Source: Sulfurovum sp. NBC37-1
Lineage (GTDB): Bacteria; Campylobacterota; Campylobacteria; Campylobacterales; Sulfurovaceae
DNA: 64,000 bases
NCBI RefSeq assembly: GCF_000010345.1
Contig: NC_009663.1
Location: 1,116,001-1,180,000, forward strand
Direction of reading: 5' to 3'
The notes below the pieces were generated by a model. It made no database searches. It was not told the DNA's origin and was given only the letters and a program-made list of their open reading frames with translations. The position numbers and the translations under genes are program-made. This document shows positions 1-64,000 of the stretch, piece after piece; the stretch's first letter is position 1; each line of letters opens with the position of its first letter.

Positions 1-394
1 ACTAGATAATGACGTGGGTGAGATGCGTCGTGTATTAAATGCATTTTTACAGTTTATTGAACAAGATACTTCAGATAGTTTGATCATTGCTGCCACAAAT
101 CACCCTAAATTACTTGATCACGCATTGTTCCGTAGATTTGATGATGTCTTATACTATGATTACCCAGAAGAAGAAGAGCGAAAGAATCTTATAGAAAATA
201 TCTTAGGCACCTTTAAAGCTATACGTTTTGAATGGAAAAGTGTATTGAAAAAGAGTGAAGGTTTGAGTCATGCCGAGATTGATCATGCATGTAGAGATGC
301 GATTAAGCATATTATTCTTTCAGATCAAACAAAAGTCAATGCCACCCTACTACTTCAGATGATAAAAGAGCGTAAGAAAAATCATCTATCTTAA
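1..394 (+). CDS. ietA: AAA ATPase, C-terminal part (IetA-like)
   Basis: Only the end of this gene is in the window; the frame is open to the left edge, so the first GTG seen inside it is not the real start. What remains is the second half of a classical AAA module: a sensor 1 stretch ending in AATN, an arginine-finger segment FRRFD, then the small alpha-helical lid (SHAEIDHACRDAI). Walker A and B lie off the edge. The stop is 12 bases before a subtilisin-like protease, and this ATPase/protease pair is the arrangement of IetAS, described as an Agrobacterium plasmid stability pair and later as an antiviral system (Gao_Iet). The name rests on that pairing; an unrelated AAA ATPase next to an S8 protease is possible but less likely. 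Confidence 0.75.
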   Translation, partial: LDNDVGEMRRVLNAFLQFIEQDTSDSLIIAATNHPKLLDHALFRRFDDVLYYDYPEEEERKNLIENILGTFKAIRFEWKSVLKKSEGLSHAEIDHACRDAIKHIILSDQTKVNATLLLQMIKERKKNHLS

Positions 395-406
395 ATAAGG
401 TTTTAT

Positions 407-2887
407 ATGCCAATTCAGCAGTATCCCCATATAAAGATTACTACAGTACCCGAAACAAAAAACTTTACCAGCACAAGTTCTGGTGGCGGATCACTTCGTA
501 TACCTGAACGTAATCGTGCAGAACACAGTCAAATGCTTAGAACTCAACTTAATAATGCATTGGAGGGTATTGAAAGGGAAGTAAATGATTATAACCTTTC
601 AGCCACTCGAAAAGGTATTTATTTGGAATTTAAAGGTGATGGAGAGAATGGGCTAATGAGTAAAAGCCTAGAACATATAGGGGCTAATATTCGTTTACTC
701 AATGTCCATACCAATCAAGCTGGCGAAGTGTCCTCTGCAACTGTGTTTGTACCAAATGAGAAGAAAGAATTTTTCTCAAATAAACTACGCCAATATACAG
801 AGGAAGATACGGATAGCGGACAACCAAAAAATAAAAAGCTAATTAATAGTGTTGTTGAGATTAGTCAAGCTTTGGTCGAGGACTTTTGGTGTGACCCTCT
901 TAATTTAATTCCTGGAGAAGAACCGAAGTGGTGTGAAGTTTGGATTAGAGTAGATGCCCCCGAACAAGATCTATCGTCATTTCAGAACTTACTAGAAGAA
1001 CATGATATACAGTCAACTTCTAATGTACTTCACTTCCCTGAAAGGGTTGTAAAAATTATATATGTTAATAATGAACAGTTGATATTGCTTTCACGATATT
1101 CTGATCATGTAGCTGAATATCGGTTAGCAAAAGAAAGTGCACTTTTCTGGACTGAAATGCCACCTAGAGAACAAACTGAATGGGTTAATGATTTAATTGC
1201 ACGTATTGAGACTAACCAAGATTCAGGTACTTCAGTGTGTATCTTGGATACTGGTATCAATAATGGTCATGATTTATTGTCCCCCGTTCTGGATACTTCT
1301 AATTGTCATGCAGTAGATGGAGTTTGGGGCACTAATGACCATGATGGACACGGAACAATGATGGCAGGTATCGCAACTTATGGTGATTTAGAAAGGTGTG
1401 CCACCACTACAGGATCTATTCTATTGAAGCATCAGATTGAATCAGTTAAGATTTTGCCTCCACCTCCAGAACAAAATGATCCTAGATTATGGGGAGCTGT
1501 AACCAGTCAAGGAGTTAGTTTAGCTGAAATTCAGGCACCTGACACAAAAAGAGTTATTTGTATGGCAATCACATCAAATGATACAAGAGACAGGGGGAGG
1601 CCATCCTCCTGGTCATCAACGGTGGATAGTCTGACTTCTGGTGCAGAAGATGGCATTCAAAGACTTATGATTGTTAGTGCAGGAAATACTGAGGTCACAG
1701 AATTTACCAATTCAGCCAACTACCCTGATGCGCTAATAACGGATTCAATACATGATCCAGCACAATCATGGAATGCTGTAACAGTTGGGGCTTATACCTC
1801 GTTACACAACATTACAGACCCAGCATTAGCAGGGTATACGCCTTTGGCACCGCATAATGCAATTTCACCATTTACTACAACATCTTCAGTATGGGAAGAT
1901 AAATGGCCGATAAAACCTGAAATAGTTATGGAAGGAGGAAATTTAGCAGTAGATAATACATTTGTAACTGAATGTGAAGACTTGTCTATGCTTACTACAA
2001 ACTTTGAGCCACATCGTGGTCATTTTACAGATTTTCGCATGACTAGTTTGGCTACAGCTCAAGCATGTTGGTTTGCTGCACAAATACAAGTAAAATATCC
2101 AGAATTTTGGCCAGAAACAATACGTGCTTTAATGATACATTCAGCAAAGTGGACAGATGAACTTACAGCTCAATTTAATGATACTAGCCTGACTGAGAAA
2201 CAGAATATAAAAAACTTACTTCGCATTTGTGGTTATGGTGTGCCTTCTCTAGAAAGAGCTTTGCATAGTGCATCTAATTCATTAACCCTTATAGCTGAAT
2301 CAGAGATTCAACCTTTTGTAAAAGAAGGGAATGCTTATAAAACAAAAGATATGCACTTCTATGAACTACCTTGGCCAAAAGATGTTTTACTAAACTTACC
2401 ACCTGATATAGAAGTAGAAATGCGTGTTACTCTTTCTTACTTTATTGAACCTGGACCAGGAGAAATTGGTGGAAAAGATAAATATCGTTATGCATCTCAC
2501 ATGCTTCGCTTTGAAATAAATTCTCCGGGAGAAACAGAAGAGGAATTAATTCAAAGAATCAATGTAGCTGAACGAGATGAAGACAATACCCATCCAGGCA
2601 CAACAAGTGCTTCGGATCATTGGGTGATTGGTTCACAGGCAAGAGATAAAGGATCCATCCATTCAGATATTTGGAAAGGAACTGCAGCTGAACTTGCAGA
2701 CTCAAATAAAATAGTGGTTTACCCTGGTATAGGATGGTGGAGAGAACGAAGAAATTTAAAAAAATTTAACAAGCAAACACGATATTCTTTAGTAGTTTCT
2801 ATTTCAACACCATCTGAAGAAGTAGATATTTACACACCTGTATTAGCTCAGATAGAAATTCCAGTTGGTATTGAAGTTACTTTTTGA
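407..2887 (+). CDS. ietS: Subtilisin-like S8 serine protease (IetS-like)
   Basis: An 826-residue peptidase S8 protein without a signal peptide, so probably cytoplasmic. The triad is visible: Asp281 in ILDTGIN, His315 in DGHGTMMAG, and Ser547 in MTSLATAQA, a diverged form of the usual GTSMAAP. Asn427 in SAGN is the likely oxyanion-hole residue. About 270 residues precede the catalytic domain and about 240 follow it; these extensions are typical of large subtilases paired with AAA ATPases. An AAGG sequence precedes the ATG, 12 bases after the upstream stop, so the two genes should be co-transcribed. In the known IetAS pair both genes are needed for protection; the trigger and substrates are unknown to me. 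Base use is AT-rich compared with the later housekeeping genes. Confidence 0.85.
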   Translation: MPIQQYPHIKITTVPETKNFTSTSSGGGSLRIPERNRAEHSQMLRTQLNNALEGIEREVNDYNLSATRKGIYLEFKGDGENGLMSKSLEHIGANIRLLNVHTNQAGEVSSATVFVPNEKKEFFSNKLRQYTEEDTDSGQPKNKKLINSVVEISQALVEDFWCDPLNLIPGEEPKWCEVWIRVDAPEQDLSSFQNLLEEHDIQSTSNVLHFPERVVKIIYVNNEQLILLSRYSDHVAEYRLAKESALFWTEMPPREQTEWVNDLIARIETNQDSGTSVCILDTGINNGHDLLSPVLDTSNCHAVDGVWGTNDHDGHGTMMAGIATYGDLERCATTTGSILLKHQIESVKILPPPPEQNDPRLWGAVTSQGVSLAEIQAPDTKRVICMAITSNDTRDRGRPSSWSSTVDSLTSGAEDGIQRLMIVSAGNTEVTEFTNSANYPDALITDSIHDPAQSWNAVTVGAYTSLHNITDPALAGYTPLAPHNAISPFTTTSSVWEDKWPIKPEIVMEGGNLAVDNTFVTECEDLSMLTTNFEPHRGHFTDFRMTSLATAQACWFAAQIQVKYPEFWPETIRALMIHSAKWTDELTAQFNDTSLTEKQNIKNLLRICGYGVPSLERALHSASNSLTLIAESEIQPFVKEGNAYKTKDMHFYELPWPKDVLLNLPPDIEVEMRVTLSYFIEPGPGEIGGKDKYRYASHMLRFEINSPGETEEELIQRINVAERDEDNTHPGTTSASDHWVIGSQARDKGSIHSDIWKGTAAELADSNKIVVYPGIGWWRERRNLKKFNKQTRYSLVVSISTPSEEVDIYTPVLAQIEIPVGIEVTF

Positions 2888-2889
2888 TA

Positions 2890-3056
2890 TGTTAGAAAAA
2901 AGCCAAAAATCTAATATAGCAATTAAGCCATGTTAAAAAAATGTAAAAAAGTTAACATAGCTCTAGACCTGTGTTAAAAAAACAGCAAAATTTACTCATA
3001 GGTTCCAAGCTATGTGTAAAAAACTATAAAATTTACCCATTGATAGATAAAAAGGC
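2890..3056. repeat. Four degenerate 41-43 bp tandem units, each an A-rich hairpin
   Basis: Units start near 2890, 2931, 2972 and 3013. Each opens with TGTTA/TGTGTA plus a run of A, continues with a second A-rich stretch, and ends near TAATATAG, TTAACATAG, TTACTCATAG or TTACCCATTG. Each can form a small inverted repeat around the A-rich centre; the clearest is ATGTTAA ... TTAACAT in the second unit. The array fills the gap between the protease stop and the hsdM remnant. It may be a regulatory or transcribed repeat, or just decayed DNA. I do not recognise the family. Confidence 0.6.
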
Positions 3057-3060
3057 AATC

Positions 3061-3244
3061 ATGGAAAGCAAGATCAACAGAATAGCCGACATCCTCCGCC
3101 GAGACGACGGCATCTCTGCTGCGGTGATGTGCATGGAACAGATATCGTGGATACTCTTTTTTAAGTTCATCAATGACTTAGAAATCAATAAAGCTGCAGA
3201 TGGAGAGCCTGAAGTTGGACAGGGCATTTAGAGGGGAGTTGTAG
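3061..3244 (+). pseudogene. hsdM 5' end fused to hsdS 3' end (type I R-M remnant)
   Basis: The first ~45 codons from ATG encode the N-terminal helix bundle of a type I restriction-modification methyltransferase (RIADILRRDDGI ... ISWILFFKFINDLE), ending shortly after the usual LFFKFLDDLE-type motif. Near 3195 the sequence changes to the last ~15 codons of a specificity subunit, in a different frame, ending LDRAFRGEL-stop (stop at 3242-3244), the hallmark C-terminus of HsdS. Most of hsdM and hsdS has therefore been deleted between. The hsdM frame itself stops at 3229-3231. The fusion cannot make a functional enzyme. The hsdS stop codon is part of the following REP element. Confidence 0.85.
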
Positions 3245-3340
3245 GGTGTGCAATTGCACACCGATGTGCACCGATTAAAATAAAAAATCACAAAATAAAT
3301 ATGGAAACATGGGTTGAAGGTGTGCAATTGCACACCCTTA
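3241..3340 (+). repeat. BIME 1: pair of inverted REP palindromes headed by GTAG
   Basis: GTAG is followed directly by the perfect 18-bp palindrome GGTGTGCAATTGCACACC, then an AT-rich spacer, then the same palindrome in inverted setting at 3319-3336, followed by CTTAC (a one-base variant of CTAC). A GTAG tetranucleotide next to an imperfect or perfect palindrome is the signature of REP sequences handled by RAYT transposases, and a RAYT gene lies 450 bases downstream. Here GTAG contains the stop codon of the hsdS remnant. Confidence 0.85.
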
Positions 3341-3650
3341 CGCGTATCGAATATTTGCGGTGATACAATGCAGCGATAAAATTCCAACCAATTGCACACC
3401 GATTAAAATAAAAACCACAAAATAAATATGGAAACATGGGTTGAAGGTGTGCAATTGCACACCCTACGCGTATCGAATATTTGCGGTGATACAATGCAGC
3501 GATAAAATTCCAACAAATTGCACACCGATTAAAATAAAAATCACCAATTAAATATGAAATCATTTATTGAAGGTGTGCTGTTGCACACCCTACGGGTATC
3601 AAAACATTTATGGTGATAAATGCACCGATCAAACCTCCAACCATATATAC
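3319..3650. repeat. Tandem ~127 bp REP-bearing repeat, 2 full units and a partial third
   Basis: Palindromes at 3319, 3446 and 3572 mark a period of 127 and 126 bases. Each unit contains palindrome + CTACGCG, a tail with CGAATATTTGCGGTG and GCAGCGATAAAATTCCAA, a half-palindrome TTGCACACC, then GATTAAAATAAAAA and a spacer ending TTGAA. The first two units are nearly identical; the third decays after about 70 bases. The same tail follows the inverted REPs at 4333 and 4601. Short open frames here are translations of the palindromes and not genes. Confidence 0.85.
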
Positions 3651-3683
3651 AAAAGACAATCATCCAACACATAAAACCAAACC

Positions 3684-3705
3684 GTAGGGTGTGCATTAGC
3701 ACACC
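3684..3705 (+). repeat. Single REP element with GTAG head
   Basis: GTAG followed by GGTGTGCATTAGCACACC, a variant of the local palindrome with a changed centre. It lies about 90 bases upstream of the RAYT start, so the transposase gene is flanked by GTAG-REPs on both sides. About 55 AT-rich bases between it and the gene hold no clear promoter. Confidence 0.8.
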
Positions 3706-3793
3706 AAAATTCCAAATAAATATAAAATCAACAATAATATGACAATATGACATATTTTTAAAATTGAATTATACGATACGATAAAATTATTTT

Positions 3794-4264
3794 ATGGCAA
3801 ATTATAGAAGAATATTTGAAGATGGTTATAGCTATTACATCACGATGGTGACACACAGACGCAAGCCTATACTTGTGGAAAATATAGCATTGTTACGAGA
3901 GAGCTTCAGGCAGAGCAAGAAGGTATTTGATTATCGTATAGAAGAAATCGTTGTGTTGCCTGACCATCTGCATATGATTATCACCCCTGCTGTGAGTGTG
4001 GAGTACCCTAAGATTATAGGGTATGTCAAGGCATATTTTTCCCGACATTGTGATGAAAAGTATTTTGCAGAGGAAACACAATCTTTCAGTAGATACCAAA
4101 GAAGACATAAACCCATTTGGCAAAAGAGGTATTATGAACACACCATACGAAATGAAAAAGATATGTGGGAGAAGATAAATTATATGCAAAATAATCCCGT
4201 GAAACATGGTTTGGCAGAAACCATAGAGGATTGGAAATATTCATCATTCCAAAAACCCGCGTAG
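3794..4264 (+). CDS. REP-associated tyrosine transposase (RAYT, Y1 family)
   Basis: A 156-residue IS200/IS605-like HUH protein of the single-copy RAYT (TnpA-REP) class. The metal-binding HxH is His58-Leu-His60 in LPDHLHMI; Tyr81 in the YVKAYFSR helix is the best candidate for the catalytic tyrosine; the C-terminus has the family signature NNPVKHGLAETIEDWKYSSF. Such proteins nick REP sequences at their GTAG-type heads and are thought to spread and maintain them. The gene is intact and surrounded by matching REPs, and its own stop codon (TAG, preceded by G) is the GTAG of the next REP. There is no strong ribosome binding site before the ATG. No terminal repeats of a classic insertion sequence are seen. 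Confidence 0.93.
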   Translation: MANYRRIFEDGYSYYITMVTHRRKPILVENIALLRESFRQSKKVFDYRIEEIVVLPDHLHMIITPAVSVEYPKIIGYVKAYFSRHCDEKYFAEETQSFSRYQRRHKPIWQKRYYEHTIRNEKDMWEKINYMQNNPVKHGLAETIEDWKYSSFQKPA

Positions 4265-4354
4265 GGTGTGTGCAATCGCACACCGATTAAAATATAAAAT
4301 TACCAATTAAATATAAAATCTAATGTGTGGAAGGTGTGCAATTGCACACCCTAC
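4261..4354 (+). repeat. BIME 2: REP pair starting at the RAYT stop codon
   Basis: GTAG, then a 20-base variant palindrome GGTGTGTGCAATCGCACACC, an AT-rich spacer with the shared GATTAAAAT start and GTGTGGAA end, then inverted GGTGTGCAATTGCACACC at 4333-4350 and CTAC. TAG of the head is the transposase stop. The shared tail (GCAGCGATAAAATCCAA) continues to about 4397 and abuts the hsdS remnant. Confidence 0.85.
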
Positions 4355-4403
4355 GGGTACCGAATATGTATGGTGGTGCAATGCAGCGATAAAATCCAAG
4401 TAA

Positions 4404-4535
4404 AAAACCGTCAAATACCTAGATCAACTCTCAGAAAAAACAGAAAAAGTAAAATCAGTTCAAAAAGAGAAGATGCAGAGCTTGAAAGCGTTGAAGGCTT
4501 CCCTTTTGGACAGGGCTTTTAGAGGGGAGTTGTAG
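4404..4535 (+). pseudogene. hsdS 3' end remnant (type I R-M specificity subunit)
   Basis: Reading back from the TAG at 4533-4535 gives about 43 codons with no start: a conserved-region helix (VKYLDQLSEKTEKVKSVQ) followed by KEKMQSLKALKASLLDRAFRGEL, the standard HsdS C-terminal coiled coil and ending. A stop codon at 4401-4403 closes the frame upstream, and the REP tail begins there. This frame differs from the longer open frame in the same place. It is a second copy of the 3' end seen at 3200-3244, here with six more residues before LDRAF, so the two are not a very recent exact duplication. No target recognition domain is left. Confidence 0.85.
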
Positions 4536-4622
4536 GGTGTGTAATTGCACACCGATTAAAATAAAAACTACCAAATAAATATGAAATCTCATGTGTGGAA
4601 GGTGTGCTGTTGCACACCCTAC
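4532..4622 (+). repeat. BIME 3: REP pair starting at the second hsdS stop codon
   Basis: GTAG (with TAG the hsdS stop), palindrome GGTGTGTAATTGCACACC, the shared AT-rich spacer, then inverted GGTGTGCTGTTGCACACC at 4601-4618 and CTAC. Its tail (CGAATATTTGAGG) fades out near 4640. This is the last element of the array; the island ends about here. Confidence 0.85.
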
Positions 4623-4704
4623 GCATATCGAATATTTGAGGACAAAGATCATGAAAGGTAGATCGTGTGTTTCCGTTGGGACACATATGATGCTATAATA
4701 ATAC

Positions 4705-4980
4705 ATGATTATCTCTAACTGTATACTCCATATTGAACTGCCGTATGTCCATTCTCTGAAAGGGCGCAGGAGTGTGGTTAACAGCATCAGGGAGAAACTG
4801 AAAGCCTTTAACGTTTCAGTGCTCGATGTGAGTGGCGAGTATGCCAAAGAAACGGATATCGCATTTGTTTTTCTGTCACAAAATACTTTGGGTGCAGCGC
4901 AATACCGTGAAAAGATTGAAAAGATGCTTGAGAGGAATTTCTCGGAGTATCATTTTGATCTGGAGTATGAAGAGATATGA
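4705..4980 (+). CDS. DUF503 family protein (YlxP-like)
   Basis: A 91-residue protein with the DUF503 pattern: an N-terminal beta strand (CILHIELPYVHSLKGRRSVV), the SLKxRRSVV motif, a middle NVSVLDVSG strand and a final helix. In Firmicutes the homolog YlxP lies among translation/ribosome-maturation genes, but its function is not established. Here it is the first gene after the island. There is no good ribosome binding site; a TATAAT at 4694-4699 is so close to the ATG that a leaderless transcript is possible. Confidence 0.85.
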   Translation: MIISNCILHIELPYVHSLKGRRSVVNSIREKLKAFNVSVLDVSGEYAKETDIAFVFLSQNTLGAAQYREKIEKMLERNFSEYHFDLEYEEI

Positions 4981-5001
4981 TTTTACCAAGAGGAGTTTGA
5001 A

Positions 5002-5247
5002 ATGAAAATGTATATCTATAATTCTGAGATCGGAAGATTTGAAATAAGACAGATAGAGCATAAAAGATACGATCTTTGGATCAATGAGGAGATGCTTGGT
5101 TCTTACGAAAGTGCTGAGCGTGCAGCAGAGGATGTTGCGAACTTTGATACAGATTATGTCGAATGGGATAAATTAAAGAATGAACTTGAAAATGTTCCGT
5201 CAGACCTGAGCCAATGGGTAGAGATTAAAGAAGAATCACCTTCATAA
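5002..5247 (+). CDS. Hypothetical protein, 81 aa
   Basis: A short acidic protein beginning with two possible ATG codons (MKM...) after a strong GAGGAG ribosome binding site. It follows the DUF503 gene by about 20 bases, so the two are likely co-transcribed. It has no membrane segment, signal peptide or Cys motif; predicted alpha/beta with a Trp-rich C-terminal half (YVEWDKL, LSQWVEI). I do not recognise the family. Confidence 0.75.
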   Translation: MKMYIYNSEIGRFEIRQIEHKRYDLWINEEMLGSYESAERAAEDVANFDTDYVEWDKLKNELENVPSDLSQWVEIKEESPS

Positions 5248-5259
5248 AGATCCGTACAT

Positions 5260-5706
5260 TCAGCAGTTCTTTGCCAAAAAAGCATTGAACTGGTTGGCAA
5301 AGGCGTGGGCATCTTTGGGTCCGAATGCTTTGGGGCCGCCTGTCATCTCTCCGCTCTCCCTGATGCTCTCCATCAGGTTTCTCATAGCCAGATACTGTTT
5401 AATGTTTTCAATACTGTAGAGCTCTCCGCGATGGTCTATGGCATGTCCTTCTTTACTGATGATACGGTCGGCCAGAGGAATATCCGCGGTAATGACAAGA
5501 TCATCTTTTTGACAGAGGTCCACAATGCGGTGATCCGCCTCGTCCGCTCCCTGGTCCACAATGATGTATTCGATATGTGATGACCTGCCTATATTGATCT
5601 TCTTGTTGGCAATGACCTTGGTGGGAAGTGCTAATCGTTCGATACTGCGAAGTACAATGGGTTTAAGAAGATTTGGAAAGGCATCACCGTCGATGAAGAG
5701 TGTCAC
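5260..5706 (-). CDS. DUF188 (YaiI/YqxD) PIN-like protein
   Basis: The 148-residue sequence starts with LFIDGDAFPN and contains VDQGADEADHRIVDLCQKDDLVITADIPLAD, the conserved acidic pattern of the DUF188 family, and ends with the GGPKAFGPKDAHAFANQF block typical of the group. The fold is a PIN-like nuclease fold, but no activity has been shown that I know of. Its GTG start overlaps the stop of the YwbE gene (GTGA), so translation is probably coupled. It converges on the 81-residue hypothetical gene with 12 bases between stops. Confidence 0.9.
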   Translation of the reverse strand: MTLFIDGDAFPNLLKPIVLRSIERLALPTKVIANKKINIGRSSHIEYIIVDQGADEADHRIVDLCQKDDLVITADIPLADRIISKEGHAIDHRGELYSIENIKQYLAMRNLMESIRESGEMTGGPKAFGPKDAHAFANQFNAFLAKNC

Positions 5707-5921
5707 AGTATCTCTTTCACACGTCCCACTTCGCCTGTGTTGAGCCGTACTTTTATGCCGTGCGGATGGGTAGGGGAGTTGGTAAGGATCTTCTGGACCT
5801 TGCCGTAGGTAAGATAGCCTGTACTCTGATCCTCTTTCAACACAATGGCTACATCCATCCCATACTTTATGTTGCTTCTTTTTCTGCCGTCTTTCTCTGG
5901 CATATCAGGCCTTTGGCTCAT
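5703..5921 (-). CDS. YwbE family protein (DUF2196)
   Basis: A 72-residue protein with the whole signature of the YwbE family: a basic N-terminus, then IKYGMDVAIVLKEDQSTG and ILTNSPTHPHGIKVRL, ending GEVGRVKEIL. Predicted small beta-barrel (SH3/KOW-like) and possibly nucleic-acid binding; its role is unknown. The ATG lies 17 bases inside the end of the upstream gene and its stop overlaps the next start, so three genes on this strand form one tightly packed unit. Confidence 0.9.
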   Translation of the reverse strand: MSQRPDMPEKDGRKRSNIKYGMDVAIVLKEDQSTGYLTYGKVQKILTNSPTHPHGIKVRLNTGEVGRVKEIL

Positions 5922-6402
5922 AGTTGAGTATTTTCTTCACTGTCTCAATAGCACAGAAGAAGAGTGCATCAAAGAGAGGATTGAGTTTGGTAGTCTCGTC
6001 ATCTACACGTACAAAAGGCTGAAAGAAAAAACCGGGGCCATTTTCTTTATGGGCTGGTTTGACATGAAATACGATCGGTTTGAGCGTACGTACAAGGTTC
6101 AGGACTTTTTTATAGCTCTTCTCGTCTTTTGGAGGAAGCAGATTGTTCTGTTTTCCTTCGTTGATACGGGCTTTTTGCAACAGCTGCAGTTTGTCGTTAA
6201 AGATCACCTTGTTCCACTTGACCGTTCCCAGCTCAAAGGTGAACTCACGGTTTGCAGCAGTCAAAGGATGGGGCTTGCTCTCACGTATTGCTTCAAGAAG
6301 CTGCAGAAAGAAGTTCTTTCCGCCGAATTTCTCTGCCGCATCGAGCAGCAGAGTGTGGTAATGAAGCTTCTCTTCATCACTCAAAGTATTGAAATCACAC
6401 AT
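5905..6402 (-). CDS. Conserved hypothetical protein, 165 aa
   Basis: First gene of the three-gene unit with ywbE and DUF188. It begins MCDFNTLSDEEKLHYH and has no signal or membrane segment. The mixed alpha/beta sequence has a Phe-rich centre (GPGFFFQPFVRVDD) and a C-terminal helix (NPLFDALFFCAIETVKKIL). I do not recognise a domain. The ATG is the first in frame; its ribosome binding site is weak (GAAAG). The gene diverges from the FtsH-like gene with about 100 bases between, which should hold both promoters. Confidence 0.7.
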   Translation of the reverse strand: MCDFNTLSDEEKLHYHTLLLDAAEKFGGKNFFLQLLEAIRESKPHPLTAANREFTFELGTVKWNKVIFNDKLQLLQKARINEGKQNNLLPPKDEKSYKKVLNLVRTLKPIVFHVKPAHKENGPGFFFQPFVRVDDETTKLNPLFDALFFCAIETVKKILNYEPKA

Positions 6403-6504
6403 ATATTTTTCTTTCGTTCATGGATTGGGCGTATTATACCTAAATCCCGCATACTCTTATACATGGATATGATAGAATTGTATTAATCCAAAAAAGGGGT
6501 GCTC

Positions 6505-7851
6505 ATGTCATCCAAAAGAGAAAAAGAGAAACTCAAGTTCAAGCGGTCTGATATTACCTTCGATGATGTAGTGGGACATAAAGAGGTCAAGAAGAGACTC
6601 CGGTCTATCATTAAGATCATACAGGACCCCGAAAAGCTGAAGGACTTCGATATACCGCTGCCCAGAGGTGCGCTGCTGTACGGTCCGCCAAGTATAGGCA
6701 AGAGCATGCTTGCAAAGGCTTTCATTCATGAGGCGGGCTTTTCGTATCTGGAGATCTCGGGATCAAAACTGTTTGAACTCGACCATATCAAGGAAGTATA
6801 TGACCTTGCCTCACGGCATGCTCCCAGTGTCGTTCTTCTCGAAGATATCGATATCAAAGGTGTCCTGCAGGGGACCATTACGAATGTATCGTTCTCCGAT
6901 ATCGCCAAAGTGATCGAATCGTCTGAGCCTACGGTCTTTACAATCGCAACGGCAGAATCACTGGATGATGTCGATCCCGTACTGACCGCGCCTCAGAAAC
7001 TTGATTTCCTCATCGAGGTATCCAAGCTCGACAAAGATGCGAGGAAGTTCTTTATCGAGAAGATACTCGAAAAACCGCATGACCCGAAGATCAACGTGGA
7101 CCGTATTGTCCGTTATATCACCGGGATGAGCGCGATGGAACTCGACAGGCTGGGGAGAATGGCGGCACTGAATGTCATAGAAGAGGACAAGAAGTGGATT
7201 ACCGAGGATATTCTTATCGAGCAGATAAACATCATCAAGTACGGACACAAGATCGAAACGCAGATGGTCAAGAACCTGGAAGAGGAACTCAAAATGACCG
7301 CCTATCATGAAGCGGCACATGCTGTACTCTCCTGCATTCTGATGCCGCAGGTAAAAATAGAACAGGTCACGATCTCACGTCGGAGCAAAATGCTCGGATT
7401 CGTTTCATACAATGCGGAAGATGAATACTCCAACATTACCAAAGAAGAGATCTTCAATGATGTCTGTGTCCTGATGGCCGGGCGTATGTCAAAGATCGTG
7501 AAGGCCGGTGAGGAAAAGATGGACAGTGGTGCCGTGAATGATCTCTCCCAGGCATCGGTGAATATCTATGCAGCGCTTACCACGCTGGGGATGGACAAAG
7601 AACTGGGATTGATCAACATTGAATCTATTGCAATGATGGCTGATGATTTCCTGGCGGCGAAGATAGAAGAACGGTTCATGCACTGGATCAATGTGGCAAG
7701 AGAACGGACAGAAGCGCTGGTAAGGGAACATTGGGATAAAATAGAAAAACTGGCGCTTCAGCTGATCGAGAAGGAGATCGTTGAAGAGGAAGAGCTGTTG
7801 AAGATCGTCGGAAAAGTAAAGCGTTCTTATCCGATCCCGGCTTCTCTATAG
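6505..7851 (+). CDS. Soluble FtsH-like AAA/M41 zinc-peptidase homolog with degenerate ATPase
   Basis: About 448 residues that align with FtsH from just before the AAA module to the protease end, but with no N-terminal membrane segments. Residues are counted from a GTG two codons before the chosen ATG; the ATG has GGGG at good spacing. The P-loop is GPPSIGKS (62-69) instead of GPPGTGKT; Walker B reads VVLLEDID; the second region of homology reads AESLDDVDPVLTAPQKLDF, so the asparagine sensor and both arginine fingers are lost. The protease half is intact: HEAAH with His270, Glu271 and His274, and Asp348 in GAVNDLSQA as third zinc ligand. It may be an ATP-independent or regulatory M41 protease, or a partner of the true FtsH. 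It lies nine bases before trmH. Confidence 0.88.
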   Translation: MSSKREKEKLKFKRSDITFDDVVGHKEVKKRLRSIIKIIQDPEKLKDFDIPLPRGALLYGPPSIGKSMLAKAFIHEAGFSYLEISGSKLFELDHIKEVYDLASRHAPSVVLLEDIDIKGVLQGTITNVSFSDIAKVIESSEPTVFTIATAESLDDVDPVLTAPQKLDFLIEVSKLDKDARKFFIEKILEKPHDPKINVDRIVRYITGMSAMELDRLGRMAALNVIEEDKKWITEDILIEQINIIKYGHKIETQMVKNLEEELKMTAYHEAAHAVLSCILMPQVKIEQVTISRRSKMLGFVSYNAEDEYSNITKEEIFNDVCVLMAGRMSKIVKAGEEKMDSGAVNDLSQASVNIYAALTTLGMDKELGLINIESIAMMADDFLAAKIEERFMHWINVARERTEALVREHWDKIEKLALQLIEKEIVEEEELLKIVGKVKRSYPIPASL

Positions 7852-7859
7852 GAGTCAAT

Positions 7860-8510
7860 ATGAAAGAGGAGCGGCGTGTCCGATCGAGTCAGGAGCGTAT
7901 AGACCGCATCGATCAGATACTCTGCTGTAAACAGCCTACACTCAAAGTCATGCTCGATGACGTTCACAGTTCCCAGAACCTTTCGGCCATTCTCCGTACC
8001 TGCGATGCCGTAGGGGTACAGCATCTATATTACACGACATCAGACAACAGGGATCTTCGTATCCACAAGACCATTACCCAGGGAGCACACCGTTGGGTGG
8101 AACGTACCCGAATAAGTACAGAAGAGCAAAGAGTGTTTCTTCAGAAGAAGCAGAAAGAGGGGTATCAGGTTGTTGTGACCCATTTAGAAGAGAGGGCTGT
8201 TCCTTTCAGAGAAGTAGATTACACAAAGCCGACGATCATCGTGATGGGGAATGAAAAGGATGGTGTTTCTTCAGAAACAGTTGAGCTGGCCGATACGGTG
8301 ATCATCATCCCCATGCAGGGTATGGTCCAAAGCCTCAATGTCTCTGTCGCTGCGGCACTCATACTCTATGAGGCAGAGCGGCAGTTGGCGGAGGCAGGCA
8401 AGTATGATACACCGCAGCTCTCAAAAGAGGAAAGGGAGAAGATCAAGAGTGGGTGGCTCTATCGTGACAATATCGCCAGGAGAAGCAAAGGGAAGATACC
8501 GCTAAGGTGA
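7860..8510 (+). CDS. trmH: tRNA (guanosine-18-2'-O)-methyltransferase
   Basis: A 216-residue SpoU/SPOUT methyltransferase. It has the three motifs of the knotted fold: DVHSSQNLSAILRTCDAVGV (Asn and Arg of motif 1), IIVMGNEKDGVS (motif 2) and IIIPMQGMVQSLNVSVAAALILYE (motif 3). The C-terminal extension with EEREKIKSGWLYRD is typical of TrmH, which methylates G18 in the tRNA D-loop, and not of the longer RlmB. It starts nine bases after the FtsH-like gene and is probably co-transcribed with it. Confidence 0.9.
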   Translation: MKEERRVRSSQERIDRIDQILCCKQPTLKVMLDDVHSSQNLSAILRTCDAVGVQHLYYTTSDNRDLRIHKTITQGAHRWVERTRISTEEQRVFLQKKQKEGYQVVVTHLEERAVPFREVDYTKPTIIVMGNEKDGVSSETVELADTVIIIPMQGMVQSLNVSVAAALILYEAERQLAEAGKYDTPQLSKEEREKIKSGWLYRDNIARRSKGKIPLR

Positions 8511-8564
8511 AGATCATGTCTGTGGTATAATATTTTATCGATTAATAGATTATCGGAGGCAAGC

Positions 8565-9470
8565 GTGAAGATAATACGCAAAAAAGAAAATGCTGTTTCA
8601 ATAGTTAGAGATATCTTGCAGGATCTGCTTGCAGATATCTATGCCTACCGCAAACGTGTGCTGAAAGAGGATGACAATGAAGTGCTGCACCAGTTCAGGA
8701 TTGCAGTGAGACGGTCGGTCGTACTGATGGGGGAGTTCTCATCCATCGATAGAAGCGGCCAGATCCTGGTGCATAGAAAGGCACTTAAAACACTCATCGG
8801 CATCAGTAATACCAAACGTGATCTCGATGTACTGTATGGGCGGATATGCACTTTGAGCGCTGAAGCGGTTTCCCACAACGACGCAGTGAATCTTTTGAAA
8901 AAACAGCTGGAGGAGATGCTGCAAAAGGAGCACAGGAAGATTCTGGAGTATCTTCTAAGCCAAACCTGCAGCGATATTTTACGATCCTGGGAAGCTTACC
9001 TTGGCCGGGAATACTTCAACACTGTTTCAGACAGTGATGTTACAATCAAAAAACTTTCTGACAAAGTAATATACAGACGCTTTTTGAAAATAAAGAAACA
9101 GATCAAAGCACTTGAGCAAAAGCCTGGAAAGACAGAAGAGAAGCTGCATGCACTGCGTATCTCTTACAAAAAGCTTCGTTATCTGCTGGAAACCTTTGCC
9201 GGTCTGTATCGGAAAAAGAAGATGCAAAAACTTCTCAAAGAGATGAAAAAGATCCAGAAGGTGCTGGGTGACTTTCATGACAGTTGCCAGCAGGATGTTT
9301 TACTGGAGCAGTTGCTAAAGATTGAGGAAGATCCGACATTGCGTATCTTTATTTCAGAGGTGCTTCGGCCTGAACTGAAAAAGTATCGGGAAAAAGAGAT
9401 AAAAGAGATCAAAAAACAATTGGAAAGATTCCTGAGAAAAAAGAAGTGCTACAGGAAGCTTTTCCGTTAA
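8565..9470 (+). CDS. CHAD domain protein
   Basis: A 301-residue all-helical protein, strongly basic, with the conserved histidines and arginines of CHAD domains: VLHQFRIAVRRSV near the start, SNTKRDLDVL, LHALRISYKKLRYLLETF in the middle and VLGDFHDSCQQ later. CHAD domains bind inorganic polyphosphate. The GTG start follows GGAGG. No CYTH triphosphatase domain is fused or adjacent. It converges on upp, with five bases between the stops and no visible terminator. Confidence 0.9.
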   Translation: MKIIRKKENAVSIVRDILQDLLADIYAYRKRVLKEDDNEVLHQFRIAVRRSVVLMGEFSSIDRSGQILVHRKALKTLIGISNTKRDLDVLYGRICTLSAEAVSHNDAVNLLKKQLEEMLQKEHRKILEYLLSQTCSDILRSWEAYLGREYFNTVSDSDVTIKKLSDKVIYRRFLKIKKQIKALEQKPGKTEEKLHALRISYKKLRYLLETFAGLYRKKKMQKLLKEMKKIQKVLGDFHDSCQQDVLLEQLLKIEEDPTLRIFISEVLRPELKKYREKEIKEIKKQLERFLRKKKCYRKLFR

Positions 9471-9475
9471 AAGTG

Positions 9476-10102
9476 TTAGGCCGGTGTATTATAGGAACGG
9501 TCTCCTGCATCTCCAAGGCCTGGCAGTATGAACTTGTCATCATTGAGCTTTTCGTCTATCTGGGCAATGTAGAGCTCAATATCGGGATGTTTCTGTTTGA
9601 TGATATCCAGTCCCTCCGGAGCACCTATGAGATTGAGGGTAAGGATCTTTTTTGGGGATCGTGTTTTCATAAGGGCAATGGCATCGCAGAGTGAACCTCC
9701 TGTGGCGACCATCGGGTCAACAATAATGACGGTTCTACCTTCACAGCTTTCGGGAACACGGTCATAGTAAAGTACGGACTGATGCGTTTTTTCATCCCGT
9801 TTCATGGCAAGAAAACCGGCTTCGGCTTCCGGAAATATGTTCATAGCGGTTTCCAGCATCGGAAGGCCGGCACGCAGGACAGTGACAAAAAGAAGGTCTT
9901 TCTCTCTCAGGAAGGGAAAACTCTCTTTGCCCTGCCAGGTCTCTATCTCTCTTTCCTCCATGGGCTCATTTGTCAGTGCCTCATAGACCAGGAGGCGTGT
10001 AAGCTCATGAACAATATGACGAAAACGAAATGCATCTGTTTTCGTGTCACGCAAATGGTTCAAAAGAGTTTTTACGACAGGATTTTTCAGTTCATGTATC
10101 AT
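9476..10102 (-). CDS. upp: Uracil phosphoribosyltransferase
   Basis: Converts uracil and PRPP to UMP in pyrimidine salvage. The PRPP-binding loop is VIIVDPMVATGGSL, the uracil-binding end is GAPEGLDIIKQKHPDIELYIAQID, and the protein ends GDAGDRSYNT as the family does. The N-terminal flexible loop has FRFRHIVHELTRLL. The ATG chosen (MIHELKNP) has GGGG eight bases upstream; a TTG four codons earlier is in frame but less likely. Length is about 208 residues, normal for Upp. Confidence 0.95.
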   Translation of the reverse strand: MIHELKNPVVKTLLNHLRDTKTDAFRFRHIVHELTRLLVYEALTNEPMEEREIETWQGKESFPFLREKDLLFVTVLRAGLPMLETAMNIFPEAEAGFLAMKRDEKTHQSVLYYDRVPESCEGRTVIIVDPMVATGGSLCDAIALMKTRSPKKILTLNLIGAPEGLDIIKQKHPDIELYIAQIDEKLNDDKFILPGLGDAGDRSYNTPA

Positions 10103-10170
10103 TGTGATCCCCAATTGGATATTTGTAATTATTTATTATAGCATTTCTTTTAAGGATTATAGACGAATTC

Positions 10171-10239
10171 CCAAATCCAGAACCAAATCCAGAATTTGGA
10201 TTTTTGGATCTGCAGGAGTATACCGGGAATATATTCCCG
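10171..10239. repeat. 12-bp tandem repeat and 16-bp palindrome between sorB and upp
   Basis: CCAAATCCAGAA occurs twice in tandem (10171-10194), followed by more TTTGGAT-like blocks on the other side (TTTGGATTTTTGGAT). Thirty bases on is the perfect palindrome CGGGAATATATTCCCG (10224-10239). The stretch lies downstream of sorB and upstream of upp on the same strand. It could end sorAB transcription or hold an operator for upp; no T-run follows the palindrome. Confidence 0.5.
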
Positions 10240-10254
10240 ATACAGAAGAAAGGT

Positions 10255-10572
10255 TTACTGCTCCTTACCGTTCCCATAGTGTTGAAAGAGATAGTCTTCA
10301 ATAGTTTTGGTGTCTTTGTCGCTGATTGGTGCTTTGAAGTGGATGATCATTTTATCGATTTTTCCTTTCCAGAACGCTCTGGACTGTCTTCCCTGGTTGA
10401 TAATATAGCCAAAGGAATGGCACATAAGACAGTTCGCCTGAACGGCATCAAACCCTTTTCCCATTTTGATCGGGAAAGCCATGTACGGGACTTCGATCTT
10501 CTCTTTGACCTGTGCCATCAACGGTGTGGCCGCGAGCAGTGTTGTGATAATTAGTTTTTTGATTGCAGTCAT
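10255..10572 (-). CDS. sorB: Sulfite dehydrogenase cytochrome c subunit (SorB-like)
   Basis: About 105 residues, starting at the ATG that gives an N-terminal signal peptide (AIKKLIITTLLAATPLMA). One haem-binding CxxCH is at Cys48-Cys51-His52 (NCLMCH), in a short mono-haem cytochrome. The start is 11 bases after the SorA-like stop, the classic sorAB layout; SorB takes electrons from the molybdenum subunit and passes them to the respiratory chain in the periplasm. A longer in-frame extension upstream would overlap sorA and is not believed. Confidence 0.85.
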   Translation of the reverse strand: MTAIKKLIITTLLAATPLMAQVKEKIEVPYMAFPIKMGKGFDAVQANCLMCHSFGYIINQGRQSRAFWKGKIDKMIIHFKAPISDKDTKTIEDYLFQHYGNGKEQ

Positions 10573-10583
10573 TCCTCGATCCT

Positions 10584-11789
10584 TTATACGACTTCTACAG
10601 TAACGACATCGATACCGTTGTATTTGTAACCGCCATGGTTCCATTTAATATCTTTTGAAAGTGGTTGTGCTTCACCGAGTTTATTGATCGCTTTTGCCAT
10701 GATCTCCATTTTTCCGAGTGTATGCGGTTTGAAACCGTAACGGAACGTTCTGTAGGCATATCGACCGAGTTTTCCGCTGTCAAGTATGGCTTTGTCCCAT
10801 GTCTTGCTGCCATCAAGAGAGATTTGTACCTCTTTGATACCTGCACCGCCGTCAAAGGCAACACCGCGTATCACGGCCTGTGACTTCAGTGTCAGCTTTG
10901 CACCGTTAGACGGGTAGCCAATGACGGATTTGACGTTCATTTTGTAGATCGGCTTGGTTTTCGGGAATTTTTTCTCAGGTGTTTCACATTCGCATTCATT
11001 GTCCGGTACGACATAGGCGTGGTCCATAAAAAAGAGTTTCTGGTATTTGTCCGTAACGGTGATGTTGTCGATCATTTTGATCCAGCTGTCCGAGTAGACA
11101 CCGGGAATAACGAGTCTTACAGGGAATCCGTTCAGGTAAGGCAGGTCTTCGCCGTTCATCTGGTAGGCAATGATGACGTGATCATCGAGCTCATCGAGAT
11201 GAAGTTCACGAATAAAGTTGGGTGTTTCATAATAGGCGGCTTTTTCGCTTCCGCGTACCGCAAGCCATTCCGCTCCTTTTTTGACTCCGGCTCTGTCGAG
11301 GATGTCACGCAGTCTGACACCCTTCCACATCGCACATCCCATGGCACCGCTACCCCACTGTATACCGCCGGCAGTCGGTGTAAATGCAGAACGGCTGTTA
11401 CCTCCGCATTGAAGTACTGCGGCAACGTCTACCTGCTCGTAGTCTTCTTTGAGCTCTTTGAGAGAGATCTTGAGTTCCTTGTTGACCATACCGTTGACAG
11501 AGATAGTAAATTTGTCCATATCGATATAGGTCGGGATATCGGGCATATGCCAGCGTACAAAAAACTGATCATTGGGTGTCAGTGCACAGGTAAAAACCTC
11601 TCGTGGAGTCTCAAGCAGTGGTGGTCTGTCCGAGAAAGTGATGAGAGGACGCTTTTCAGGAAAAGTGACATCTCCTATTTTTCTGTTACTGATGGGCTGG
11701 TGTGTTTCACCTGCTTTAAGGGTAGAGGTACCCAGTGCGGCTGCGCCGGCAGTTACTGCTGCCTTTTTAAAAAAATCTCTTCTTTCCAT
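10584..11789 (-). CDS. sorA: Sulfite dehydrogenase molybdopterin subunit (SorA-like)
   Basis: A sulfite oxidase family protein of about 401 residues. It starts with the twin-arginine signal MERRDFFKKA and an Ala-rich hydrophobic stretch, so it folds in the cytoplasm and is exported. The molybdenum-binding Cys128 is in VLQCGGNSRSAF; the molybdopterin domain is followed by a C-terminal dimerisation domain (VIRGVAFDGGAGIKEVQISLD). With SorB it oxidises sulfite to sulfate in the periplasm, fitting a sulfur-oxidising lifestyle. The family also includes YedY-type proteins, but the fused Mo-co dimerisation domain and the cytochrome neighbour favour SorA. Confidence 0.9.
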   Translation of the reverse strand: MERRDFFKKAAVTAGAAALGTSTLKAGETHQPISNRKIGDVTFPEKRPLITFSDRPPLLETPREVFTCALTPNDQFFVRWHMPDIPTYIDMDKFTISVNGMVNKELKISLKELKEDYEQVDVAAVLQCGGNSRSAFTPTAGGIQWGSGAMGCAMWKGVRLRDILDRAGVKKGAEWLAVRGSEKAAYYETPNFIRELHLDELDDHVIIAYQMNGEDLPYLNGFPVRLVIPGVYSDSWIKMIDNITVTDKYQKLFFMDHAYVVPDNECECETPEKKFPKTKPIYKMNVKSVIGYPSNGAKLTLKSQAVIRGVAFDGGAGIKEVQISLDGSKTWDKAILDSGKLGRYAYRTFRYGFKPHTLGKMEIMAKAINKLGEAQPLSKDIKWNHGGYKYNGIDVVTVEVV

Positions 11790-11905
11790 AAAAAACCTTA
11801 TTGTTGGGAAGTGGGTATATAACCGGAGTGAGCGGTTACTCATGGAATGATTATGCTTTTTGAAAGCTTAATAGGGACTGAAAAAGCATATATTACACTT
11901 CATAC

Positions 11906-12271
11906 TTATCTTATCAAGCTATTCAGCTCCTGACAAAAATTATCAAAAGAGGGGAGCTTCATTGTAGTTTCTCTCTGTTTGTCTCCCCACATCGGTTCAG
12001 GGAAGTAACTGTCTTCTTTGAATCGTGCCATGATGTGCCAGTGTACATGCGGCAGATAGTTCCCGAAAGAAGCGATATTGATTTTTTCAGGACTGTAATA
12101 ATCGATCATCGCTTTCTCTATGATATCCAGAAAGTCATAGATCTCAAACTTGATCTCAGAAGGTACTTCGCTCATCTCTTTGTAGGGGTGTTGGGTGAAG
12201 ATCTTGAGCCAGGGTATTTCACTTTCTTCCGTTTCGATGCGGATATTTTTGTTTTCATAGATGACAGACAT
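11906..12271 (-). CDS. HIT family protein
   Basis: A 121-residue histidine-triad-like protein with the motif LPHVHWHIMAR (His-x-His-x-His). HIT proteins hydrolyse or transfer nucleotidyl groups. The long N-terminus (IPWLKIFTQHPYKEMSEVP) matches a bacterial HIT subgroup seen in proteobacteria. The ATG overlaps the stop of the upstream Sua5/YrdC gene (TGATG), so the pair is translationally coupled. Confidence 0.85.
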   Translation of the reverse strand: MSVIYENKNIRIETEESEIPWLKIFTQHPYKEMSEVPSEIKFEIYDFLDIIEKAMIDYYSPEKINIASFGNYLPHVHWHIMARFKEDSYFPEPMWGDKQRETTMKLPSFDNFCQELNSLIR

Positions 12272-12711
12272 CAGCGTATCCTTTGTAGTGTATGTTTTCC
12301 AAGTTTATAGATGATGGAGGGTTTCTTTTTGATCTTAAGTGGCGTGACGATAACATCAGCAGCTTCTTTGGCAAAGATCTCATCATACGGTTGACCGCTT
12401 AGGTTTGCAGAAGTAGTGTACGCCCATTGCAGACGGTTGAGAAGCAATAGGTGATGTGTGTCTCTGATTACACGGTATGAATGTCCGTCAGGCATGATGA
12501 ACGTACTTTTCCTTGCGCGTCTGACTCTGTTTTTATGACTAGAGGGAATACGTGTGAATGTTTTGAGCGTTTTGAGTGAATTGACCGCTTTGATGTAATA
12601 TTTGTGGGGAGGGCGCTTCTTGATCTGTGTAAGTCTCTCAGCACTTTGAGAGACAAAACCGATGGTGGTATCGGTCTGGGTGAGAAAAACCAGATGCTTC
12701 AGATCTTTCAT
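12271..12711 (-). CDS. Short Sua5/YciO/YrdC family protein
   Basis: About 146 residues beginning MKDLKHLVFLTQTDTTIGF, which resembles the ATP/carbamoyl-binding start of YrdC proteins (normally PTET.YGL). Lys47-48 region IKKRPPHKYYIKAV and the later TTSANLSGQP match the family core. YrdC makes threonylcarbamoyl-AMP for the t6A tRNA modification. This one is shorter than TsaC (about 190 residues) and may be a paralog with a different job. It starts five bases after carB ends; longer in-frame starts overlap carB. Confidence 0.8.
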   Translation of the reverse strand: MKDLKHLVFLTQTDTTIGFVSQSAERLTQIKKRPPHKYYIKAVNSLKTLKTFTRIPSSHKNRVRRARKSTFIMPDGHSYRVIRDTHHLLLLNRLQWAYTTSANLSGQPYDEIFAKEAADVIVTPLKIKKKPSIIYKLGKHTLQRIR

Positions 12712-12716
12712 CACTG

Positions 12717-15700
12717 TTATGCCAGATAATCCTGCAGTGCTTTTGGATCGAGGCATCCGTCCTGGTCTTTAAGCTCTTTGATCGCTAGTGCAGTCGCTTT
12801 CGCAGCTGCCAGCGTGGTGAAATAGGCAACATGGTTCGCAAGTACCGACTGACGGATTGTTTTTGCATCTGCTTTACTCGCCTTGTTGTCAGAGGTATTG
12901 ATCGCCAGTGCGATTTCTTCGTTCTTGATCATATCGTCAATGTTCGGACGGCCTTCAGAGATCTTGAGAACCTTGGTCGATGCTACGCCGGCTGCTTCAA
13001 GCGCTGCATGCGTTCCCGAAGTTGCCACGATCTCAAAGCCGAGATCTGTGAACATTTTACCGATCTCCCCGGCATGCGGTTTATCGATCTCGGTGAGGGA
13101 GATGAAAAGTTTGCCTTCCAGAGGAATGTTGTTCTTGGAAGCGAACTGGGACTTGGCAAAACTCATACCGAAGTTCTCGGAAATACCCATGACTTCACCT
13201 GTGGACTTCATCTCAGGCCCAAGAATGAGATCTGAACCGGGAAGCTTGTTGAAAGGGAATACCGCTTCTTTGACCGCGACATGCCCTTTGAGGTTCGGTT
13301 CCATGATCTTTTTGTCAAAGTTGACGACATTGAAAGTATCGTAGAATTTCAAAGACTCTCTCAGGTCACCCTGGACCATCACTCTTGTAGCCACTTTGGC
13401 AAGCGGTACACCGGTCGCTTTAGAGACGAACGGTACGGTTCTGGAAGCCCTCGGGTTCACCTCGATCAGGTAGATCTCACCTCTGTGAATGGCATACTGG
13501 ATATTGAGCAGTCCGATGACACCCAGATCAAGGGCGATCTCTGCCGTCTGTTCTTTGACTTCCGCAATCAGTTCATCCGAAATGGAGACCGGAGGCAGTG
13601 AACAGGCGGAGTCACCGGAGTGGATACCCGCCTCTTCGATGTGCTGCATGACCGAGCCGATATAGACATCTTTGCCGTCACAGATGGCATCGACATCGAG
13701 TTCAATGGCATTGTCGAGGAATTTGTCGATGAGTACAGGCGCATCGTTGGAGACAGAGACAGCTTCGTCCATATATTCCCTCAGCTCGGCATCGTTATAA
13801 ACCGTTCTCATCCCGCGTCCGCCAAGTACGAAACTTGGCCGTACAAGAACAGGGTAACCGATACGGTTGGCAATGGCCATTGCTTCATCTTTGGCAAAGG
13901 CTGTACCGTTTTCAGGCTGCTTCAGTCCGAGCTCGGTAATGAAGTTGGAGAACAGTTCCCTGTCTTCGGCAAGGTCGATCACTTTTGCCGAAGTCCCGGA
14001 GATCTTCGCACCGATAGCGGTCAGGTTCTTAGCCAGTTTCAGCGGTGTCTGTCCGCCGAAATGAACGATAACCCCATCCGGATTTTCAAGCTCGATGACG
14101 TTTCTTACATGTTCGAAGTCGATCGGCTCGAAATAGAGGATATCGGATGTATCGTAGTCTGTTGAAACGGTTTCGGGGTTACAGTTATACATGATTGACT
14201 TGATACCCATATCTTCAAGGGCGAATGCCGCATGTACACAGCAGTAGTCAAATTCGATACCCTGACCGATACGGTTTGGGCCGCCGCCGATGACGAGGAC
14301 TTTTTTGTCCTCGGATGGAGGATTGATGATGGAGGATGAATGATTGTCAGGCAACTTTGTAATGTTTGTTGTAGAGTAGAGGTAGGGTGTCAGTGCTTTG
14401 AATTCGGCGGCACAGGTATCTACTTCGTTGTACTCCAGTACGATATCCTGTTTTTCCCTGGCATTGTAGACATCGTTCTCAGTGAGGTTAAGGCCCTCTT
14501 TTTTGTTGATTACTTCAGCGATCATGGCATCGGAGAAACCTTCGCTTTTGACCTCTCTGAGTCTTGTGGCATCAGAGAGCAGGGCGATGTCCATCTCTTT
14601 TTCTCTCTGTGCCAACTCTTCAAGCTGGTAAAGGAACCATCTGTCGATCTTACACAGGTCGAAGATCGCATCGACGCTCATGCCGCGTCTAAGTCCTTCA
14701 AAGACATAAAGCATACGTTCGGCATTGGAGCGGCGGATCTCCCTGACCAATGTTTCGCCGTCACACTTGATCTCATTGAAACCGGTCAGACCTGTTTCAA
14801 GTGAACAGAGTGCTTTCTGGAAGGATTCTTTGAACGTTCTTCCCATACTCATGACTTCACCGACAGACTTCATAGCCGTGGTCAGAGTCGAGTCGGCCAT
14901 CGGGAATTTCTCGAAAGTAAATCGCGGCAGTTTGGTCACGATATAGTCGATGACCGGCTCGAAAGAAGCAGGGGTGCCTGTGATGTCATTGGTAATTTCA
15001 TCAAGAGTGAATCCGACAGCCAGAAGTGTAGCGACTTTGGCAATAGGATAACCGGTTGCTTTGGATGCCAGTGCAGAAGAACGGCTCACTCTCGGGTTCA
15101 TTTCGATGACGATCATACGGCCGGTATCCGGGTTGATGGAGAACTGTACGTTCGATCCACCGGTATCGACACCTACTTCCCTGAGGATCTTGAAAGAGGC
15201 ATCTCTCATATGCTGATATTCTTTGTCCGTCAGTGTGAGGGCAGGGGCCATGGTGATGGAGTCACCTGTATGGACACCCATCGGGTCGAAGTTCTCGATG
15301 GAACAGACGATGATGCAGTTATCTGCCCTGTCACGGATGACTTCCATCTCGTACTCTTTCCATCCAAGCAATGATTCTTCGATGAGAATCTCCGAGATAG
15401 GTGATGCTTCAAGGCCGCCTCTAACGATCTCCTTGAACTCATCCATATTATAAGCGACACCCGAACCCCCACCTGCAAGCGTGTAGGAGGCACGGATAAT
15501 GAGTGGGAAGCCAATGTTTTTCGCTGCATCAAGGGCTTCATCCATATTGTAGGCATACTGAGAGATAGGCAGGTCCATACCGATCTTGATCATTGCCTCT
15601 TTGAATTCCTGTCTGTCCTCACCTTTTTTGATGGCTGCCGGGTTGGCCCCAAGGAACTCGACACCTTCAAGCATCCCTTTGTCGTGCATACTCATGGCGA

Positions 15701-15992
15701 CATTCAATGCAGTCTGGCCACCCATTGTAGGCAGAATAGCGTCTACATTCTCTTTTTTGATGATCTTGGCGATTACCTCTTCGTTGATCGGTTCAATATA
15801 AGTACGGTGGGCAAACTCGGGATCGGTCATAATGGTAGCGGGGTTGGAGTTGATGAGAACAACCCTGTATCCGAGCTCTTTAAGCGTCTTTGCCGCCTGG
15901 GTTCCGGAGTAGTCGAATTCGCAGGCTTGTCCAATGACAATAGGTCCTGAACCGATAAGTAAAATTGTTTTGATGTCGTCGCGTTTTGGCAT
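12717..15992 (-). CDS. carB: Carbamoyl-phosphate synthase large subunit
   Basis: A full-length 1091-residue CarB with two homologous synthetase halves. The first opens with [21 protein letters not shown] and the second with [21 protein letters not shown]; each has an ATP-grasp domain (for example [13 protein letters not shown] and [13 protein letters not shown]). The C-terminal allosteric MGS-like domain has [19 protein letters not shown]. It makes carbamoyl phosphate from glutamine-derived ammonia, bicarbonate and ATP for arginine and pyrimidine synthesis; carA is not in the window. A YrdC-HIT pair follows with a five-base gap and is probably in the same transcript. Confidence 0.98.
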
Positions 15993-16040
15993 GGAGAGAT
16001 ACCTTTGATTTTTAGTTTAATATTATAGTAGAAAGAGGCA

Positions 16041-16068
16041 AAAAATGCCCTTAATAAAGGGCATTTTT
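16041..16068. terminator. Rho-independent terminator after mreC (works both ways)
   Basis: AAAAATGCCC, an eight-base loop, then GGGCATTTTT: a 10-bp perfect stem with A and T runs on the two sides. It overlaps the last bases of mreC and separates the fabZ-mreC operon from the carB promoter. Confidence 0.85.
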
Positions 16069-17176
16069 AAAAGAGATCAAGACTTTGTATTGCACGTTTT
16101 TTCTTGCGGTGAATGATATGTTTTTTCTTAGGTTCCGGTTTTGGTTCCGTATGCGGTTCAACCGGGACTTCCGGCTCAATGACCTCTTCCTGTGTCTGAT
16201 CGATACGGGCAGGGATGCTGGAGATGATCGGTACGCTCAGGTTTCCTTCGCTCAGTCTTGTATCAGATGTTCCGTTCCTGTCGGCAGAGAGGACGGTTCC
16301 ATTCATGTCTGTTCCGTTCACATCTGACAGGTTCAGATCGGCAGGCTGGATACACTCTTTCTCTTTTGGTATCTCAGTGAGGAATCTGTCGAAATTACGT
16401 GCCAGAGTCGCTTTTGGATCATTGATCAAAAAGAAGGTCTTTGGATGGAATACATCACTGTAGGTCTTGATATATGCGACCTTGTAGGCACTTTGTGTTT
16501 CGACCTTTGAGACGATCCCCACAGGGACATTGGCAAAGAAAATGTTATCAAGGCCGCTGGTGACGACCTTGTCCCCTTCCTGGATCTTGTGCCATTTCGG
16601 AATGAACTTGACGATCATCTCGTTCTTGCTCAGTCCCATAGCGATACCTGGAGCTGAGTTCCTTCCGATAAAGACGGAGAATCGGCACTTTTCGTCAGAA
16701 GTGAGATAGCCGTAGAGTTGATTATTCTTTACGACAGCTACGCCGGCAGCTACAGTACCCTGTATCAGGCCGTAGAGCTTGCCTTCATGTACCTCTTTGG
16801 GTTTGGTGAGTATGATCTGGGTAAAACTATTGAGTTTAACGTAAGAGATGGTCTCTGTGATGGAGATATTGTGGGCCGGCAGCCTTTTGAGCTGGGGAAG
16901 GACATCATAGATATCTTTGACCTGTTTGATGTAATGTGTCTGTTCGAGTAGCCGTTTACGCAAAATGCGGTTTTCACGGCTCAATTTTTCAATGGACTCT
17001 TTTTGAAAGATATAGCTCTGGCTCTTGTCTTCAATGTTCTGTGTGAAGTTCTTGTATTTCTGCTTGATCGGATTGATGGCACCAAGGAGTACATCCATGA
17101 TCCGTTCATCATTTTTTGTTAATAATCCTGCAAGAATAGCCAGCAGAATAATAATAATTATTATTCTAGTCTTCAT
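16067..17176 (-). CDS. mreC: Rod shape-determining protein MreC
   Basis: A 369-residue MreC with one N-terminal membrane helix (IIIIIILLAILAGLL), a coiled coil (about 55-85), and the periplasmic beta domains (GLIQGTVAAGVAVVKNNQLYGYLTS and EGDKVVTSGLDNIFFANVPVGIVSKV). It organises the elongasome with MreB in the periplasm. The C-terminal ~90 residues are an unusual low-complexity tail rich in Pro, Glu and Lys, ending in a basic KKKHIIHRKKKRA segment. It starts 11 bases inside the end of mreB. Confidence 0.95.
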   Translation of the reverse strand: MKTRIIIIIILLAILAGLLTKNDERIMDVLLGAINPIKQKYKNFTQNIEDKSQSYIFQKESIEKLSRENRILRKRLLEQTHYIKQVKDIYDVLPQLKRLPAHNISITETISYVKLNSFTQIILTKPKEVHEGKLYGLIQGTVAAGVAVVKNNQLYGYLTSDEKCRFSVFIGRNSAPGIAMGLSKNEMIVKFIPKWHKIQEGDKVVTSGLDNIFFANVPVGIVSKVETQSAYKVAYIKTYSDVFHPKTFFLINDPKATLARNFDRFLTEIPKEKECIQPADLNLSDVNGTDMNGTVLSADRNGTSDTRLSEGNLSVPIISSIPARIDQTQEEVIEPEVPVEPHTEPKPEPKKKHIIHRKKKRAIQSLDLF

Positions 17177-18200
17177 ATGCCATTTGTTGTAAGATATCTA
17201 TCTCATCAAGCGCTTTACCTGTGCCTTTTGCAACAGCAAGGAGCGGATCTTCAGCAATATAAACAGGAAGTTTGACGATATCGGAGAGATATTTATCCAA
17301 TCCTCTGATTAGGGCACCACCTCCGGTAAGGACAATACCATTTTCAACGATATCGCCTGCAAGTTCCGGCGGTGTCTGCTCCAAAACGGTCTTGAGAGCA
17401 TTGGCAATCTCTTCAAGGGAATCTTTGATAGCTTCCCGAATATGCTCTGATGTGATCTCCGTAGCAATCAAACTACCTTCGATCTGGTCTCTACCTCTTA
17501 CCGTTGTACTCATCTCTTCTTCTAAAGGAATGGCCGTACCGATCTTGATCTTGAGCTCTTCTGCAATACGTTCACCGATGAGCAGGTTGAAGTTCTTTTT
17601 GACATAATCGACGATGGACTGGTCAAGATGGTCTCCCGCGATACGGATCGATTTACTCAGGACCAGACCCCCAAGTGAGATCACACCGATCTCCGTGGTA
17701 CCACCGCCGATATCGACGACAAGGTTACCATTGGGGTCTTTGACCGGAATGCCCGCACCGATCGCAGCGGCCATTGGCTCTTCGATCAGGTAGACATATC
17801 GTGCACCGGCATTCTCAGCCGAATCTTTTACCGCACGTCTCTCTACCTGAGTCAGACCGTAAGGTACACAGATAATAATACGCGGGGAGAACCAGCCTTT
17901 TCTTTTATGTGCTTTTTCAATGAAATAACGGATCATCATCTCTGTGACTTCAAAGTCGGCAATGACCCCGTCTCTCATTGGACGGATCGCTTTGATATTG
18001 CCCGGTGTTTTACCGACCATATCCTTGGCTTCCTGGCCTACGGCAAGGATACGCTGTTGTCCGTGTTTGTCGAACTGTATGGCGACCACAGACGGTTCAT
18101 TGATACTGATTCCCTGTCCTTTGACGAGTACGAGCGTGTTCGCCGTCCCAAGGTCAATAGCGAGATCATTTGAAAACAGACCTAATACTTTTTTAAACAT
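17166..18200 (-). CDS. mreB: Rod shape-determining protein MreB
   Basis: A 344-residue bacterial actin. The phosphate 1 loop is IDLGTANTLVLV, phosphate 2 is LVVDIGGGTTEIGVISL, and the adenosine site is IVLTGGGALIRGLDKYLSD. Length and motifs are standard. It polymerises under the inner membrane and directs cell-wall elongation. mreC overlaps its end; clpX ends 30 bases upstream. Confidence 0.98.
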   Translation of the reverse strand: MFKKVLGLFSNDLAIDLGTANTLVLVKGQGISINEPSVVAIQFDKHGQQRILAVGQEAKDMVGKTPGNIKAIRPMRDGVIADFEVTEMMIRYFIEKAHKRKGWFSPRIIICVPYGLTQVERRAVKDSAENAGARYVYLIEEPMAAAIGAGIPVKDPNGNLVVDIGGGTTEIGVISLGGLVLSKSIRIAGDHLDQSIVDYVKKNFNLLIGERIAEELKIKIGTAIPLEEEMSTTVRGRDQIEGSLIATEITSEHIREAIKDSLEEIANALKTVLEQTPPELAGDIVENGIVLTGGGALIRGLDKYLSDIVKLPVYIAEDPLLAVAKGTGKALDEIDILQQMAYED

Positions 18201-18230
18201 ATATAATTATCCTTTCTTCTCGGTAACAGC

Positions 18231-19451
18231 TTATGCTGTTTTTTTATCTTTTATATAGAGTGGCTTGGCACCGTTCTCCACTACCTCTTCGGTAATGATC
18301 ACTTCATATCCGGCCAGTTCCGGCAGGTCATACATAATGTCGAGAAGAACTTCCTCCATAATAGAACGCAATCCGCGTGCACCCGTTTTCCTGTCGATCG
18401 CCTTTTGTGCGATCAGGGAAAGGGCATCCTCTTCGAACGTAAGCTTAACATCGTCGATCTCAAAGAGTTTCTGGTACTGTTTGACCAATGAGTTCTTTGG
18501 TTCGATCAAAATACGCACCATATCTTCTTTTGTTATTTTACCCAATGTTGCCAGAACATGTAAACGCCCAATCAGTTCCGGTATGAGCCCGTAAGAGACA
18601 AGATCATCCGATTCGACCAGATGAAGCATGTTCTCTTCTTCGGATTTGGAACGTTTTTCCTGTCCGAAACCAAGTGTGTTGCCACCGAGTCTTCTTTTGA
18701 TGATGTCATTGAGTCCGTCAAAGGCACCACCGCAGATGAAGAGGATGTTCGAAGTATCAATTTGGATGAAATCCTGATTCGGGTGTTTGCGTCCGCCTTT
18801 AGGCGGGATGTTCACGACAGAGCCTTCGATGAGTTTGAGCAGTGCCTGCTGAACCCCTTCACCGGATACGTCTCGTGTGATGGAACGGTTCTCTCCCATC
18901 CGCGCGATCTTGTCAATTTCATCGATGAAAACAATACCCTGTTCAGCTCTTTGTGGGTCACCGTCCGCTTCCATAAGCAGCTTGGTGAGGATATTCTCGA
19001 CATCTTCTCCGACATAACCGGCCTCTGTAAGGTTGGTTGCATCTGCAATGGCGATAGGAACGTTGAGGAAACGGGCTATGGTCTGCGCAAGCAGAGTTTT
19101 TCCCGATCCAGTAGGTCCTATCAGCAGCACATTCGATTTTGCAAGCTGGGTATCGTCGTCGGAAATGTTCCTGAATATACGTTTATAGTGATTGTAGACG
19201 GCGACTGAGAGTGTCTTTTTTGCGCCTTCCTGTCCGATGATGTATTCATCGAGCAGGGCATTGATCTCTTTGGGCGTGTAGAGTGTCACTGCTTCGTGGG
19301 CGGCTGTTTCTGCTTCCTGCTCCTCTTCGCCAAAAAGGATTTTGTAGGCGGAGATGACACAGTTGGAGCAGATATAGGCATTTTCTCCGGCAATGAGCGG
19401 ATTCTCTTCGCTCTCTCGTGTTCCGCAGAAGCTGCATGATTTGATTGGCAT
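18231..19451 (-). CDS. clpX: ATP-dependent Clp protease ATP-binding subunit ClpX
   Basis: A 406-residue AAA+ unfoldase. The N-terminal zinc-binding domain has Cys6, Cys9, Cys28 and Cys31 (SCSFC ... ICSNC); Walker A is GPTGSGKT, Walker B is [12 protein letters not shown], and the pore loop GYVG is present. It recognises tagged proteins and feeds them to ClpP, which is not in the window. It lies nine bases after lpxA. Confidence 0.98.
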
Positions 19452-19460
19452 GGTTTTCCT

Positions 19461-20243
19461 TTACGATTTACGTGTAAACGGTATGCCTCTTTTGGAGGTC
19501 TTGATGAATTTACACAGATTTTTTACTTTTTCAGAACTGCTCTCTTCAAAGAGTCTCTGGGCGACATCCTGCAAAGCTTTTCCTTCTTCGAAAAGTTCTC
19601 TGTAGGCGGATTTGAGCGCATTGATCTCTTCACGGGGGATATGTCTCCTCAGTCCGGTCAGGTTCAGCCCCCTGAGTGTTGCACGGTTCCCTTCGGCAAG
19701 GCAGTAGGGAGGGATATCCTGGGCCAGCGCACTCGCTCCGCCTATCATGGCGAAGTCTCCTACGTGTACGAACTGGTGGACAGGGGTCAGTCCTCCGATG
19801 ACGACATTGTTCCCAAGCTCCACATGTCCTGCGAGCGTCGCGCCGTTGGCAAGGATGCAGTTGTCACCTAAAATGACGTCGTGCCCAAGATGGACATAGC
19901 CCATCAGAAGGTTTCCGTTGCCGATCTTGGTGACGGAACCGCCTCCTTTGGTACCCGGGTTGAGCAGAGTGAATTCACGGATGTTGTTGTTGTCCCCGAT
20001 GATCAGCTCCACATCTTCCCCGGCATATTTGAGATCCTGCGGGATCGTACCGATGGCAGAGTGGGAAAAGATACGGTTGTTTTTCCCGATGGAGGTTCGC
20101 CCCTCGATAACGGCATGCGAAGCGACGGAAGTGCCATCATCGATGGATACTTTGGCACCGATATAGGCGAAAGGGCCGACAGAGACATTCTCCCCGAGGA
20201 TGGCTCCGTCCTCGACGATGGCGGTAGGGTGGATAGCAGACAT
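19461..20243 (-). CDS. lpxA: UDP-N-acetylglucosamine acyltransferase LpxA
   Basis: First step of lipid A synthesis: moves a 3-hydroxyacyl group from ACP to UDP-GlcNAc. The left-handed beta-helix hexapeptide repeats run from IHPTAIVEDGAILGENV to about residue 180; the catalytic His is in LLMGYVHLGHDVILGD and the C-terminal helices follow. The ATG is eight bases after fabZ; the TTG just before it is not needed. About 260 residues, normal. Confidence 0.97.
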   Translation of the reverse strand: MSAIHPTAIVEDGAILGENVSVGPFAYIGAKVSIDDGTSVASHAVIEGRTSIGKNNRIFSHSAIGTIPQDLKYAGEDVELIIGDNNNIREFTLLNPGTKGGGSVTKIGNGNLLMGYVHLGHDVILGDNCILANGATLAGHVELGNNVVIGGLTPVHQFVHVGDFAMIGGASALAQDIPPYCLAEGNRATLRGLNLTGLRRHIPREEINALKSAYRELFEEGKALQDVAQRLFEESSSEKVKNLCKFIKTSKRGIPFTRKS

Positions 20244-20251
20244 CAAAGGAC

Positions 20252-20701
20252 CTACTTGTCCACGATCATGGCTTTGAGCTCGGCTTCGGCGACCAGTTTG
20301 TCATCTACATAGGCTTTGGCATCAAGTTGCCAGATGGCACCTTTGTTCTTGATGACATTGAGCTTGTAGACCAGCTGGTCTCCCGGTGTGACGGGTGAGC
20401 GGAATTTCGCTTTGTCGATACTCATGAAATAGACTACTTTGTTCGCTATCTCTTCCTGTGTCGCATTGTCCATGCTTTCAAATGCCAGCACACCGCCAGC
20501 CTGCGCCATACCTTCGATGATCATGACACCGGGATAAATGGGATGATCGGGAAAGTGGCCCTGAAAAACCGGCTCGGAAATGGATACATTCTTGTACCCT
20601 TCGATATAGCTGCCTTTTTCAAGATGCGTAATACGATCGACCAGGAGGAACGGATAGCGATGCGGAAGGATTTTTTGTATTTCAACGACATTAAAAACCA
20701 T
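20252..20701 (-). CDS. fabZ: 3-hydroxyacyl-ACP dehydratase FabZ
   Basis: A 149-residue hot-dog enzyme. The active-site His and Glu are in [21 protein letters not shown]. It dehydrates 3-hydroxyacyl-ACP in fatty acid elongation and competes with LpxA for substrate. First gene of the fabZ-lpxA-clpX-mreB-mreC operon, an order I recall from Helicobacter. Confidence 0.97.
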
Positions 20702-20762
20702 GGAGAACCTTTAAAAAAAATTCTCTTATTTTATCGAAAAAACAGTAAAAAACTGGTTAGTC

Positions 20763-21845
20763 CTAAGAGGTACGGATCAGAATCTCCCTGACATCGCTGT
20801 ATACCTCGCTTTGACAGAGGATTTCTATTTTGTTGGAGGGGATCTCTTCTACGACAAGAATGGCGGAAAGATCATAGGGTGACATCCCCAGTTGGGTACG
20901 TATTTGCAGTTCTTTTTCAAACGGCGGCGGAGAAAAGATCAGTTCTATGACCGTGTTGTAACAGCTCTCAACAAGTCTGTTGTAGGTCTCGAGCGTGATG
21001 AACTTTACTTCATCCCGGTTCATATGGTGCAGATCACCTGTTGTATATTCGATCTTCCCTCTGCTGTATTCGCCTTTGAGTGTGGAATAGGGCAGGAAAT
21101 GTGCAGCTACGACCTGTTTTCTTACGCGAAGGAGTCCCGTTTTCAGACGCCAGTTGAGAAAACGCTGCTTGACGATCCTGTAGGGGATGTCCTGCTCTTC
21201 TAGTTGCCAGCGTTCTTCGTACATCTCTACACGCTCTTCGATGGATTCAGGCTGTATCTGCCCGGAGAGAGGTACAAAAAGCTCATCAGCAAGCTTCTGC
21301 TGTTGTTCACGCTGCATGGTCAGTCCAAAAAGGCATCCGCAATAGTCCTGTCGGTAGAGGGCATCTTCTTTTGCCAGAATGTTCTGCTCCTGTGTTCCCG
21401 AAGCTTTTCTGTAGTCCGGGGCTATGAATTCGATACCAAATTTTTCTGCCAGGGTATCGCCTGCATGCTGGAGTTGCCTGAGAGATTTCTTGGGAGAGGT
21501 CAGTAATGTTGAAGTAAATACGCTTTCTCCGAGTTCACTTGCTTTTTTTGCTGTGATCTCAAAACGCCTGTCAAAGCAGACGGAACAGCGTGCGCCTTTT
21601 TCAGGTTCATGCTCCAGGCCCCGTATCGCTTCAAGCCAGTTCTCTACATCATACTCCCCCTCTATCAGATCGATACCAAGCATTTTACAGCTTCTTCTCA
21701 CATCGAGCAGACGCAGATAATACTCGGAATAGGGGTGAATATTGGGATCATAGAAAAATCCGGTGAGCTTTTCGTCTGGGTAGTCTGCCTGAAGCTTTTG
21801 CAAGAAGTAGTGACTGTCGACCGAGCAGCATATATGCACAAGCAT
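20763..21845 (-). CDS. queH: Epoxyqueuosine reductase QueH
   Basis: A 360-residue protein whose first ~200 residues are DUF208/QueH: VHICCSVDS at the start, GFFYDPNIHPYSEYYLR, RCSVCFDRR and DYCGCLFGL provide the conserved cysteines that hold the iron-sulfur/metal site. QueH performs the last step of queuosine synthesis, reducing epoxyqueuosine in tRNA, and replaces QueG. The C-terminal ~160 residues are an extension not found in the short QueH proteins; it ends in an alpha/beta segment with no motif that I recognise. It precedes fabZ by 61 bases. Confidence 0.9.
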   Translation of the reverse strand: MLVHICCSVDSHYFLQKLQADYPDEKLTGFFYDPNIHPYSEYYLRLLDVRRSCKMLGIDLIEGEYDVENWLEAIRGLEHEPEKGARCSVCFDRRFEITAKKASELGESVFTSTLLTSPKKSLRQLQHAGDTLAEKFGIEFIAPDYRKASGTQEQNILAKEDALYRQDYCGCLFGLTMQREQQQKLADELFVPLSGQIQPESIEERVEMYEERWQLEEQDIPYRIVKQRFLNWRLKTGLLRVRKQVVAAHFLPYSTLKGEYSRGKIEYTTGDLHHMNRDEVKFITLETYNRLVESCYNTVIELIFSPPPFEKELQIRTQLGMSPYDLSAILVVEEIPSNKIEILCQSEVYSDVREILIRTS

Positions 21846-21868
21846 GTGTTTCCTTCTTTTTCTCGTAA

Positions 21869-21948
21869 GGAGCCGTCTCCTGACGGCACCACTAAATTTA
21901 TTGTATCTTATATATCGGAAATGGTGCTATGAGGACACAGCACCCTAC
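21869..21948 (-). repeat. REP-like palindrome pair at the lpxB stop codon
   Basis: On the minus strand, GTAG (21948-21945) is followed by GGTGCT, a 10-base loop and AGCACC (21944-21923); the TAG is the lpxB stop codon. On the other side is GGAGCCGTC-TCCT-GACGGCACC (21869-21890) preceded by GTAA on the plus strand, so the two face each other like a BIME. The stem differs from the GGTGTG type near the RAYT, but the GTAG-GGTG...CACC frame is shared. Confidence 0.65.
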
Positions 21949-22994
21949 GGTTGCATAATAATTCTTGCAACGTTTGCTGAGCTTCCGTGCCCAAGATATT
22001 CCCTGAGCTCTTTTGCCTTGGCAGTGAATTTTTTTCGGTCGGTATTGTAGTATTCTTTGAGCAGGTTGTCAACCGTGACCTCTTCCTGCAGCAGTTCTTT
22101 GTGTAGGGTTGTACCGTTGTAATGTGAGAGGATGATATTTGCCAGGCCTATCTGGGTGATACCCAAAATTTTGAAAGCAACGAAATAGTCGATCTTCTTG
22201 GCAATGTAGGTAAGGGTGAACGGTGTACCTATGAGTGCTGCTTCAAGTGTAGCAGTACCCGAACAGATGAAAGCAAACTCCGAACGTCTGAGGGCATCGT
22301 GCGTGTCTCTTATGATCTCGAATGCATCACTCCCCTCGTAAAGTTCTGCGATTTTTTTGTCGCTGAAAGAGGGTGGGATGACGAGTAGCGGCCTGATCTC
22401 GCTTCCCAGCTTTTGTCTGAGCTCCAGAAAAATGGGCATCAGCCGGCTGATCTCCGCTTTCCGGCTTCCGGGCATAAAGGCAATGTACCCTTTTGCTCTT
22501 TCCCCATCGTGCTCTATATCGATCTCATCGAGCAGTGGATGACCGACATACTGTGCCTTGCCGCTCTTGTAGTAGTCTATTTCAAAGGGGAGAATGCCAA
22601 GCAGGTGATCACAATACTTTTCAAGTTTTGCCACACGTTTGGGACGGCTTGCCCATACCTGTGGGAGGATATAGTAGATGATCTCTTTGTCCGGATAAGT
22701 GGTTTTAAGCTTTTTTGCCAAAGGAAGGTTGAATCCCGAACCATCCATCAGCAGCACTTTATCAGCATCTTTGGCAAGTGCTACCATTTCATCGGCCACT
22801 TTAAAGAACCATCGCAGTTTTTTGACGGCATCCACCACACCCATGATCGCCATCTGTGAGATGTCGTACAGAGGTGTACCGTTCTCTATGCTTTTGTCAA
22901 AGATACCCATGAGTTCTATATCGCGGGTATGCTTGAGTACCTCTTTCAGATGCAGGTTGGATGATGGCTCAAGGGCGGATACAAGTAGTTTCAC
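21945..22994 (-). CDS. lpxB: Lipid-A-disaccharide synthase LpxB
   Basis: A 349-residue GT19 glycosyltransferase that joins UDP-2,3-diacylglucosamine to lipid X in lipid A synthesis. Typical segments are LVSALEPSSNLHL near the start, IIYYILPQVWASRPKRV, the FMPGSRKAEI motif, and ICSGTATLEAALIGTPFTLTY near the donor site. The start is GTG. Its stop codon TAG is the head of a REP-like palindrome. It is unlinked from lpxA here by the queH and fabZ genes only. Confidence 0.96.
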   Translation of the reverse strand: MKLLVSALEPSSNLHLKEVLKHTRDIELMGIFDKSIENGTPLYDISQMAIMGVVDAVKKLRWFFKVADEMVALAKDADKVLLMDGSGFNLPLAKKLKTTYPDKEIIYYILPQVWASRPKRVAKLEKYCDHLLGILPFEIDYYKSGKAQYVGHPLLDEIDIEHDGERAKGYIAFMPGSRKAEISRLMPIFLELRQKLGSEIRPLLVIPPSFSDKKIAELYEGSDAFEIIRDTHDALRRSEFAFICSGTATLEAALIGTPFTLTYIAKKIDYFVAFKILGITQIGLANIILSHYNGTTLHKELLQEEVTVDNLLKEYYNTDRKKFTAKAKELREYLGHGSSANVARIIMQP

Positions 22995-23043
22995 GATGTG
23001 CTGTCCTCAAGGTAGATTTGCCGTATTTTAGCACAGGGCATCT

Positions 23044-23730
23044 CTATTTAGCCCTTGTTGAGGTCATTCCCAGTGTCAGCCAATCATGCATACCGCCTCT
23101 GTACCATTTGATCTTTTTTGCGGGATATCCAAGTTTCAGAAGATGCTCTATCATCTTGGGTGACTGGCTGCACCATGCTCCGTTACAGAAAAGAACAATG
23201 ATTTTTGCATTTGAAAAATCGTATTGACCATTCTTTTGGATGATTCCGAGAGTTTTGAGTGCTTTTTGAAAGGCCTTTGGAAAAAGATTGGCTTTGGAGA
23301 TGTCAAGATGTGAGATGTTGACAGCTCCCGGGATTGTACGATAGCGGTACCAGTTTTCCATTCTTGTGTCGATCAGCATCATGTCATCACGGTCCTGCAT
23401 GGTCTTGATGAATTTCATCACTTCCATCTCACCGTAGGTTTCGACATCCGGGTGCAGTTTCATGGGTTGTACCTGCCCGACACTGGTCACGAACATTGCT
23501 TTGCACTCTATCGGAACGGAAGGATTCGCGTAACTGCCTTCCCATATCATTTCATTCGTGATCGCAAGATCGAGGCATTTAGGATCGATCTCTCTTTCTA
23601 TATGGATCTTCTCGTTTTTACCATTTTTGTCTGTGTGCTGTGTTCTTACGCCTGTATATTGATATACTCTAAGATTCTCTGCCAAAAGAGGTAAGAAGAG
23701 AATGGAAGCCGAGAGGATAAGATGTTTCAT
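23044..23730 (-). CDS. Exported rhodanese-like protein
   Basis: A 228-residue protein with a signal peptide (LILSASILFLPLLAEN) and a C-terminal rhodanese domain: MMLIDTRMENWYRYRTIPGAVNI, then the active-site loop ending LFCNGAWCSQS with a catalytic Cys, and WYRGGMHDWLTLGM at the end. The ~90 residues before the domain are unlike known domains to me. Rhodaneses carry persulfide sulfur; a periplasmic one fits sulfur oxidation, but the substrate is not shown. Confidence 0.85.
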   Translation of the reverse strand: MKHLILSASILFLPLLAENLRVYQYTGVRTQHTDKNGKNEKIHIEREIDPKCLDLAITNEMIWEGSYANPSVPIECKAMFVTSVGQVQPMKLHPDVETYGEMEVMKFIKTMQDRDDMMLIDTRMENWYRYRTIPGAVNISHLDISKANLFPKAFQKALKTLGIIQKNGQYDFSNAKIIVLFCNGAWCSQSPKMIEHLLKLGYPAKKIKWYRGGMHDWLTLGMTSTRAK

Positions 23731-23776
23731 GATTCATTCTTTAATATATTATAAAATGATATTAACAAAGAATAGT

Positions 23777-24196
23777 TTACTGATAGTTAATATATCTTGG
23801 AATTACTTTGATTCTGGATCTTCCTACCGGTTTCAGTCCAAGGACCTGCTCGGGTGTCATAAGCGGTTTGTCTTCTCTGAAAAAAAATTTGAATCCTCCG
23901 GCAAATTGTGCAGCACGTTTTTTCGTGTAGATCCCATTGTATATCTTGACCTTCAGTGCCGGGGAGCCGTGTCCGTCAAGGTTCATCAACAGGTGAACCT
24001 TGTCATAATACCCGAGTACGCTTTTATGGGAAAGCATCTTTTCCGTAAACATATGCACGATCAGTATTTTGTCTTGTTTGATACCATGTTCTTTTAGGTA
24101 GATGCTCATCAGTTTCTGTACTTGATTGACCTGTTCCCCTGTAATGGAGCCTTTACATCAAGCAGTCTGTCCTCCGGTCGTTGTATTAAGTATCAC
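23777..24196 (-). pseudogene. Truncated conserved protein with an in-frame TGA
   Basis: The clean part is 110 codons from an ATG at 24109, with VHMFTEKMLSHKSVLGYYDKV and FFREDKPLMTPEQVLG, which looks like the C-terminal third of a longer Campylobacterota protein of unknown function. The same frame reads protein-like further upstream (GSITGEQVNQVQ) through one TGA at 24160-24158 (TGGQTA-stop-CKGS) up to a GTG that overlaps the previous stop as GTGA. It is most simply a gene that lost its 5' end and gained a nonsense codon. Reading the TGA as selenocysteine is possible but I see only a weak hairpin after it. Confidence 0.55.
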
Positions 24197-24666
24197 TTCT
24201 CTCTTCCGACACACAGTGCATAGAACTTCTTGTTCATGTCAGCAACAAAATATCTCCCAAGTTCAAAATCAAAATACCATGCTTCATTCTTTCTGTCTTT
24301 GGTGGATGACCAGTAGATGCCTTTCTGAATATGTTTGAAAGCATGTTTGACCGTTACATCCCGGCGTGACAGTTCGAGCAGAGAGCGCATCTCTTCTTTG
24401 GTGGGAAGCTGCCATTTCGTATAGCCTAAGTAATCCATCTTTTCGCAGTATTGGACGGCATCATGATAGTTCATTTTTTTGGAGGGTTTTGCGTCGTAAT
24501 AGAACTTTTTATCTTTTTTGTCCAGAACGATCTGTTTTTTGTTGTCTCTGGCAAAATTTTTGTCGACATTGCCTTTACCGTGTTCATAGGCAAAACTAAA
24601 ATCCGGCCAGAAACCGCTATACAGTACGGCAATGCTGAGTGTGGATAGTACAAATATTTTTTTCAT
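24193..24666 (-). CDS. Exported DUF1566 domain protein
   Basis: About 157 residues from MKKIFVLSTLSIAVLYSG, a signal peptide. The rest is a DUF1566 (Lcl-like C-type lectin fold) domain: MNYHDAVQYCEKMDYLGYTKWQLPTKEEMRSLL, then GIYWSSTKDRKNEAWYFDFELG and a final YALCVG. Such domains are common in secreted or surface proteins of Campylobacterota; the ligand is unknown. An upstream ATG (MKETQ) is possible but would displace the signal. Confidence 0.85.
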   Translation of the reverse strand: MKKIFVLSTLSIAVLYSGFWPDFSFAYEHGKGNVDKNFARDNKKQIVLDKKDKKFYYDAKPSKKMNYHDAVQYCEKMDYLGYTKWQLPTKEEMRSLLELSRRDVTVKHAFKHIQKGIYWSSTKDRKNEAWYFDFELGRYFVADMNKKFYALCVGREK

Positions 24667-24706
24667 TTGAGTTTCCTTCAATTTTTAATATAGATTATAA
24701 CAAAAT

Positions 24707-24742
24707 CCAGCCCGCGCATTATTGCGAAGGCTGGTTTTATTT
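24707..24742. terminator. Terminator after the Ntn-hydrolase gene (bidirectional)
   Basis: CCAGCC and GGCTGG form a 6-bp stem extended by CGCG/TGCG pairing around CATTATT, with TTTTATTT on one side and ATTTTG on the other strand. It follows the stop of the acylase-like gene on the minus strand. Confidence 0.75.
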
Positions 24743-24767
24743 GATCTTTGATGTCACATCGATGGGA
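24732..24767. repeat. 36-bp exact direct repeat, copy 1 (copy 2 at 28087-28122)
   Basis: The 36 bases from the terminator edge through the last codons of the Ntn-hydrolase gene (beginning TGGTTTTATTTGATC) recur exactly at 28087-28122 in the same orientation. There they follow the terminator of the L,D-transpeptidase gene and are not coding. Similarity continues a few bases past both ends. Confidence 0.9.
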
Positions 24768-25855
24768 TCATTCCTGTTTCCTCTAAGGGACATAGTAAAA
24801 GGCTTTTTGAGGGAAGTGAAATCAATCTTTTTGAGATCTACTTTTCGGACCGAGCGGTCATTATCGGTGTGGTAGTAGTAGATGAGGTTCTTCAGGTCGC
24901 AGGCACAGGTGTATTGGGTTCCTCCATAGGGCAGAGGCTTGAGCCCCATTTTTTTGAGCGCGTTCGGATCTACTTTTTCGGCGGGTACGTTGAAGTTGTC
25001 CAGGATCCTGAAAAGCTCGGTTACGGTATCGTATCCGCCCTTCGTCTTGCGGGCAGTCTGCTTAAAGGCAACGGCACGGATAAAGCGGGAGGGAGGAGTG
25101 AAATCACCGGGTATCCCCAGCAAAGCGGAACCTGCACCGATAGGCCTGATAGTCATACTGTCTATTTTGACCTGTTTCCAGTCAACGGAGCGTATGTTTA
25201 GATAATTTCGCAGATTGGTCAGATGCCAGGGATACGGAGGTGAGTTTGTCATCACGCCCAGCGGAGCGTCATAGATATGAAGTTTGCCGTCGACATACTC
25301 TACAACGATCTCTTTGCCCGAAGCATCAGTAATGGCCCAGTGCAAAGGTATGGACCCGCCAAAGGCTGGATGAATAAAAGGAACTATCCGGACTTTACCT
25401 CTCTTGAGGACGCTGCGTACTTCGTCAACCGTTGCGAACTGACTGACAATCCACTTGTTGAAATCGGGGGCGGTGATGGAGTTGGCCGCCTGAGCAGGAT
25501 TGTATTCCTGATATTTGGCAAATCCGGGAAGATAGAGCGACTGGGAGCTCAGTCCCTTCTCATTCATCGCTTCATCAAAAGACATCTTCATCATATCGAC
25601 GCCAACAAAGCCGTATTTGGCCTTCCAATGCATCCCAAGTTTTTTGTCTGTCATAGGGAGTGACTTCAGTTTTGCATTTCTCGGAATGACTCTCAGTCGC
25701 ATTTCCATATCGAATCCGGCCCACTCCATGGTTCGTCCGCTCACCGTCGTTCCATCGACGCCTTTCAGAGAGATATGGGTACACGCACCGGCTGTTATAA
25801 ATGCTGTGATCAGTGAAAACACGACTATTATAGGTATTGTTATCATTTTTTTCAT
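24737..25855 (-). CDS. Exported linear amide C-N hydrolase (choloylglycine hydrolase family)
   Basis: About 372 residues starting at MKKMITIPIIV, a signal peptide cleaved before Cys25 (TAGA-CTHISLKG), which would free the N-terminal cysteine nucleophile of this Ntn family. Further family signs are DGTTVSGRTMEW, a region with GKEIVVEYVDGKLHIYDAPLGVMTNSP, and NLRNYL. Relatives cleave bile salts, penicillin V or acyl-homoserine lactones. In a marine autotroph-like genome the substrate cannot be guessed. A longer in-frame start lies inside the upstream nhaC gene. Confidence 0.88.
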   Translation of the reverse strand: MKKMITIPIIVVFSLITAFITAGACTHISLKGVDGTTVSGRTMEWAGFDMEMRLRVIPRNAKLKSLPMTDKKLGMHWKAKYGFVGVDMMKMSFDEAMNEKGLSSQSLYLPGFAKYQEYNPAQAANSITAPDFNKWIVSQFATVDEVRSVLKRGKVRIVPFIHPAFGGSIPLHWAITDASGKEIVVEYVDGKLHIYDAPLGVMTNSPPYPWHLTNLRNYLNIRSVDWKQVKIDSMTIRPIGAGSALLGIPGDFTPPSRFIRAVAFKQTARKTKGGYDTVTELFRILDNFNVPAEKVDPNALKKMGLKPLPYGGTQYTCACDLKNLIYYYHTDNDRSVRKVDLKKIDFTSLKKPFTMSLRGNRNDPIDVTSKIK

Positions 25856-25878
25856 TTTGTCTCCTGTGTGTTTGAGTA

Positions 25879-27258
25879 TTATACTAATATCCATCCGGAT
25901 AGCAGAAATGCCGCTGCCGACAGTACTCCGCCGATCAATGCGTAGGGAAGCTGTGTTCTGACATGTTCCACATGGTCACATCCCGCAGCCATGGAGGAGA
26001 TGATGGTGGTGTCGGAAATGGGAGAAGCGTGGTCGCCGAAGATCCCGCCGGAGATCACAGCCGCAATGACGAGAGGAATGTCCAGACCCATCGTTGCTCC
26101 CAGTGCCAGGCCTATGGGCATCATGATGGAAAAGGTACCCCAGCTTGTTCCGGTGGAAAAGGCGGTAATGCCTGAAACAAGAAAGATAAGCATGGGGATC
26201 AACACCGGTGATATATTGCCGCTGAGCAGATCGGAGAGGTAGGCTGCAGTACCGAGGTCACCGATGACCTTGCCTATGAAGATGGCAAAGAGGAGTATCA
26301 TTGTGACGGGTATCATCTCTCCCAGGCCGAGGTAAAAGCTTTTAAAGTAGGCTTTGTGTGAGATAATCCTGCCCGGAATGTAGTAGAGGTAGATGAAGAT
26401 GAGCGTTACGATCACCGCATAATAGACAGAAGTGGAACCCGAGCCTTTGAAGATGTCACCCTTGCCTGTAATGTAGAGCGCCACAGGGACGGCAAGGACC
26501 ATGACTATCAGGGGTAACAGCATGGGCCAGGGGGTTTTTTTGATCTGCTCGTTCACACTGCTGGGGTGGTAGGCAGCGGGAAGCGCATGTTTCATGGGGC
26601 CGATCTCCCATTTAAAGTAGATCACCCCCAGGACGATCAGCAGCGTGAATATGGCGTAGAAGTTGTAGGGTATGGAAGAGACAAGCAGGGAGACGGGATC
26701 GCCGCTGATGACCTTGGACTCTACTGCCGTGATGATCAGTCCCAGAAGCAGGGCACCCCAGCCGTTCATGGGGATCAGCGAACAGATAGGCGCGGAAGTG
26801 GAGTCGCAGATATAGGCGAGTTTTTCACGGCTCACCCCGTGCTTGTCGCAAAGCGGTTTGGCTACGGTGCCGGCGACCAGCGAAGTAATGGACGATTCGA
26901 TGAAGATGATGACGCCGATGATATAGGCAAGCATCATGGAGCCGGTGGGGGAATCGATCTTTTTTGCTTCCCGGCTTAGGTATGCCACGAAACTGTCCAC
27001 GGCACCGCTGTCCGTCAGCAGTCTTATGATGGCGCCGACGAGCAGCATGAAAAGCAGTGTCTTGGTGATCCACCCCTCTGCAAAAAGGGAAATGATGCCG
27101 TCAAAAAGTGCTGTGAAAGCCGTGAGCGGGTTATAGCCGTTGAGTACCAAAAGGCCGGCAAAGATCCCTCCGACGAGCGAAACGATGACATCTTTTGTTA
27201 TAATGGCCAAAAAGATCGTAAGCAGGGGTATTGCGATTGAGATGATTCCGTATTCCAT
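25879..27258 (-). CDS. NhaC-family Na+/H+ antiporter
   Basis: A 459-residue membrane protein with about 11-12 helices. NhaC features include LLFMLLVGAIIRLLTDSGAVDSF, the IEGSSITSL-like FIESSITSLVAGTVAKPL, FSTGTSWGTFSIMMPI and FGDHASPISDTTIISSMAAGCDHVEHV near the end. It probably exchanges sodium (or an organic cation/anion) for protons across the inner membrane; substrates in this family vary. It lies 23 bases before the acylase-like gene and may share its transcript. Confidence 0.9.
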   Translation of the reverse strand: MEYGIISIAIPLLTIFLAIITKDVIVSLVGGIFAGLLVLNGYNPLTAFTALFDGIISLFAEGWITKTLLFMLLVGAIIRLLTDSGAVDSFVAYLSREAKKIDSPTGSMMLAYIIGVIIFIESSITSLVAGTVAKPLCDKHGVSREKLAYICDSTSAPICSLIPMNGWGALLLGLIITAVESKVISGDPVSLLVSSIPYNFYAIFTLLIVLGVIYFKWEIGPMKHALPAAYHPSSVNEQIKKTPWPMLLPLIVMVLAVPVALYITGKGDIFKGSGSTSVYYAVIVTLIFIYLYYIPGRIISHKAYFKSFYLGLGEMIPVTMILLFAIFIGKVIGDLGTAAYLSDLLSGNISPVLIPMLIFLVSGITAFSTGTSWGTFSIMMPIGLALGATMGLDIPLVIAAVISGGIFGDHASPISDTTIISSMAAGCDHVEHVRTQLPYALIGGVLSAAAFLLSGWILV

Positions 27259-27301
27259 AAAAAGTACCTGATCGTTTAATGTATGAAAGGATTATAACAC
27301 A

Positions 27302-28006
27302 ATGAAAAAGATTTTACTTGGCTTACTGCTTTTTGCTGCAACACTACAGGCAAAGCTGCCCGAAACGGAACAGCTGATCGTCGTGACGACAAAGAACTGG
27401 TCCACACCCAATGGTATGCTGCAGCGTTATGAGAAAAAAGGGTCCGTGTGGCAGAAGGTAGGCAAGTCTGTCCATGTGAAGATCGGACGCAACGGCATAG
27501 GATGGGGCAGGGGACTGCACCGCATTCCCAAGGATGCTAAGATCATCAAGAAAGAGGGGGACGGCAAGGCACCGGCAGGCATCTTCGAACTCAAACAGGC
27601 CTTTGGGTACCAGCCTTTTGATGTCAGGTATCCCTACGTCGTTTACAAAGAGACGGACCATTGCGTAGACGATGTACATTCTAAGTATTACAACAAGATC
27701 GTTGACAGTACGAAGATAAAGGTTGATTACAAAAGTAAGGAACATATGAAGTTCCCCAAGGATTACTACAAGTATGGTATTGTGGTCAATCACAACCACA
27801 TTGACGAAAAGGGAGCAATCCCCGGTGCGGGATCGTGCATATTCCTGCATATCAAAAAGGTGCCGACTGCGGGATGTACGGTCATGAATGAGAGGGAGAT
27901 GAAAAGTCTCATCAAGTGGCTGGATGCAGAGAAGAATCCGCTTCTGATCCAGGGAACGAAAAATGTCGTACAGAGGCTGGGGAAGAATTTCAAACTCTTT
28001 CTATAG
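27302..28006 (+). CDS. Exported L,D-transpeptidase (YkuD family)
   Basis: A 234-residue protein with a signal peptide (MKKILLGLLLFAATLQA). The YkuD core has GDGKAPAGIFEL and the catalytic motif with His and Cys (GSCIFLHIKKVPTAGCTVM). This branch (YafK/ErfK-like with long insert) cross-links or modifies peptidoglycan in the periplasm. It diverges from nhaC across 43 bases and is followed by a good terminator. Confidence 0.88.
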   Translation: MKKILLGLLLFAATLQAKLPETEQLIVVTTKNWSTPNGMLQRYEKKGSVWQKVGKSVHVKIGRNGIGWGRGLHRIPKDAKIIKKEGDGKAPAGIFELKQAFGYQPFDVRYPYVVYKETDHCVDDVHSKYYNKIVDSTKIKVDYKSKEHMKFPKDYYKYGIVVNHNHIDEKGAIPGAGSCIFLHIKKVPTAGCTVMNEREMKSLIKWLDAEKNPLLIQGTKNVVQRLGKNFKLFL

Positions 28007-28064
28007 GCTTTGTCCCTGTGATTTTAACTTCAGGGCAAATTTAATAGAGATACGAGAGTAGGAT

Positions 28065-28097
28065 TCCCGTGCAATAATGCGCGGGATGGTTTTATTT
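28065..28097 (+). terminator. Terminator after the L,D-transpeptidase gene
   Basis: TCCCGTGC-AATAAT-GCGCGGGA, an 8-bp stem with one G-T pair, then TGGTTTTATTT. It is followed by the second copy of the 36-bp repeat that also ends the Ntn-hydrolase gene. Confidence 0.8.
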
Positions 28098-28187
28098 GAT
28101 CTTTGATGTCACATCGATGGGAACATGCTTTTTATTTTGCTACTAAGTCAAGGAGGAGTACAATAGTAATAAAGGATGGAATGGATT

Positions 28188-29819
28188 ATGGAAATACAGA
28201 CAGTAAAAAAAATGGAAAAAGAGGCTATAAAAAGTAGTGGTTTTGATTTTATAAGGCTTGGGGCCGCACTCTTTTTTATGGTAGCGGTTTTAAGCTATAG
28301 CTTTATGAGTACGGGTGGAATACCAAACAATGTTTTCTTGGCGATTGCAGCGCTCTTTGGTGCCTATATGGCTATGAATATCGGTGCCAATGATGTAGCA
28401 AACAATGTAGGGCCGGCTGTTGGTTCAAGAGCACTTACCATGGGTGGGGCTATCGTCATTGCAGCCATATTCGAGGCAGCAGGAGCATTGATAGCAGGTG
28501 GTGATGTTGTAAAGACCATCAAAAAAGGGATTATTGATATTGCTGCTTTTGGTACTAATGCAGATTCATTTATCTGGGCTATGATGTCGGCACTTTTGGC
28601 TGCTGCGTTGTGGCTGAATTTTGCAACGATGGCAAAAGCACCGGTATCAACCACGCACTCTATTGTCGGTGGCGTCATGGGTGCCGGTATTGCCGCAGCG
28701 GGGTTCAGCATTGTTTCCTGGGGGACTATGGGAAAGATCGCAGCTTCATGGATCATTTCCCCTGTACTTGGCGGGATTATTGCAGCTTCTTTCCTTTTTG
28801 CCATAAAGAAAACAATGGTTTTCAAGGAGGACAAAGTGGAAGCAGCCGTTAAATGGGTTCCCGTTTTTGTTGCTGTTATGTCTTGGGCTTTTATTACCTA
28901 CCTTACGTTAAAAGGCCTTAAAAAAGTTTGGCCAAGTATCGTGGATATACTGATTTTTTTACCTGATACGAAAAAACCTACTTTTATTGTTGCCGCTATC
29001 TTTGGACTTGTTGTAGGAATCATTGTTTATTTTATAGTAAAAACAGTTGTTGCAAAAAAAGCGCACAATATTGAAAACAGTCGTATAGGTATCAATATGC
29101 TCTTTACGCTACCCCTTATCTTTGCAGCGGCACTCTTAAGCTTTGCACACGGTGCAAACGATGTGGCAAATGCCATCGGACCTTTGGCGGCCATCAGTGA
29201 TGCTGTAATGACCGGTGGTATTTCAGCAAAAGCAGGCATACCCTTATGGGTCATGGCAGTGGGCGCACTGGGGATTGCCATCGGTCTTGCACTCTACGGG
29301 CCAAAGCTTATCAGAACAGTGGGTTCCGAGATTACAGAACTCGATCAGATAAGAGCATTCTCTGTAGCTATGGCAGCTTCCATTACGGTCATTATCGCGT
29401 CCCAGTTGGGACTTCCTGTCAGTTCTACCCATATTGCCGTAGGTGGTATCTTCGGTGTTGGATTTTTAAGAGAATATCTTGATACAACCAAAATTCAAGA
29501 TGAGATTATCCATGATAAAGAACGTATCGTTGATGAGAAAAAACAGCTTAAAGCACTGCATGCCGAACTAAAAACTCTTGAAGTAAAAGAGGAAAAGGGA
29601 AAAACGGAGTATGAAAGGATTGTTGATCTTTATAAGATGATTGATGAAGAAGAATCGCGCCTGAAAAAAGCTAAAAAGATGTTAAAAAGTGCCCAAAAAG
29701 TTAAATACGTCAAAAGGGAAGCGGTGAAGAAGATTATCGCTGCCTGGGTTATTACCGTTCCTGCCGCCGCTGTACTGTCTGCCGCGATCTACTTTATGAT
29801 CAGAGGAATGGTTCTTTAA
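28188..29819 (+). CDS. PiT-family inorganic phosphate transporter with coiled-coil insert
   Basis: About 543 residues. The two PiT signature repeats are visible: GANDVANNVGPAVGSRALT in the first half and GANDVANAIGPLAA in the second, with PVSTTHSIVGGV and PVSSTHIAVGGIFGVG. It imports phosphate with a cation. Between the last signature and the final membrane helix is a long charged coiled coil (about residues 440-510, KERIVDEKKQLKALHAEL...), which is unusual in length. An AAAGGA precedes the second ATG, chosen here; an ATG four codons earlier is possible. Its stop overlaps the next start (TAATG). Confidence 0.92.
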   Translation: MEIQTVKKMEKEAIKSSGFDFIRLGAALFFMVAVLSYSFMSTGGIPNNVFLAIAALFGAYMAMNIGANDVANNVGPAVGSRALTMGGAIVIAAIFEAAGALIAGGDVVKTIKKGIIDIAAFGTNADSFIWAMMSALLAAALWLNFATMAKAPVSTTHSIVGGVMGAGIAAAGFSIVSWGTMGKIAASWIISPVLGGIIAASFLFAIKKTMVFKEDKVEAAVKWVPVFVAVMSWAFITYLTLKGLKKVWPSIVDILIFLPDTKKPTFIVAAIFGLVVGIIVYFIVKTVVAKKAHNIENSRIGINMLFTLPLIFAAALLSFAHGANDVANAIGPLAAISDAVMTGGISAKAGIPLWVMAVGALGIAIGLALYGPKLIRTVGSEITELDQIRAFSVAMAASITVIIASQLGLPVSSTHIAVGGIFGVGFLREYLDTTKIQDEIIHDKERIVDEKKQLKALHAELKTLEVKEEKGKTEYERIVDLYKMIDEEESRLKKAKKMLKSAQKVKYVKREAVKKIIAAWVITVPAAAVLSAAIYFMIRGMVL

Positions 29820-31633
29820 TGTTAAAACGAATTTTTTTACCAACCATACTCATCATACTGGGATATGGCTTTTGGATCAGTCCCAATTTTAAAGAAATAT
29901 CAGCTGGAGTAGCAATATTTCTATTTGGTATGATTGCCCTTGAAGAAGGCTTTAAAGCTTTTTCAGGAGGTACCCTTGAGAAAGTCCTCAAAAAATCTAC
30001 AGATAAACTATCTAAGAGCATAGGATTTGGTTTTGTAGCGACTGCCATGATGCAGTCGAGCTCCCTTGTGTCCGTACTGACTATTTCATTTCTTGGTGCA
30101 GGTCTGATTGGCCTCTTTCAGGGAGTAGGGATCATTTATGGTGCCAATATCGGTACCACAACCGGAGCATGGCTTATGGCGGGATTTGGATTAAAAATCC
30201 ATATTGCACAATATGCAATGCCTATGCTGGTATTTGGTATTATCCTGATATTTCAAAAGGCCAAGTCTCTCAAAGGATTTGGGTATATACTGGCCGGACT
30301 GGGCTTTCTGTTCCTTGGGATTCATTACATGAAAGAAGGCTTTGAGGCGTTCAAAGATACTATTGACCTTGCCGCATTTGCCGTGCCGGGATTCAAAGGC
30401 ATAATAATCTTTATCGGTATCGGGGTGCTGGCAACAGTTATTATGCAATCTTCGCATGCCACTATTGTATTGATCCTGGCAGCTTTGGCAGCAAACCAGA
30501 TAACATATGAAAATGCCATTGCCCTGGTTATCGGTGCCAACATCGGTACGACCATCACGGCGATTCTCGGTTCATTAAGTTCAAATATTGATGGAAAAAG
30601 ATTGGCAGGTGCCCACCTGATATTCAACGTAGTGACAGCGGTGATCGCTGTAGCAATCATGCATCAGATGATGTCCACCGTGGATTTTATCAGCGATCAT
30701 CTCGGTATCGCAAGTGATAACCATACATTAAGACTGGCTGTATTCGACAGTTTGTTCAAGATCATGGGTGTGGTGATATTTATACCTTTTACGCAGCGGC
30801 TTGTTGACTTTCTTCAAACTGCTATTAAAAGCAATAAGAAAAAAGAAGGTGAGTTTGAAGGCGCGAAGTATTTGAATGACTCGGTTTTGGAGCTCCCGGC
30901 AACGGCGATGCTCTCCTTGATAAAGGAGACAAAGCATTTGTACGAGAATGCTTTTGAAATCATAGCCCACGGTTTGAATTTAAAGCGAAGCAATATTGTA
31001 TCCACCAGGCCGCTGGAAGAAATTGTAATGGATCCTTACAGTAAAAAAATAATTGATATAGATGATTTCTACCGCCACAGGATCAAAGGGCTTTATGGTG
31101 AGATCATAGATTTTTCCGCCAAAGCCCAATCCTATATGAGTACAGAAGATATTCAGAAATTATATAAATTAAAGCTTGCCAACAGGGATATTGTCGAAGC
31201 AGTGAAAGATACACATCATCTGCAAAAGAATTTAATAAAATATTCCACCAGCGAGAATGAGCATATCAAAGAAAAATATAATAATATCAGAGTAGGTTTG
31301 GCTGAATTGTTGAGAAACATTGACAAATTATCTAAAATGATGGAGGAAGATGAAATCCTTCTCCTTTTGTCAAAAGTCAAAGTGCATATGGAAAGATACG
31401 ATATTCTGGCAAACGGTACTCTTGACAATCTGATACGAAATAACCTGATCACCAATGAAATGGCAACTTCATTGATGAACGATAGTGCCTATGCCTACAA
31501 GATCAGCCAAAACTTCATTGCCATGGCAGAGATCTTATTTATAGATTTTTCCAGTGACATAAAAGACCTTGCGGAAGAGTTTATGGTCAATGATGAAGAT
31601 GTTGATTTAATTTTAAAAGAGGAGAGAGCATAA
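29819..31633 (+). CDS. Na/Pi cotransporter family protein with PhoU-like C-terminus
   Basis: A 604-residue protein. The first ~350 residues are two inverted Na/Pi cotransporter repeats with the QSSS motif (MMQSSSLVSVLTISFLGAG and MQSSHATIVLILAAL) and GANIGTTTGA / GANIGTTITAILG. The last ~220 residues are helical and PhoU-like. It probably moves phosphate with sodium, in either direction. It is translationally coupled to the PiT gene before and a small coiled-coil gene after (TAATG at both joints). Confidence 0.92.
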   Translation: MLKRIFLPTILIILGYGFWISPNFKEISAGVAIFLFGMIALEEGFKAFSGGTLEKVLKKSTDKLSKSIGFGFVATAMMQSSSLVSVLTISFLGAGLIGLFQGVGIIYGANIGTTTGAWLMAGFGLKIHIAQYAMPMLVFGIILIFQKAKSLKGFGYILAGLGFLFLGIHYMKEGFEAFKDTIDLAAFAVPGFKGIIIFIGIGVLATVIMQSSHATIVLILAALAANQITYENAIALVIGANIGTTITAILGSLSSNIDGKRLAGAHLIFNVVTAVIAVAIMHQMMSTVDFISDHLGIASDNHTLRLAVFDSLFKIMGVVIFIPFTQRLVDFLQTAIKSNKKKEGEFEGAKYLNDSVLELPATAMLSLIKETKHLYENAFEIIAHGLNLKRSNIVSTRPLEEIVMDPYSKKIIDIDDFYRHRIKGLYGEIIDFSAKAQSYMSTEDIQKLYKLKLANRDIVEAVKDTHHLQKNLIKYSTSENEHIKEKYNNIRVGLAELLRNIDKLSKMMEEDEILLLLSKVKVHMERYDILANGTLDNLIRNNLITNEMATSLMNDSAYAYKISQNFIAMAEILFIDFSSDIKDLAEEFMVNDEDVDLILKEERA

Positions 31634-31908
31634 TGGGTGTAAAAAAATTCATTAACAGTGTAAAAGAATTATTGGGATTGGAGGGGTTTGAAGTAGAAGG
31701 GAAAAAGAAATCCATTAGACGTCTTTTGGAAAAACTGAAGTCCAAAAAAGAGATGCTTGAAAAAGAATCAAAGAAAAAGATGGGGAAAAAAGAGTCAAAA
31801 GAGCTAAAAGAAGAACTGACAATCATCTCTTTGCAGATAAAAAAAGGCGAAAAGATATTGGCCAGGCTTAATGACAAAAAGAATGCTGATATTTCAAATA
31901 AAAAATAA
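31633..31908 (+). CDS. Small charged coiled-coil protein of the phosphate operon
   Basis: A 91-residue, Lys/Glu-rich, almost wholly helical protein with predicted coiled coil (IRRLLEKLKSKKEMLEKE, SKELKEELTIISLQIKKGEKIL). It has no signal or membrane segment. The ATG shares its A with the previous stop (TAATG). I do not recognise a family. Because the upstream PiT protein carries a coiled-coil insert and the partner a PhoU-like tail, an interaction is plausible but unproved. Confidence 0.8.
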   Translation: MGVKKFINSVKELLGLEGFEVEGKKKSIRRLLEKLKSKKEMLEKESKKKMGKKESKELKEELTIISLQIKKGEKILARLNDKKNADISNKK

Positions 31909-31915
31909 TAAGAAT

Positions 31916-31942
31916 CCCTACCTCTGGAAAGATAGGGTTTTT
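31916..31942 (+). terminator. Terminator of the phosphate operon
   Basis: CCCTA, a 12-base loop, TAGGG and then TTTTT, directly after the small coiled-coil gene. The stem is short, so strength is uncertain. Confidence 0.65.
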
Positions 31943-31968
31943 ACATAATTGCTTAAAGAACCAGGGTT

Positions 31969-33681
31969 TTACAGCAAGCCCTCAAAGGTGGTATTGGCCA
32001 GTTTCTTTTTGATGACACTCTCGATCAGTCTCTGAACAATACCCTCATCATCGGGTTTCATCGTTTTGACCGCAGCAGCCAGAGCGCGTATATCGTATTG
32101 GCTCGGGTAGATCTCCGGGACCGGCTTCTCCAGATTTAGAAAATGGTATACAGCCATGATGGCGGAACGGACAGAATACTCTACGGTGAAGACACAGTCG
32201 CCCTCTATTTCACAGAACTGGCCCAAAAATGCAAGGTTCACGCTGCCTTCCGGGATGACTTTTGGCCTGTCGCCTTTAACTCTTGGCATGAACTGGCTTG
32301 TAATATAGGGCATCATTGCAGGGATGACAATACACTCATCGAGATAGGCCTGCATCTCGTTCGCATCGATGCCGAGATGATACAGCAGTTCCTGCAGCAG
32401 TTCCCTGCCGGTACATTCGCTCATCTTTTTGTCAATGAAATCGCCTTTCTTGTCGGGGAAGAGGGCATAGGCCCATGCCACGGTGGTGTCGGCAGGCTGG
32501 TTCTTGAACTGTGGCTGTCTGTTGACCGTGACGCTGAGCAGCCAGCTGGAATCTTTGACGGTGATGATGCCGCCTGTCGCGGTGCGGTGGGGAAGGAACT
32601 TTCGTTCGGCAAAATCTTCCAGGAGTTTGCGTATTTTCGTTCCCTTTGCCGTGATGGTGAAAGATTCCCACTTCGTTTTGTCGATGTCGCTGCAGAAGAC
32701 TTCTGGTTTGCCAAAAGCCTCATCTTTTGCCGCCACCTTCTTCCACAGACCCCATACTGCCCCTTCACTTCTGTCCAGGACCGGTGCATGGTCCGTATCG
32801 CCAAGCGATGAGTTCTCGGTCATGGAGCCGTTGGTGAAGAAGACGAGGTCGTCAGCGGATGTCTTTATCGTTTCCTCACTGCCGTTTTTGTTCAGATGTA
32901 TGGCCGTCACCGTTTTTTGATCTTCATTGATGTCGATATCCAGATCGGTCACCGTGGTGTTGAAGACAAAACTGACTCCTTTTGATTCCAGCAGTCTTTT
33001 CAGCGGAAGTATCAGGGAGTCGTACTGGTTGTATTTGGTGAAAACAAGACCTCTCATCGTACTCATACCTGGCATCAGATGGATAAAACGATGCATATAT
33101 CGTTTCATTTCCACGACACTGTGCCAGGTCTCAAATGCGAACATGCTTCTCCAGTAGAGCCACATATCTGTCTCAAAAAACGATTTGTCGAAATACTCTT
33201 CAACAGTTGCGGCACCAAGATCTTCTTCTTTTGTAAGCAGCAGCCTGGTCAGTTTATGCGTATTTTTTTCATGGAGCCCCAGATCGGTTCTGCGATGTTT
33301 TTCACCCCGGTTGTAAATGACCCTTACCTTGGAAAAGTTCGGGTCGATCTCATTGAGTTCTCTGAACTCATCCAGAACGGTACGTTCCTCTTCTTCGATG
33401 GAAGGTACCTGTGAAAGGAGGTCCCACAGACATTCGTAATGCGCTTCCATCTCCCTTCCGCCACGCGCGATGAAGCCATCCTCGGGATTACCGGCACCGT
33501 CCATGGCACCACCGGCCAAGCTGCCTTCTTCGAAAATGGTGATCTGATTTCCCTGCATATGCCCATCACGCATCAGGTACTCCGCTGCGGCCAATGAGGC
33601 TATCCCCGAGCCTATGAGGAAGGCTCTTTTGTTCTCGATTCCTTCTGGTTTGCGTGTGTTGATCCGTTGATAATTGTTCAT
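31969..33681 (-). CDS. ohyA: Oleate hydratase
   Basis: A 570-residue FAD-dependent oleate hydratase (MCRA family), which adds water to the cis-9 double bond of unsaturated fatty acids. The Rossmann motif is FLIGSGIASLAAAEYLM, followed by IFEEGSLAGGAMDGAGN, the family-specific FIARGGREMEAHYECLWDLLS and FAFETWHSVVEMKRYMHRF, and GQFCEIEGDCVFTVEYSVRSA near the end. Full length. It stands alone, convergent with the phosphate operon. It may detoxify free unsaturated fatty acids or alter lipids; it is unexpected in a lithotroph. Confidence 0.95.
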   Translation of the reverse strand: MNNYQRINTRKPEGIENKRAFLIGSGIASLAAAEYLMRDGHMQGNQITIFEEGSLAGGAMDGAGNPEDGFIARGGREMEAHYECLWDLLSQVPSIEEEERTVLDEFRELNEIDPNFSKVRVIYNRGEKHRRTDLGLHEKNTHKLTRLLLTKEEDLGAATVEEYFDKSFFETDMWLYWRSMFAFETWHSVVEMKRYMHRFIHLMPGMSTMRGLVFTKYNQYDSLILPLKRLLESKGVSFVFNTTVTDLDIDINEDQKTVTAIHLNKNGSEETIKTSADDLVFFTNGSMTENSSLGDTDHAPVLDRSEGAVWGLWKKVAAKDEAFGKPEVFCSDIDKTKWESFTITAKGTKIRKLLEDFAERKFLPHRTATGGIITVKDSSWLLSVTVNRQPQFKNQPADTTVAWAYALFPDKKGDFIDKKMSECTGRELLQELLYHLGIDANEMQAYLDECIVIPAMMPYITSQFMPRVKGDRPKVIPEGSVNLAFLGQFCEIEGDCVFTVEYSVRSAIMAVYHFLNLEKPVPEIYPSQYDIRALAAAVKTMKPDDEGIVQRLIESVIKKKLANTTFEGLL

Positions 33682-33824
33682 GTTTGGCCTTTTTGTATTT
33701 TGCTTACTACTATTGTAGCCATATCAACCCGAATTATCAAGATGGTTTCTGGATGATTCTAACGACTGGATTGAGAAATATTTGAGCGCAGGGTCAAATA
33801 TTTCTCTCCAATGATTTGTTAGCT

Positions 33825-34751
33825 TTATGTGTGTAGCAACTTTTCTTGTTGTATCAAAAATAATATATTACTAGCTGTTAAATGTAACATATAACTAGTT
33901 ATTTCATTTGTTACTTGAATTTGTTGAACCCCTTGACCATGTCCAGAGTTTCTATTTCTTATTGTTGGAACACCACTTTCAAATAATTGTTGAAGTGATG
34001 AAAATTGTGTTTGTAAATAAGTTGGAATAAGATTATTATCAAAGCATATCTTTATCAATCTCTTAGATGTATCATTTTGGTTATATGACCAATTATTTTT
34101 ATCACAAATTGCTTTTAAAGTACTCTCGAATGATTTTAGACATTCATTTAAACATTCTTGATTTCTATTGTTTCTATAATGTTCATGAGCTTTTAAAAAC
34201 TCTTCATTAGCCCCTGAATATATTGGGTTATGCAAAAGTTTTAAAACAGGTTTTACAACTTCTGAGTGAATCATTTGTGAATCTATTCTAATTAACTCAT
34301 TTGATTCAAATTGATAGCCTATACCATGTTCTTTAAATCTTTGATTTAGTTCTTCAATAGCTTCATCTGGACTAAGTCTATGATCTTGAGTATAATATTG
34401 ATAACTGTCTTGTCTTACAACTTTGTTTATAAATTTGAAACTTAATTCTATTATATCCAATGCTTTTTCATATTCATGTGTGGATAAAAAGAAATTATAA
34501 ATTTCATTAAATGTATAATTCTCGTCTTCTTTTAATGAAAACACTCCATATTCTTTGCAAAGAATTCTATGAATTTCATCAAATGCATTTGAAACATAAT
34601 TATGACCATAAGTGTCTTTGCCAAATGTATCTTTAATAATATGTACAACCTGAACTCTAAAATTATTATTTATATCTTCATATTGATATACATCCGGAAT
34701 TTCCCCTCTAAGTTTTTTTTGTCTTTTAGAAAACAAGTCAAATATACCCAT
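33825..34751 (-). CDS. STM4504/CBY_0614-type protein with Abi-C/HEPN-like C-terminus
   Basis: A 308-residue protein starting GIFDLFSKRQKKLRGEIPDVY, the hallmark of the STM4504/CBY_0614 group found in scattered bacteria. The C-terminal ~100 residues (SFESTLKAICDKNNWSYNQNDTSKRLI ... PTIRNRNSGHGQG) resemble the abortive-infection C-terminal domain, a HEPN fold; RNRNSGH fits its R-x(4)-H RNase motif. Codons are strongly AT-rich compared with neighbours, and non-coding stretches of 140 and 337 bases flank it, so it was probably acquired by transfer. ATG with AGG upstream; the GTG just before is less likely. A defence role is an inference. Confidence 0.8.
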   Translation of the reverse strand: MGIFDLFSKRQKKLRGEIPDVYQYEDINNNFRVQVVHIIKDTFGKDTYGHNYVSNAFDEIHRILCKEYGVFSLKEDENYTFNEIYNFFLSTHEYEKALDIIELSFKFINKVVRQDSYQYYTQDHRLSPDEAIEELNQRFKEHGIGYQFESNELIRIDSQMIHSEVVKPVLKLLHNPIYSGANEEFLKAHEHYRNNRNQECLNECLKSFESTLKAICDKNNWSYNQNDTSKRLIKICFDNNLIPTYLQTQFSSLQQLFESGVPTIRNRNSGHGQGVQQIQVTNEITSYMLHLTASNILFLIQQEKLLHT

Positions 34752-34754
34752 CAC

Positions 34755-35088
34755 ATACCTTTTTTAGTATTAAGCTAACTTATTCATTAGTGTAACACAA
34801 TGTCCCTCTATTACTTTATTATTCATATTAGTAGTATATCAAAAATATCCGTCTATTTCTAAAATATGCACCCCAGGGACATTTCCTCTCTACGGTCAGG
34901 GCTCAATATGCCATATTTTTACTACTTTCTTTTTAAAAATCCTATAATGATAAAAATTGCTTATGTCCTTTTAGTCGGATATTTTGGAAGTAAAAAGAAA
35001 ATTATTAGATAGGGCAGAGTAGTTAGTCCTTTGGATATGTAGCTTTAACCAACCACACTGTACCATAGCACACACAAAGGAGTGAACA
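34755..35088. other. AT-rich intergenic region, no gene
   Basis: Divergent region between the Abi-like gene and the methyltransferase. No start codon here leads a believable frame, and no RNA gene is seen. It holds a 9-bp inverted repeat AATGTCCCT (34799-34807) and AGGGACATT (34875-34883), and a TATAAT-like box near 34943. A good AAAGGAG ribosome site belongs to the methyltransferase. Confidence 0.6.
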
Positions 35089-35727
35089 ATGACCTGCCAT
35101 ATTTGTGACAAGCCTGCAGAGTGTTTTGTGGATGACAAGACAAACATCACATACTACCACTGCAAATCCTGCGAATACATTTTCAAATCTCCGGAATGTT
35201 ACCAAAGTATAGAAGAACAGAAAAGCCGTTACGACCTGCATGAGAACGATGAGGACCATCCGGGGTACAGGGCTTACTTTCAACGTTTTCTTGACTTTGT
35301 GCTGCCACTAGTTGGTACACCGAAAACGGCACTCGATTTCGGTTGTGGCAGAAGTACGCTTCTGGCATCTCTTCTGGAAGAGAAGGGGATACAGTGTGAT
35401 TATTTCGATCCTCTGTACCACCTCGACAGCCTTGATGATAGTAAAAAATATGAACTTATTGTATCTACAGAAGTTTTCGAGCATTTGCATCAACCGAAAG
35501 AAGTATTCCATTCACTTCTTGAGAGGCTTGAAGATGGCGGATATCTTGCACTTCAGACTCAGTTTCATCCCAATAATGAAGAGGCTTTTAAAAAGTGGTA
35601 CTACCATCAGGACCCGACGCATATCGTTTTTTTCAGGGCGAAAACGTTCAGGGTATTGGCAGAAATGTATGGTTGTGAATTTGTAGGCGATAACGGGAAG
35701 AATATGGTGGTGATAGGAAAACCGTAA
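35089..35727 (+). CDS. Class I SAM-dependent methyltransferase with N-terminal zinc ribbon
   Basis: A 212-residue protein. Residues 1-30 hold CHIC and CKSC pairs for a zinc ribbon; then a methyltransferase core with motif I ALDFGCGRSTLLASLL and post-motif STEVFEHLHQPKEVFHSLLERLEDGGYLALQT. The DPTHIVFFRAKTFRVLAE end is typical of the Methyltransf_23 group. The substrate is unknown. It has a strong ribosome site and is followed by a tandem palindromic repeat. Confidence 0.88.
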   Translation: MTCHICDKPAECFVDDKTNITYYHCKSCEYIFKSPECYQSIEEQKSRYDLHENDEDHPGYRAYFQRFLDFVLPLVGTPKTALDFGCGRSTLLASLLEEKGIQCDYFDPLYHLDSLDDSKKYELIVSTEVFEHLHQPKEVFHSLLERLEDGGYLALQTQFHPNNEEAFKKWYYHQDPTHIVFFRAKTFRVLAEMYGCEFVGDNGKNMVVIGKP

Positions 35728-35760
35728 GATGGATTTGCCCAACGGAAAAGCAGTTTTTAT

Positions 35761-35939
35761 CCTGAACGAGTTTGGGGTGCAGGTCATAGGAACCGCGAAG
35801 TTCTTCGCGGCAGAATGTTGAAATGATAAAGTGACTTAGTCCTGAACAAGTTCAGGGTTCCTGTAGGAGCCATGAGGTTCTTTACGGTTAAATGTTTTAA
35901 TAGTAGGTAGCTTTTATCCCGAACGAGTTCGGGTTCCTG
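35761..35939. repeat. Tandem ~78-80 bp palindromic repeat, two units and a partial third
   Basis: Units start at 35761, 35841 and 35918. Each begins with a variant of CCTGAACAAGTTCAGG (first copy degenerate, third CCCGAACGAGTTCGGG), followed by GTTCCTG or similar. Units one and two also share a second palindrome: CCGCGAAGTTCTTCGCGG in unit one, decayed in unit two to CCATGAGGTTCTTTACGG. TTTTTAT or CTTTTAT precedes units one and three. A related single copy is at 62544. The stems might end transcription of the methyltransferase gene. Confidence 0.75.
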
Positions 35940-35947
35940 ATGATAAT

Positions 35948-36928
35948 TTAAAAGAGGCTGTACTCTTCCTTGATCGTGTTAAGGATACTTTTGTCCGCAT
36001 TGTAGATGAAGGCGTAGTTGAAGAGGGTGCTTTTGAGGATCTCTCGGACTTCTTCTTCACTCTCGAACCAGTGTGGACGGTCGATTCCCGGTACTTTGGT
36101 CTTGGGCGGGGTGAGTACAATTCCTTTGACCCAGGTGTTGCTTCGTTTGATGTACTCTCTGGCTTCAACGATATCTTCTATATTGTCCGTGAAGATGGCA
36201 ACTTTATCACTCTTGCCCGCCTGAGTGCTTTTGAGCTGTCCGTCTATGAAAACAGGCATGAAGTGTTTGGTGTACTTGAGGCGATCCAGCGAGTAGGGAA
36301 GATCTTCAGCCTCACAGAAGGCGACCACGCGGAGGAGATGGTCCAGATGGAAAGGAATGAGCTCTTTTTCCTGATAGACATAGCCGCCGACCTTGAAGGT
36401 CGTTCTGAAGAGGGTGTCAAAGACAGGATAGCCTTCCACGTCCCTTTCGAGTCTTTTGATGTCCGGCTTGATGAGCTTCATCAGCTCTTTGTCCGTACCT
36501 ACGAAAAGGGCATCGTCGGAGTTGAGTATCTGCTCGAAAGCCTTGCGCCAGTCGTTGGCGATGAAAGAGATATTCCCTTTGTGCGTGAGTATCATTTTCA
36601 GAAAAGACATTTCATGCTCGTTGAGGAGGAAGAATTTCGCCTCTTTCTTGATGATCACGTAGCGGATGAGTTTGAATGCGGCCAGCTGGATGTCGGAAAC
36701 TTTGATCCAGGCGATCTCGTCATCCTTTCTTTCAATACTGTCGTCATCGTAGATGATGGCATAGGCACCGTTCTCGACGGCTTTGTTTATCTCTTCCTGG
36801 TTGGAGGAAAAGAAAAGGTCGCCGTGTTCCACTTTGGAAGGGTAAACGGTCGCTGCCTCTATGGCCTGGACTTTTGGTGTATTGGTAAGGGTTCCCTCTG
36901 TGAGGTTTACAATATCTTCTATTTTCAT
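35948..36928 (-). CDS. Conserved Campylobacterota protein with Mur-ligase-like N-terminus
   Basis: A 326-residue protein. Its first ~70 residues (TVYPSKVEHGDLFFSSN ... AVENGAYAIIYDD) look like the N-terminal UDP-binding domain of MurE/MurF, where DSR-V-PGDLFFA is usual. The ATP-binding centre of Mur ligases is missing; the rest has no motif that I recognise. The start overlaps the metG stop (TGATG), so it is coupled to metG. I recall a conserved hypothetical gene next to metG in Helicobacter as well. Function unknown. Confidence 0.8.
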   Translation of the reverse strand: MKIEDIVNLTEGTLTNTPKVQAIEAATVYPSKVEHGDLFFSSNQEEINKAVENGAYAIIYDDDSIERKDDEIAWIKVSDIQLAAFKLIRYVIIKKEAKFFLLNEHEMSFLKMILTHKGNISFIANDWRKAFEQILNSDDALFVGTDKELMKLIKPDIKRLERDVEGYPVFDTLFRTTFKVGGYVYQEKELIPFHLDHLLRVVAFCEAEDLPYSLDRLKYTKHFMPVFIDGQLKSTQAGKSDKVAIFTDNIEDIVEAREYIKRSNTWVKGIVLTPPKTKVPGIDRPHWFESEEEVREILKSTLFNYAFIYNADKSILNTIKEEYSLF

Positions 36929-38877
36929 CAGCTGATCGGTGTCCCCGGTGTTTTAGGTTTTTCAGGACGGATCATGCAGAGTCCGTTCTCGTCTTTGGCT
37001 GCAAGAAGCATTCCCTCGCTCTTGAGGCCCATTAGTTTTGCCGGTTTGAGGTTTGCAACGACACAGACCTGTGTACCCAGCATATCATCTGCAGAGTACC
37101 ACTCTTTGATACCTGCTACAACCTGTCTCGGCTTCTCTTCACCGATGTCGACCTGGAGCAGGAGCAGTTTCTTGCTCTTTGGTACCTCTTCGGCTGCAAC
37201 GACTGTACCGACTTTCAGTGAGGTCTGGAAGAACTGGTCGATGCCTATGAGAGCAGCACCTTCATCCTTCTTTTTTTCTTCTTTGTTTTCTTTTTTCTCT
37301 TCGGTTTTTGTATCTTCAGGAACAGCCTGCTCAAGCAGTGGTTCTTCGACGCGAGGGAAGAGCGGTGGGATCTTTTCGATGGTAAAGGTCTCCAGCAGCT
37401 GTTTCTCTTTGATCAGACTGTTCCAGCTTGCATTGTCGATGCTGAAGCTCAGAGCAGTTGCGATCTTCGGGCAGATCACCGGCATGACAGGGTAGAGCAT
37501 GACCGATACTTTGGCAAGGATATTCGCAATGAGGCCATTGAGTGCCATTGCTTCCCCTTCTTTGCCTTCTTTCATGAGTGTCCATGGCTGATATTTGTCG
37601 ATAGCTTTGTTGGCAACGCTCAGCGGTCTCCAGAGTTCTTCAAGATAGCGGTGTATCTGCATATCGAAAAGCAGCGGTTCGAGTTTTTCCAGAGAGATAT
37701 CTACTTCATCAAGTTCGGTCTGGTAGTATTTGGACACATTGGCTGAATCTACCTTGCCTTCGAAGTATTTGCCGCTCATCCCTATGAGACGGTTGAGCAG
37801 GTTACCTAGGTCATTTCCCAGATCGGAGTTGATACGGTCGATGAGTGCTTTTTGGGAGAAGTCTCCGTCGCCACCGAAAGGGACTTCCCTGAGCATGAAG
37901 TAACGGAAATTGTCCAGGCCGTAGGCATCTGCCACTTCTCTTGGGTTGACGACGTTGCCTTTGGATTTGCTCATTTTCTCTCCATCGCGTGTCCACCAGC
38001 CGTGTGCCGCGATGTGTTTAGGCATTTCAAGTCCGAGACTCATCAGGAATGCCGGCCAGTAAATGGCATGGAAACGCAGGATGTCTTTTCCTATGAGGTG
38101 TACACGTGCCGGCCAGAAGTCCATTTTGGCTTCATCGGTACCGTAACCGAGCGCGGTCACATAGTTCATCAGTGCATCGAGCCATACATACATGACATGT
38201 TTGGGGTCGTTGAGCTCTGCCGGTAGCTTGACACCCCAGTCGAAGCTGGTTCTTGTGATGGAAAGGTCATCAAGACCGCCTTCGACAAAACGGATCACTT
38301 CGTTTCGTTTGCTTTTGGGAAGGATGCAGTTGGGGTTGTCGTTGTACCATGCAAGCAGTTTGTCTTCGTAGGCAGAAAGTTTGAAAAAGTAGCTCTCCTC
38401 TTCAACGATGGTGGTCGGTTTGCCGCATTCCGGACAGAATTCGCCGTCCACCAGCTGAGATTCGGGGAAAAAGGTCTCGCAGGAGATACAATAGTGGCCT
38501 TTATAGACATCTTTGTAGATATCGCCGTTGTCGTACATGACCTTGAAGGCTTTCTGAACCCCTTTCATATGGTCCGCATCGGTTGTTCTGATGAACTTGT
38601 CGTAAGAGATACCGAAATCATCCCAGAGATTCTTAAAAGTTGCGGAAATCTCGTCTGCATATTCCTGTGACGTTTTGCCTCTGGCTTTGGCGGATTCCTC
38701 TATTTTCTGTCCGTGTTCGTCCGTTCCGGTAAGAAAGAAAGTATCCAGGCCGCTCATGCGGGAGTAGCGTGCAAGTGTGTCTGCAATGATGGTCGTATAG
38801 GCGTGACCGATATGGGCAATATCGTTGACATAGTAGATAGGGGTGGTAATGTATGCTTTGTGGCAAGATGATGACAT
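36928..38877 (-). CDS. metG: Methionyl-tRNA synthetase
   Basis: A 649-residue class I enzyme. The HIGH motif is in YYVNDIAHIGHAYTT, the zinc site in CISCETFFPESQLVDGEFCPECGKP, and KMSKS in DGEKMSKSKGN. After a low-complexity linker (EEKKENKEEKKKDE) comes a C-terminal tRNA-binding OB domain (FQTSLKVGTVVAAEEVPKSKKLLLLQVDIG). It charges tRNA-Met. The single CxxC...CxxC knuckle marks the MetG2-like form. Confidence 0.98.
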   Translation of the reverse strand: MSSSCHKAYITTPIYYVNDIAHIGHAYTTIIADTLARYSRMSGLDTFFLTGTDEHGQKIEESAKARGKTSQEYADEISATFKNLWDDFGISYDKFIRTTDADHMKGVQKAFKVMYDNGDIYKDVYKGHYCISCETFFPESQLVDGEFCPECGKPTTIVEEESYFFKLSAYEDKLLAWYNDNPNCILPKSKRNEVIRFVEGGLDDLSITRTSFDWGVKLPAELNDPKHVMYVWLDALMNYVTALGYGTDEAKMDFWPARVHLIGKDILRFHAIYWPAFLMSLGLEMPKHIAAHGWWTRDGEKMSKSKGNVVNPREVADAYGLDNFRYFMLREVPFGGDGDFSQKALIDRINSDLGNDLGNLLNRLIGMSGKYFEGKVDSANVSKYYQTELDEVDISLEKLEPLLFDMQIHRYLEELWRPLSVANKAIDKYQPWTLMKEGKEGEAMALNGLIANILAKVSVMLYPVMPVICPKIATALSFSIDNASWNSLIKEKQLLETFTIEKIPPLFPRVEEPLLEQAVPEDTKTEEKKENKEEKKKDEGAALIGIDQFFQTSLKVGTVVAAEEVPKSKKLLLLQVDIGEEKPRQVVAGIKEWYSADDMLGTQVCVVANLKPAKLMGLKSEGMLLAAKDENGLCMIRPEKPKTPGTPIS

Positions 38878-39046
38878 GAAATATAATCCTTAAACAAATG
38901 AGTTTATTGTATTTATTATTGTTACACAGTGGTGTAAAATTATAGGAGATATATTAGCGAAATTGTGCTGTGACATGGGTATGCTGTGGATTTATAAAAT
39001 TATATTATAATAAGTGCAATAAAAGAACAAACGGGGAAATATAGAT

Positions 39047-39562
39047 ATGGATCAGCAAAATAAATCCTATTTAGAAAACATTGCCAAAAAAGAGACCTTC
39101 AGCGAAGAAGAGAAACAGTTCATTCTTGACAGGCTCAACAATGAGCGATTGGAGAGGCAGAAGTTTCAGGAACTTGTCAAGTCGTACAAAAAGCAATATA
39201 CGGATGAGGACAAGGACAGAATTCTCAAGGAACTGAACGATAAGCGTATCAGGGAAGAACATAGCAAGGAAATGAAGCGTATACGTTTCCTGAATAAAGA
39301 AGTCTATAAATTCGGCAATAAGACGTTCTTCAAACTTAAAGATATGGAACGGGAGTATTACCTTGAAGTAGAAACCTGTGAGAATTTCACCAGCCGTCCC
39401 TCCATCGTGCCACTGTACTACAGAACTTTTGGCGAGATGAAGAAAAGGGACGTTCTTCTCAAGATAGAGCAGCACTCCGACAAGATATTCATTTCCAAAG
39501 ATGCCATCAGGGTCTATTTCAAGCCTTTTGCGCTCGAAGATGCACATTCACCGAGACAATAG
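39047..39562 (+). CDS. Hypothetical protein, 171 aa
   Basis: The first ~90 residues are highly charged and helical (likely coiled coil) with two related segments, FSEEEKQFILDRLNNERLER and YTDEDKDRILKELNDKRIRE, that look like an internal duplication. The C-terminal half is beta-rich (YYLEVETCENF, PSIVPLYYRTFGEM). I do not recognise the family. Its stop shares a base with the start of the GIY-YIG gene (TAGTG). Confidence 0.75.
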   Translation: MDQQNKSYLENIAKKETFSEEEKQFILDRLNNERLERQKFQELVKSYKKQYTDEDKDRILKELNDKRIREEHSKEMKRIRFLNKEVYKFGNKTFFKLKDMEREYYLEVETCENFTSRPSIVPLYYRTFGEMKKRDVLLKIEQHSDKIFISKDAIRVYFKPFALEDAHSPRQ

Positions 39563-39816
39563 TGTATTTTGTCTATATGCTCGAATGTGCTGATGGAACG
39601 CTTTATACCGGGATCGCTACTGACCTTGAACGCCGGCTTGATGAGCATAACCATTCATCCAAAGGTGCCAAATATACACGAACAAGACGACCGGTTAAAC
39701 TGGTTTACACAGAAGAGTATAGTGACAGAAGTACTGCTTCCAAACGGGAGTATGAGATCAAGAAAAAAATGAGTAGAAAAGATAAACTTCATTTGGTGGT
39801 AATGAAAAAATCTTAA
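39562..39816 (+). CDS. GIY-YIG domain protein (UPF0213-like)
   Basis: An 84-residue stand-alone GIY-YIG module: VYMLECADGTLYTGIATDLERRLDEHN, KGAKYTRTRRPVKLVYTE and ASKREYEIKKKMSRKDK with its conserved Arg and Glu. Such small YhbQ-like proteins are putative endonucleases in DNA repair. The start is GTG overlapping the previous stop. Confidence 0.9.
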   Translation: MYFVYMLECADGTLYTGIATDLERRLDEHNHSSKGAKYTRTRRPVKLVYTEEYSDRSTASKREYEIKKKMSRKDKLHLVVMKKS

Positions 39817-39896
39817 ATAAGGCTCTTTTCTCTTAGCCATTTTTTGTATACTTACAATATTAACGCACCAATTAAATTTATCCCTAAAGGCCCTGC

Positions 39897-41603
39897 ATGA
39901 GCAAGCCGTTTATCCAACTGCCCGAATTGACACTCAAGGCACTTTTCGAATATAGTACAGAGACGTATGGTGATCGTCCTGCCGTCCAGTTCGTGGATGG
40001 CAATGTCATGAGCTATGAAGCGTTGAAAGCAAAGGTTTCCAAAATACAGGAAATGCTGTATGCCTACGATATCCGTCCCGGAGACAAGGTGGCGCTTTAC
40101 AGTGAAAACATGCCTAACTGGTCAGCGATCTATTTTGCAGTAGTGACGATGGGTGCAGTCATCGTGCCTATCCTGCCTGATTTTCATACCTCGGAGGCCA
40201 TGCACATTGCCCATCATGCAGAGTGTAAAGCTGCCTTCATTTCCCAAAAGCTCTTTGAAACGCTTCTGGACGAAAAACAGCCGCCCGATATGTGTCTGCT
40301 CGTCATTGCCGACAAGCTGAATATCCTGACAAAACTCTCTACCCCTTCCAAAATGGATAAAATGCTTAAAAGAGGTGGAGAGCAGTTCAGCAAAGCAATG
40401 GAGAAGCTCGGGAAGGAGAAAAGAGAGAAGGAAGAGCATATCATCAAAGAAGATGATCTCGCTGCGATCATTTATACTTCCGGAACGACAGGGAGTTCCA
40501 AAGGGGTAATGCTCACCCACAGGAATATTACTTTTGATGCCACAGCAGCACAGCATGTGGTGGACATCTTTCCTGAGGACCGTTTTCTTTCCGTGCTTCC
40601 GCTTGCACATACCTTCGAGTGTACGGTCGGGATGATCATCCCCATACTTAACGGTGCTTCGATCCACTATATTCAAAAACCGCCGACACCGACCATACTC
40701 GTTAAGGCATTGGCAGTGGTCAGGCCGACTTTTATGCTTTCTGTCCCGCTGATCATAGAAAAGATCTACAAGAACAGGATACAGCCCAATTTTGAAAAGA
40801 ATTTTCTCATCAAAGCACTCTATGCTGTACCGTTCATACGCAAACAGTTGAACAGGATAGCGGGAAAGAAACTTATGGAGACTTTCGGCGGAGAGATGCG
40901 TTTCTTCGGTATAGGAGGCGCAGGGCTGTCTCCGCTGGTAGAGAAGTTTCTCAGAGAAGCGGAGTTTCCCTACTGTATCGGTTATGGATTGACGGAAACA
41001 TCACCCCTTCTTGCAGGTACCAACCCTGAAAAGACAAAATTCAAGGCGATCGGTCCGGTGGTCCCCGGTGTGGAAATTGAACTGCGTGACAAGAATGCAG
41101 ATGGCATAGGAACCCTTTGGGCAAGAGGTCCCATTGTGATGAAAGGGTACTATAAAGATCCGGAAAAGACAGCTGAAGTGATGGATAAGAACGGATGGTT
41201 CAATACTGAAGATATCGGCTACATTGACAATGACGGTTATTTCTTCATGAGCGGACGTGCCAAAAATATCATCGTAGGATCAAGCGGTGAGAATATTTAC
41301 CCTGAACAGATCGAAGCGGTCATCAATGCCAATATTTCTGTGGCCGATTCACTGGTATTCGATGATAACGGGACTTTGACCGCACGTATCAATCTTGACT
41401 ATGACAAACTCGATGAAGAACTGGGTGTAAAAAAGAAGTCTGAAACAGAGGTCCACAAGGAAGTGGCAAACGTGCTTGAAGAGATACGCAAAGAGGTGAA
41501 TGGAAAAGTATCATCTTTTTCTCGCCTCAGAAGAGTGATAGAACAAAAAGAGCCTTTTGTCAAGACACCGACAAAGAAGATCAAGCGTTACCTGTATGTG
41601 TAG
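39897..41603 (+). CDS. Long-chain acyl-CoA synthetase (AMP-binding)
   Basis: A 568-residue ANL-superfamily enzyme. The P-loop is IIYTSGTTGSSKGVMLTH, A5 is GYGLTETSPLLAG, A7-A8 includes GWFNTEDIGYIDNDGYFFMSGRAKNII, and the end is KTPTKKIKRYLYV with the catalytic Lys region. It activates fatty acids to acyl-CoA; close relatives in this group are long FadD-type proteins with the SSGENIYP motif. Whether it supplies lipid synthesis or acyl-ACP salvage cannot be told. It has its own promoter region of 80 bases. Confidence 0.9.
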   Translation: MSKPFIQLPELTLKALFEYSTETYGDRPAVQFVDGNVMSYEALKAKVSKIQEMLYAYDIRPGDKVALYSENMPNWSAIYFAVVTMGAVIVPILPDFHTSEAMHIAHHAECKAAFISQKLFETLLDEKQPPDMCLLVIADKLNILTKLSTPSKMDKMLKRGGEQFSKAMEKLGKEKREKEEHIIKEDDLAAIIYTSGTTGSSKGVMLTHRNITFDATAAQHVVDIFPEDRFLSVLPLAHTFECTVGMIIPILNGASIHYIQKPPTPTILVKALAVVRPTFMLSVPLIIEKIYKNRIQPNFEKNFLIKALYAVPFIRKQLNRIAGKKLMETFGGEMRFFGIGGAGLSPLVEKFLREAEFPYCIGYGLTETSPLLAGTNPEKTKFKAIGPVVPGVEIELRDKNADGIGTLWARGPIVMKGYYKDPEKTAEVMDKNGWFNTEDIGYIDNDGYFFMSGRAKNIIVGSSGENIYPEQIEAVINANISVADSLVFDDNGTLTARINLDYDKLDEELGVKKKSETEVHKEVANVLEEIRKEVNGKVSSFSRLRRVIEQKEPFVKTPTKKIKRYLYV

Positions 41604-41612
41604 CGTAATGGA

Positions 41613-41810
41613 TCAGAACTCAAATCCTCCGCCTTTGCCTTTGCTCATGCTGTCATAGACCGCTTTGACATAGGCATCCCGGAGTTCACATTTGAGTAGT
41701 TTCTCGCATTTTAGACAGCTGGTGACCCCTTCTTTTTTCTGACAGTTCTCAAGCGCCACTTTTTGATGCTTGAGGGTGATCTGCCATTCATCAAGGACCG
41801 TCTCGGACAT
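41613..41810 (-). CDS. Small four-cysteine protein
   Basis: A 65-residue protein with Cys23, Cys32, Cys35 and Cys41 (NCQ ... SCLKCEKLLKC), a likely zinc or iron-sulfur knuckle, then a helix and a Gly-rich end (GKGGGFEF). It seems to be a conserved small Campylobacterota protein, but I do not know its function. The ATG shares a base with the fbp stop (TGATG), so it is coupled to fbp. Confidence 0.75.
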   Translation of the reverse strand: MSETVLDEWQITLKHQKVALENCQKKEGVTSCLKCEKLLKCELRDAYVKAVYDSMSKGKGGGFEF

Positions 41811-42664
41811 CAGGCATTGACCCCATATGCTTTTTTGAGTGCTTTTATTTCATAGTTGGAACCAAAGAAGCATGGACTGGTATCGTGCGGATGTGCAGGG
41901 ACAAGTTCCATAAGCCTTTTTCCTTTGGCATCGATCGCCTGACCGCCTGCCTGCTCATAAATGAAGGCAAAAGGGATCACTTCGAAGAGCTGTCTGAGTT
42001 TCCCGTGCGGTTTGTCGGAGGTTCCGGGGTAGGAGAAAATACCGCCGCCTTTGAGCAGGATCTGGTGAAGGTCAGGAACCATTCCTCCGGAATAGCGCAG
42101 TCTGTATCCTTCGGCAAAGAGGTCATCTACAAAACTTTTGTGGTAGTCACACCAGTTCTGCTGTGTACCTCCCGGAGCATTGAGTTTTCCTTTTTCTTTC
42201 AAAATGACCTCTTTGCTTACAAGGTTGAAAAAACCATCCTGTGCGCGGTAATGCTTTGGTCTTTCCCCCTTGACCGCACGTATGATCTCTATGCGTGGTC
42301 CGTAGACCACGTAGGCAGATGCCACAAGGTTCTCACCTTTAGGTTCGCCATCGTATATCCCGAAGATGGAACCTACAGAGAGATTGACATCAGCAAGGCT
42401 CGAACCGTCGAGCGGATCGTAACAGATAGTGTATTTCCCGTTACTGTGCAGGGGCATTACCCCTTCTTTCTCTTCGCTGATCAGGTCTTTGACCAAAGAG
42501 ACCGATTTGAACGCCTCTTCAATGAGGTAATCGCTCTTAACATCGAGTTTGAGCTGGTCTTCTCCCGAAGAATTCTCGCTTTCTGAATATCCGAGATCTT
42601 CAGTCTTGATGGCGTGGTCGATCTTCAGGGCAACCTTTTCAATGGTTTCAAATATAGTATGCAT
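41810..42664 (-). CDS. fbp: Fructose-1,6-bisphosphatase, class I
   Basis: About 284 residues starting at [15 protein letters not shown]. The metal and substrate sites are visible in [24 protein letters not shown] and later [28 protein letters not shown]. It removes the C1 phosphate of fructose 1,6-bisphosphate in gluconeogenesis. A longer open frame upstream overlaps mobB and is ignored. The gene lies 13 bases after mobB. Confidence 0.96.
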
Positions 42665-42677
42665 GGATTTTCCTCTC

Positions 42678-43175
42678 TTATATACTGGTGGCGTTGTTCT
42701 TGATCCAGTCAATGATCTGTTCAAGGTTGTTCAGGTTGAGAATGTCAATGTTCTCTGGTATCGCATAATCAGCAGGGTTTATCGTGTGATCGATGGCGAT
42801 CGCTTCAGAACAGTCGAAGTAATCCTCATCTATCTTGTTCCTGAAAATGGCGATACGCGGCAGCGGCAGTGTCTTTAGTCCCTCAACAAGCAATATGTCG
42901 AATTCATTGATCATGGCAACGATCTCATCGAGGTTCTTCTCCCTCTGTGAGAAATAGGTAGTGCGGGTAGGGGATGTAACGACCACTTCGGCACCGGTCT
43001 GGTAGAACTTGTAGCTGTCCTTCCCTTCCACATCGAAAACGGCCTTGCTCTTGGGATCGTTCTTGATGATAGTGACCTTTTGGGTCTTGATGAGTTCTCT
43101 AGAGACTTTCTCCACCAGTGTCGTTTTTCCGCTCCCTGAAGGACCGGTGAATGCTACGGCTACTCTTTTATTCAC
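42678..43175 (-). CDS. mobB: Molybdopterin-guanine dinucleotide biosynthesis protein MobB
   Basis: A 165-residue GTP-binding P-loop protein: [18 protein letters not shown] at the N-terminus, [28 protein letters not shown] and [20 protein letters not shown]. It assists MobA in making the bis-MGD or MGD form of the molybdenum cofactor. The start is GTG. It is the first gene of mobB-fbp-small Cys protein. Confidence 0.93.
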
Positions 43176-43264
43176 GCATAAAACCTTTTATTGTTATTGC
43201 AAGAATTATACTTAAATCTTTATTGAATGTATGTTAAACTCCTTATTATTAAAAGGGGAGAAGT

Positions 43265-43795
43265 ATGCATAGAGAAACTGTAATGGCATTCTGTCTCTTC
43301 TCCCTTCTTCTTGGCGGATGCAGCTCCAAAGAGGAGAAAGCGCTCCTGCAGGTCTACAACAAAGAAAAAGTGTATCACAAAAAACTTCTACATACGGAAA
43401 AAGCCCAACTTTATGATGCTAATGAGACCAAAGTACTGCTGACGGCTACCTACCTTTATTCGCAGACCGATGTGCCCAAAGAGAAGGACAAAAGAGATGA
43501 AGTTTTTATTGTCGGACTTTATATGGAAGATGAAGAAGTAGCCCATTTTACTGCCGGAGACTTCAATCTGACACTGAATGGTGAAACACCCAAAAGCGTA
43601 AAAATACTCAAAAAAGCAGATAAACGTTTAAAAGATATCCCGTTCATTACAGACTGGGGTGATTACTTTGAAGTGGTCTTCCCTCACACTTCGAGCATGA
43701 AGTTCGACCTGGTATTCAACAGTGAGACCTATGGGGTGAAAAAACTTCACTTTGCCAAGAAGGCAAAGTATGTCTTTACGAATGAGGCGTTTTAA
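43265..43795 (+). CDS. Lipoprotein of unknown function
   Basis: A 176-residue protein with a lipoprotein signal: hydrophobic MAFCLFSLLLGG and lipobox LLGGC with Cys20. The mature part has a beta-rich domain (VFIVGLYMEDEEVAHFTAGDFNLTLNG ... YFEVVFPHTSSMKFDLVFNS). No family recognised. A GGGGAGAAGT ribosome site precedes the ATG. It converges on the transglycosylase gene. Confidence 0.85.
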   Translation: MHRETVMAFCLFSLLLGGCSSKEEKALLQVYNKEKVYHKKLLHTEKAQLYDANETKVLLTATYLYSQTDVPKEKDKRDEVFIVGLYMEDEEVAHFTAGDFNLTLNGETPKSVKILKKADKRLKDIPFITDWGDYFEVVFPHTSSMKFDLVFNSETYGVKKLHFAKKAKYVFTNEAF

Positions 43796-43805
43796 AGGCA
43801 CCTGA

Positions 43806-45092
43806 TTATCTGAATTTATCCGTTTTTGACGGGTCGGTCAATGATTTTATATAGGGGAGCAGTCTCGTGGATTTTCCCAACTTGTTCATATAGATGACGT
43901 AGTTCGTCAGTACACGTTTTCCATATTCCCGTGCTTGCACATTGGTCATTTTCTCCATACTCAGGTAAGGCTCAAAAGGACCGTTCCTGAAATAATTCCG
44001 ATTTCTGATCAGTTTTTTGGTGAAACCTATGCCGCCGTTGTATGCATAAGCGACAAAGAGAGGATGGTAGAGGTATTTGTTAAGATAGTCCAGATGATAA
44101 TCGGCAAATCGGATAGCGACTTTTGGTTTGAACATATCATCATAGTCCATCTGTATCCCTTTTTGTTTGGCGATATGGTCGATGAGGAAAGGCATGAACT
44201 GCATCATTCCAAGTGCAAAGGAGCGTGAGACAGAAGCCGGCACGAAACGGCTCTCCTGTCTCGCAATGGAATAAATAAGCGCCTGGCGCTCTACAGGGTA
44301 ACCTTGCATGGCAGACCGGTAAGGCATGGGGAAATAGGATTTTCTGTAGTTGCATGCCTTAGCCTTGATATAAGTGTTCATCCCTATGGTCGCCTGTGAT
44401 TCGCAGTCTTCTGCCAGTGCTTCAAGATCGGCATTGGGTTTTTTTACCTTGATTTTAAGCTTTGCCCAGTGGATAGGGTTGGTCACATCGATATTGCTCA
44501 CACTTTTTTTGCTTACCCGGGGCGTAATGATACTTTTGGGGTATTGGCTGTGCGTGATGTCTGCTGCAAGCAGGGTGTACATATTGATGTGGGTGCTGTT
44601 CCGTTTGATCTTGTAAAGGTATTTCTTCTCTTTGGTCAGCAGATAGAGCCAGAAAAGTGACTTGTCCTTCTCCCAGCGTTTCAGGTAAACATCGTGTGCC
44701 TTATGAAAATAGGTGATCGCTTTTTGGAGTTTTTTCCGCTGGACCTGCTTGATACCTTCATCGAAGAGTCTGTTCCCCTCTGCCTGGTGTTTCCAGTCCT
44801 CTACCTGCTGTTCTGTGACATAGGGTTTATGCGTGATGTTCGGTGGATTGGCACCGGTTTTCTTCTTGTAGGCGATACGCAGTTTTTTGTTGATATTGTC
44901 TACATCTTTGATGATAGTACGTGCCTGTGAAGCAGTTGTGCTTCTCTGTTGGAGGAAACGCCAGATATAGTAGTCCTTTTCCACACTTCTTGGCATATTG
45001 TGTACCTGGGAATAAGAAAATGTCTTTGCTTCGATAGAAGTAGTTCCCAGTGCCAACAGGATAACAAGTGTCGAAAGCAGTGTCTTGAACAT
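43806..45092 (-). CDS. Lytic murein transglycosylase (SLT domain)
   Basis: A 428-residue exported protein (signal FKTLLSTLVILLALGTTSIEA). The N-terminal two-thirds is helical and Slt70-like; the C-terminal SLT domain has the catalytic Glu in YSIARQESRFVPASVSRSFALGMMQFMP, followed by AYNGG and TNYVIY. It cleaves the glycan strands of peptidoglycan in the periplasm. It lies five bases after yggT and is the last gene of gltX-yggT-slt. Confidence 0.93.
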   Translation of the reverse strand: MFKTLLSTLVILLALGTTSIEAKTFSYSQVHNMPRSVEKDYYIWRFLQQRSTTASQARTIIKDVDNINKKLRIAYKKKTGANPPNITHKPYVTEQQVEDWKHQAEGNRLFDEGIKQVQRKKLQKAITYFHKAHDVYLKRWEKDKSLFWLYLLTKEKKYLYKIKRNSTHINMYTLLAADITHSQYPKSIITPRVSKKSVSNIDVTNPIHWAKLKIKVKKPNADLEALAEDCESQATIGMNTYIKAKACNYRKSYFPMPYRSAMQGYPVERQALIYSIARQESRFVPASVSRSFALGMMQFMPFLIDHIAKQKGIQMDYDDMFKPKVAIRFADYHLDYLNKYLYHPLFVAYAYNGGIGFTKKLIRNRNYFRNGPFEPYLSMEKMTNVQAREYGKRVLTNYVIYMNKLGKSTRLLPYIKSLTDPSKTDKFR

Positions 45093-45097
45093 TTAGT

Positions 45098-45373
45098 CTA
45101 TCCCAGCAATGCGCGCATCATGAAGGTATCGATGAATTGCAGTCCGAGGATGATGACAAGAGGAGAGAGGTCAATCCCGCCAATGATCAAAAACGGCATT
45201 TTCCTGCGAAGCACATCGTAGACCGGTTCTGTCAGTCTGTAAAGAATCTGAACGATCGGATTTCTCGGGTCGGGCCGTACGAAACTCAGCAGTGCGGCGA
45301 TAATGACGATCCAGATATAGAGATTGATCACCGTATGGATCAGTTGTACAATAGAATAGATAAGTGCATTCAT
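45098..45373 (-). CDS. YggT family membrane protein
   Basis: A 91-residue protein with two membrane helices separated by the conserved segment FVRPDPRNPIVQILYRLTEPVYDVLRRKMP, the YggT signature. Homologs have been linked to osmotic stress and to cell-wall or division clusters. The ATG overlaps the gltX stop (ATGA). Confidence 0.93.
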   Translation of the reverse strand: MNALIYSIVQLIHTVINLYIWIVIIAALLSFVRPDPRNPIVQILYRLTEPVYDVLRRKMPFLIIGGIDLSPLVIILGLQFIDTFMMRALLG

Positions 45374-46656
45374 GATGCTACCTCCAGTAAATAAGATTTG
45401 ATATATGGATAAATGTCGCTCAGTTCGGGACCCTGCTCGGCGCCGGTCAGCAGTACTCTGAGCGGTTTGGAGAAGTACTCGCCACTCAGGCCGCTCTCTT
45501 TCATGAGGTGGGACTCGAACGCCTCAAAAGTAGCGAACATCGGCGCCTCTGCGATGATCTTCTCGAGCATACGCATCTGCTCTCCCCACTTCCCGTCAAA
45601 GTCCTTTGGTGAGAAGATCGCTTTGATCCTGGCATCAAGTTCATTGATGGTGGCAGCCTCGTTTATATAGAGTTTGGCCAGTTTCCCGATATCTGCATCG
45701 GCGAACCCGAAGAGTGAGGAGAGTCTTTTATCGTCCATCTTTTCAAGGTGTTTACGGTTGAGAAGACGCAATTCTTCAATGTTGAATTTTACCGGCGATC
45801 CGGAGAGTTTGGTGATATTGAACCACTCGATCGCTTCAGGCAGGGTAAAGATATCGGTAGGTGTGGTGTTGCCCAGCGAAATGAGGTAGTTGGCGATGGC
45901 ATCGGGGATGTAACCCTCTTCAAAGAGCCATTTGACCGTAAAAGCGTCGTCTTTTTCATCCATCTTTTGGCCCTCTTCGTTGAGAATGACGGGCAGGTGA
46001 GCGTAAGTAGTCTCTTCTTCGTAGCCAAGCTGCTTTTTGACATATTCCTGCTTTGCTGTCTCGTCGAGGTGCTCTTCACTGCGGATGATGAAGTCGATAC
46101 CCGAGAGCATATCGTCACAGGCCGAAGCGAAATTCTCGGTCGGTGTAGCGTCTGCTCTTAGAATGACAAAGGAGTCCACTTCATCTGCAGAGGTGACGGT
46201 CTCACCTTTGTAGAGGTCATGGATGATCATGTCGTGTTCGGGCTTTTTCAGACGGATGACAAAGGGGATCTTTTCTTCTTTGAGTCTCTTGAGCTCCTCT
46301 TTGTCCACATTAAAACACTTTCCATTGTATCGGGATGGTGTCTTGTCCGATTCAGGTGCCTCGGGTGTACAGGTACAGACAAAGGCCTTTCCCTCTTCGA
46401 GCAGTCTGATGGCAAGGGTCTGGTGGATATTGAGGTGTTCACTCTGGTGAAAGACAGAGTCGTGTGTGATGGCAAACTTCTCTAATATTTGCAGGATCTC
46501 GGTATCTTTTCCTGTAATATTGCGCTCTTTGTCCGTATCTTCAATGCGTACGATGAAGTTGACCTCTTTCTGTTTGGCCACGATGTAGTTGAATATCGCT
46601 ATACGCAGCTGTTCTGTACGCATGTCACCCGTAGGTGACGGGGCAAATCTAAGCAT
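45370..46656 (-). CDS. gltX: Glutamyl-tRNA synthetase (second GltX type)
   Basis: A 428-residue class I synthetase. The HIGH region is RFAPSPTGDMRTEQLR, where HIGH itself has become GDMR; the KMSKS loop is QKMDEKDD. It is the short, diverged form found in Campylobacterota that carry two GluRS; in Helicobacter the second one charges tRNA-Gln with Glu. Here a true GlnRS stands next door, so its tRNA set is open to question. The KMSKS change and the neighbour make it worth checking. It diverges from glnS across 160 bases. Confidence 0.92.
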   Translation of the reverse strand: MLRFAPSPTGDMRTEQLRIAIFNYIVAKQKEVNFIVRIEDTDKERNITGKDTEILQILEKFAITHDSVFHQSEHLNIHQTLAIRLLEEGKAFVCTCTPEAPESDKTPSRYNGKCFNVDKEELKRLKEEKIPFVIRLKKPEHDMIIHDLYKGETVTSADEVDSFVILRADATPTENFASACDDMLSGIDFIIRSEEHLDETAKQEYVKKQLGYEEETTYAHLPVILNEEGQKMDEKDDAFTVKWLFEEGYIPDAIANYLISLGNTTPTDIFTLPEAIEWFNITKLSGSPVKFNIEELRLLNRKHLEKMDDKRLSSLFGFADADIGKLAKLYINEAATINELDARIKAIFSPKDFDGKWGEQMRMLEKIIAEAPMFATFEAFESHLMKESGLSGEYFSKPLRVLLTGAEQGPELSDIYPYIKSYLLEVAS

Positions 46657-46819
46657 TCATCTTACTCCAAAAGTCGTGACTTTATAGCACCTTTATTATG
46701 GCTGTTATTATAGTGAGTTTATTATTAGAAATGCCCTCCACTTCCAAAATATCCGTAGCTTACAAGATGCATAAGCTCTAATTCGATAAAATACAGCTTT
46801 TAAATAAAGGTTGGCAAGA

Positions 46820-49069
46820 ATGAATGAGAGCAAAGATTTTTTACGTACCATAGTGGAAGAGGACCTGGCATCAGGCAAGTTCCAGGAAGTTCATACAAGA
46901 TTTCCTCCGGAGCCGAATGGGTTTCCGCATATCGGACATGCTAAATCTATCGTCATAAACTTTGGTATTGCGCGTGACTATCATGGACGCTGCAACCTCA
47001 GAATGGATGATACCAATCCGATCACAGAAGATACCAAGTACGTTGAAGCTCTCAAGGATGCCGTACATTGGCTCGGCTTCGAGTGGGATGACGGGATACG
47101 TCATACCTCTGACTATTTCCCCAGGTTGTACGACTATGCCATTCAACTCATTAAAATGGGCAAGGCATATGTCGACAGCCTGAACGAAGAGGAGATACGC
47201 GAGTACAGGGGGACCGTAACAGAGCCTGGAAGACGCAGCAAGTATGCCGAGCGCAGTGTTGAAGAAAATCTGGATCTTCTCGAAAGAATGAAAAAGGGTG
47301 AGTTCAAAGAGGGAGAGCATGTTCTTCGTGCAAAGATCGATATGGGTGCGGCCAATATGCAGCTGCGCGATCCGCTCCTCTATCGTATCAGACATGCACA
47401 CCATCACAGAACAGGGGATACATGGTCCATTTATCCTATGTATGACTTTGCCCACTGTCTTTCTGACTATATTGAAGGTATTACACACTCTTTTTGTACC
47501 CTGGAATTTGAGAACAACCGTGCCATTTATGACTGGGTCCTCGATACGCTGGAGCTTGAACCGCCGCGTCCCTACCAGTATGAATTTGCAAGGCTTGCTA
47601 TCACTTACACGGTGATGAGCAAAAGAAAACTTTTGGAACTGGTCAATGAAGGAAAGGTCAATGGATGGGATGATCCCCGTATGCCGACCATCGCCGGATA
47701 CAGAAGGAGAGGGTACACAAAGGAATCCATCTTGAACTTCTGCAACCAGATAGGTATCGCAAAAGCGAATTCGACGGTAGACGTCGCACAGCTTGAATTT
47801 GCCATCAGGGACGACCTCAATACAAAAGTGCCGCGTGTGATGTGTGTGCTTGACCCGCTCAAGATTTCCATTGAAAATTATGAAGGTTCTGAAGAGATCG
47901 ATGCGTCCTATTATCCGCATGATGTACCCAAAGAGGGTTCAAGAAAACTGCCTTTTTCAAAAGAGATCTATATAGAGCAGGATGACTTCAGTGAGAACCC
48001 GCCAAAAGGGTACTTCAGACTTACGCCTGATCAGCCGGTAAGACTGAAACATGCCTATATTATCACCTGTAAAGAGGTGGTGAAAGATGCCAAGGGCAAT
48101 ATCGTTGAAATCAAAGCGGAGTACCATCCCGACTCCAAAAGCGGGCAGGACACAAGCGGCATCAAGGTCAAAAGTGCGATCCACTGGGTGGATGCGAAGG
48201 GAGCGAAGAGAGCGGAAGTCAGACTCTATGACAGGCTCTTTAAAGAGGAAGCTCCCAAAGGGATGGAAGATCTCAACCCTGATTCTTTGAAGGTGATAGA
48301 GTATGCACTTGTCGAACCGGCAGTCATCACGGAAAGACCCGATGAAAGGTTCCAGTTTGAAAGACAGGGGTATTTCTATGCCGATCCGCTTGACTACAGT
48401 GATGAGCACCCAGTGTTTAACAAGATCGTCGCACTTAAGGACTCCTGGAGCAAAAAAAGAAAAGCTCCTGATAAGGCACCCAAGCCTCAACCAAAAAAAG
48501 TGCAGATAGACGGTGAAGTAGCTCCAATGAACGAAGCCGAGCAGGCACGCTTCGACAAGTATACAGGTGAACTGAAACTGAACAGTGAAGTGGCCAATAC
48601 ACTGGCACGTGACGAGAAACTTTCCAAGTTTTTTGAAGAGGCACTCTCTGCACTTAAGAGTCCTGTATCACTTGCAAATACCGTAGCGAACGAGGTTGCC
48701 AGAGAGTTGAAGGAAAAAGAGATCGATGCGCTGAAATTCACGCCAAAGCAGATTGCAGGGCTGGTGAAAATGATCGATGAGGAGACGATCTCAACAAAAA
48801 TCGCCAAACAGGTATTTGAAGAGATGACAGTTTCCGGAAAAGATCCGGAAAAGATCGTCGAAGAAAAAGGCCTTGTACAGATCAGTGATCCTGCTCAAAT
48901 TCTGCCTATCATTGAAGAGGTCATGGCAAAAAATCCGGATAACGTTGCCAAGTTCAAAGATGGAAACACCAAGCTGTTGGGCTTTTTTGTAGGGCAGGTA
49001 CTCAAAAGTACAGGGGGCAAAGCGAATCCTAAAGTGGTAAATGAACTTGTAGCCAAAAAGCTAAAATAA
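46820..49069 (+). CDS. glnS: Glutaminyl-tRNA synthetase with C-terminal YqeY domain
   Basis: About 749 residues. The GlnRS core has FPPEPNGFPHIGHAKSIV (HIGH), RMDDTNP, and the VMSKRKL loop; the anticodon-binding beta-barrels extend to about 560. Then follow a basic linker (KKRKAPDKAPKPQPKKVQ) and ~150 residues of GatB/YqeY type (LANTVANEVARELKEKE ... GFFVGQVLKSTGGKANPKVVNELVAKKL). This fusion is known from Deinococcus, where the YqeY part helps bind tRNA-Gln. The ATG has AAGG at nine bases; an in-frame TTG three codons earlier is less likely. Confidence 0.95.
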   Translation: MNESKDFLRTIVEEDLASGKFQEVHTRFPPEPNGFPHIGHAKSIVINFGIARDYHGRCNLRMDDTNPITEDTKYVEALKDAVHWLGFEWDDGIRHTSDYFPRLYDYAIQLIKMGKAYVDSLNEEEIREYRGTVTEPGRRSKYAERSVEENLDLLERMKKGEFKEGEHVLRAKIDMGAANMQLRDPLLYRIRHAHHHRTGDTWSIYPMYDFAHCLSDYIEGITHSFCTLEFENNRAIYDWVLDTLELEPPRPYQYEFARLAITYTVMSKRKLLELVNEGKVNGWDDPRMPTIAGYRRRGYTKESILNFCNQIGIAKANSTVDVAQLEFAIRDDLNTKVPRVMCVLDPLKISIENYEGSEEIDASYYPHDVPKEGSRKLPFSKEIYIEQDDFSENPPKGYFRLTPDQPVRLKHAYIITCKEVVKDAKGNIVEIKAEYHPDSKSGQDTSGIKVKSAIHWVDAKGAKRAEVRLYDRLFKEEAPKGMEDLNPDSLKVIEYALVEPAVITERPDERFQFERQGYFYADPLDYSDEHPVFNKIVALKDSWSKKRKAPDKAPKPQPKKVQIDGEVAPMNEAEQARFDKYTGELKLNSEVANTLARDEKLSKFFEEALSALKSPVSLANTVANEVARELKEKEIDALKFTPKQIAGLVKMIDEETISTKIAKQVFEEMTVSGKDPEKIVEEKGLVQISDPAQILPIIEEVMAKNPDNVAKFKDGNTKLLGFFVGQVLKSTGGKANPKVVNELVAKKLK

Positions 49070-49102
49070 GGAAGGTTATATTTAAGAAGGATTTTCTTGT
49101 GT

Positions 49103-49135
49103 TCCGTATCGAAAAGATACGGAGACATGTTTTTC
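49103..49135 (+). terminator. Terminator after glnS
   Basis: TCCGTATC-GAAAA-GATACGGA is a perfect 8-bp stem with a tight loop, followed after GACATG by TTTTT. It sits between glnS and the convergent rhodanese gene. Confidence 0.75.
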
Positions 49136-49142
49136 AGATCAG

Positions 49143-49538
49143 TTACTGATCCGCATGTGCGTGGTGCACTTCAATGAGGTCTTCGATATTTGTATCGAGG
49201 ACATAGACATTCTCATACCCCATCATCTCAAGATATCCCATGACACGGTTGGCGAACCATCCTTTTACACAGGCGATGACGATAGGACTTGTATGGTCTG
49301 ACGGCAGTTCGTCAAGATAACTCGCAAATTCAGGATAGGGCGTATAGTACGCATTGGCAATGTTCGCTTCCTGCGCATTCTCACCGTTTACTTTTGCCGG
49401 TGGACGTACATCGAGCAGTATTGCTCCTGCATCCATCAGCAGTTCTCTGGTTTGGTGCAGGTTTACCATCCCAAGATTCTCTTTTTCTTTATTAAGTTCA
49501 ATAATTACATCTATTTTTTCTTTTGTTTTGTCTGACAT
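49143..49538 (-). CDS. Rhodanese-like domain protein
   Basis: A 131-residue cytoplasmic single-domain rhodanese: AGAILLDVRPPAKVNGENAQEANIANAYYTP, active-site Cys in VIACVKGWFANRVMGYLEMMGYENVYVLD. The loop CVKGWFA is not the thiosulfate sulfurtransferase CRKGVTA form. It probably handles persulfide sulfur. The 270 bases upstream are very AT-rich and hold no gene that I can support. Confidence 0.85.
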   Translation of the reverse strand: MSDKTKEKIDVIIELNKEKENLGMVNLHQTRELLMDAGAILLDVRPPAKVNGENAQEANIANAYYTPYPEFASYLDELPSDHTSPIVIACVKGWFANRVMGYLEMMGYENVYVLDTNIEDLIEVHHAHADQ

Positions 49539-49808
49539 TTTACTCTCCTGTATTTTTTGTACTTATATTATACATAACTACAGTTAATGAAAATGTAACA
49601 AAAGTCGCATTTATAGATTTTTTTGGAAATTAAATTTAAAATTTCTATTTTATTTTGTTTATTATGGAAATCTATATTACTAAAATTTTGCATCTTTACT
49701 TGATAAAAAGAGTATTATATAGGAGTATTTGACATATGATATAAATCACACTCTATACAGACATTAGTTATAATACATTAATTTATTATTATATTTTTAG
49801 GAAAAAAC

Positions 49809-50840
49809 ATGTCAGACGCAATAAAAAGAGTAGAAAAAGCCATCGACGAGATCAAAAGAGGCAGAATGGTAATTATGATGGATGATGAGGATCGTGAGAA
49901 TGAAGGTGATCTTGTCTATGCCGCTACTTTTTCGACACCCGAGCTTGTGAACTTCATGGCAAAAGAGGCTAGGGGGCTCATTTGTACACCTATTACCAAA
50001 GAGATTGCGGCCAAGCTTGACCTGATGCCGATGGTGGACAACAATGTCTCCAACCATGAGACGGCTTTTACCGTTTCCATAGACTCCGCCAATGCGGAAA
50101 CCGGAATCTCGGCAGCTGAGAGAGATGACTGTATCTCGAAGCTTGCCAATCCGTTGACCGTGGCAGATGATTTCGTGCGTCCAGGGCATATCTTCCCGCT
50201 GATAGCAAAAGACGGCGGCGTGTTGGTAAGAACAGGGCATACTGAAGGTTCTGTCGACCTTTGCAAGCTTGCAGGCCTGGCGCCGGCAGGTGTCATCTGC
50301 GAGATCATCAAGGATGACGGTACAATGGCGCGCAAAGATGACCTTGAAGTCTTCTCGGAAAAATACGACATGCCTATCGTCTATATCTCCGACATCGTCG
50401 AGTACCGTCTGGCGAACGAAAAGCTTGTCAAACGTGTTTCGAATGAAGAGAGTGAACTCAAGGGGATAAAAGTAGAAAAGATCGTCTACAGTGACCATCT
50501 TGACCGCTGCCATACAGTGATACAGTTCTACAAACTGCATGAGACCGCCAATGTGAAGTTCCATAATATCGGGACCGATATTGACCTGATACTCGATGAC
50601 AAGCGTTTCAACGCGCTTAACCATGCCATAGAATATTTGAAACAAAACGGCGGGATCCTGGTGTTTCTTGATACGAAGACCATTTCACAGGAACAGGCAA
50701 AAGAGTTCGGTGTCGGGGCACAGATACTCAAAGACCTGGGTATTAAGAACATCAATCTCATTACAACGAGCAAAGATACCGAATTTGTCGGGCTTGCAGG
50801 ATTCGGGCTGGATGTTGTGGAAAAGGTAGAAGTGGTTTAG
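49809..50840 (+). CDS. ribBA: 3,4-dihydroxy-2-butanone 4-phosphate synthase with degenerate RibA domain
   Basis: A 343-residue RibBA-like protein. The RibB half is complete: MMDDEDRENEGDLVYAA, GLICTPI, ERDDCISKLANP, RPGHIFPLIAKDGGVLVRTGHTEGSVDL and AGVICEI. The C-terminal half keeps the RibA fold and its end (GVGAQILKDLGIKNINLITTSKD) but lacks the three-Cys zinc site and the RVHSEC-type motif of GTP cyclohydrolase II. So only the RibB reaction in riboflavin synthesis is expected, as reported for the Helicobacter protein. I found no FMN riboswitch pattern in the 270 bases upstream. Confidence 0.93.
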   Translation: MSDAIKRVEKAIDEIKRGRMVIMMDDEDRENEGDLVYAATFSTPELVNFMAKEARGLICTPITKEIAAKLDLMPMVDNNVSNHETAFTVSIDSANAETGISAAERDDCISKLANPLTVADDFVRPGHIFPLIAKDGGVLVRTGHTEGSVDLCKLAGLAPAGVICEIIKDDGTMARKDDLEVFSEKYDMPIVYISDIVEYRLANEKLVKRVSNEESELKGIKVEKIVYSDHLDRCHTVIQFYKLHETANVKFHNIGTDIDLILDDKRFNALNHAIEYLKQNGGILVFLDTKTISQEQAKEFGVGAQILKDLGIKNINLITTSKDTEFVGLAGFGLDVVEKVEVV

Positions 50841-50847
50841 GGGCATT

Positions 50848-51675
50848 TCAATGTCTGCTAAAGATCAACTCTCCTACTTCCTGGCCGATCGCTTCTGAAA
50901 CAACATTGCATTTGACGATGAAAAGATAGTAGACTATCCGGTCTGTCTCGTCATACAGACTTTCAAAATTTCCCATGCCTTTGGCCAGTACAATATCCGC
51001 TTTATCGAATAAGGTTTTTGATGGACTGTTGGCATAGCACAGATCATACCCCGGTGTCGGTACACCTGTATCAACAATGGTCGCGAGAGGCTGCAGTATT
51101 TGTGCTTCCTTGATCGTAACATCATTGATGATAGGGGTACCCCTGACAAAATAGTACACTTCAATATCATACTTTTTTTTAATGGTTTCAATGAGAAGTT
51201 TGTCAAAAATGTGTTCACCTGTATTGTCACCGATATAAACGAGTGTTTTTGCCGACTCGAGCTCTTCTTCGAATATATTGAAATCATCGATACCGAAATG
51301 ACGATGGAAATGTGTCTGTATGGTTTCATCGAGATTTAGCTGTTCCTGTGCACCAAAGTCAATGACATTTCCGATAACAGCAAATTTCACCGCATCGTGC
51401 AGTGTCTGGACGAAAGCGGTATCGACCTTCATCGCCATTTCGGTAGCAAGTGCTTTTGCTTTGGCTACGGGATCATCCACACCTGTCAGTTCAGCAATTT
51501 TAGTATAGGTTTCTTTGGCTATCTGCGGAGGTGTATGTGAAAGGTCATGCGCCATGAGGATATCTGCTGTGCTGTCCAAAAGCTTTTTGGCGGTAAGGTC
51601 ATCGACTTCGAGGAGTTTGCACACTTTGAGTGTCTGGTTCATAATACAGGTGATACAGTCTGGTTTGATGTTCAA
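50848..51675 (-). CDS. DUF89/ARMT1-like damage-control phosphatase
   Basis: About 275 residues from a TTG start (MNIKPDCITCIMNQTLKVCKLL), chosen because this is where the family begins; earlier in-frame codons encode an unlikely hydrophobic stretch. The prokaryotic DUF89 subfamily has an N-terminal CxxC (DCITC) and the acidic phosphatase motif VYIGDNTGEHIFDKLLIE, then FVRGTPIINDVTIKEA and VLAKGMGNFE. Members are metal-dependent phosphatases thought to remove damaged sugar-phosphate metabolites. Confidence 0.88.
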   Translation of the reverse strand: MNIKPDCITCIMNQTLKVCKLLEVDDLTAKKLLDSTADILMAHDLSHTPPQIAKETYTKIAELTGVDDPVAKAKALATEMAMKVDTAFVQTLHDAVKFAVIGNVIDFGAQEQLNLDETIQTHFHRHFGIDDFNIFEEELESAKTLVYIGDNTGEHIFDKLLIETIKKKYDIEVYYFVRGTPIINDVTIKEAQILQPLATIVDTGVPTPGYDLCYANSPSKTLFDKADIVLAKGMGNFESLYDETDRIVYYLFIVKCNVVSEAIGQEVGELIFSRH

Positions 51676-51894
51676 TGCTTTTGCCTGCCAATCTATTTCT
51701 GGTATTATACTATAGTGTACCTCTAAGAATGAGGGATAAGGAAATCTTTTTGGGGAAGCACCTTTATTCTGTTCTTGAATACGATATACTTTGACCAATA
51801 GTATGATGAGGAAAAAGGAATGCCGGATATAATTATTGTTCATTGGGGGAATAATAAAAATACAGCGCAAGCCATCGAAGGGGTCTAAACAGAA

Positions 51895-53550
51895 ATGTTC
51901 TCAGCTTTTTTTAAAGACAAAACCATAACATCCCTCTACCTGTGGGGAATGCTTATTGTCTTTCTGTTCGTCATATTGTTCACCACGTTGGTTGTGTATG
52001 AAGAATACAGTGACCTGGACAAAGAAACAGCTACGATACGAAAACAATATTTAGAACAACAGAAAAATACGATCAAATTCGATATTGACAGGGTGCTTAA
52101 ATTTATCGGGCACAGTTATGAGACCTGGCAGGACTCTTTGAATGAAGAGAAGCTCAAAGCACAGATCATCAATGCCATAGAAGAATTGTATGGCCGTCCG
52201 GACGGAACGGGTTATGTCTTTATCTATGATTTCAACGGTACAAATCTCTCCGACCCGATACATCTACAAAACAAAGGGAAAAATCTTTATAGCTTCAGGG
52301 ATCCCAACGGTGTGGAAGTCATCAAAGAACTCATCGATGTTTCGCAGAAACCCGATGGAGGCTTTGTGAACTACATGTGGATCAAACCGGGAACAGGTGT
52401 CGCTACCCCGAAACTCTCTTATGCCAGAGCCTTCAAACCATGGAAATGGATGGTGGGAACGGGTGTCTACCTCGATGAAGTCGAAAAGCTCATAGCGCAG
52501 AGAAAAGAAAAGCTCAATACCCTTCTGGTTAAATATATGATGGATATCCTTACGCTGACCGTTATCTTTTTAGGGATAGGTTTTGCCGGTATCGCCATCA
52601 TCAACAACATTATTCGTAAAGAGATAAATACGTTCAGCTCCTTCTTTAAGAAAGCGGCCAAAAGCCATACCACGATCGATGAAGACCAGATACACCTGCG
52701 AGAGTTCAAGCATATGGTGAGGTACATCAATGATATGGTCAATTCCATCCATAAACGAAACGAAAAACTTCTGGAGATGAACCTGACACTTGAGAAGAGG
52801 GTGGAACAAAAGACTGAGGATCTCAGAGAAAAGAACAGGTTGCTTGAGAAGGAAAAGGAGTTCAGTGAATCTCTGGTGAAGGCACAGGACAGCTTTATCA
52901 AACACTCTATACACGAGATCAACACGCCCCTTGCAGTGATCATGATGCATATAGACATGCACAAGATCAAATTCGGGGAAGACAAATACCTCTCCCAGAT
53001 AGAGGCTGCAAGCAAGATGATCGCCAATATCTATGACGATCTGAGCTATATGGTCAAAAAAGACCGTTTTGAGTACGACAAGAAATGGATCTCTTTTTCT
53101 CTTTTCCTTGAAGAGCGCATAGCATTTTTTGCGGAGATCGCCAGGGGAAACAAGCACAGGATCATCTCGAAGATTGAACCGGAGATTACACTCTGCTTCT
53201 CCGATATAGAGCTGCAGCGCATCATAGACAACAACCTGTCCAATGCAGTAAAATATGCTCACAGGAACAGTGATATAGAAGTTGCTTTGGAACGCAAAGA
53301 GGAAGGAAGAACAGTACTCTCCTTCACAACACATTCCAAGCCGATAGAGGACACCAGCCTGATCTTCGAGCCTTTTCACCAGGAAGAATCCGTACACGGC
53401 GGCTTTGGTCTGGGGTTGGAGATTGTCAGGTCCATCTGTGAAAAAGAAGGGGTTGAAGTCGAAGTGATATCGGACACTGAGATAACGATATTCAGCTATA
53501 CTTTCCATAACAGTACCGAAAGGAGTCCCGATGAAGATCCTCTTGCTTGA
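51895..53550 (+). CDS. Cache-domain sensor histidine kinase
   Basis: A 551-residue membrane kinase. A first helix at about 16-36 and a second at about 217-238 enclose a periplasmic single Cache domain (GTGYVFIYDFNG, NYMWIKPGTGVATPKLSYARAFKPWKWMVGTGVYLDEV). A coiled coil leads to the phospho-acceptor His340 in SIHEINTPLAV and an HATPase domain with N box IIDNNLSNAVKYA and FGLGLEIVRSICEK. Such Cache domains sense small carboxylates. It overlaps the response regulator by 20 bases. Confidence 0.92.
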   Translation: MFSAFFKDKTITSLYLWGMLIVFLFVILFTTLVVYEEYSDLDKETATIRKQYLEQQKNTIKFDIDRVLKFIGHSYETWQDSLNEEKLKAQIINAIEELYGRPDGTGYVFIYDFNGTNLSDPIHLQNKGKNLYSFRDPNGVEVIKELIDVSQKPDGGFVNYMWIKPGTGVATPKLSYARAFKPWKWMVGTGVYLDEVEKLIAQRKEKLNTLLVKYMMDILTLTVIFLGIGFAGIAIINNIIRKEINTFSSFFKKAAKSHTTIDEDQIHLREFKHMVRYINDMVNSIHKRNEKLLEMNLTLEKRVEQKTEDLREKNRLLEKEKEFSESLVKAQDSFIKHSIHEINTPLAVIMMHIDMHKIKFGEDKYLSQIEAASKMIANIYDDLSYMVKKDRFEYDKKWISFSLFLEERIAFFAEIARGNKHRIISKIEPEITLCFSDIELQRIIDNNLSNAVKYAHRNSDIEVALERKEEGRTVLSFTTHSKPIEDTSLIFEPFHQEESVHGGFGLGLEIVRSICEKEGVEVEVISDTEITIFSYTFHNSTERSPDEDPLA

Positions 53551-54193
53551 AGATGAGCTGATGCTGCAGACAGCCATGGTTGAGTACCTGACGGACAGCG
53601 GATATGAAGTGGATGCCCATGAGGACGGAAAAGAGGCGCTTGAAAGCTCTCTGCAAAACAGTTACGACCTCTTCATCTTCGATATCAATACTCCATCCAT
53701 AGACGGACTCACGCTTCTTGACAAGCTGCAGACGGAGAAAATTTTCGTCCCTACCATCTTCATCTCGGCGATCACCGAGATAGAACAGATATCAAAGGCG
53801 TATGAACTTGGATGCTACGACTACCTCAAAAAGCCTTTTCATCTCAAGGAACTCACATTACATATAGAACGGCTGCTCAAAATGGCCAACATCGCTCCCA
53901 AATGCATCGTCAATATCAGCAAGATGTACAGTTATGACCTGGAGCGTAAAAGACTGCTCTTCGACAATGAGGAGCAGACACTGACCCTCAAGCAGGCCCA
54001 GATCATCGATCTGTTCGCTTCCAACATTAACAAGATCATCGATTTTGACATGCTCAGACATTATGTCTGGGAAGATGCGAATGTGGACAATGCCACCATC
54101 AGAGCGGAGATACACAGGGTAAAGAAGGTCCTGAAAGAGGAGCTTGTAGAGAGTCTCAAAGGCATCGGTTACCGCATGACCCAGAAACACTGA
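53531..54193 (+). CDS. OmpR-family response regulator
   Basis: A 220-residue regulator: receiver domain with Asp51 (FIFDINTPSIDG) and Lys100 (DYLKKPF), then a winged-helix C-terminal domain (LTLKQAQIIDLFASN ... VDNATIRAEIHRVKKVL ... IGYRM). Partner of the overlapping Cache kinase. Downstream of it lie two pairs of direct repeats with 10- and 11-base periods before the porin, the type of site this family binds, so porin-actP control is likely. Confidence 0.93.
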   Translation: MKILLLEDELMLQTAMVEYLTDSGYEVDAHEDGKEALESSLQNSYDLFIFDINTPSIDGLTLLDKLQTEKIFVPTIFISAITEIEQISKAYELGCYDYLKKPFHLKELTLHIERLLKMANIAPKCIVNISKMYSYDLERKRLLFDNEEQTLTLKQAQIIDLFASNINKIIDFDMLRHYVWEDANVDNATIRAEIHRVKKVLKEELVESLKGIGYRMTQKH

Positions 54194-54213
54194 TCTGACT
54201 TTTTTGTTAAATC

Positions 54214-54294
54214 TTTGGTTACTTTTGGTTACATTTTCATTATTTTTCTTCTTTTTTTTCTTCTAAAACAGTGATGCTATTTTAATGCTATTTT
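54214..54294 (+). promoter_or_regulatory. Two direct-repeat pairs before the porin gene
   Basis: TTTGGTTAC occurs at 54214 and 54224 (10-base period), and ATGCTATTTT at 54274 and 54285 (11-base period). OmpR/PhoB-type regulators bind tandem repeats with about one helical turn spacing. A regulator of this type ends 20 bases upstream and the porin starts 46 bases downstream. Assignment is an inference. Confidence 0.55.
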
Positions 54295-54340
54295 CATCGT
54301 CCATACTGTAACTGTAAAAAATTACGAGGAGAAACAAACA

Positions 54341-55780
54341 ATGAAGTTAGTAAAATTAAGTCTTGCTGCTATTTTGGCAATGGGTATTGCTTATGCACAT
54401 GACGAGGCAAGTACAGATGGAAACGTCAACCATGGATCATTTGCAGAAGTGATCAATGATGGAGATGACAGCAATGGAGAGATCTTTGGACAGGCAAGAT
54501 CTTTCTATGTAGACAGAACATATAGCTATGCAACTAAACCAGATAACAACCGTAACTCTTTGGCTATAGGTGGTTATATTGGGTATAAAACACCGGTAAT
54601 GAGTGGTTTTTCAGCCGCAGCAGCGGTATATGGAACTTATGGATTTGATATACATGATCAATCACTTGAAGATGATTTCCGTGATGGCTTAGGTGTTACA
54701 AGGTATGACCCATCCCTACAAGGATACAATGGTGACAACTATGCATTTATTGGACAGGCATACCTGAACTATAAAACAGACAATACGAACTTGAAAGCAG
54801 GTCGTATGAGACTTGATACACCGCTTGCAGGTGCAGATGATGCCAGAATGCTTCCAAACCTTTTTGAAGCAGCCTTGGTAAGTAATACGGACATTGAAAA
54901 TACGACCTTGATTGCAGGACATGTGTTCAGAGAAACCGTTGGTACTTTTGCTAATGTTTATATGCCGCATGATCGTACAAAAGCAGGCTCAATGCTTGCA
55001 TTGCATAGTGGTTACGGTTTAGGTGCAGAGTTGGGACTTAGTGGTGATTTTGTCAACATGGGTACGATCGCACTTGGTGATGAAACACAGACAGGATTGG
55101 ACAACAGTACTGCTGGTGTGACAGCCATTGCAGCTATCTATAGTGGTATTGAAGGGCTTAAACTGCAAGCTTGGGATTATATCGGATGGGATATTCTGAA
55201 TGCACTATATCTACAGGCTGACTATAACTTCAAAGTAAATGAAGATGTAAATATGTTCGTTGCTGGCCAGTATATTAACGAGAGTGATATCGGTAGCTAT
55301 CTTGAGCGTTTGACCGGTGCAGGTATCAGCAGTAATTATGGTGCGGCAAAAATCGGTGTGAAGTATGCGGGACTTACTGTATATGCAGCATATTCAATTT
55401 CTGGTGATGCAAGTGGTCCTGCCAATCTTGGAACGATCACTCCCTGGGGTGGTATGCCGGCCTTTACTCAAGGAATGGTGACAAGACACCAGTTCTTTGC
55501 AGATACGGATGCGTGGAAAGTTGCTGCAACTTATAATTTCAAAGATATGGGATTAAACCTTAAAGCAACGGTATACTATACAAGTTTTGATGTAGGTGCT
55601 GATAATGCGTATAGTCCTGGAAACAGCTGGACAGCAACAGAACCGGGGTTTGACTTTATTTATACACCGGAATCCGTTAAAGGACTTCAGTTGAGATTTA
55701 GAGGAAACTTCCCAGATGATTTTTCATCTACTGGAACAGGATGGGATGAGTACAGACTTATCGCAAACTACAATTTTTAA
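54341..55780 (+). CDS. Outer-membrane porin (Campylobacterota OprD-like)
   Basis: A 479-residue beta-barrel protein with a signal peptide (MKLVKLSLAAILAMGIAYA). Alternating aromatic/polar strands run along the whole length, with LKAGRMRLDTPLAGADDARMLPNLFEAA, a conserved segment of this family, and a C-terminal ANYNF with the terminal Phe required for outer-membrane assembly. GAGGAG precedes the ATG. It is followed after 13 bases by the DUF485-actP pair, so it likely lets the ActP substrate into the periplasm. Confidence 0.9.
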   Translation: MKLVKLSLAAILAMGIAYAHDEASTDGNVNHGSFAEVINDGDDSNGEIFGQARSFYVDRTYSYATKPDNNRNSLAIGGYIGYKTPVMSGFSAAAAVYGTYGFDIHDQSLEDDFRDGLGVTRYDPSLQGYNGDNYAFIGQAYLNYKTDNTNLKAGRMRLDTPLAGADDARMLPNLFEAALVSNTDIENTTLIAGHVFRETVGTFANVYMPHDRTKAGSMLALHSGYGLGAELGLSGDFVNMGTIALGDETQTGLDNSTAGVTAIAAIYSGIEGLKLQAWDYIGWDILNALYLQADYNFKVNEDVNMFVAGQYINESDIGSYLERLTGAGISSNYGAAKIGVKYAGLTVYAAYSISGDASGPANLGTITPWGGMPAFTQGMVTRHQFFADTDAWKVAATYNFKDMGLNLKATVYYTSFDVGADNAYSPGNSWTATEPGFDFIYTPESVKGLQLRFRGNFPDDFSSTGTGWDEYRLIANYNF

Positions 55781-55793
55781 TTAAGGATAATCG

Positions 55794-56108
55794 ATGACAA
55801 AAGAACAGATCGAACACGTTCGGAACAATCCGAAGTATCAGAAGCTCGTAAAAGAGAGAAGCAGGTTCGCCTGGACGCTCTCCATCATTATGCTGGTCGT
55901 CTACTATGCATTCATCCTGACGATTGCATTCGATCCGTCACTGTTGGGTATACGCATGGGTGACGGCGTCATGACCATCGGTATTCCTATCGGTGTGGCA
56001 ATCATTATTATCGCATTTATTTTGACAGGTGTCTATGTCAGAAGGGCCAACAGTGAATTTGATGAACTCAGTCATCAGGTTAAAGAAGAGTTGAAGGATA
56101 TTGCATAA
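55794..56108 (+). CDS. DUF485 inner-membrane protein (YjcH-like)
   Basis: A 104-residue protein with two membrane helices and the DUF485 start ([36 protein letters not shown]). In enterobacteria yjcH sits between acs and actP. Its stop shares a base with the actP start (TAATG), so the two proteins are made together and probably form a complex. Confidence 0.93.
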
Positions 56109-57784
56109 TGAAAAAGTTTCTGTTTATATCATTGACACTTCTGTTGGGTGCGGCCGCGGTGGCATCGGGTACGATTGAAGGCGAGGTGCAGAAGCAGCCG
56201 TTGAATATCTCGGCCATCATCATGTTCTTTATTTTCGTGAGCGGTACGCTCGGTATTACCTACTGGGCGGCAAAAAGAACGAAAACTGCGAAGGACTTCT
56301 ATACTGCCGGTGGCGGGATCACCGGCTTTCAGAACGGTATGGCGATCGCAGGTGACTATATGTCGGCGGCTTCGTTCCTGGGTATTTCCGGCTTGGTCTA
56401 TCTGAAAGGATATGACGGACTGATCTATTCCATCGGTTTCCTTGTCGGCTGGCCTGTCATTCTTTTCCTTATTTCAGAGAGACTGAGAAACCTCGGTAAG
56501 TACACTTTCGCCGATGTTGCAGCCTACAGACTCAAGCAGACACCCATCAGAACACTGGCAGCACTCGGTTCCATCGCGACGGTCATTCTTTACCTGATTG
56601 CCCAGATGGTTGGTGCGGGTAAACTGATCCAGCTGCTGTTCGGTCTTCCGTATGAGCTGGCGGTTGTTCTCGTCGGTGCACTGATGATCCTCTATGTGAC
56701 GTTCGGTGGTATGCTGGCGACTACCTGGGTACAGATCATCAAAGCGGGACTGCTGCTTTCGGGTGCGACGTTCATGGCGATCGCAGTTATGGCTCACTTC
56801 GGGTTCTCGCTTGAGGCGCTGTTTGCCAAAGCGGTAGAAGTGCATCCGAAACATCAGGCCATCATGGCGCCTGGAGGACTGGTTTCAGACCCTGTTTCAG
56901 CGATCTCGCTCGGTATCGCGCTGATGTTCGGTACAGCGGGACTTCCTCACATCCTGATGAGATTCTTTACCGTTGCCGATGCCAAAGAGGCGAGAAAATC
57001 AGTCTTTTTTGCAACCGGTTTCATCGGGTATTTCTATATCCTGACTTTCATCATCGGTTTTGGTGCGATCGTTATGGTACTCAACAACCCTCAGTATCTT
57101 GATGTAGCAAAGCAGGCGATCAGCGGCGGTTCACCGATACTTGGCGGTAACAACATGGCTGCGATCCACCTCTCCCATGCAGTGGGCGGGAACTTCTTCC
57201 TTGGGTTCATCTCGGCGGTAGCGTTCGCGACGATCCTTGCGGTCGTTTCAGGCCTGACACTTGCGGGTGCTTCGGCGATCTCGCACGACCTCTACGCCAA
57301 CGTGTTTAAAAGAGGCGAGGTAGACGAGGTCAAAGAGATGAAAGTCTCCAAGATAGCGACCGTGATCCTTGGTATCATCACGATCATTCTGGGTATCGCA
57401 TTTGAAAAGCAGAACATCGCTTTCGTGGTCGGTTTGGCATTCGCCATCGCAGCATCGGCAAACTTCCCGGTACTCTTCCTCTCCATGTTCTGGAGCAAGC
57501 TGACCACAAGAGGTGCGGTCATCGGTGGAAGTCTCGGACTTGCAACGGCAGTCATGCTTGTGATCCTCGGTCCGATCGTATGGGTGCAAATCTTCGGCTA
57601 TGAAACACCGATCTTCCCGTACAAGTATCCGGCACTCTTCTCTGTGACGGTAGCGTTCGTGGGTATCTGGTTCTTCTCCATCACTGACAACAGTGAAAAT
57701 GCGAAACTGGAGAGAGAAGCCTTCGAAGCGCAGGATATCCGTTCACAGACAGGTATCGGTGCAGAAGGTGCCTCGGCACACTAA
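56108..57784 (+). CDS. actP: Acetate/cation symporter ActP (SSS family)
   Basis: A 558-residue sodium:solute symporter. After a signal-like first helix ([18 protein letters not shown]) come about 13 membrane helices. The SSS features include [51 protein letters not shown] and [15 protein letters not shown]. It imports acetate and related short monocarboxylates with sodium or protons. It is followed by a strong hairpin. Confidence 0.94.
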
Positions 57785-57796
57785 GCAACGTTCTTT

Positions 57797-57821
57797 GCAC
57801 AAAGCCAAAAAGGCTTTGTGC
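57797..57821 (+). terminator. Hairpin after actP
   Basis: GCACAAAGCC-AAAAA-GGCTTTGTGC is a perfect 10-bp stem. The following GGAACTTTCTTT is only a weak T-run, so it may terminate only partly or protect the 3' end. A TATAAT at 57833-57838 just after it may start the next gene. Confidence 0.7.
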
Positions 57822-57893
57822 GGAACTTTCTTTATAATATCATTACAGTATGATGTTATAGAGAGAATTCACACTTGGGAGACAGTATAAAAG

Positions 57894-59720
57894 ATGATAG
57901 CCTTACTTGAGAGACTCCACGCTCACTTGCCGTTTTCACTTTTGGACCGGGAGGAGTTGCAGACCATAGAGTCAAGTGCAGTGATCGCCTATTACCCTGA
58001 GGGCACAAAGCTCATTTCTGCCCAACGCAGGCCCGAGAGACTCTACTATATCATCAAAGGTGTTGTGGAAGCCAGAAAGAACGATGAACTCATAGACCTT
58101 TACCATGAAGACGACAGCTTTGGCGGTATAGAGATCATAGAGGAGCAGGAATCAGCCTATGACTACAGTGTCATTGAAGAGCTGATATGCTATGAGATAC
58201 CCGGAGAAGTTATTCTGCAGCTCTGCGAAGAGAACAGCGACTTCAAGAACTACTTCTTTTCTTCCATCGTGGAACGCATAGAAATGATCAAAGAGCGCCA
58301 GGAGAGTGCCAAAATGGCTGACATTATGGTCGCACGTATCGACGAAGCCATACTGCACGATGCCTGCATGGTGGATGCCGATATGCCCATCGTCGAAGCC
58401 CTTGCCAAACTTGAAAGTGAAAAAGCTGTGGCGCTGCTTGTAAAGAATGAAAAGGGTTACGGTATCGTGACCGATGCGGACCTGCGCAAGTACATTCTGC
58501 ACAAAGAAGAGCAGAACCTGCAAACGATATCGCAGATACAGAGCTACCCGATCATTGCCGTCCATGAGGGAGAGTTGCTCTTTAATGTGCTGCTTCTGAT
58601 GACGGGGAATTCCATCAAGCACCTCCCCGTGACTGACGGGAACGGCGAACCCGTCGGTATACTCACCCTCATTGACCTTTTGAGCTATTTTGCAAACCAG
58701 TCCCATATCATAGGCAACCAGATCGAAAAGGCCGAGGATATCGAAAGTGTTGTCGATGCCACTAAGCGTATCGATGTCATGATAAAGACCCTGCATTACA
58801 AAGGGGTGAAGTCACGCTATATCGCCAGACTGGTTTCGGAGATGCACAAAAAGATGTATGCGCGCATTTTTGCACTGATCTTTCCCGAAACATGGCATGA
58901 AAGATGTACGCTGCTGCTGCTCGGCAGTGAGGGCAGGGGAGAGCAGATACTCAAGACCGACCAGGACAACGCGATGGTCTTCGAAGAGGGGTTCGAACCC
59001 GAAGAGAAAGAGAAGTACCTTCTGAAATTTACTGAAACACTCGATGCCATCGGTTTTCCGCGCTGTGAAGGCAATGTTATGGTCATCAACCCCAAATGGG
59101 CCAAGGATGCCAGCGCATACAAAGAGGAGATCAGACGCTGGATCGAAATGCCTGACTATCAGGGAGTGATGGACCTTGCTATATTCTATGATGCCTTTGC
59201 CGTGGCAGGGAACATAAACCTTTTCAAAGGGCTTAGGGAGATGCTCCTGCATGAAGTGAAAGAGCACACGGTCTTTTTGCCCTATTTTGCAAAATCTGTG
59301 GAGAGTTTTGAGTCTCCCATAGGGCTCTTCTCACGTTTTGTCAGCACGGACAAGACGCACAAAGACGAGATCGACATCAAAAAAGGGGCGATCTTTGCAC
59401 TGGTACACGGCGTGAGGGCACTGGCTCTTGAACATGGCATCACCAAGACCAATACCAATGAACGCATCAAAGCCCTGAACGACGTTGGCTACATGGACAA
59501 GAAGGATGCCTCCAACCTCATAGAGACGCTTGAAGTACTCAACACGTTCCGTTTGCATGCCAGACTGGAAAAGCTGGAGCACGGCAAAGTCCCGGACAAT
59601 TACGTTGACTGGAGTGTGCTGAGCAAACTGGAAAGAGATACGCTCAAAGAAGCGCTCAAAATGGTAGAGTCATTCAAGAAGCGAGTGGCGTACCACTTTC
59701 ATCTTTCCATAGTGAGTTGA
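57894..59720 (+). CDS. cNMP-binding/CBS/DUF294 nucleotidyltransferase-like protein
   Basis: A 608-residue signalling protein. Domains in order: a cyclic-nucleotide-binding fold (about 10-130), a CBS pair (about 150-270, VTDADLRKYIL and ITLIDLLSYFAN types), a DUF294 nucleotidyltransferase (about 300-430, LLLGSEGRGEQILKTDQDNAMVF with the GS and DxD-like motif), and a C-terminal helical substrate-binding-like domain to the end. The architecture is common next to acetate genes in proteobacteria, and the nucleotidyltransferase resembles GlnD. The ligand is unknown. It is followed directly by the exonuclease gene. Confidence 0.92.
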   Translation: MIALLERLHAHLPFSLLDREELQTIESSAVIAYYPEGTKLISAQRRPERLYYIIKGVVEARKNDELIDLYHEDDSFGGIEIIEEQESAYDYSVIEELICYEIPGEVILQLCEENSDFKNYFFSSIVERIEMIKERQESAKMADIMVARIDEAILHDACMVDADMPIVEALAKLESEKAVALLVKNEKGYGIVTDADLRKYILHKEEQNLQTISQIQSYPIIAVHEGELLFNVLLLMTGNSIKHLPVTDGNGEPVGILTLIDLLSYFANQSHIIGNQIEKAEDIESVVDATKRIDVMIKTLHYKGVKSRYIARLVSEMHKKMYARIFALIFPETWHERCTLLLLGSEGRGEQILKTDQDNAMVFEEGFEPEEKEKYLLKFTETLDAIGFPRCEGNVMVINPKWAKDASAYKEEIRRWIEMPDYQGVMDLAIFYDAFAVAGNINLFKGLREMLLHEVKEHTVFLPYFAKSVESFESPIGLFSRFVSTDKTHKDEIDIKKGAIFALVHGVRALALEHGITKTNTNERIKALNDVGYMDKKDASNLIETLEVLNTFRLHARLEKLEHGKVPDNYVDWSVLSKLERDTLKEALKMVESFKKRVAYHFHLSIVS

Positions 59721-59731
59721 GGGAAGACAGG

Positions 59732-60352
59732 GTGTTTGGAAGTTTGAGAAAAAAATGGAACCGAAAACATCTGACAGATGAGCGCTTCACTTTTCTGTTC
59801 GAGGGGGATTTCAGCGGAGAGGTAGTGGTCTTTGACTGTGAAACGACCGGACTTGACCCCAAAAAAGACGGGATAGTCTCCATCGGCGCGGTCAAAATAA
59901 AAGAGAACAGGATTCTGACAGATGAAGCAATGCATATTTACGTGAAGCAGGAGAAGCAGATATCGCATGAGAGTATCACGATCCATCAGATACGCCATTG
60001 TGATCTCGAAGATGCCGTTCCCATCGAAGAGGCGATAGAGGAATTTCTCTATTTCATAGGCGGCAGGACACTTGCAGGGTACTACCTGGAGTTTGATGTT
60101 GCGATGATAAACAAATACATCAAACCGATGTACGGTATTACTTTACCCAATAAACAAGAGGAGGTTTCAGCAATTTATTACGACAAAAAAATATCCACGA
60201 TTCCTCAGGGAAACATAGACCTGAGATTTGAGACGATCATCGAGGACCTGTCACTGCCGAAACTTCAGGCGCACGATGCCCTGAACGATGCGGTGATGAC
60301 AGCGATGATCTATCTTAAATTGAAACATACGAAAAGTCTGAGGCGTACATAA
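59732..60352 (+). CDS. DnaQ-type 3'-5' exonuclease
   Basis: About 206 residues. Exo I is VVFDCETTGLDPKKD (Asp, Glu), Exo II is LAGYYLEFDVAMINKYI, Exo III is LQAHDALNDAVMT with His and Asp. It is a stand-alone exonuclease of the PolC/epsilon family, not the replicative epsilon subunit by context. GTG with GGGAAG at good distance is chosen; a TTG five codons upstream overlaps the previous stop (TTGA). The pairing with the CBS-DUF294 gene is conserved in other bacteria to my knowledge. Confidence 0.88.
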   Translation: MFGSLRKKWNRKHLTDERFTFLFEGDFSGEVVVFDCETTGLDPKKDGIVSIGAVKIKENRILTDEAMHIYVKQEKQISHESITIHQIRHCDLEDAVPIEEAIEEFLYFIGGRTLAGYYLEFDVAMINKYIKPMYGITLPNKQEEVSAIYYDKKISTIPQGNIDLRFETIIEDLSLPKLQAHDALNDAVMTAMIYLKLKHTKSLRRT

Positions 60353-60385
60353 TATGGTCATATTTTCTCATGATGTTACAATTGA

Positions 60386-60398
60386 GACTAAATTAGTC
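60386..60398. promoter_or_regulatory. Palindrome in the acs promoter region
   Basis: GACTAAATTAGTC is a perfect 6-bp inverted repeat around one A, about 95 bases before the acs start in an AT-rich 139-base gap. Possible operator; no matching copy was seen before porin or actP. Confidence 0.4.
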
Positions 60399-60491
60399 CT
60401 AATTAAAATATTTTGGGAGAAACCATTTTAAAATATGATGATTTATGTTAAACTAAAACCAATGAAAAATAAAATATAAAAAGGAAAATAT

Positions 60492-62447
60492 ATGAGCGAA
60501 ATATACTACCCGAAAAAAGAGATGTTCACTGATCCCCTTATCAAAAACATGTGCGAGTACAATGATCTTGTCGAAGAGTTTGAAAAGGACTATGAAGGAA
60601 CCTGGGGCAAATATGCCCAGGAGAAAATAGACTGGTTCAAACCGTTCGACCGAGTGCTGAATGAGGATGATGCACCATTCTACAAGTGGTTCGAAGGCGG
60701 AGAGCTGAATGTCGCCTATCAGTGTGTGGGAAGACACCTCAAGACCAAGAAGAACAAAGCAGCGATCATCTTTGAAGGTGACAACGGCGACCAGAGAACA
60801 CTGACCTACCGTGAACTCTACTACGAGGTAAACAGAACGGCGAACCTCTTCAGGAACAAATTCAACATTAAAAAAGGCGACAGGGTCGTGCTCTATATGC
60901 CGATGATCCCCGAAGCGGCGATCTCCATGCTTGCCTGTGCCAAGCTCGGTGCTATCCACTCTGTGGTATTTGGTGGATTCTCGGCTGAAGCGCTCAGAGA
61001 CCGTATCATCGATGCGGAAGCCAAACTGGTCGTTACCGCTGACGGTGCCTTCAGAAAAGGAAAACCGTATATGCTCAAGCCGGTTGTTGACGAAGCGCTT
61101 GAAGAAGGGTGCGATTGTGTCGAGGCGGTCTGTGTTGTCGAGCGTAACGGTGAAGATATCCACTGGGAAGCGGGACGCGACTATGCCTACAATGAACTGG
61201 TAGAGAATGAATCCGTTGAATGTGAGCCTGAGATGGTGGATTCCGAGCATCCCCTTTTCCTTCTTTACACTTCGGGAAGTACCGGAAAACCAAAAGGGGT
61301 CCAGCATTCAAGTGCAGGGTACATCCTTTGGGCGCAGATGACCATGGAGTGGGTCTTTGACATCAAAGACAACGATACCTACTGGTGTACGGCCGATGTG
61401 GGCTGGATCACGGGACATACCTATATCGTCTACGGGCCGCTTGCTGCGGGTGCGACAACGGTGATGTTCGAGGGTGTACCGACCTTCCCTGATGCGGGAA
61501 GATGCTGGAAAATGGTGGAAGAGTATCAGATAAACCAGTTCTATACGGCGCCGACCGCCATCAGACTCCTTCACAAGATGGGTGCGGACGAGCCGGCAAA
61601 GTACGACCTCTCTTCACTGCGTATCCTTGGGACTGTGGGTGAGCCTATTGACCCGTCGGCCTGGAAATGGTACTACGAAGCGGTGGGTAACTCCAACTGT
61701 TCCATTGTCGATACCTACTGGCAGACAGAAACAGGCGGGCATATGATCTCTCCACTGCCTGCGGCAACACCTATCAAGCCTGGCTGTGCGACATTCCCGC
61801 TTCCGGGTATCGTAGCTGAGATCATGGAAGAAGACGGCACACCGACACCGGTAGGGGAAAAAGGCTTCATGTGTATCACCAAACCATGGCCGAGCATGAT
61901 CAGAACGATCTGGAACGATCCTGAAAGATTCGTGAAGTCCTACTTTGGCGACTGCAAGAAAGACGGCAAAGCGGTCTACTTTACGGGTGACGGTGCGATG
62001 ATGGATGAGGACGGTTACATTACCATTACCGGACGTACTGATGATGTCATTAATGTCTCAGGCCACAGAATGGGTACGGCAGAAGTCGAAGCGGCGGTCA
62101 AGAAACATGACAATGTCGCAGCAGTCGCAGTAGTCGGTAAACCGCACGAGATCAAAGGCGAGGGGATCTTCGCCTATGTGGTCCTCAAGGATCCGCATAG
62201 TGTAGCAGATGAATTTGCCATGATGAAAGAGATCAATACGATCATCAAGTCCGAGATCGGTGCCATCGCACTGTGTGACGATATGGCATTCGTGCCCGAC
62301 CTCCCGAAAACACGGTCAGGAAAGATCATGAGAAGAATCCTCAGAAGCCTCGTCAAAGGTGAAGCGATCACGCAGGATACTTCAACACTGGAAGATCCGA
62401 GTATCGTGGGTATCATCGAAGATATTCTCAAAAAAGAGTGTGAATAG
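60492..62447 (+). CDS. acs: Acetyl-CoA synthetase
   Basis: A 651-residue ANL enzyme. The P-loop is [18 protein letters not shown], then WWTADVGW-type [22 protein letters not shown]-type [52 protein letters not shown], and the acetylatable Lys in [14 protein letters not shown]. It converts acetate, ATP and CoA to acetyl-CoA. GGAAAATAT precedes the ATG. As the last gene of the acetate module it links uptake to metabolism. Confidence 0.98.
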
Positions 62448-62457
62448 GCACATATCC

Positions 62458-62480
62458 GGGGAAGGAAAAATATCTTCCCC
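62458..62480 (+). terminator. Hairpin after acs
   Basis: GGGGAAG-GAAAAATAT-CTTCCCC, a 7-bp perfect stem ten bases after the acs stop. It has no T-run after it (ATTATTCC), so it may be a weak terminator or a 3' stabiliser. Confidence 0.5.
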
Positions 62481-62543
62481 ATTATTCCGGGCCTGACCTG
62501 GGATCTCTCTCCTACAGACAAAATCCATTTTGATCCGAAGGGA

Positions 62544-62562
62544 TCCTGAAACAAGTTCAGGA
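62544..62562. repeat. Palindrome related to the 35.8-kb repeats
   Basis: TCCTGAA-ACAAG-TTCAGGA, one base longer in the centre than the CCTGAACAAGTTCAGG units near 35841. It lies between the convergent acs and uracil-DNA glycosylase genes. Similar short palindromes are widespread in bacteria. Confidence 0.6.
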
Positions 62563-62573
62563 TGACGAATGCT

Positions 62574-63242
62574 TTAAAAGCTCTTCATCAACTCTTTTAC
62601 TTTCAACAGATCTTCAAACACCTCTTTTTTTGCACTGGGATTTCTCAGCAGATAGCTTGGATGGTAGGTTGGGATAAGTGTAGCGTTTCCGTGTTTGTGG
62701 ATACTGCCTCTGACCTTGGTGATACCGGTATCGTCTCCGGTCAGATAGTGGTATGCGGTCGCTCCGAGTGTCAGGATGAGTTTGGGTTTGATAAGCTCTA
62801 TCTGCTTGAGCAGGTAGGGCTGGCATGTGTGTGCCTCGGTGGGAGTAGGAGCCCTGTTGTTGGGCGGACGGCACTTGACGATGTTGGTGATGTAGACATC
62901 GGCTCTTTTGAGACCAAGAACATTTTCGAGCATTTTGGAAAGCAGTTCTCCCGAACGCCCTACGAAAGGTTTCCCGGTGCTGTCCTCAGTTGCTCCGGGA
63001 CCTTCACCGATGATCAGTATATCCGCATGGGGATTCCCCTCTCCGAAGACAACCTTCTGCCGACTCTTGCTCAGGTCACAGAGGTGGCAGTTTATTGCCT
63101 GTTTCTGCAGCGAGTCCAGTGTGTCAGGCAGGGTAAGGTCGATCTTCTCTTCCTGATAGGGCATGATATCGGTATACCTGTACCCCAACTGCTTGAGCTG
63201 GTAAAGTTGTTTTAAAAGAAGGGCATTGTGCAGATTTTTCAT
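62574..63242 (-). CDS. Uracil-DNA glycosylase, type 4 (UDGa-like)
   Basis: A 222-residue family 4 glycosylase. After ~50 N-terminal residues comes the iron-sulfur Cys pair (CHLCDLSKSRQKVVFG), the uracil-binding motif GEGPGATEDSTGKPFVGRSGELL, a second Cys region (NIVKCRPPNNRAPTPTEAHTC) and the HPSYLLRNP motif. It removes uracil from deaminated DNA. Confidence 0.95.
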   Translation of the reverse strand: MKNLHNALLLKQLYQLKQLGYRYTDIMPYQEEKIDLTLPDTLDSLQKQAINCHLCDLSKSRQKVVFGEGNPHADILIIGEGPGATEDSTGKPFVGRSGELLSKMLENVLGLKRADVYITNIVKCRPPNNRAPTPTEAHTCQPYLLKQIELIKPKLILTLGATAYHYLTGDDTGITKVRGSIHKHGNATLIPTYHPSYLLRNPSAKKEVFEDLLKVKELMKSF

Positions 63243-63353
63243 AGAAGTATTATACTCCTATGGAACTTAACAGACAGTACTTACATCCTCACCAAATCTC
63301 GAAATAAAGTTAAAAAACTTTATTAACCAAAGTATACTCAATTCAGAATATAT

Positions 63354-64000
63354 TTATCCCATAGGGTAAAGTATGTTTGCATGTACTTTGTCGCAAGCAC
63401 GAAGAACTTCATCGCTGAGAATAAGGTCCATGGCAGCCAGTGAGGCATCGAGCTGTTCCGCGCTGGTGGCACCGATGATCGTGGAAGCGACAAAATCAAA
63501 CTGTTTTGACCATGCTGTGGCAAGTGTGACCGGATGCAGTTCTGCCTCTGCGGCGATTTTGAGGTACTGTTGTGTCGAAGCCAGGGTCCTGTCATTCATG
63601 AAACGCTGTGCCATGGCACGCTGTCTCTGATTAGGCGACTTGAGGTAGTCGGCAAATCTCCCTTTAGCCTCTTCGGGTTTCATCGCCTGGTTGTATTTCC
63701 CGCTGAGCACCCCGCCTGCCAGAGGAGAATAGGGCAGAAGGGAGACCTGTTCTTTTTTGCAAAGTTCTGAAAGTTCATCCAGAAATCGTCTGTTGAGCAG
63801 GGAAAAGTTGTTCTGGATCGATTCAAACCGTGCCAGACCTTTGTAATGCGAGGTCATCAGAGCTTTAGCGGTACCGTAGGCAGTGCCGTTGGAGGTACCT
63901 ATGTAGCGAACTTTTCCGGTACGTACCAGTCTGTCGAAGGCTTCAAGCGATTCCTCTATTGGCACGACCGTATCGGGCCAGTGCATCTGATAGAGGTCGA
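63354..64000 (-). CDS. Aldo/keto reductase, C-terminal part
   Basis: The frame is open to the right edge, so the N-terminal part with the catalytic Tyr and Lys is outside. The visible ~215 residues include the active-site His (YQMHWPD), VRTGKVRYIGTSNGTAYGTAKAL, LLPYSPLAGGVLSGKYN and ASTIIGATSAEQLDASLAAMD, matching the Tas/YajO-type AKR12-like branch that uses NADP(H). The internal ATG at 63986 is not the start. The substrate is unknown. Confidence 0.9.
   Translation of the reverse strand, partial: DLYQMHWPDTVVPIEESLEAFDRLVRTGKVRYIGTSNGTAYGTAKALMTSHYKGLARFESIQNNFSLLNRRFLDELSELCKKEQVSLLPYSPLAGGVLSGKYNQAMKPEEAKGRFADYLKSPNQRQRAMAQRFMNDRTLASTQQYLKIAAEAELHPVTLATAWSKQFDFVASTIIGATSAEQLDASLAAMDLILSDEVLRACDKVHANILYPMG

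Follow-up and report, generated by a model that had tools for sequence, protein, structure and literature searches.

In the deep-sea bacterium Sulfurovum sp. NBC37-1, the GTAG heads of REPs coincide with stop codons far more often than with the positions just downstream, a pyrimidine precedes most of them, and in about half of the genes that end on such a head the ancestral end of the gene is kept. Gene ends with the same pyrimidine-GTAG sequence (YGTAG) occur with no REP in several relatives, and different REP families occupy one and the same stop in different species. Comparison of these sequences suggests that REPs often land on an existing stop and only sometimes create a slightly earlier one. 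That YGTAG is the site at which the element joins the chromosome, with native NYG-TAG stops as ordinary targets and a minority of stops made by the element, has in our judgement about an even chance of being correct.

The stop-codon observation is already known in kind, since the survey of Di Nocera, De Gregorio and Rocco (2013, PMC3733652) and other REP-RAYT papers preceded it; according to that survey, which listed Sulfurovum NBC37-1, GTAG-REP termini often provide flanking ORFs with a TAG stop. A quantification, the YGTAG context and a comparison with REP-free relatives were not found in the available portions of the REP papers cited here.

REP heads and stop codons in the window

The window, a stretch of 64,000 nucleotides, contains nine GTAG-REP heads on its two strands, a head being an unpaired GTAG with a short palindrome immediately 3′ of it. 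Those on the plus strand lie at 3241, 3684, 4261 and 4532, and those on the minus strand at 3467, 3593, 4354, 4622 and 21948. The features referred to below are, in window coordinates:

3061 to 3182, plus strand: hsdM remnant, N-terminus only, which continues into an hsdS 3′ tail; Pfam HsdM_N, PADLOC
3215 to 3244, plus strand: hsdS 3′ tail 1, LDRAFRGEL and stop; the TAG is a REP head
3241 to 3262, plus strand: GTAG-REP (GTAGGGTGTGCAATTGCACACC) on the stop of hsdS tail 1
3446 to 3467, minus strand: GTAG-REP off any stop
3572 to 3593, minus strand: GTAG-REP off any stop
3684 to 3705, plus strand: GTAG-REP 5′ of the RAYT gene, off any stop
3794 to 4264, plus strand: RAYT gene (Y1 transposase); a REP head makes its stop, GCG TAG
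4261 to 4284, plus strand: GTAG-REP on the RAYT stop
4333 to 4354, minus strand: GTAG-REP, reverse partner
4473 to 4535, plus strand: hsdS 3′ tail 2, MQSLKALKASLLDRAFRGEL and stop; the TAG is a REP head; copy of tail 1
4532 to 4553, plus strand: GTAG-REP on the stop of hsdS tail 2
4601 to 4622, minus strand: GTAG-REP, reverse partner
21923 to 21948, minus strand: GTAG-REP of another family (GTAGGGTGCTGTGTCCTCATAGCACC) on the lpxB stop
21945 to 22994, minus strand: lpxB; a REP head makes its terminal CCG TAG

The in-frame stops that lie inside a GTAG are TTG TAG at 3239-3244 and 4530-4535 (the hsdS tails), GCG TAG at 4259-4264 on the plus strand (the RAYT gene, head 4261-4264) and CCG TAG at 21950-21945 on the minus strand (lpxB, head 21948-21945); a GGTG...CACC hairpin follows directly 3′ of GTAG at all four. 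The original prediction, that GTAG forms the stop of both hsdS remnants, the RAYT gene and lpxB in the same frame, is thus borne out by the sequence. It had also counted five GTAG-REPs with only one away from a gene end; in fact, five of the nine heads lie off stops, namely 3684 and the four reverse heads 3467, 3593, 4354 and 4622. Nor can the four stops be treated as four independent genes: both hsdS tails end in LDRAFRGEL and are copies of one 51-nt segment (family D6, 96% identity) and therefore count as one event, and the RAYT junction is part of a REP-RAYT unit.

The RAYT gene scores 42.3 bits against Pfam Y1_Tnp (cut-off 23) and has homologues in relatives; its translation holds HLH and a tyrosine in NYMQNNP, whose functions are presumed from family membership. 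REPs at 3684, 4261 and 4354 flank this Y1 transposase gene in inverted orientation, the arrangement of a REP-RAYT unit, and a REP head serves as the RAYT stop in NBC37-1 and in at least seven other species with different REP sequences, eight or more in all. Just upstream of the window (genome 1114150-1115150) lies a second REP cluster with a broken copy of the RAYT unit, in which the first 24 RAYT codons, 88% identical, end abruptly and give way to other coding sequence.

The REP cluster and the RAYT gene sit between the two hsdS tails; tail 1 ends where HsdS homologues from other genera do. The hsdM remnant scores 24.3 bits against Pfam HsdM_N, slightly below the cut-off of 24.5, and matches PADLOC MTase_I with E 4.7e-10. 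These type I restriction remnants adjoin a subtilase gene that is preceded by the end of an AAA ATPase gene (window 14-2887), with IetA (E 4.6e-33) and IetS (E 4e-48) as best PADLOC matches; by PADLOC, the two are an IetAS-type anti-phage defence pair.

Genome-wide counts and the base before GTAG

The genome is a single contig of 2,562,277 bases, in which GTAGGGTG occurs 209 times (109 + 100), compared with 38 times (18 + 20) for the reversed pattern. Heads and stops were analysed over 1.664 Mb (65%), where a home-made hexamer gene caller, which misses genes of unusual codon use, called 1486 genes. This part holds 133 heads with a hairpin: 22 on the stops of called genes, 107 intergenic and 4 in coding sequence; 129 of the 133 are thus in non-coding DNA, dispersed and in high copy number. 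The four inside called coding sequence are at genome positions 155100, 800761, 981361 and 2290806. GTAGs with no GGTG after them number 103 at stops, 1174 in intergenic and 7716 in coding sequence. Compared with other non-coding GTAGs, REP heads are more often at stops (odds ratio 2.3, Fisher p=0.0017), and the coincidence is above chance (22 of 133). The heads peak at exact overlap with the stop, where 22 of them lie, against 16 over the six next downstream positions together (about 2.7 per position; p about 5e-10 under a model of equal numbers per position), and a spike at one position implies that GTAG itself must matter. With the cases missed by the gene caller, two RAYT genes (the window copy and 2370513-2370986, the second placed by coordinate arithmetic) and the two hsdS tails, the total of REPs on stops is 26.

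C or T precedes GTAG at 103 of 107 intergenic heads and 19 of 22 stop heads, together 122 of 129 in non-coding DNA. For GTAGs free of REPs the figure is 49% in intergenic sequence and 46% at stops. The base occupies the second position of the final codon, which is why most REP-ended proteins have A, L, T, P, M or V as their last residue. Native ends of the form NNG TAG belong to about 7% of genes. REPs fill 19 of the 66 Y-GTAG sites at stops, 15 of the 27 at 1-6 nt downstream and 15 of the 62 at 7-30 nt downstream; as the last are filled about as often as the stops, a stop-specific preference is unneeded. The 16 heads at +1 to +6 after stops exceed the prediction from the other 24 GTAGs there (p=0.005), which weighs against YGTAG as the join site.

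Gene ends in relatives and turnover of REPs

The C-terminal pieces of the 22 REP-ended genes were used as queries against six genomes of the genus, and those of a subset also against three further genomes; 22 genes with a REP-free GTAG and 22 with other stops, all longer, well-scoring genes, served as controls in two of those genomes. The relatives are about 80-90% identical at best, and the closest genome pair has about 90% nucleotide identity. Shares were weighted by gene and drawn from the lpxB set and the six genomes searched first, with eroded REPs judged by eye and left out and with orthologues that are not independent of one another. A share of 0.44 (95% CI 0.27-0.62) of the REP-free orthologues stops at the identical residue for REP-ended genes, against 0.75 and 0.77 for the controls. 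By our own estimate, pure truncation would leave about 11% of ends unchanged (one in nine) and a pure target about three in four. Compared with the controls, REP-ended genes keep their ends unchanged significantly less often (permutation p=0.006), so some of the heads did create stops, and we read the REP-ended genes as a probable mixture of ancestral and newly made stops. The share of GTAG in REP-free orthologues is 0.22 for REP-ended genes, 0.125 for native-GTAG controls and 0 for other-stop controls (REP-ended against other-stop, permutation p=0.008).

Individual genes fall on both sides. With no REP present, TsaD ends CTG TAG in two relatives (G015, G016) and TTG TAG in a third (G019), the 361117 gene (a 173-aa membrane protein) ends TTG TAG in G016 and RecQ ends GTG TAG in G015. 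YajQ has its TAG after an unchanged lysine in four relatives, G014, G015, G016 and G009. Since relatives already stop there, the stop belonged to these genes. A REP-free YGTAG end is also seen for 1994330 in G016. Two reverse cases are 1747630 (GCG TAG) and 2227441 (TCG TAG), REP-free on the stop in NBC37-1 and with a REP there in G015. In lpxB, GltX, 111012 and hsdS, which are not clear cases either way, the end lies at the same residue in REP-free relatives, but the stop codon there is mostly TAA or TGA, and GTAG is not seen before the REP. A pre-existing target is supported at TsaD, 361117, RecQ, 1747630 and 2227441, but not at lpxB, 111012 or hsdS. A different pattern is given by the TrmH-like 1618257 (relatives mostly 3 or 4 codons longer), the DadA-like 1754820 (6 and 7) and 1919328 (6 and more); as relatives run 2-7 codons further, the head probably created an earlier stop in this minority, possibly including TlyA. 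The original prediction that the REP head supplies the stop codon probably applies to this minority and fails for TsaD, 361117, RecQ and YajQ; the result that was to count against it, REP-free homologues ending at the same TAG, came out for only part of the genes.

The REPs at orthologous stops differ between species. Different hairpins stand on the GltX stop in NBC37-1, G015, G020 and G012, on the 636891 stop in NBC37-1, G013, G014, G015 and G022, and on the LpxB stop in NBC37-1, G014, G010 and G013; REPs are eroded at LpxB in G015 and G016, with a REP or eroded REP in five relatives overall, and at TlyA in G015. Between G013 and G022, which are about 90% identical at lpxB, some junctions are clean and many left or right borders differ by small indels; at lpxB, TCATAA stands in place of CCGTAG-REP, and the right-hand flank is common to these two genomes where their REPs are different. 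By strict hairpin calls, the sharing of REPs at orthologous stops does not exceed that in controls significantly (15/128 versus 3/59, p=0.19), and conserved REP positions are therefore not claimed.

In E. coli K-12 (NC_000913.3, 2317027-2317030), the TAG stop of rcsC falls on the GTAG of a REP head, and no other stop of this kind was seen in the four 50-kb stretches read. The shorter E. coli versions seen at rcsC have one unit (about 114 bp) less. The repeat unit at pgi-yjbE is absent in about a third of E. coli genomes, the indel being larger than the REP pair with its ends off GTAG; no clean empty site at a stop was found among E. coli strains at pgi-yjbE or rcsC.

Possible origins of the junction and known systems

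IS200/IS605 elements such as IS608 and ISDra2 insert 3′ of a short sequence, which becomes their left flank. In a like manner, GTAG-type REPs, single or paired as REPINs and presumably moved by RAYT transposases like that of the window, would join the chromosome directly 3′ of pyrimidine-GTAG. As about 7% of genes end in NNG TAG, such stops would be among the few target sites that cost nothing, which would be why REPs stand flush against stops and always in the same frame. Where a case can be resolved, the stop would mostly stand at the gene's own position; in a minority, a head a few codons upstream of the relatives' stop would have supplied an earlier one. We infer YGTAG as the target and RAYT as the joining enzyme. 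The more specific proposal, that YGTAG is an insertion target and that harmless NYG-TAG stops are hit repeatedly by the active REP family of the lineage, we rate a little short of an even chance.

Under the model of the original prediction, the element brings its own 5′ GTAG, joins after almost any pyrimidine, and is kept by selection where a nearly harmless in-frame stop results. GTAG is indeed described in PMC8266576 as a guide sequence that the REP carries, while cleavage in other REP-RAYT systems takes place at CT or CA, outside GTAG, and this element-borne guide counts against YGTAG as the target. The lpxB comparison of G013 with G022 points the same way, as does the finding that relatives are longer by at least two residues in 27% for REP-ended genes against about 11% for controls. 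However, such a model predicts a broad spread of ends, whereas the ancestral end survives in about half of the genes, and out-of-frame read-through about twice as frequent as stops, whereas only 4 of 133 heads lie in coding sequence; the REP-free YGTAG in TsaD, RecQ, 361117 and the two reverse cases is left unaccounted for. We regard it as rather unlikely.

Alternatively, these may be old REP sites at which the active family swaps the hairpin in place by exchange between GTAG heads, which would make GTAG stops the fossils of ancient insertions even where the REP has since gone. Different families on the same stops across species, the eroded REPs at orthologous stops (lpxB, TlyA) and the common right-hand flank of G013 and G022 agree with such an exchange, but the spacers between paired REPs vary among species, TsaD has no visible REP remnant in three relatives and the excess of cross-species sharing is not significant; we consider it improbable. 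The absence of any mechanistic meaning, with REPs gathering in 3′ regions and some falling on stops by chance, would fit the similar Y-GTAG occupancy at stops and 7-30 nt downstream but not the spike at one position, and appears very improbable. The fixed frame at stops offers a natural record of the REP join site, alongside in vitro demonstrations of cleavage and sequencing reads that show excision. With YGTAG as the target, the hugging of gene ends by REPs would be explained without special selection, as would the final residues of REP-ended proteins (A, P, T, V, L and M, with C or T in the middle of the codon).

The GTAG-tagged REPs of PMC3733652 resemble those described here in their GTAG head, short stem, many copies, pairs and location at gene ends; the accessible text of that survey differs in being without stop counts against chance, REP-free relatives or an account of the cause. 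In REP-RAYT units or REPtrons elsewhere (PMC2817692, PMC3116915, PMC8266576), cognate REPs likewise flank the RAYT gene, with one at or near the rayt stop: REPs are placed immediately downstream of rayt stops by Nunvar (2010, PMC2817692), and excised doublets, with a left end beginning at an invariant sequence, are reported by Bertels and Rainey (2011, PMC3116915). Here, in contrast, the head itself is the RAYT stop in several species, with C or T before GTAG; the rules for guide, cleavage and excision come from species other than Sulfurovum. IS200/IS605 elements (IS608, ISDra2) are alike in their related single-strand Y1 transposases, and their cleavage sites are picked by guide pairing (PMC8266576); unlike in those elements, no autonomous element with ends of its own was seen here, and we infer the use of a target.
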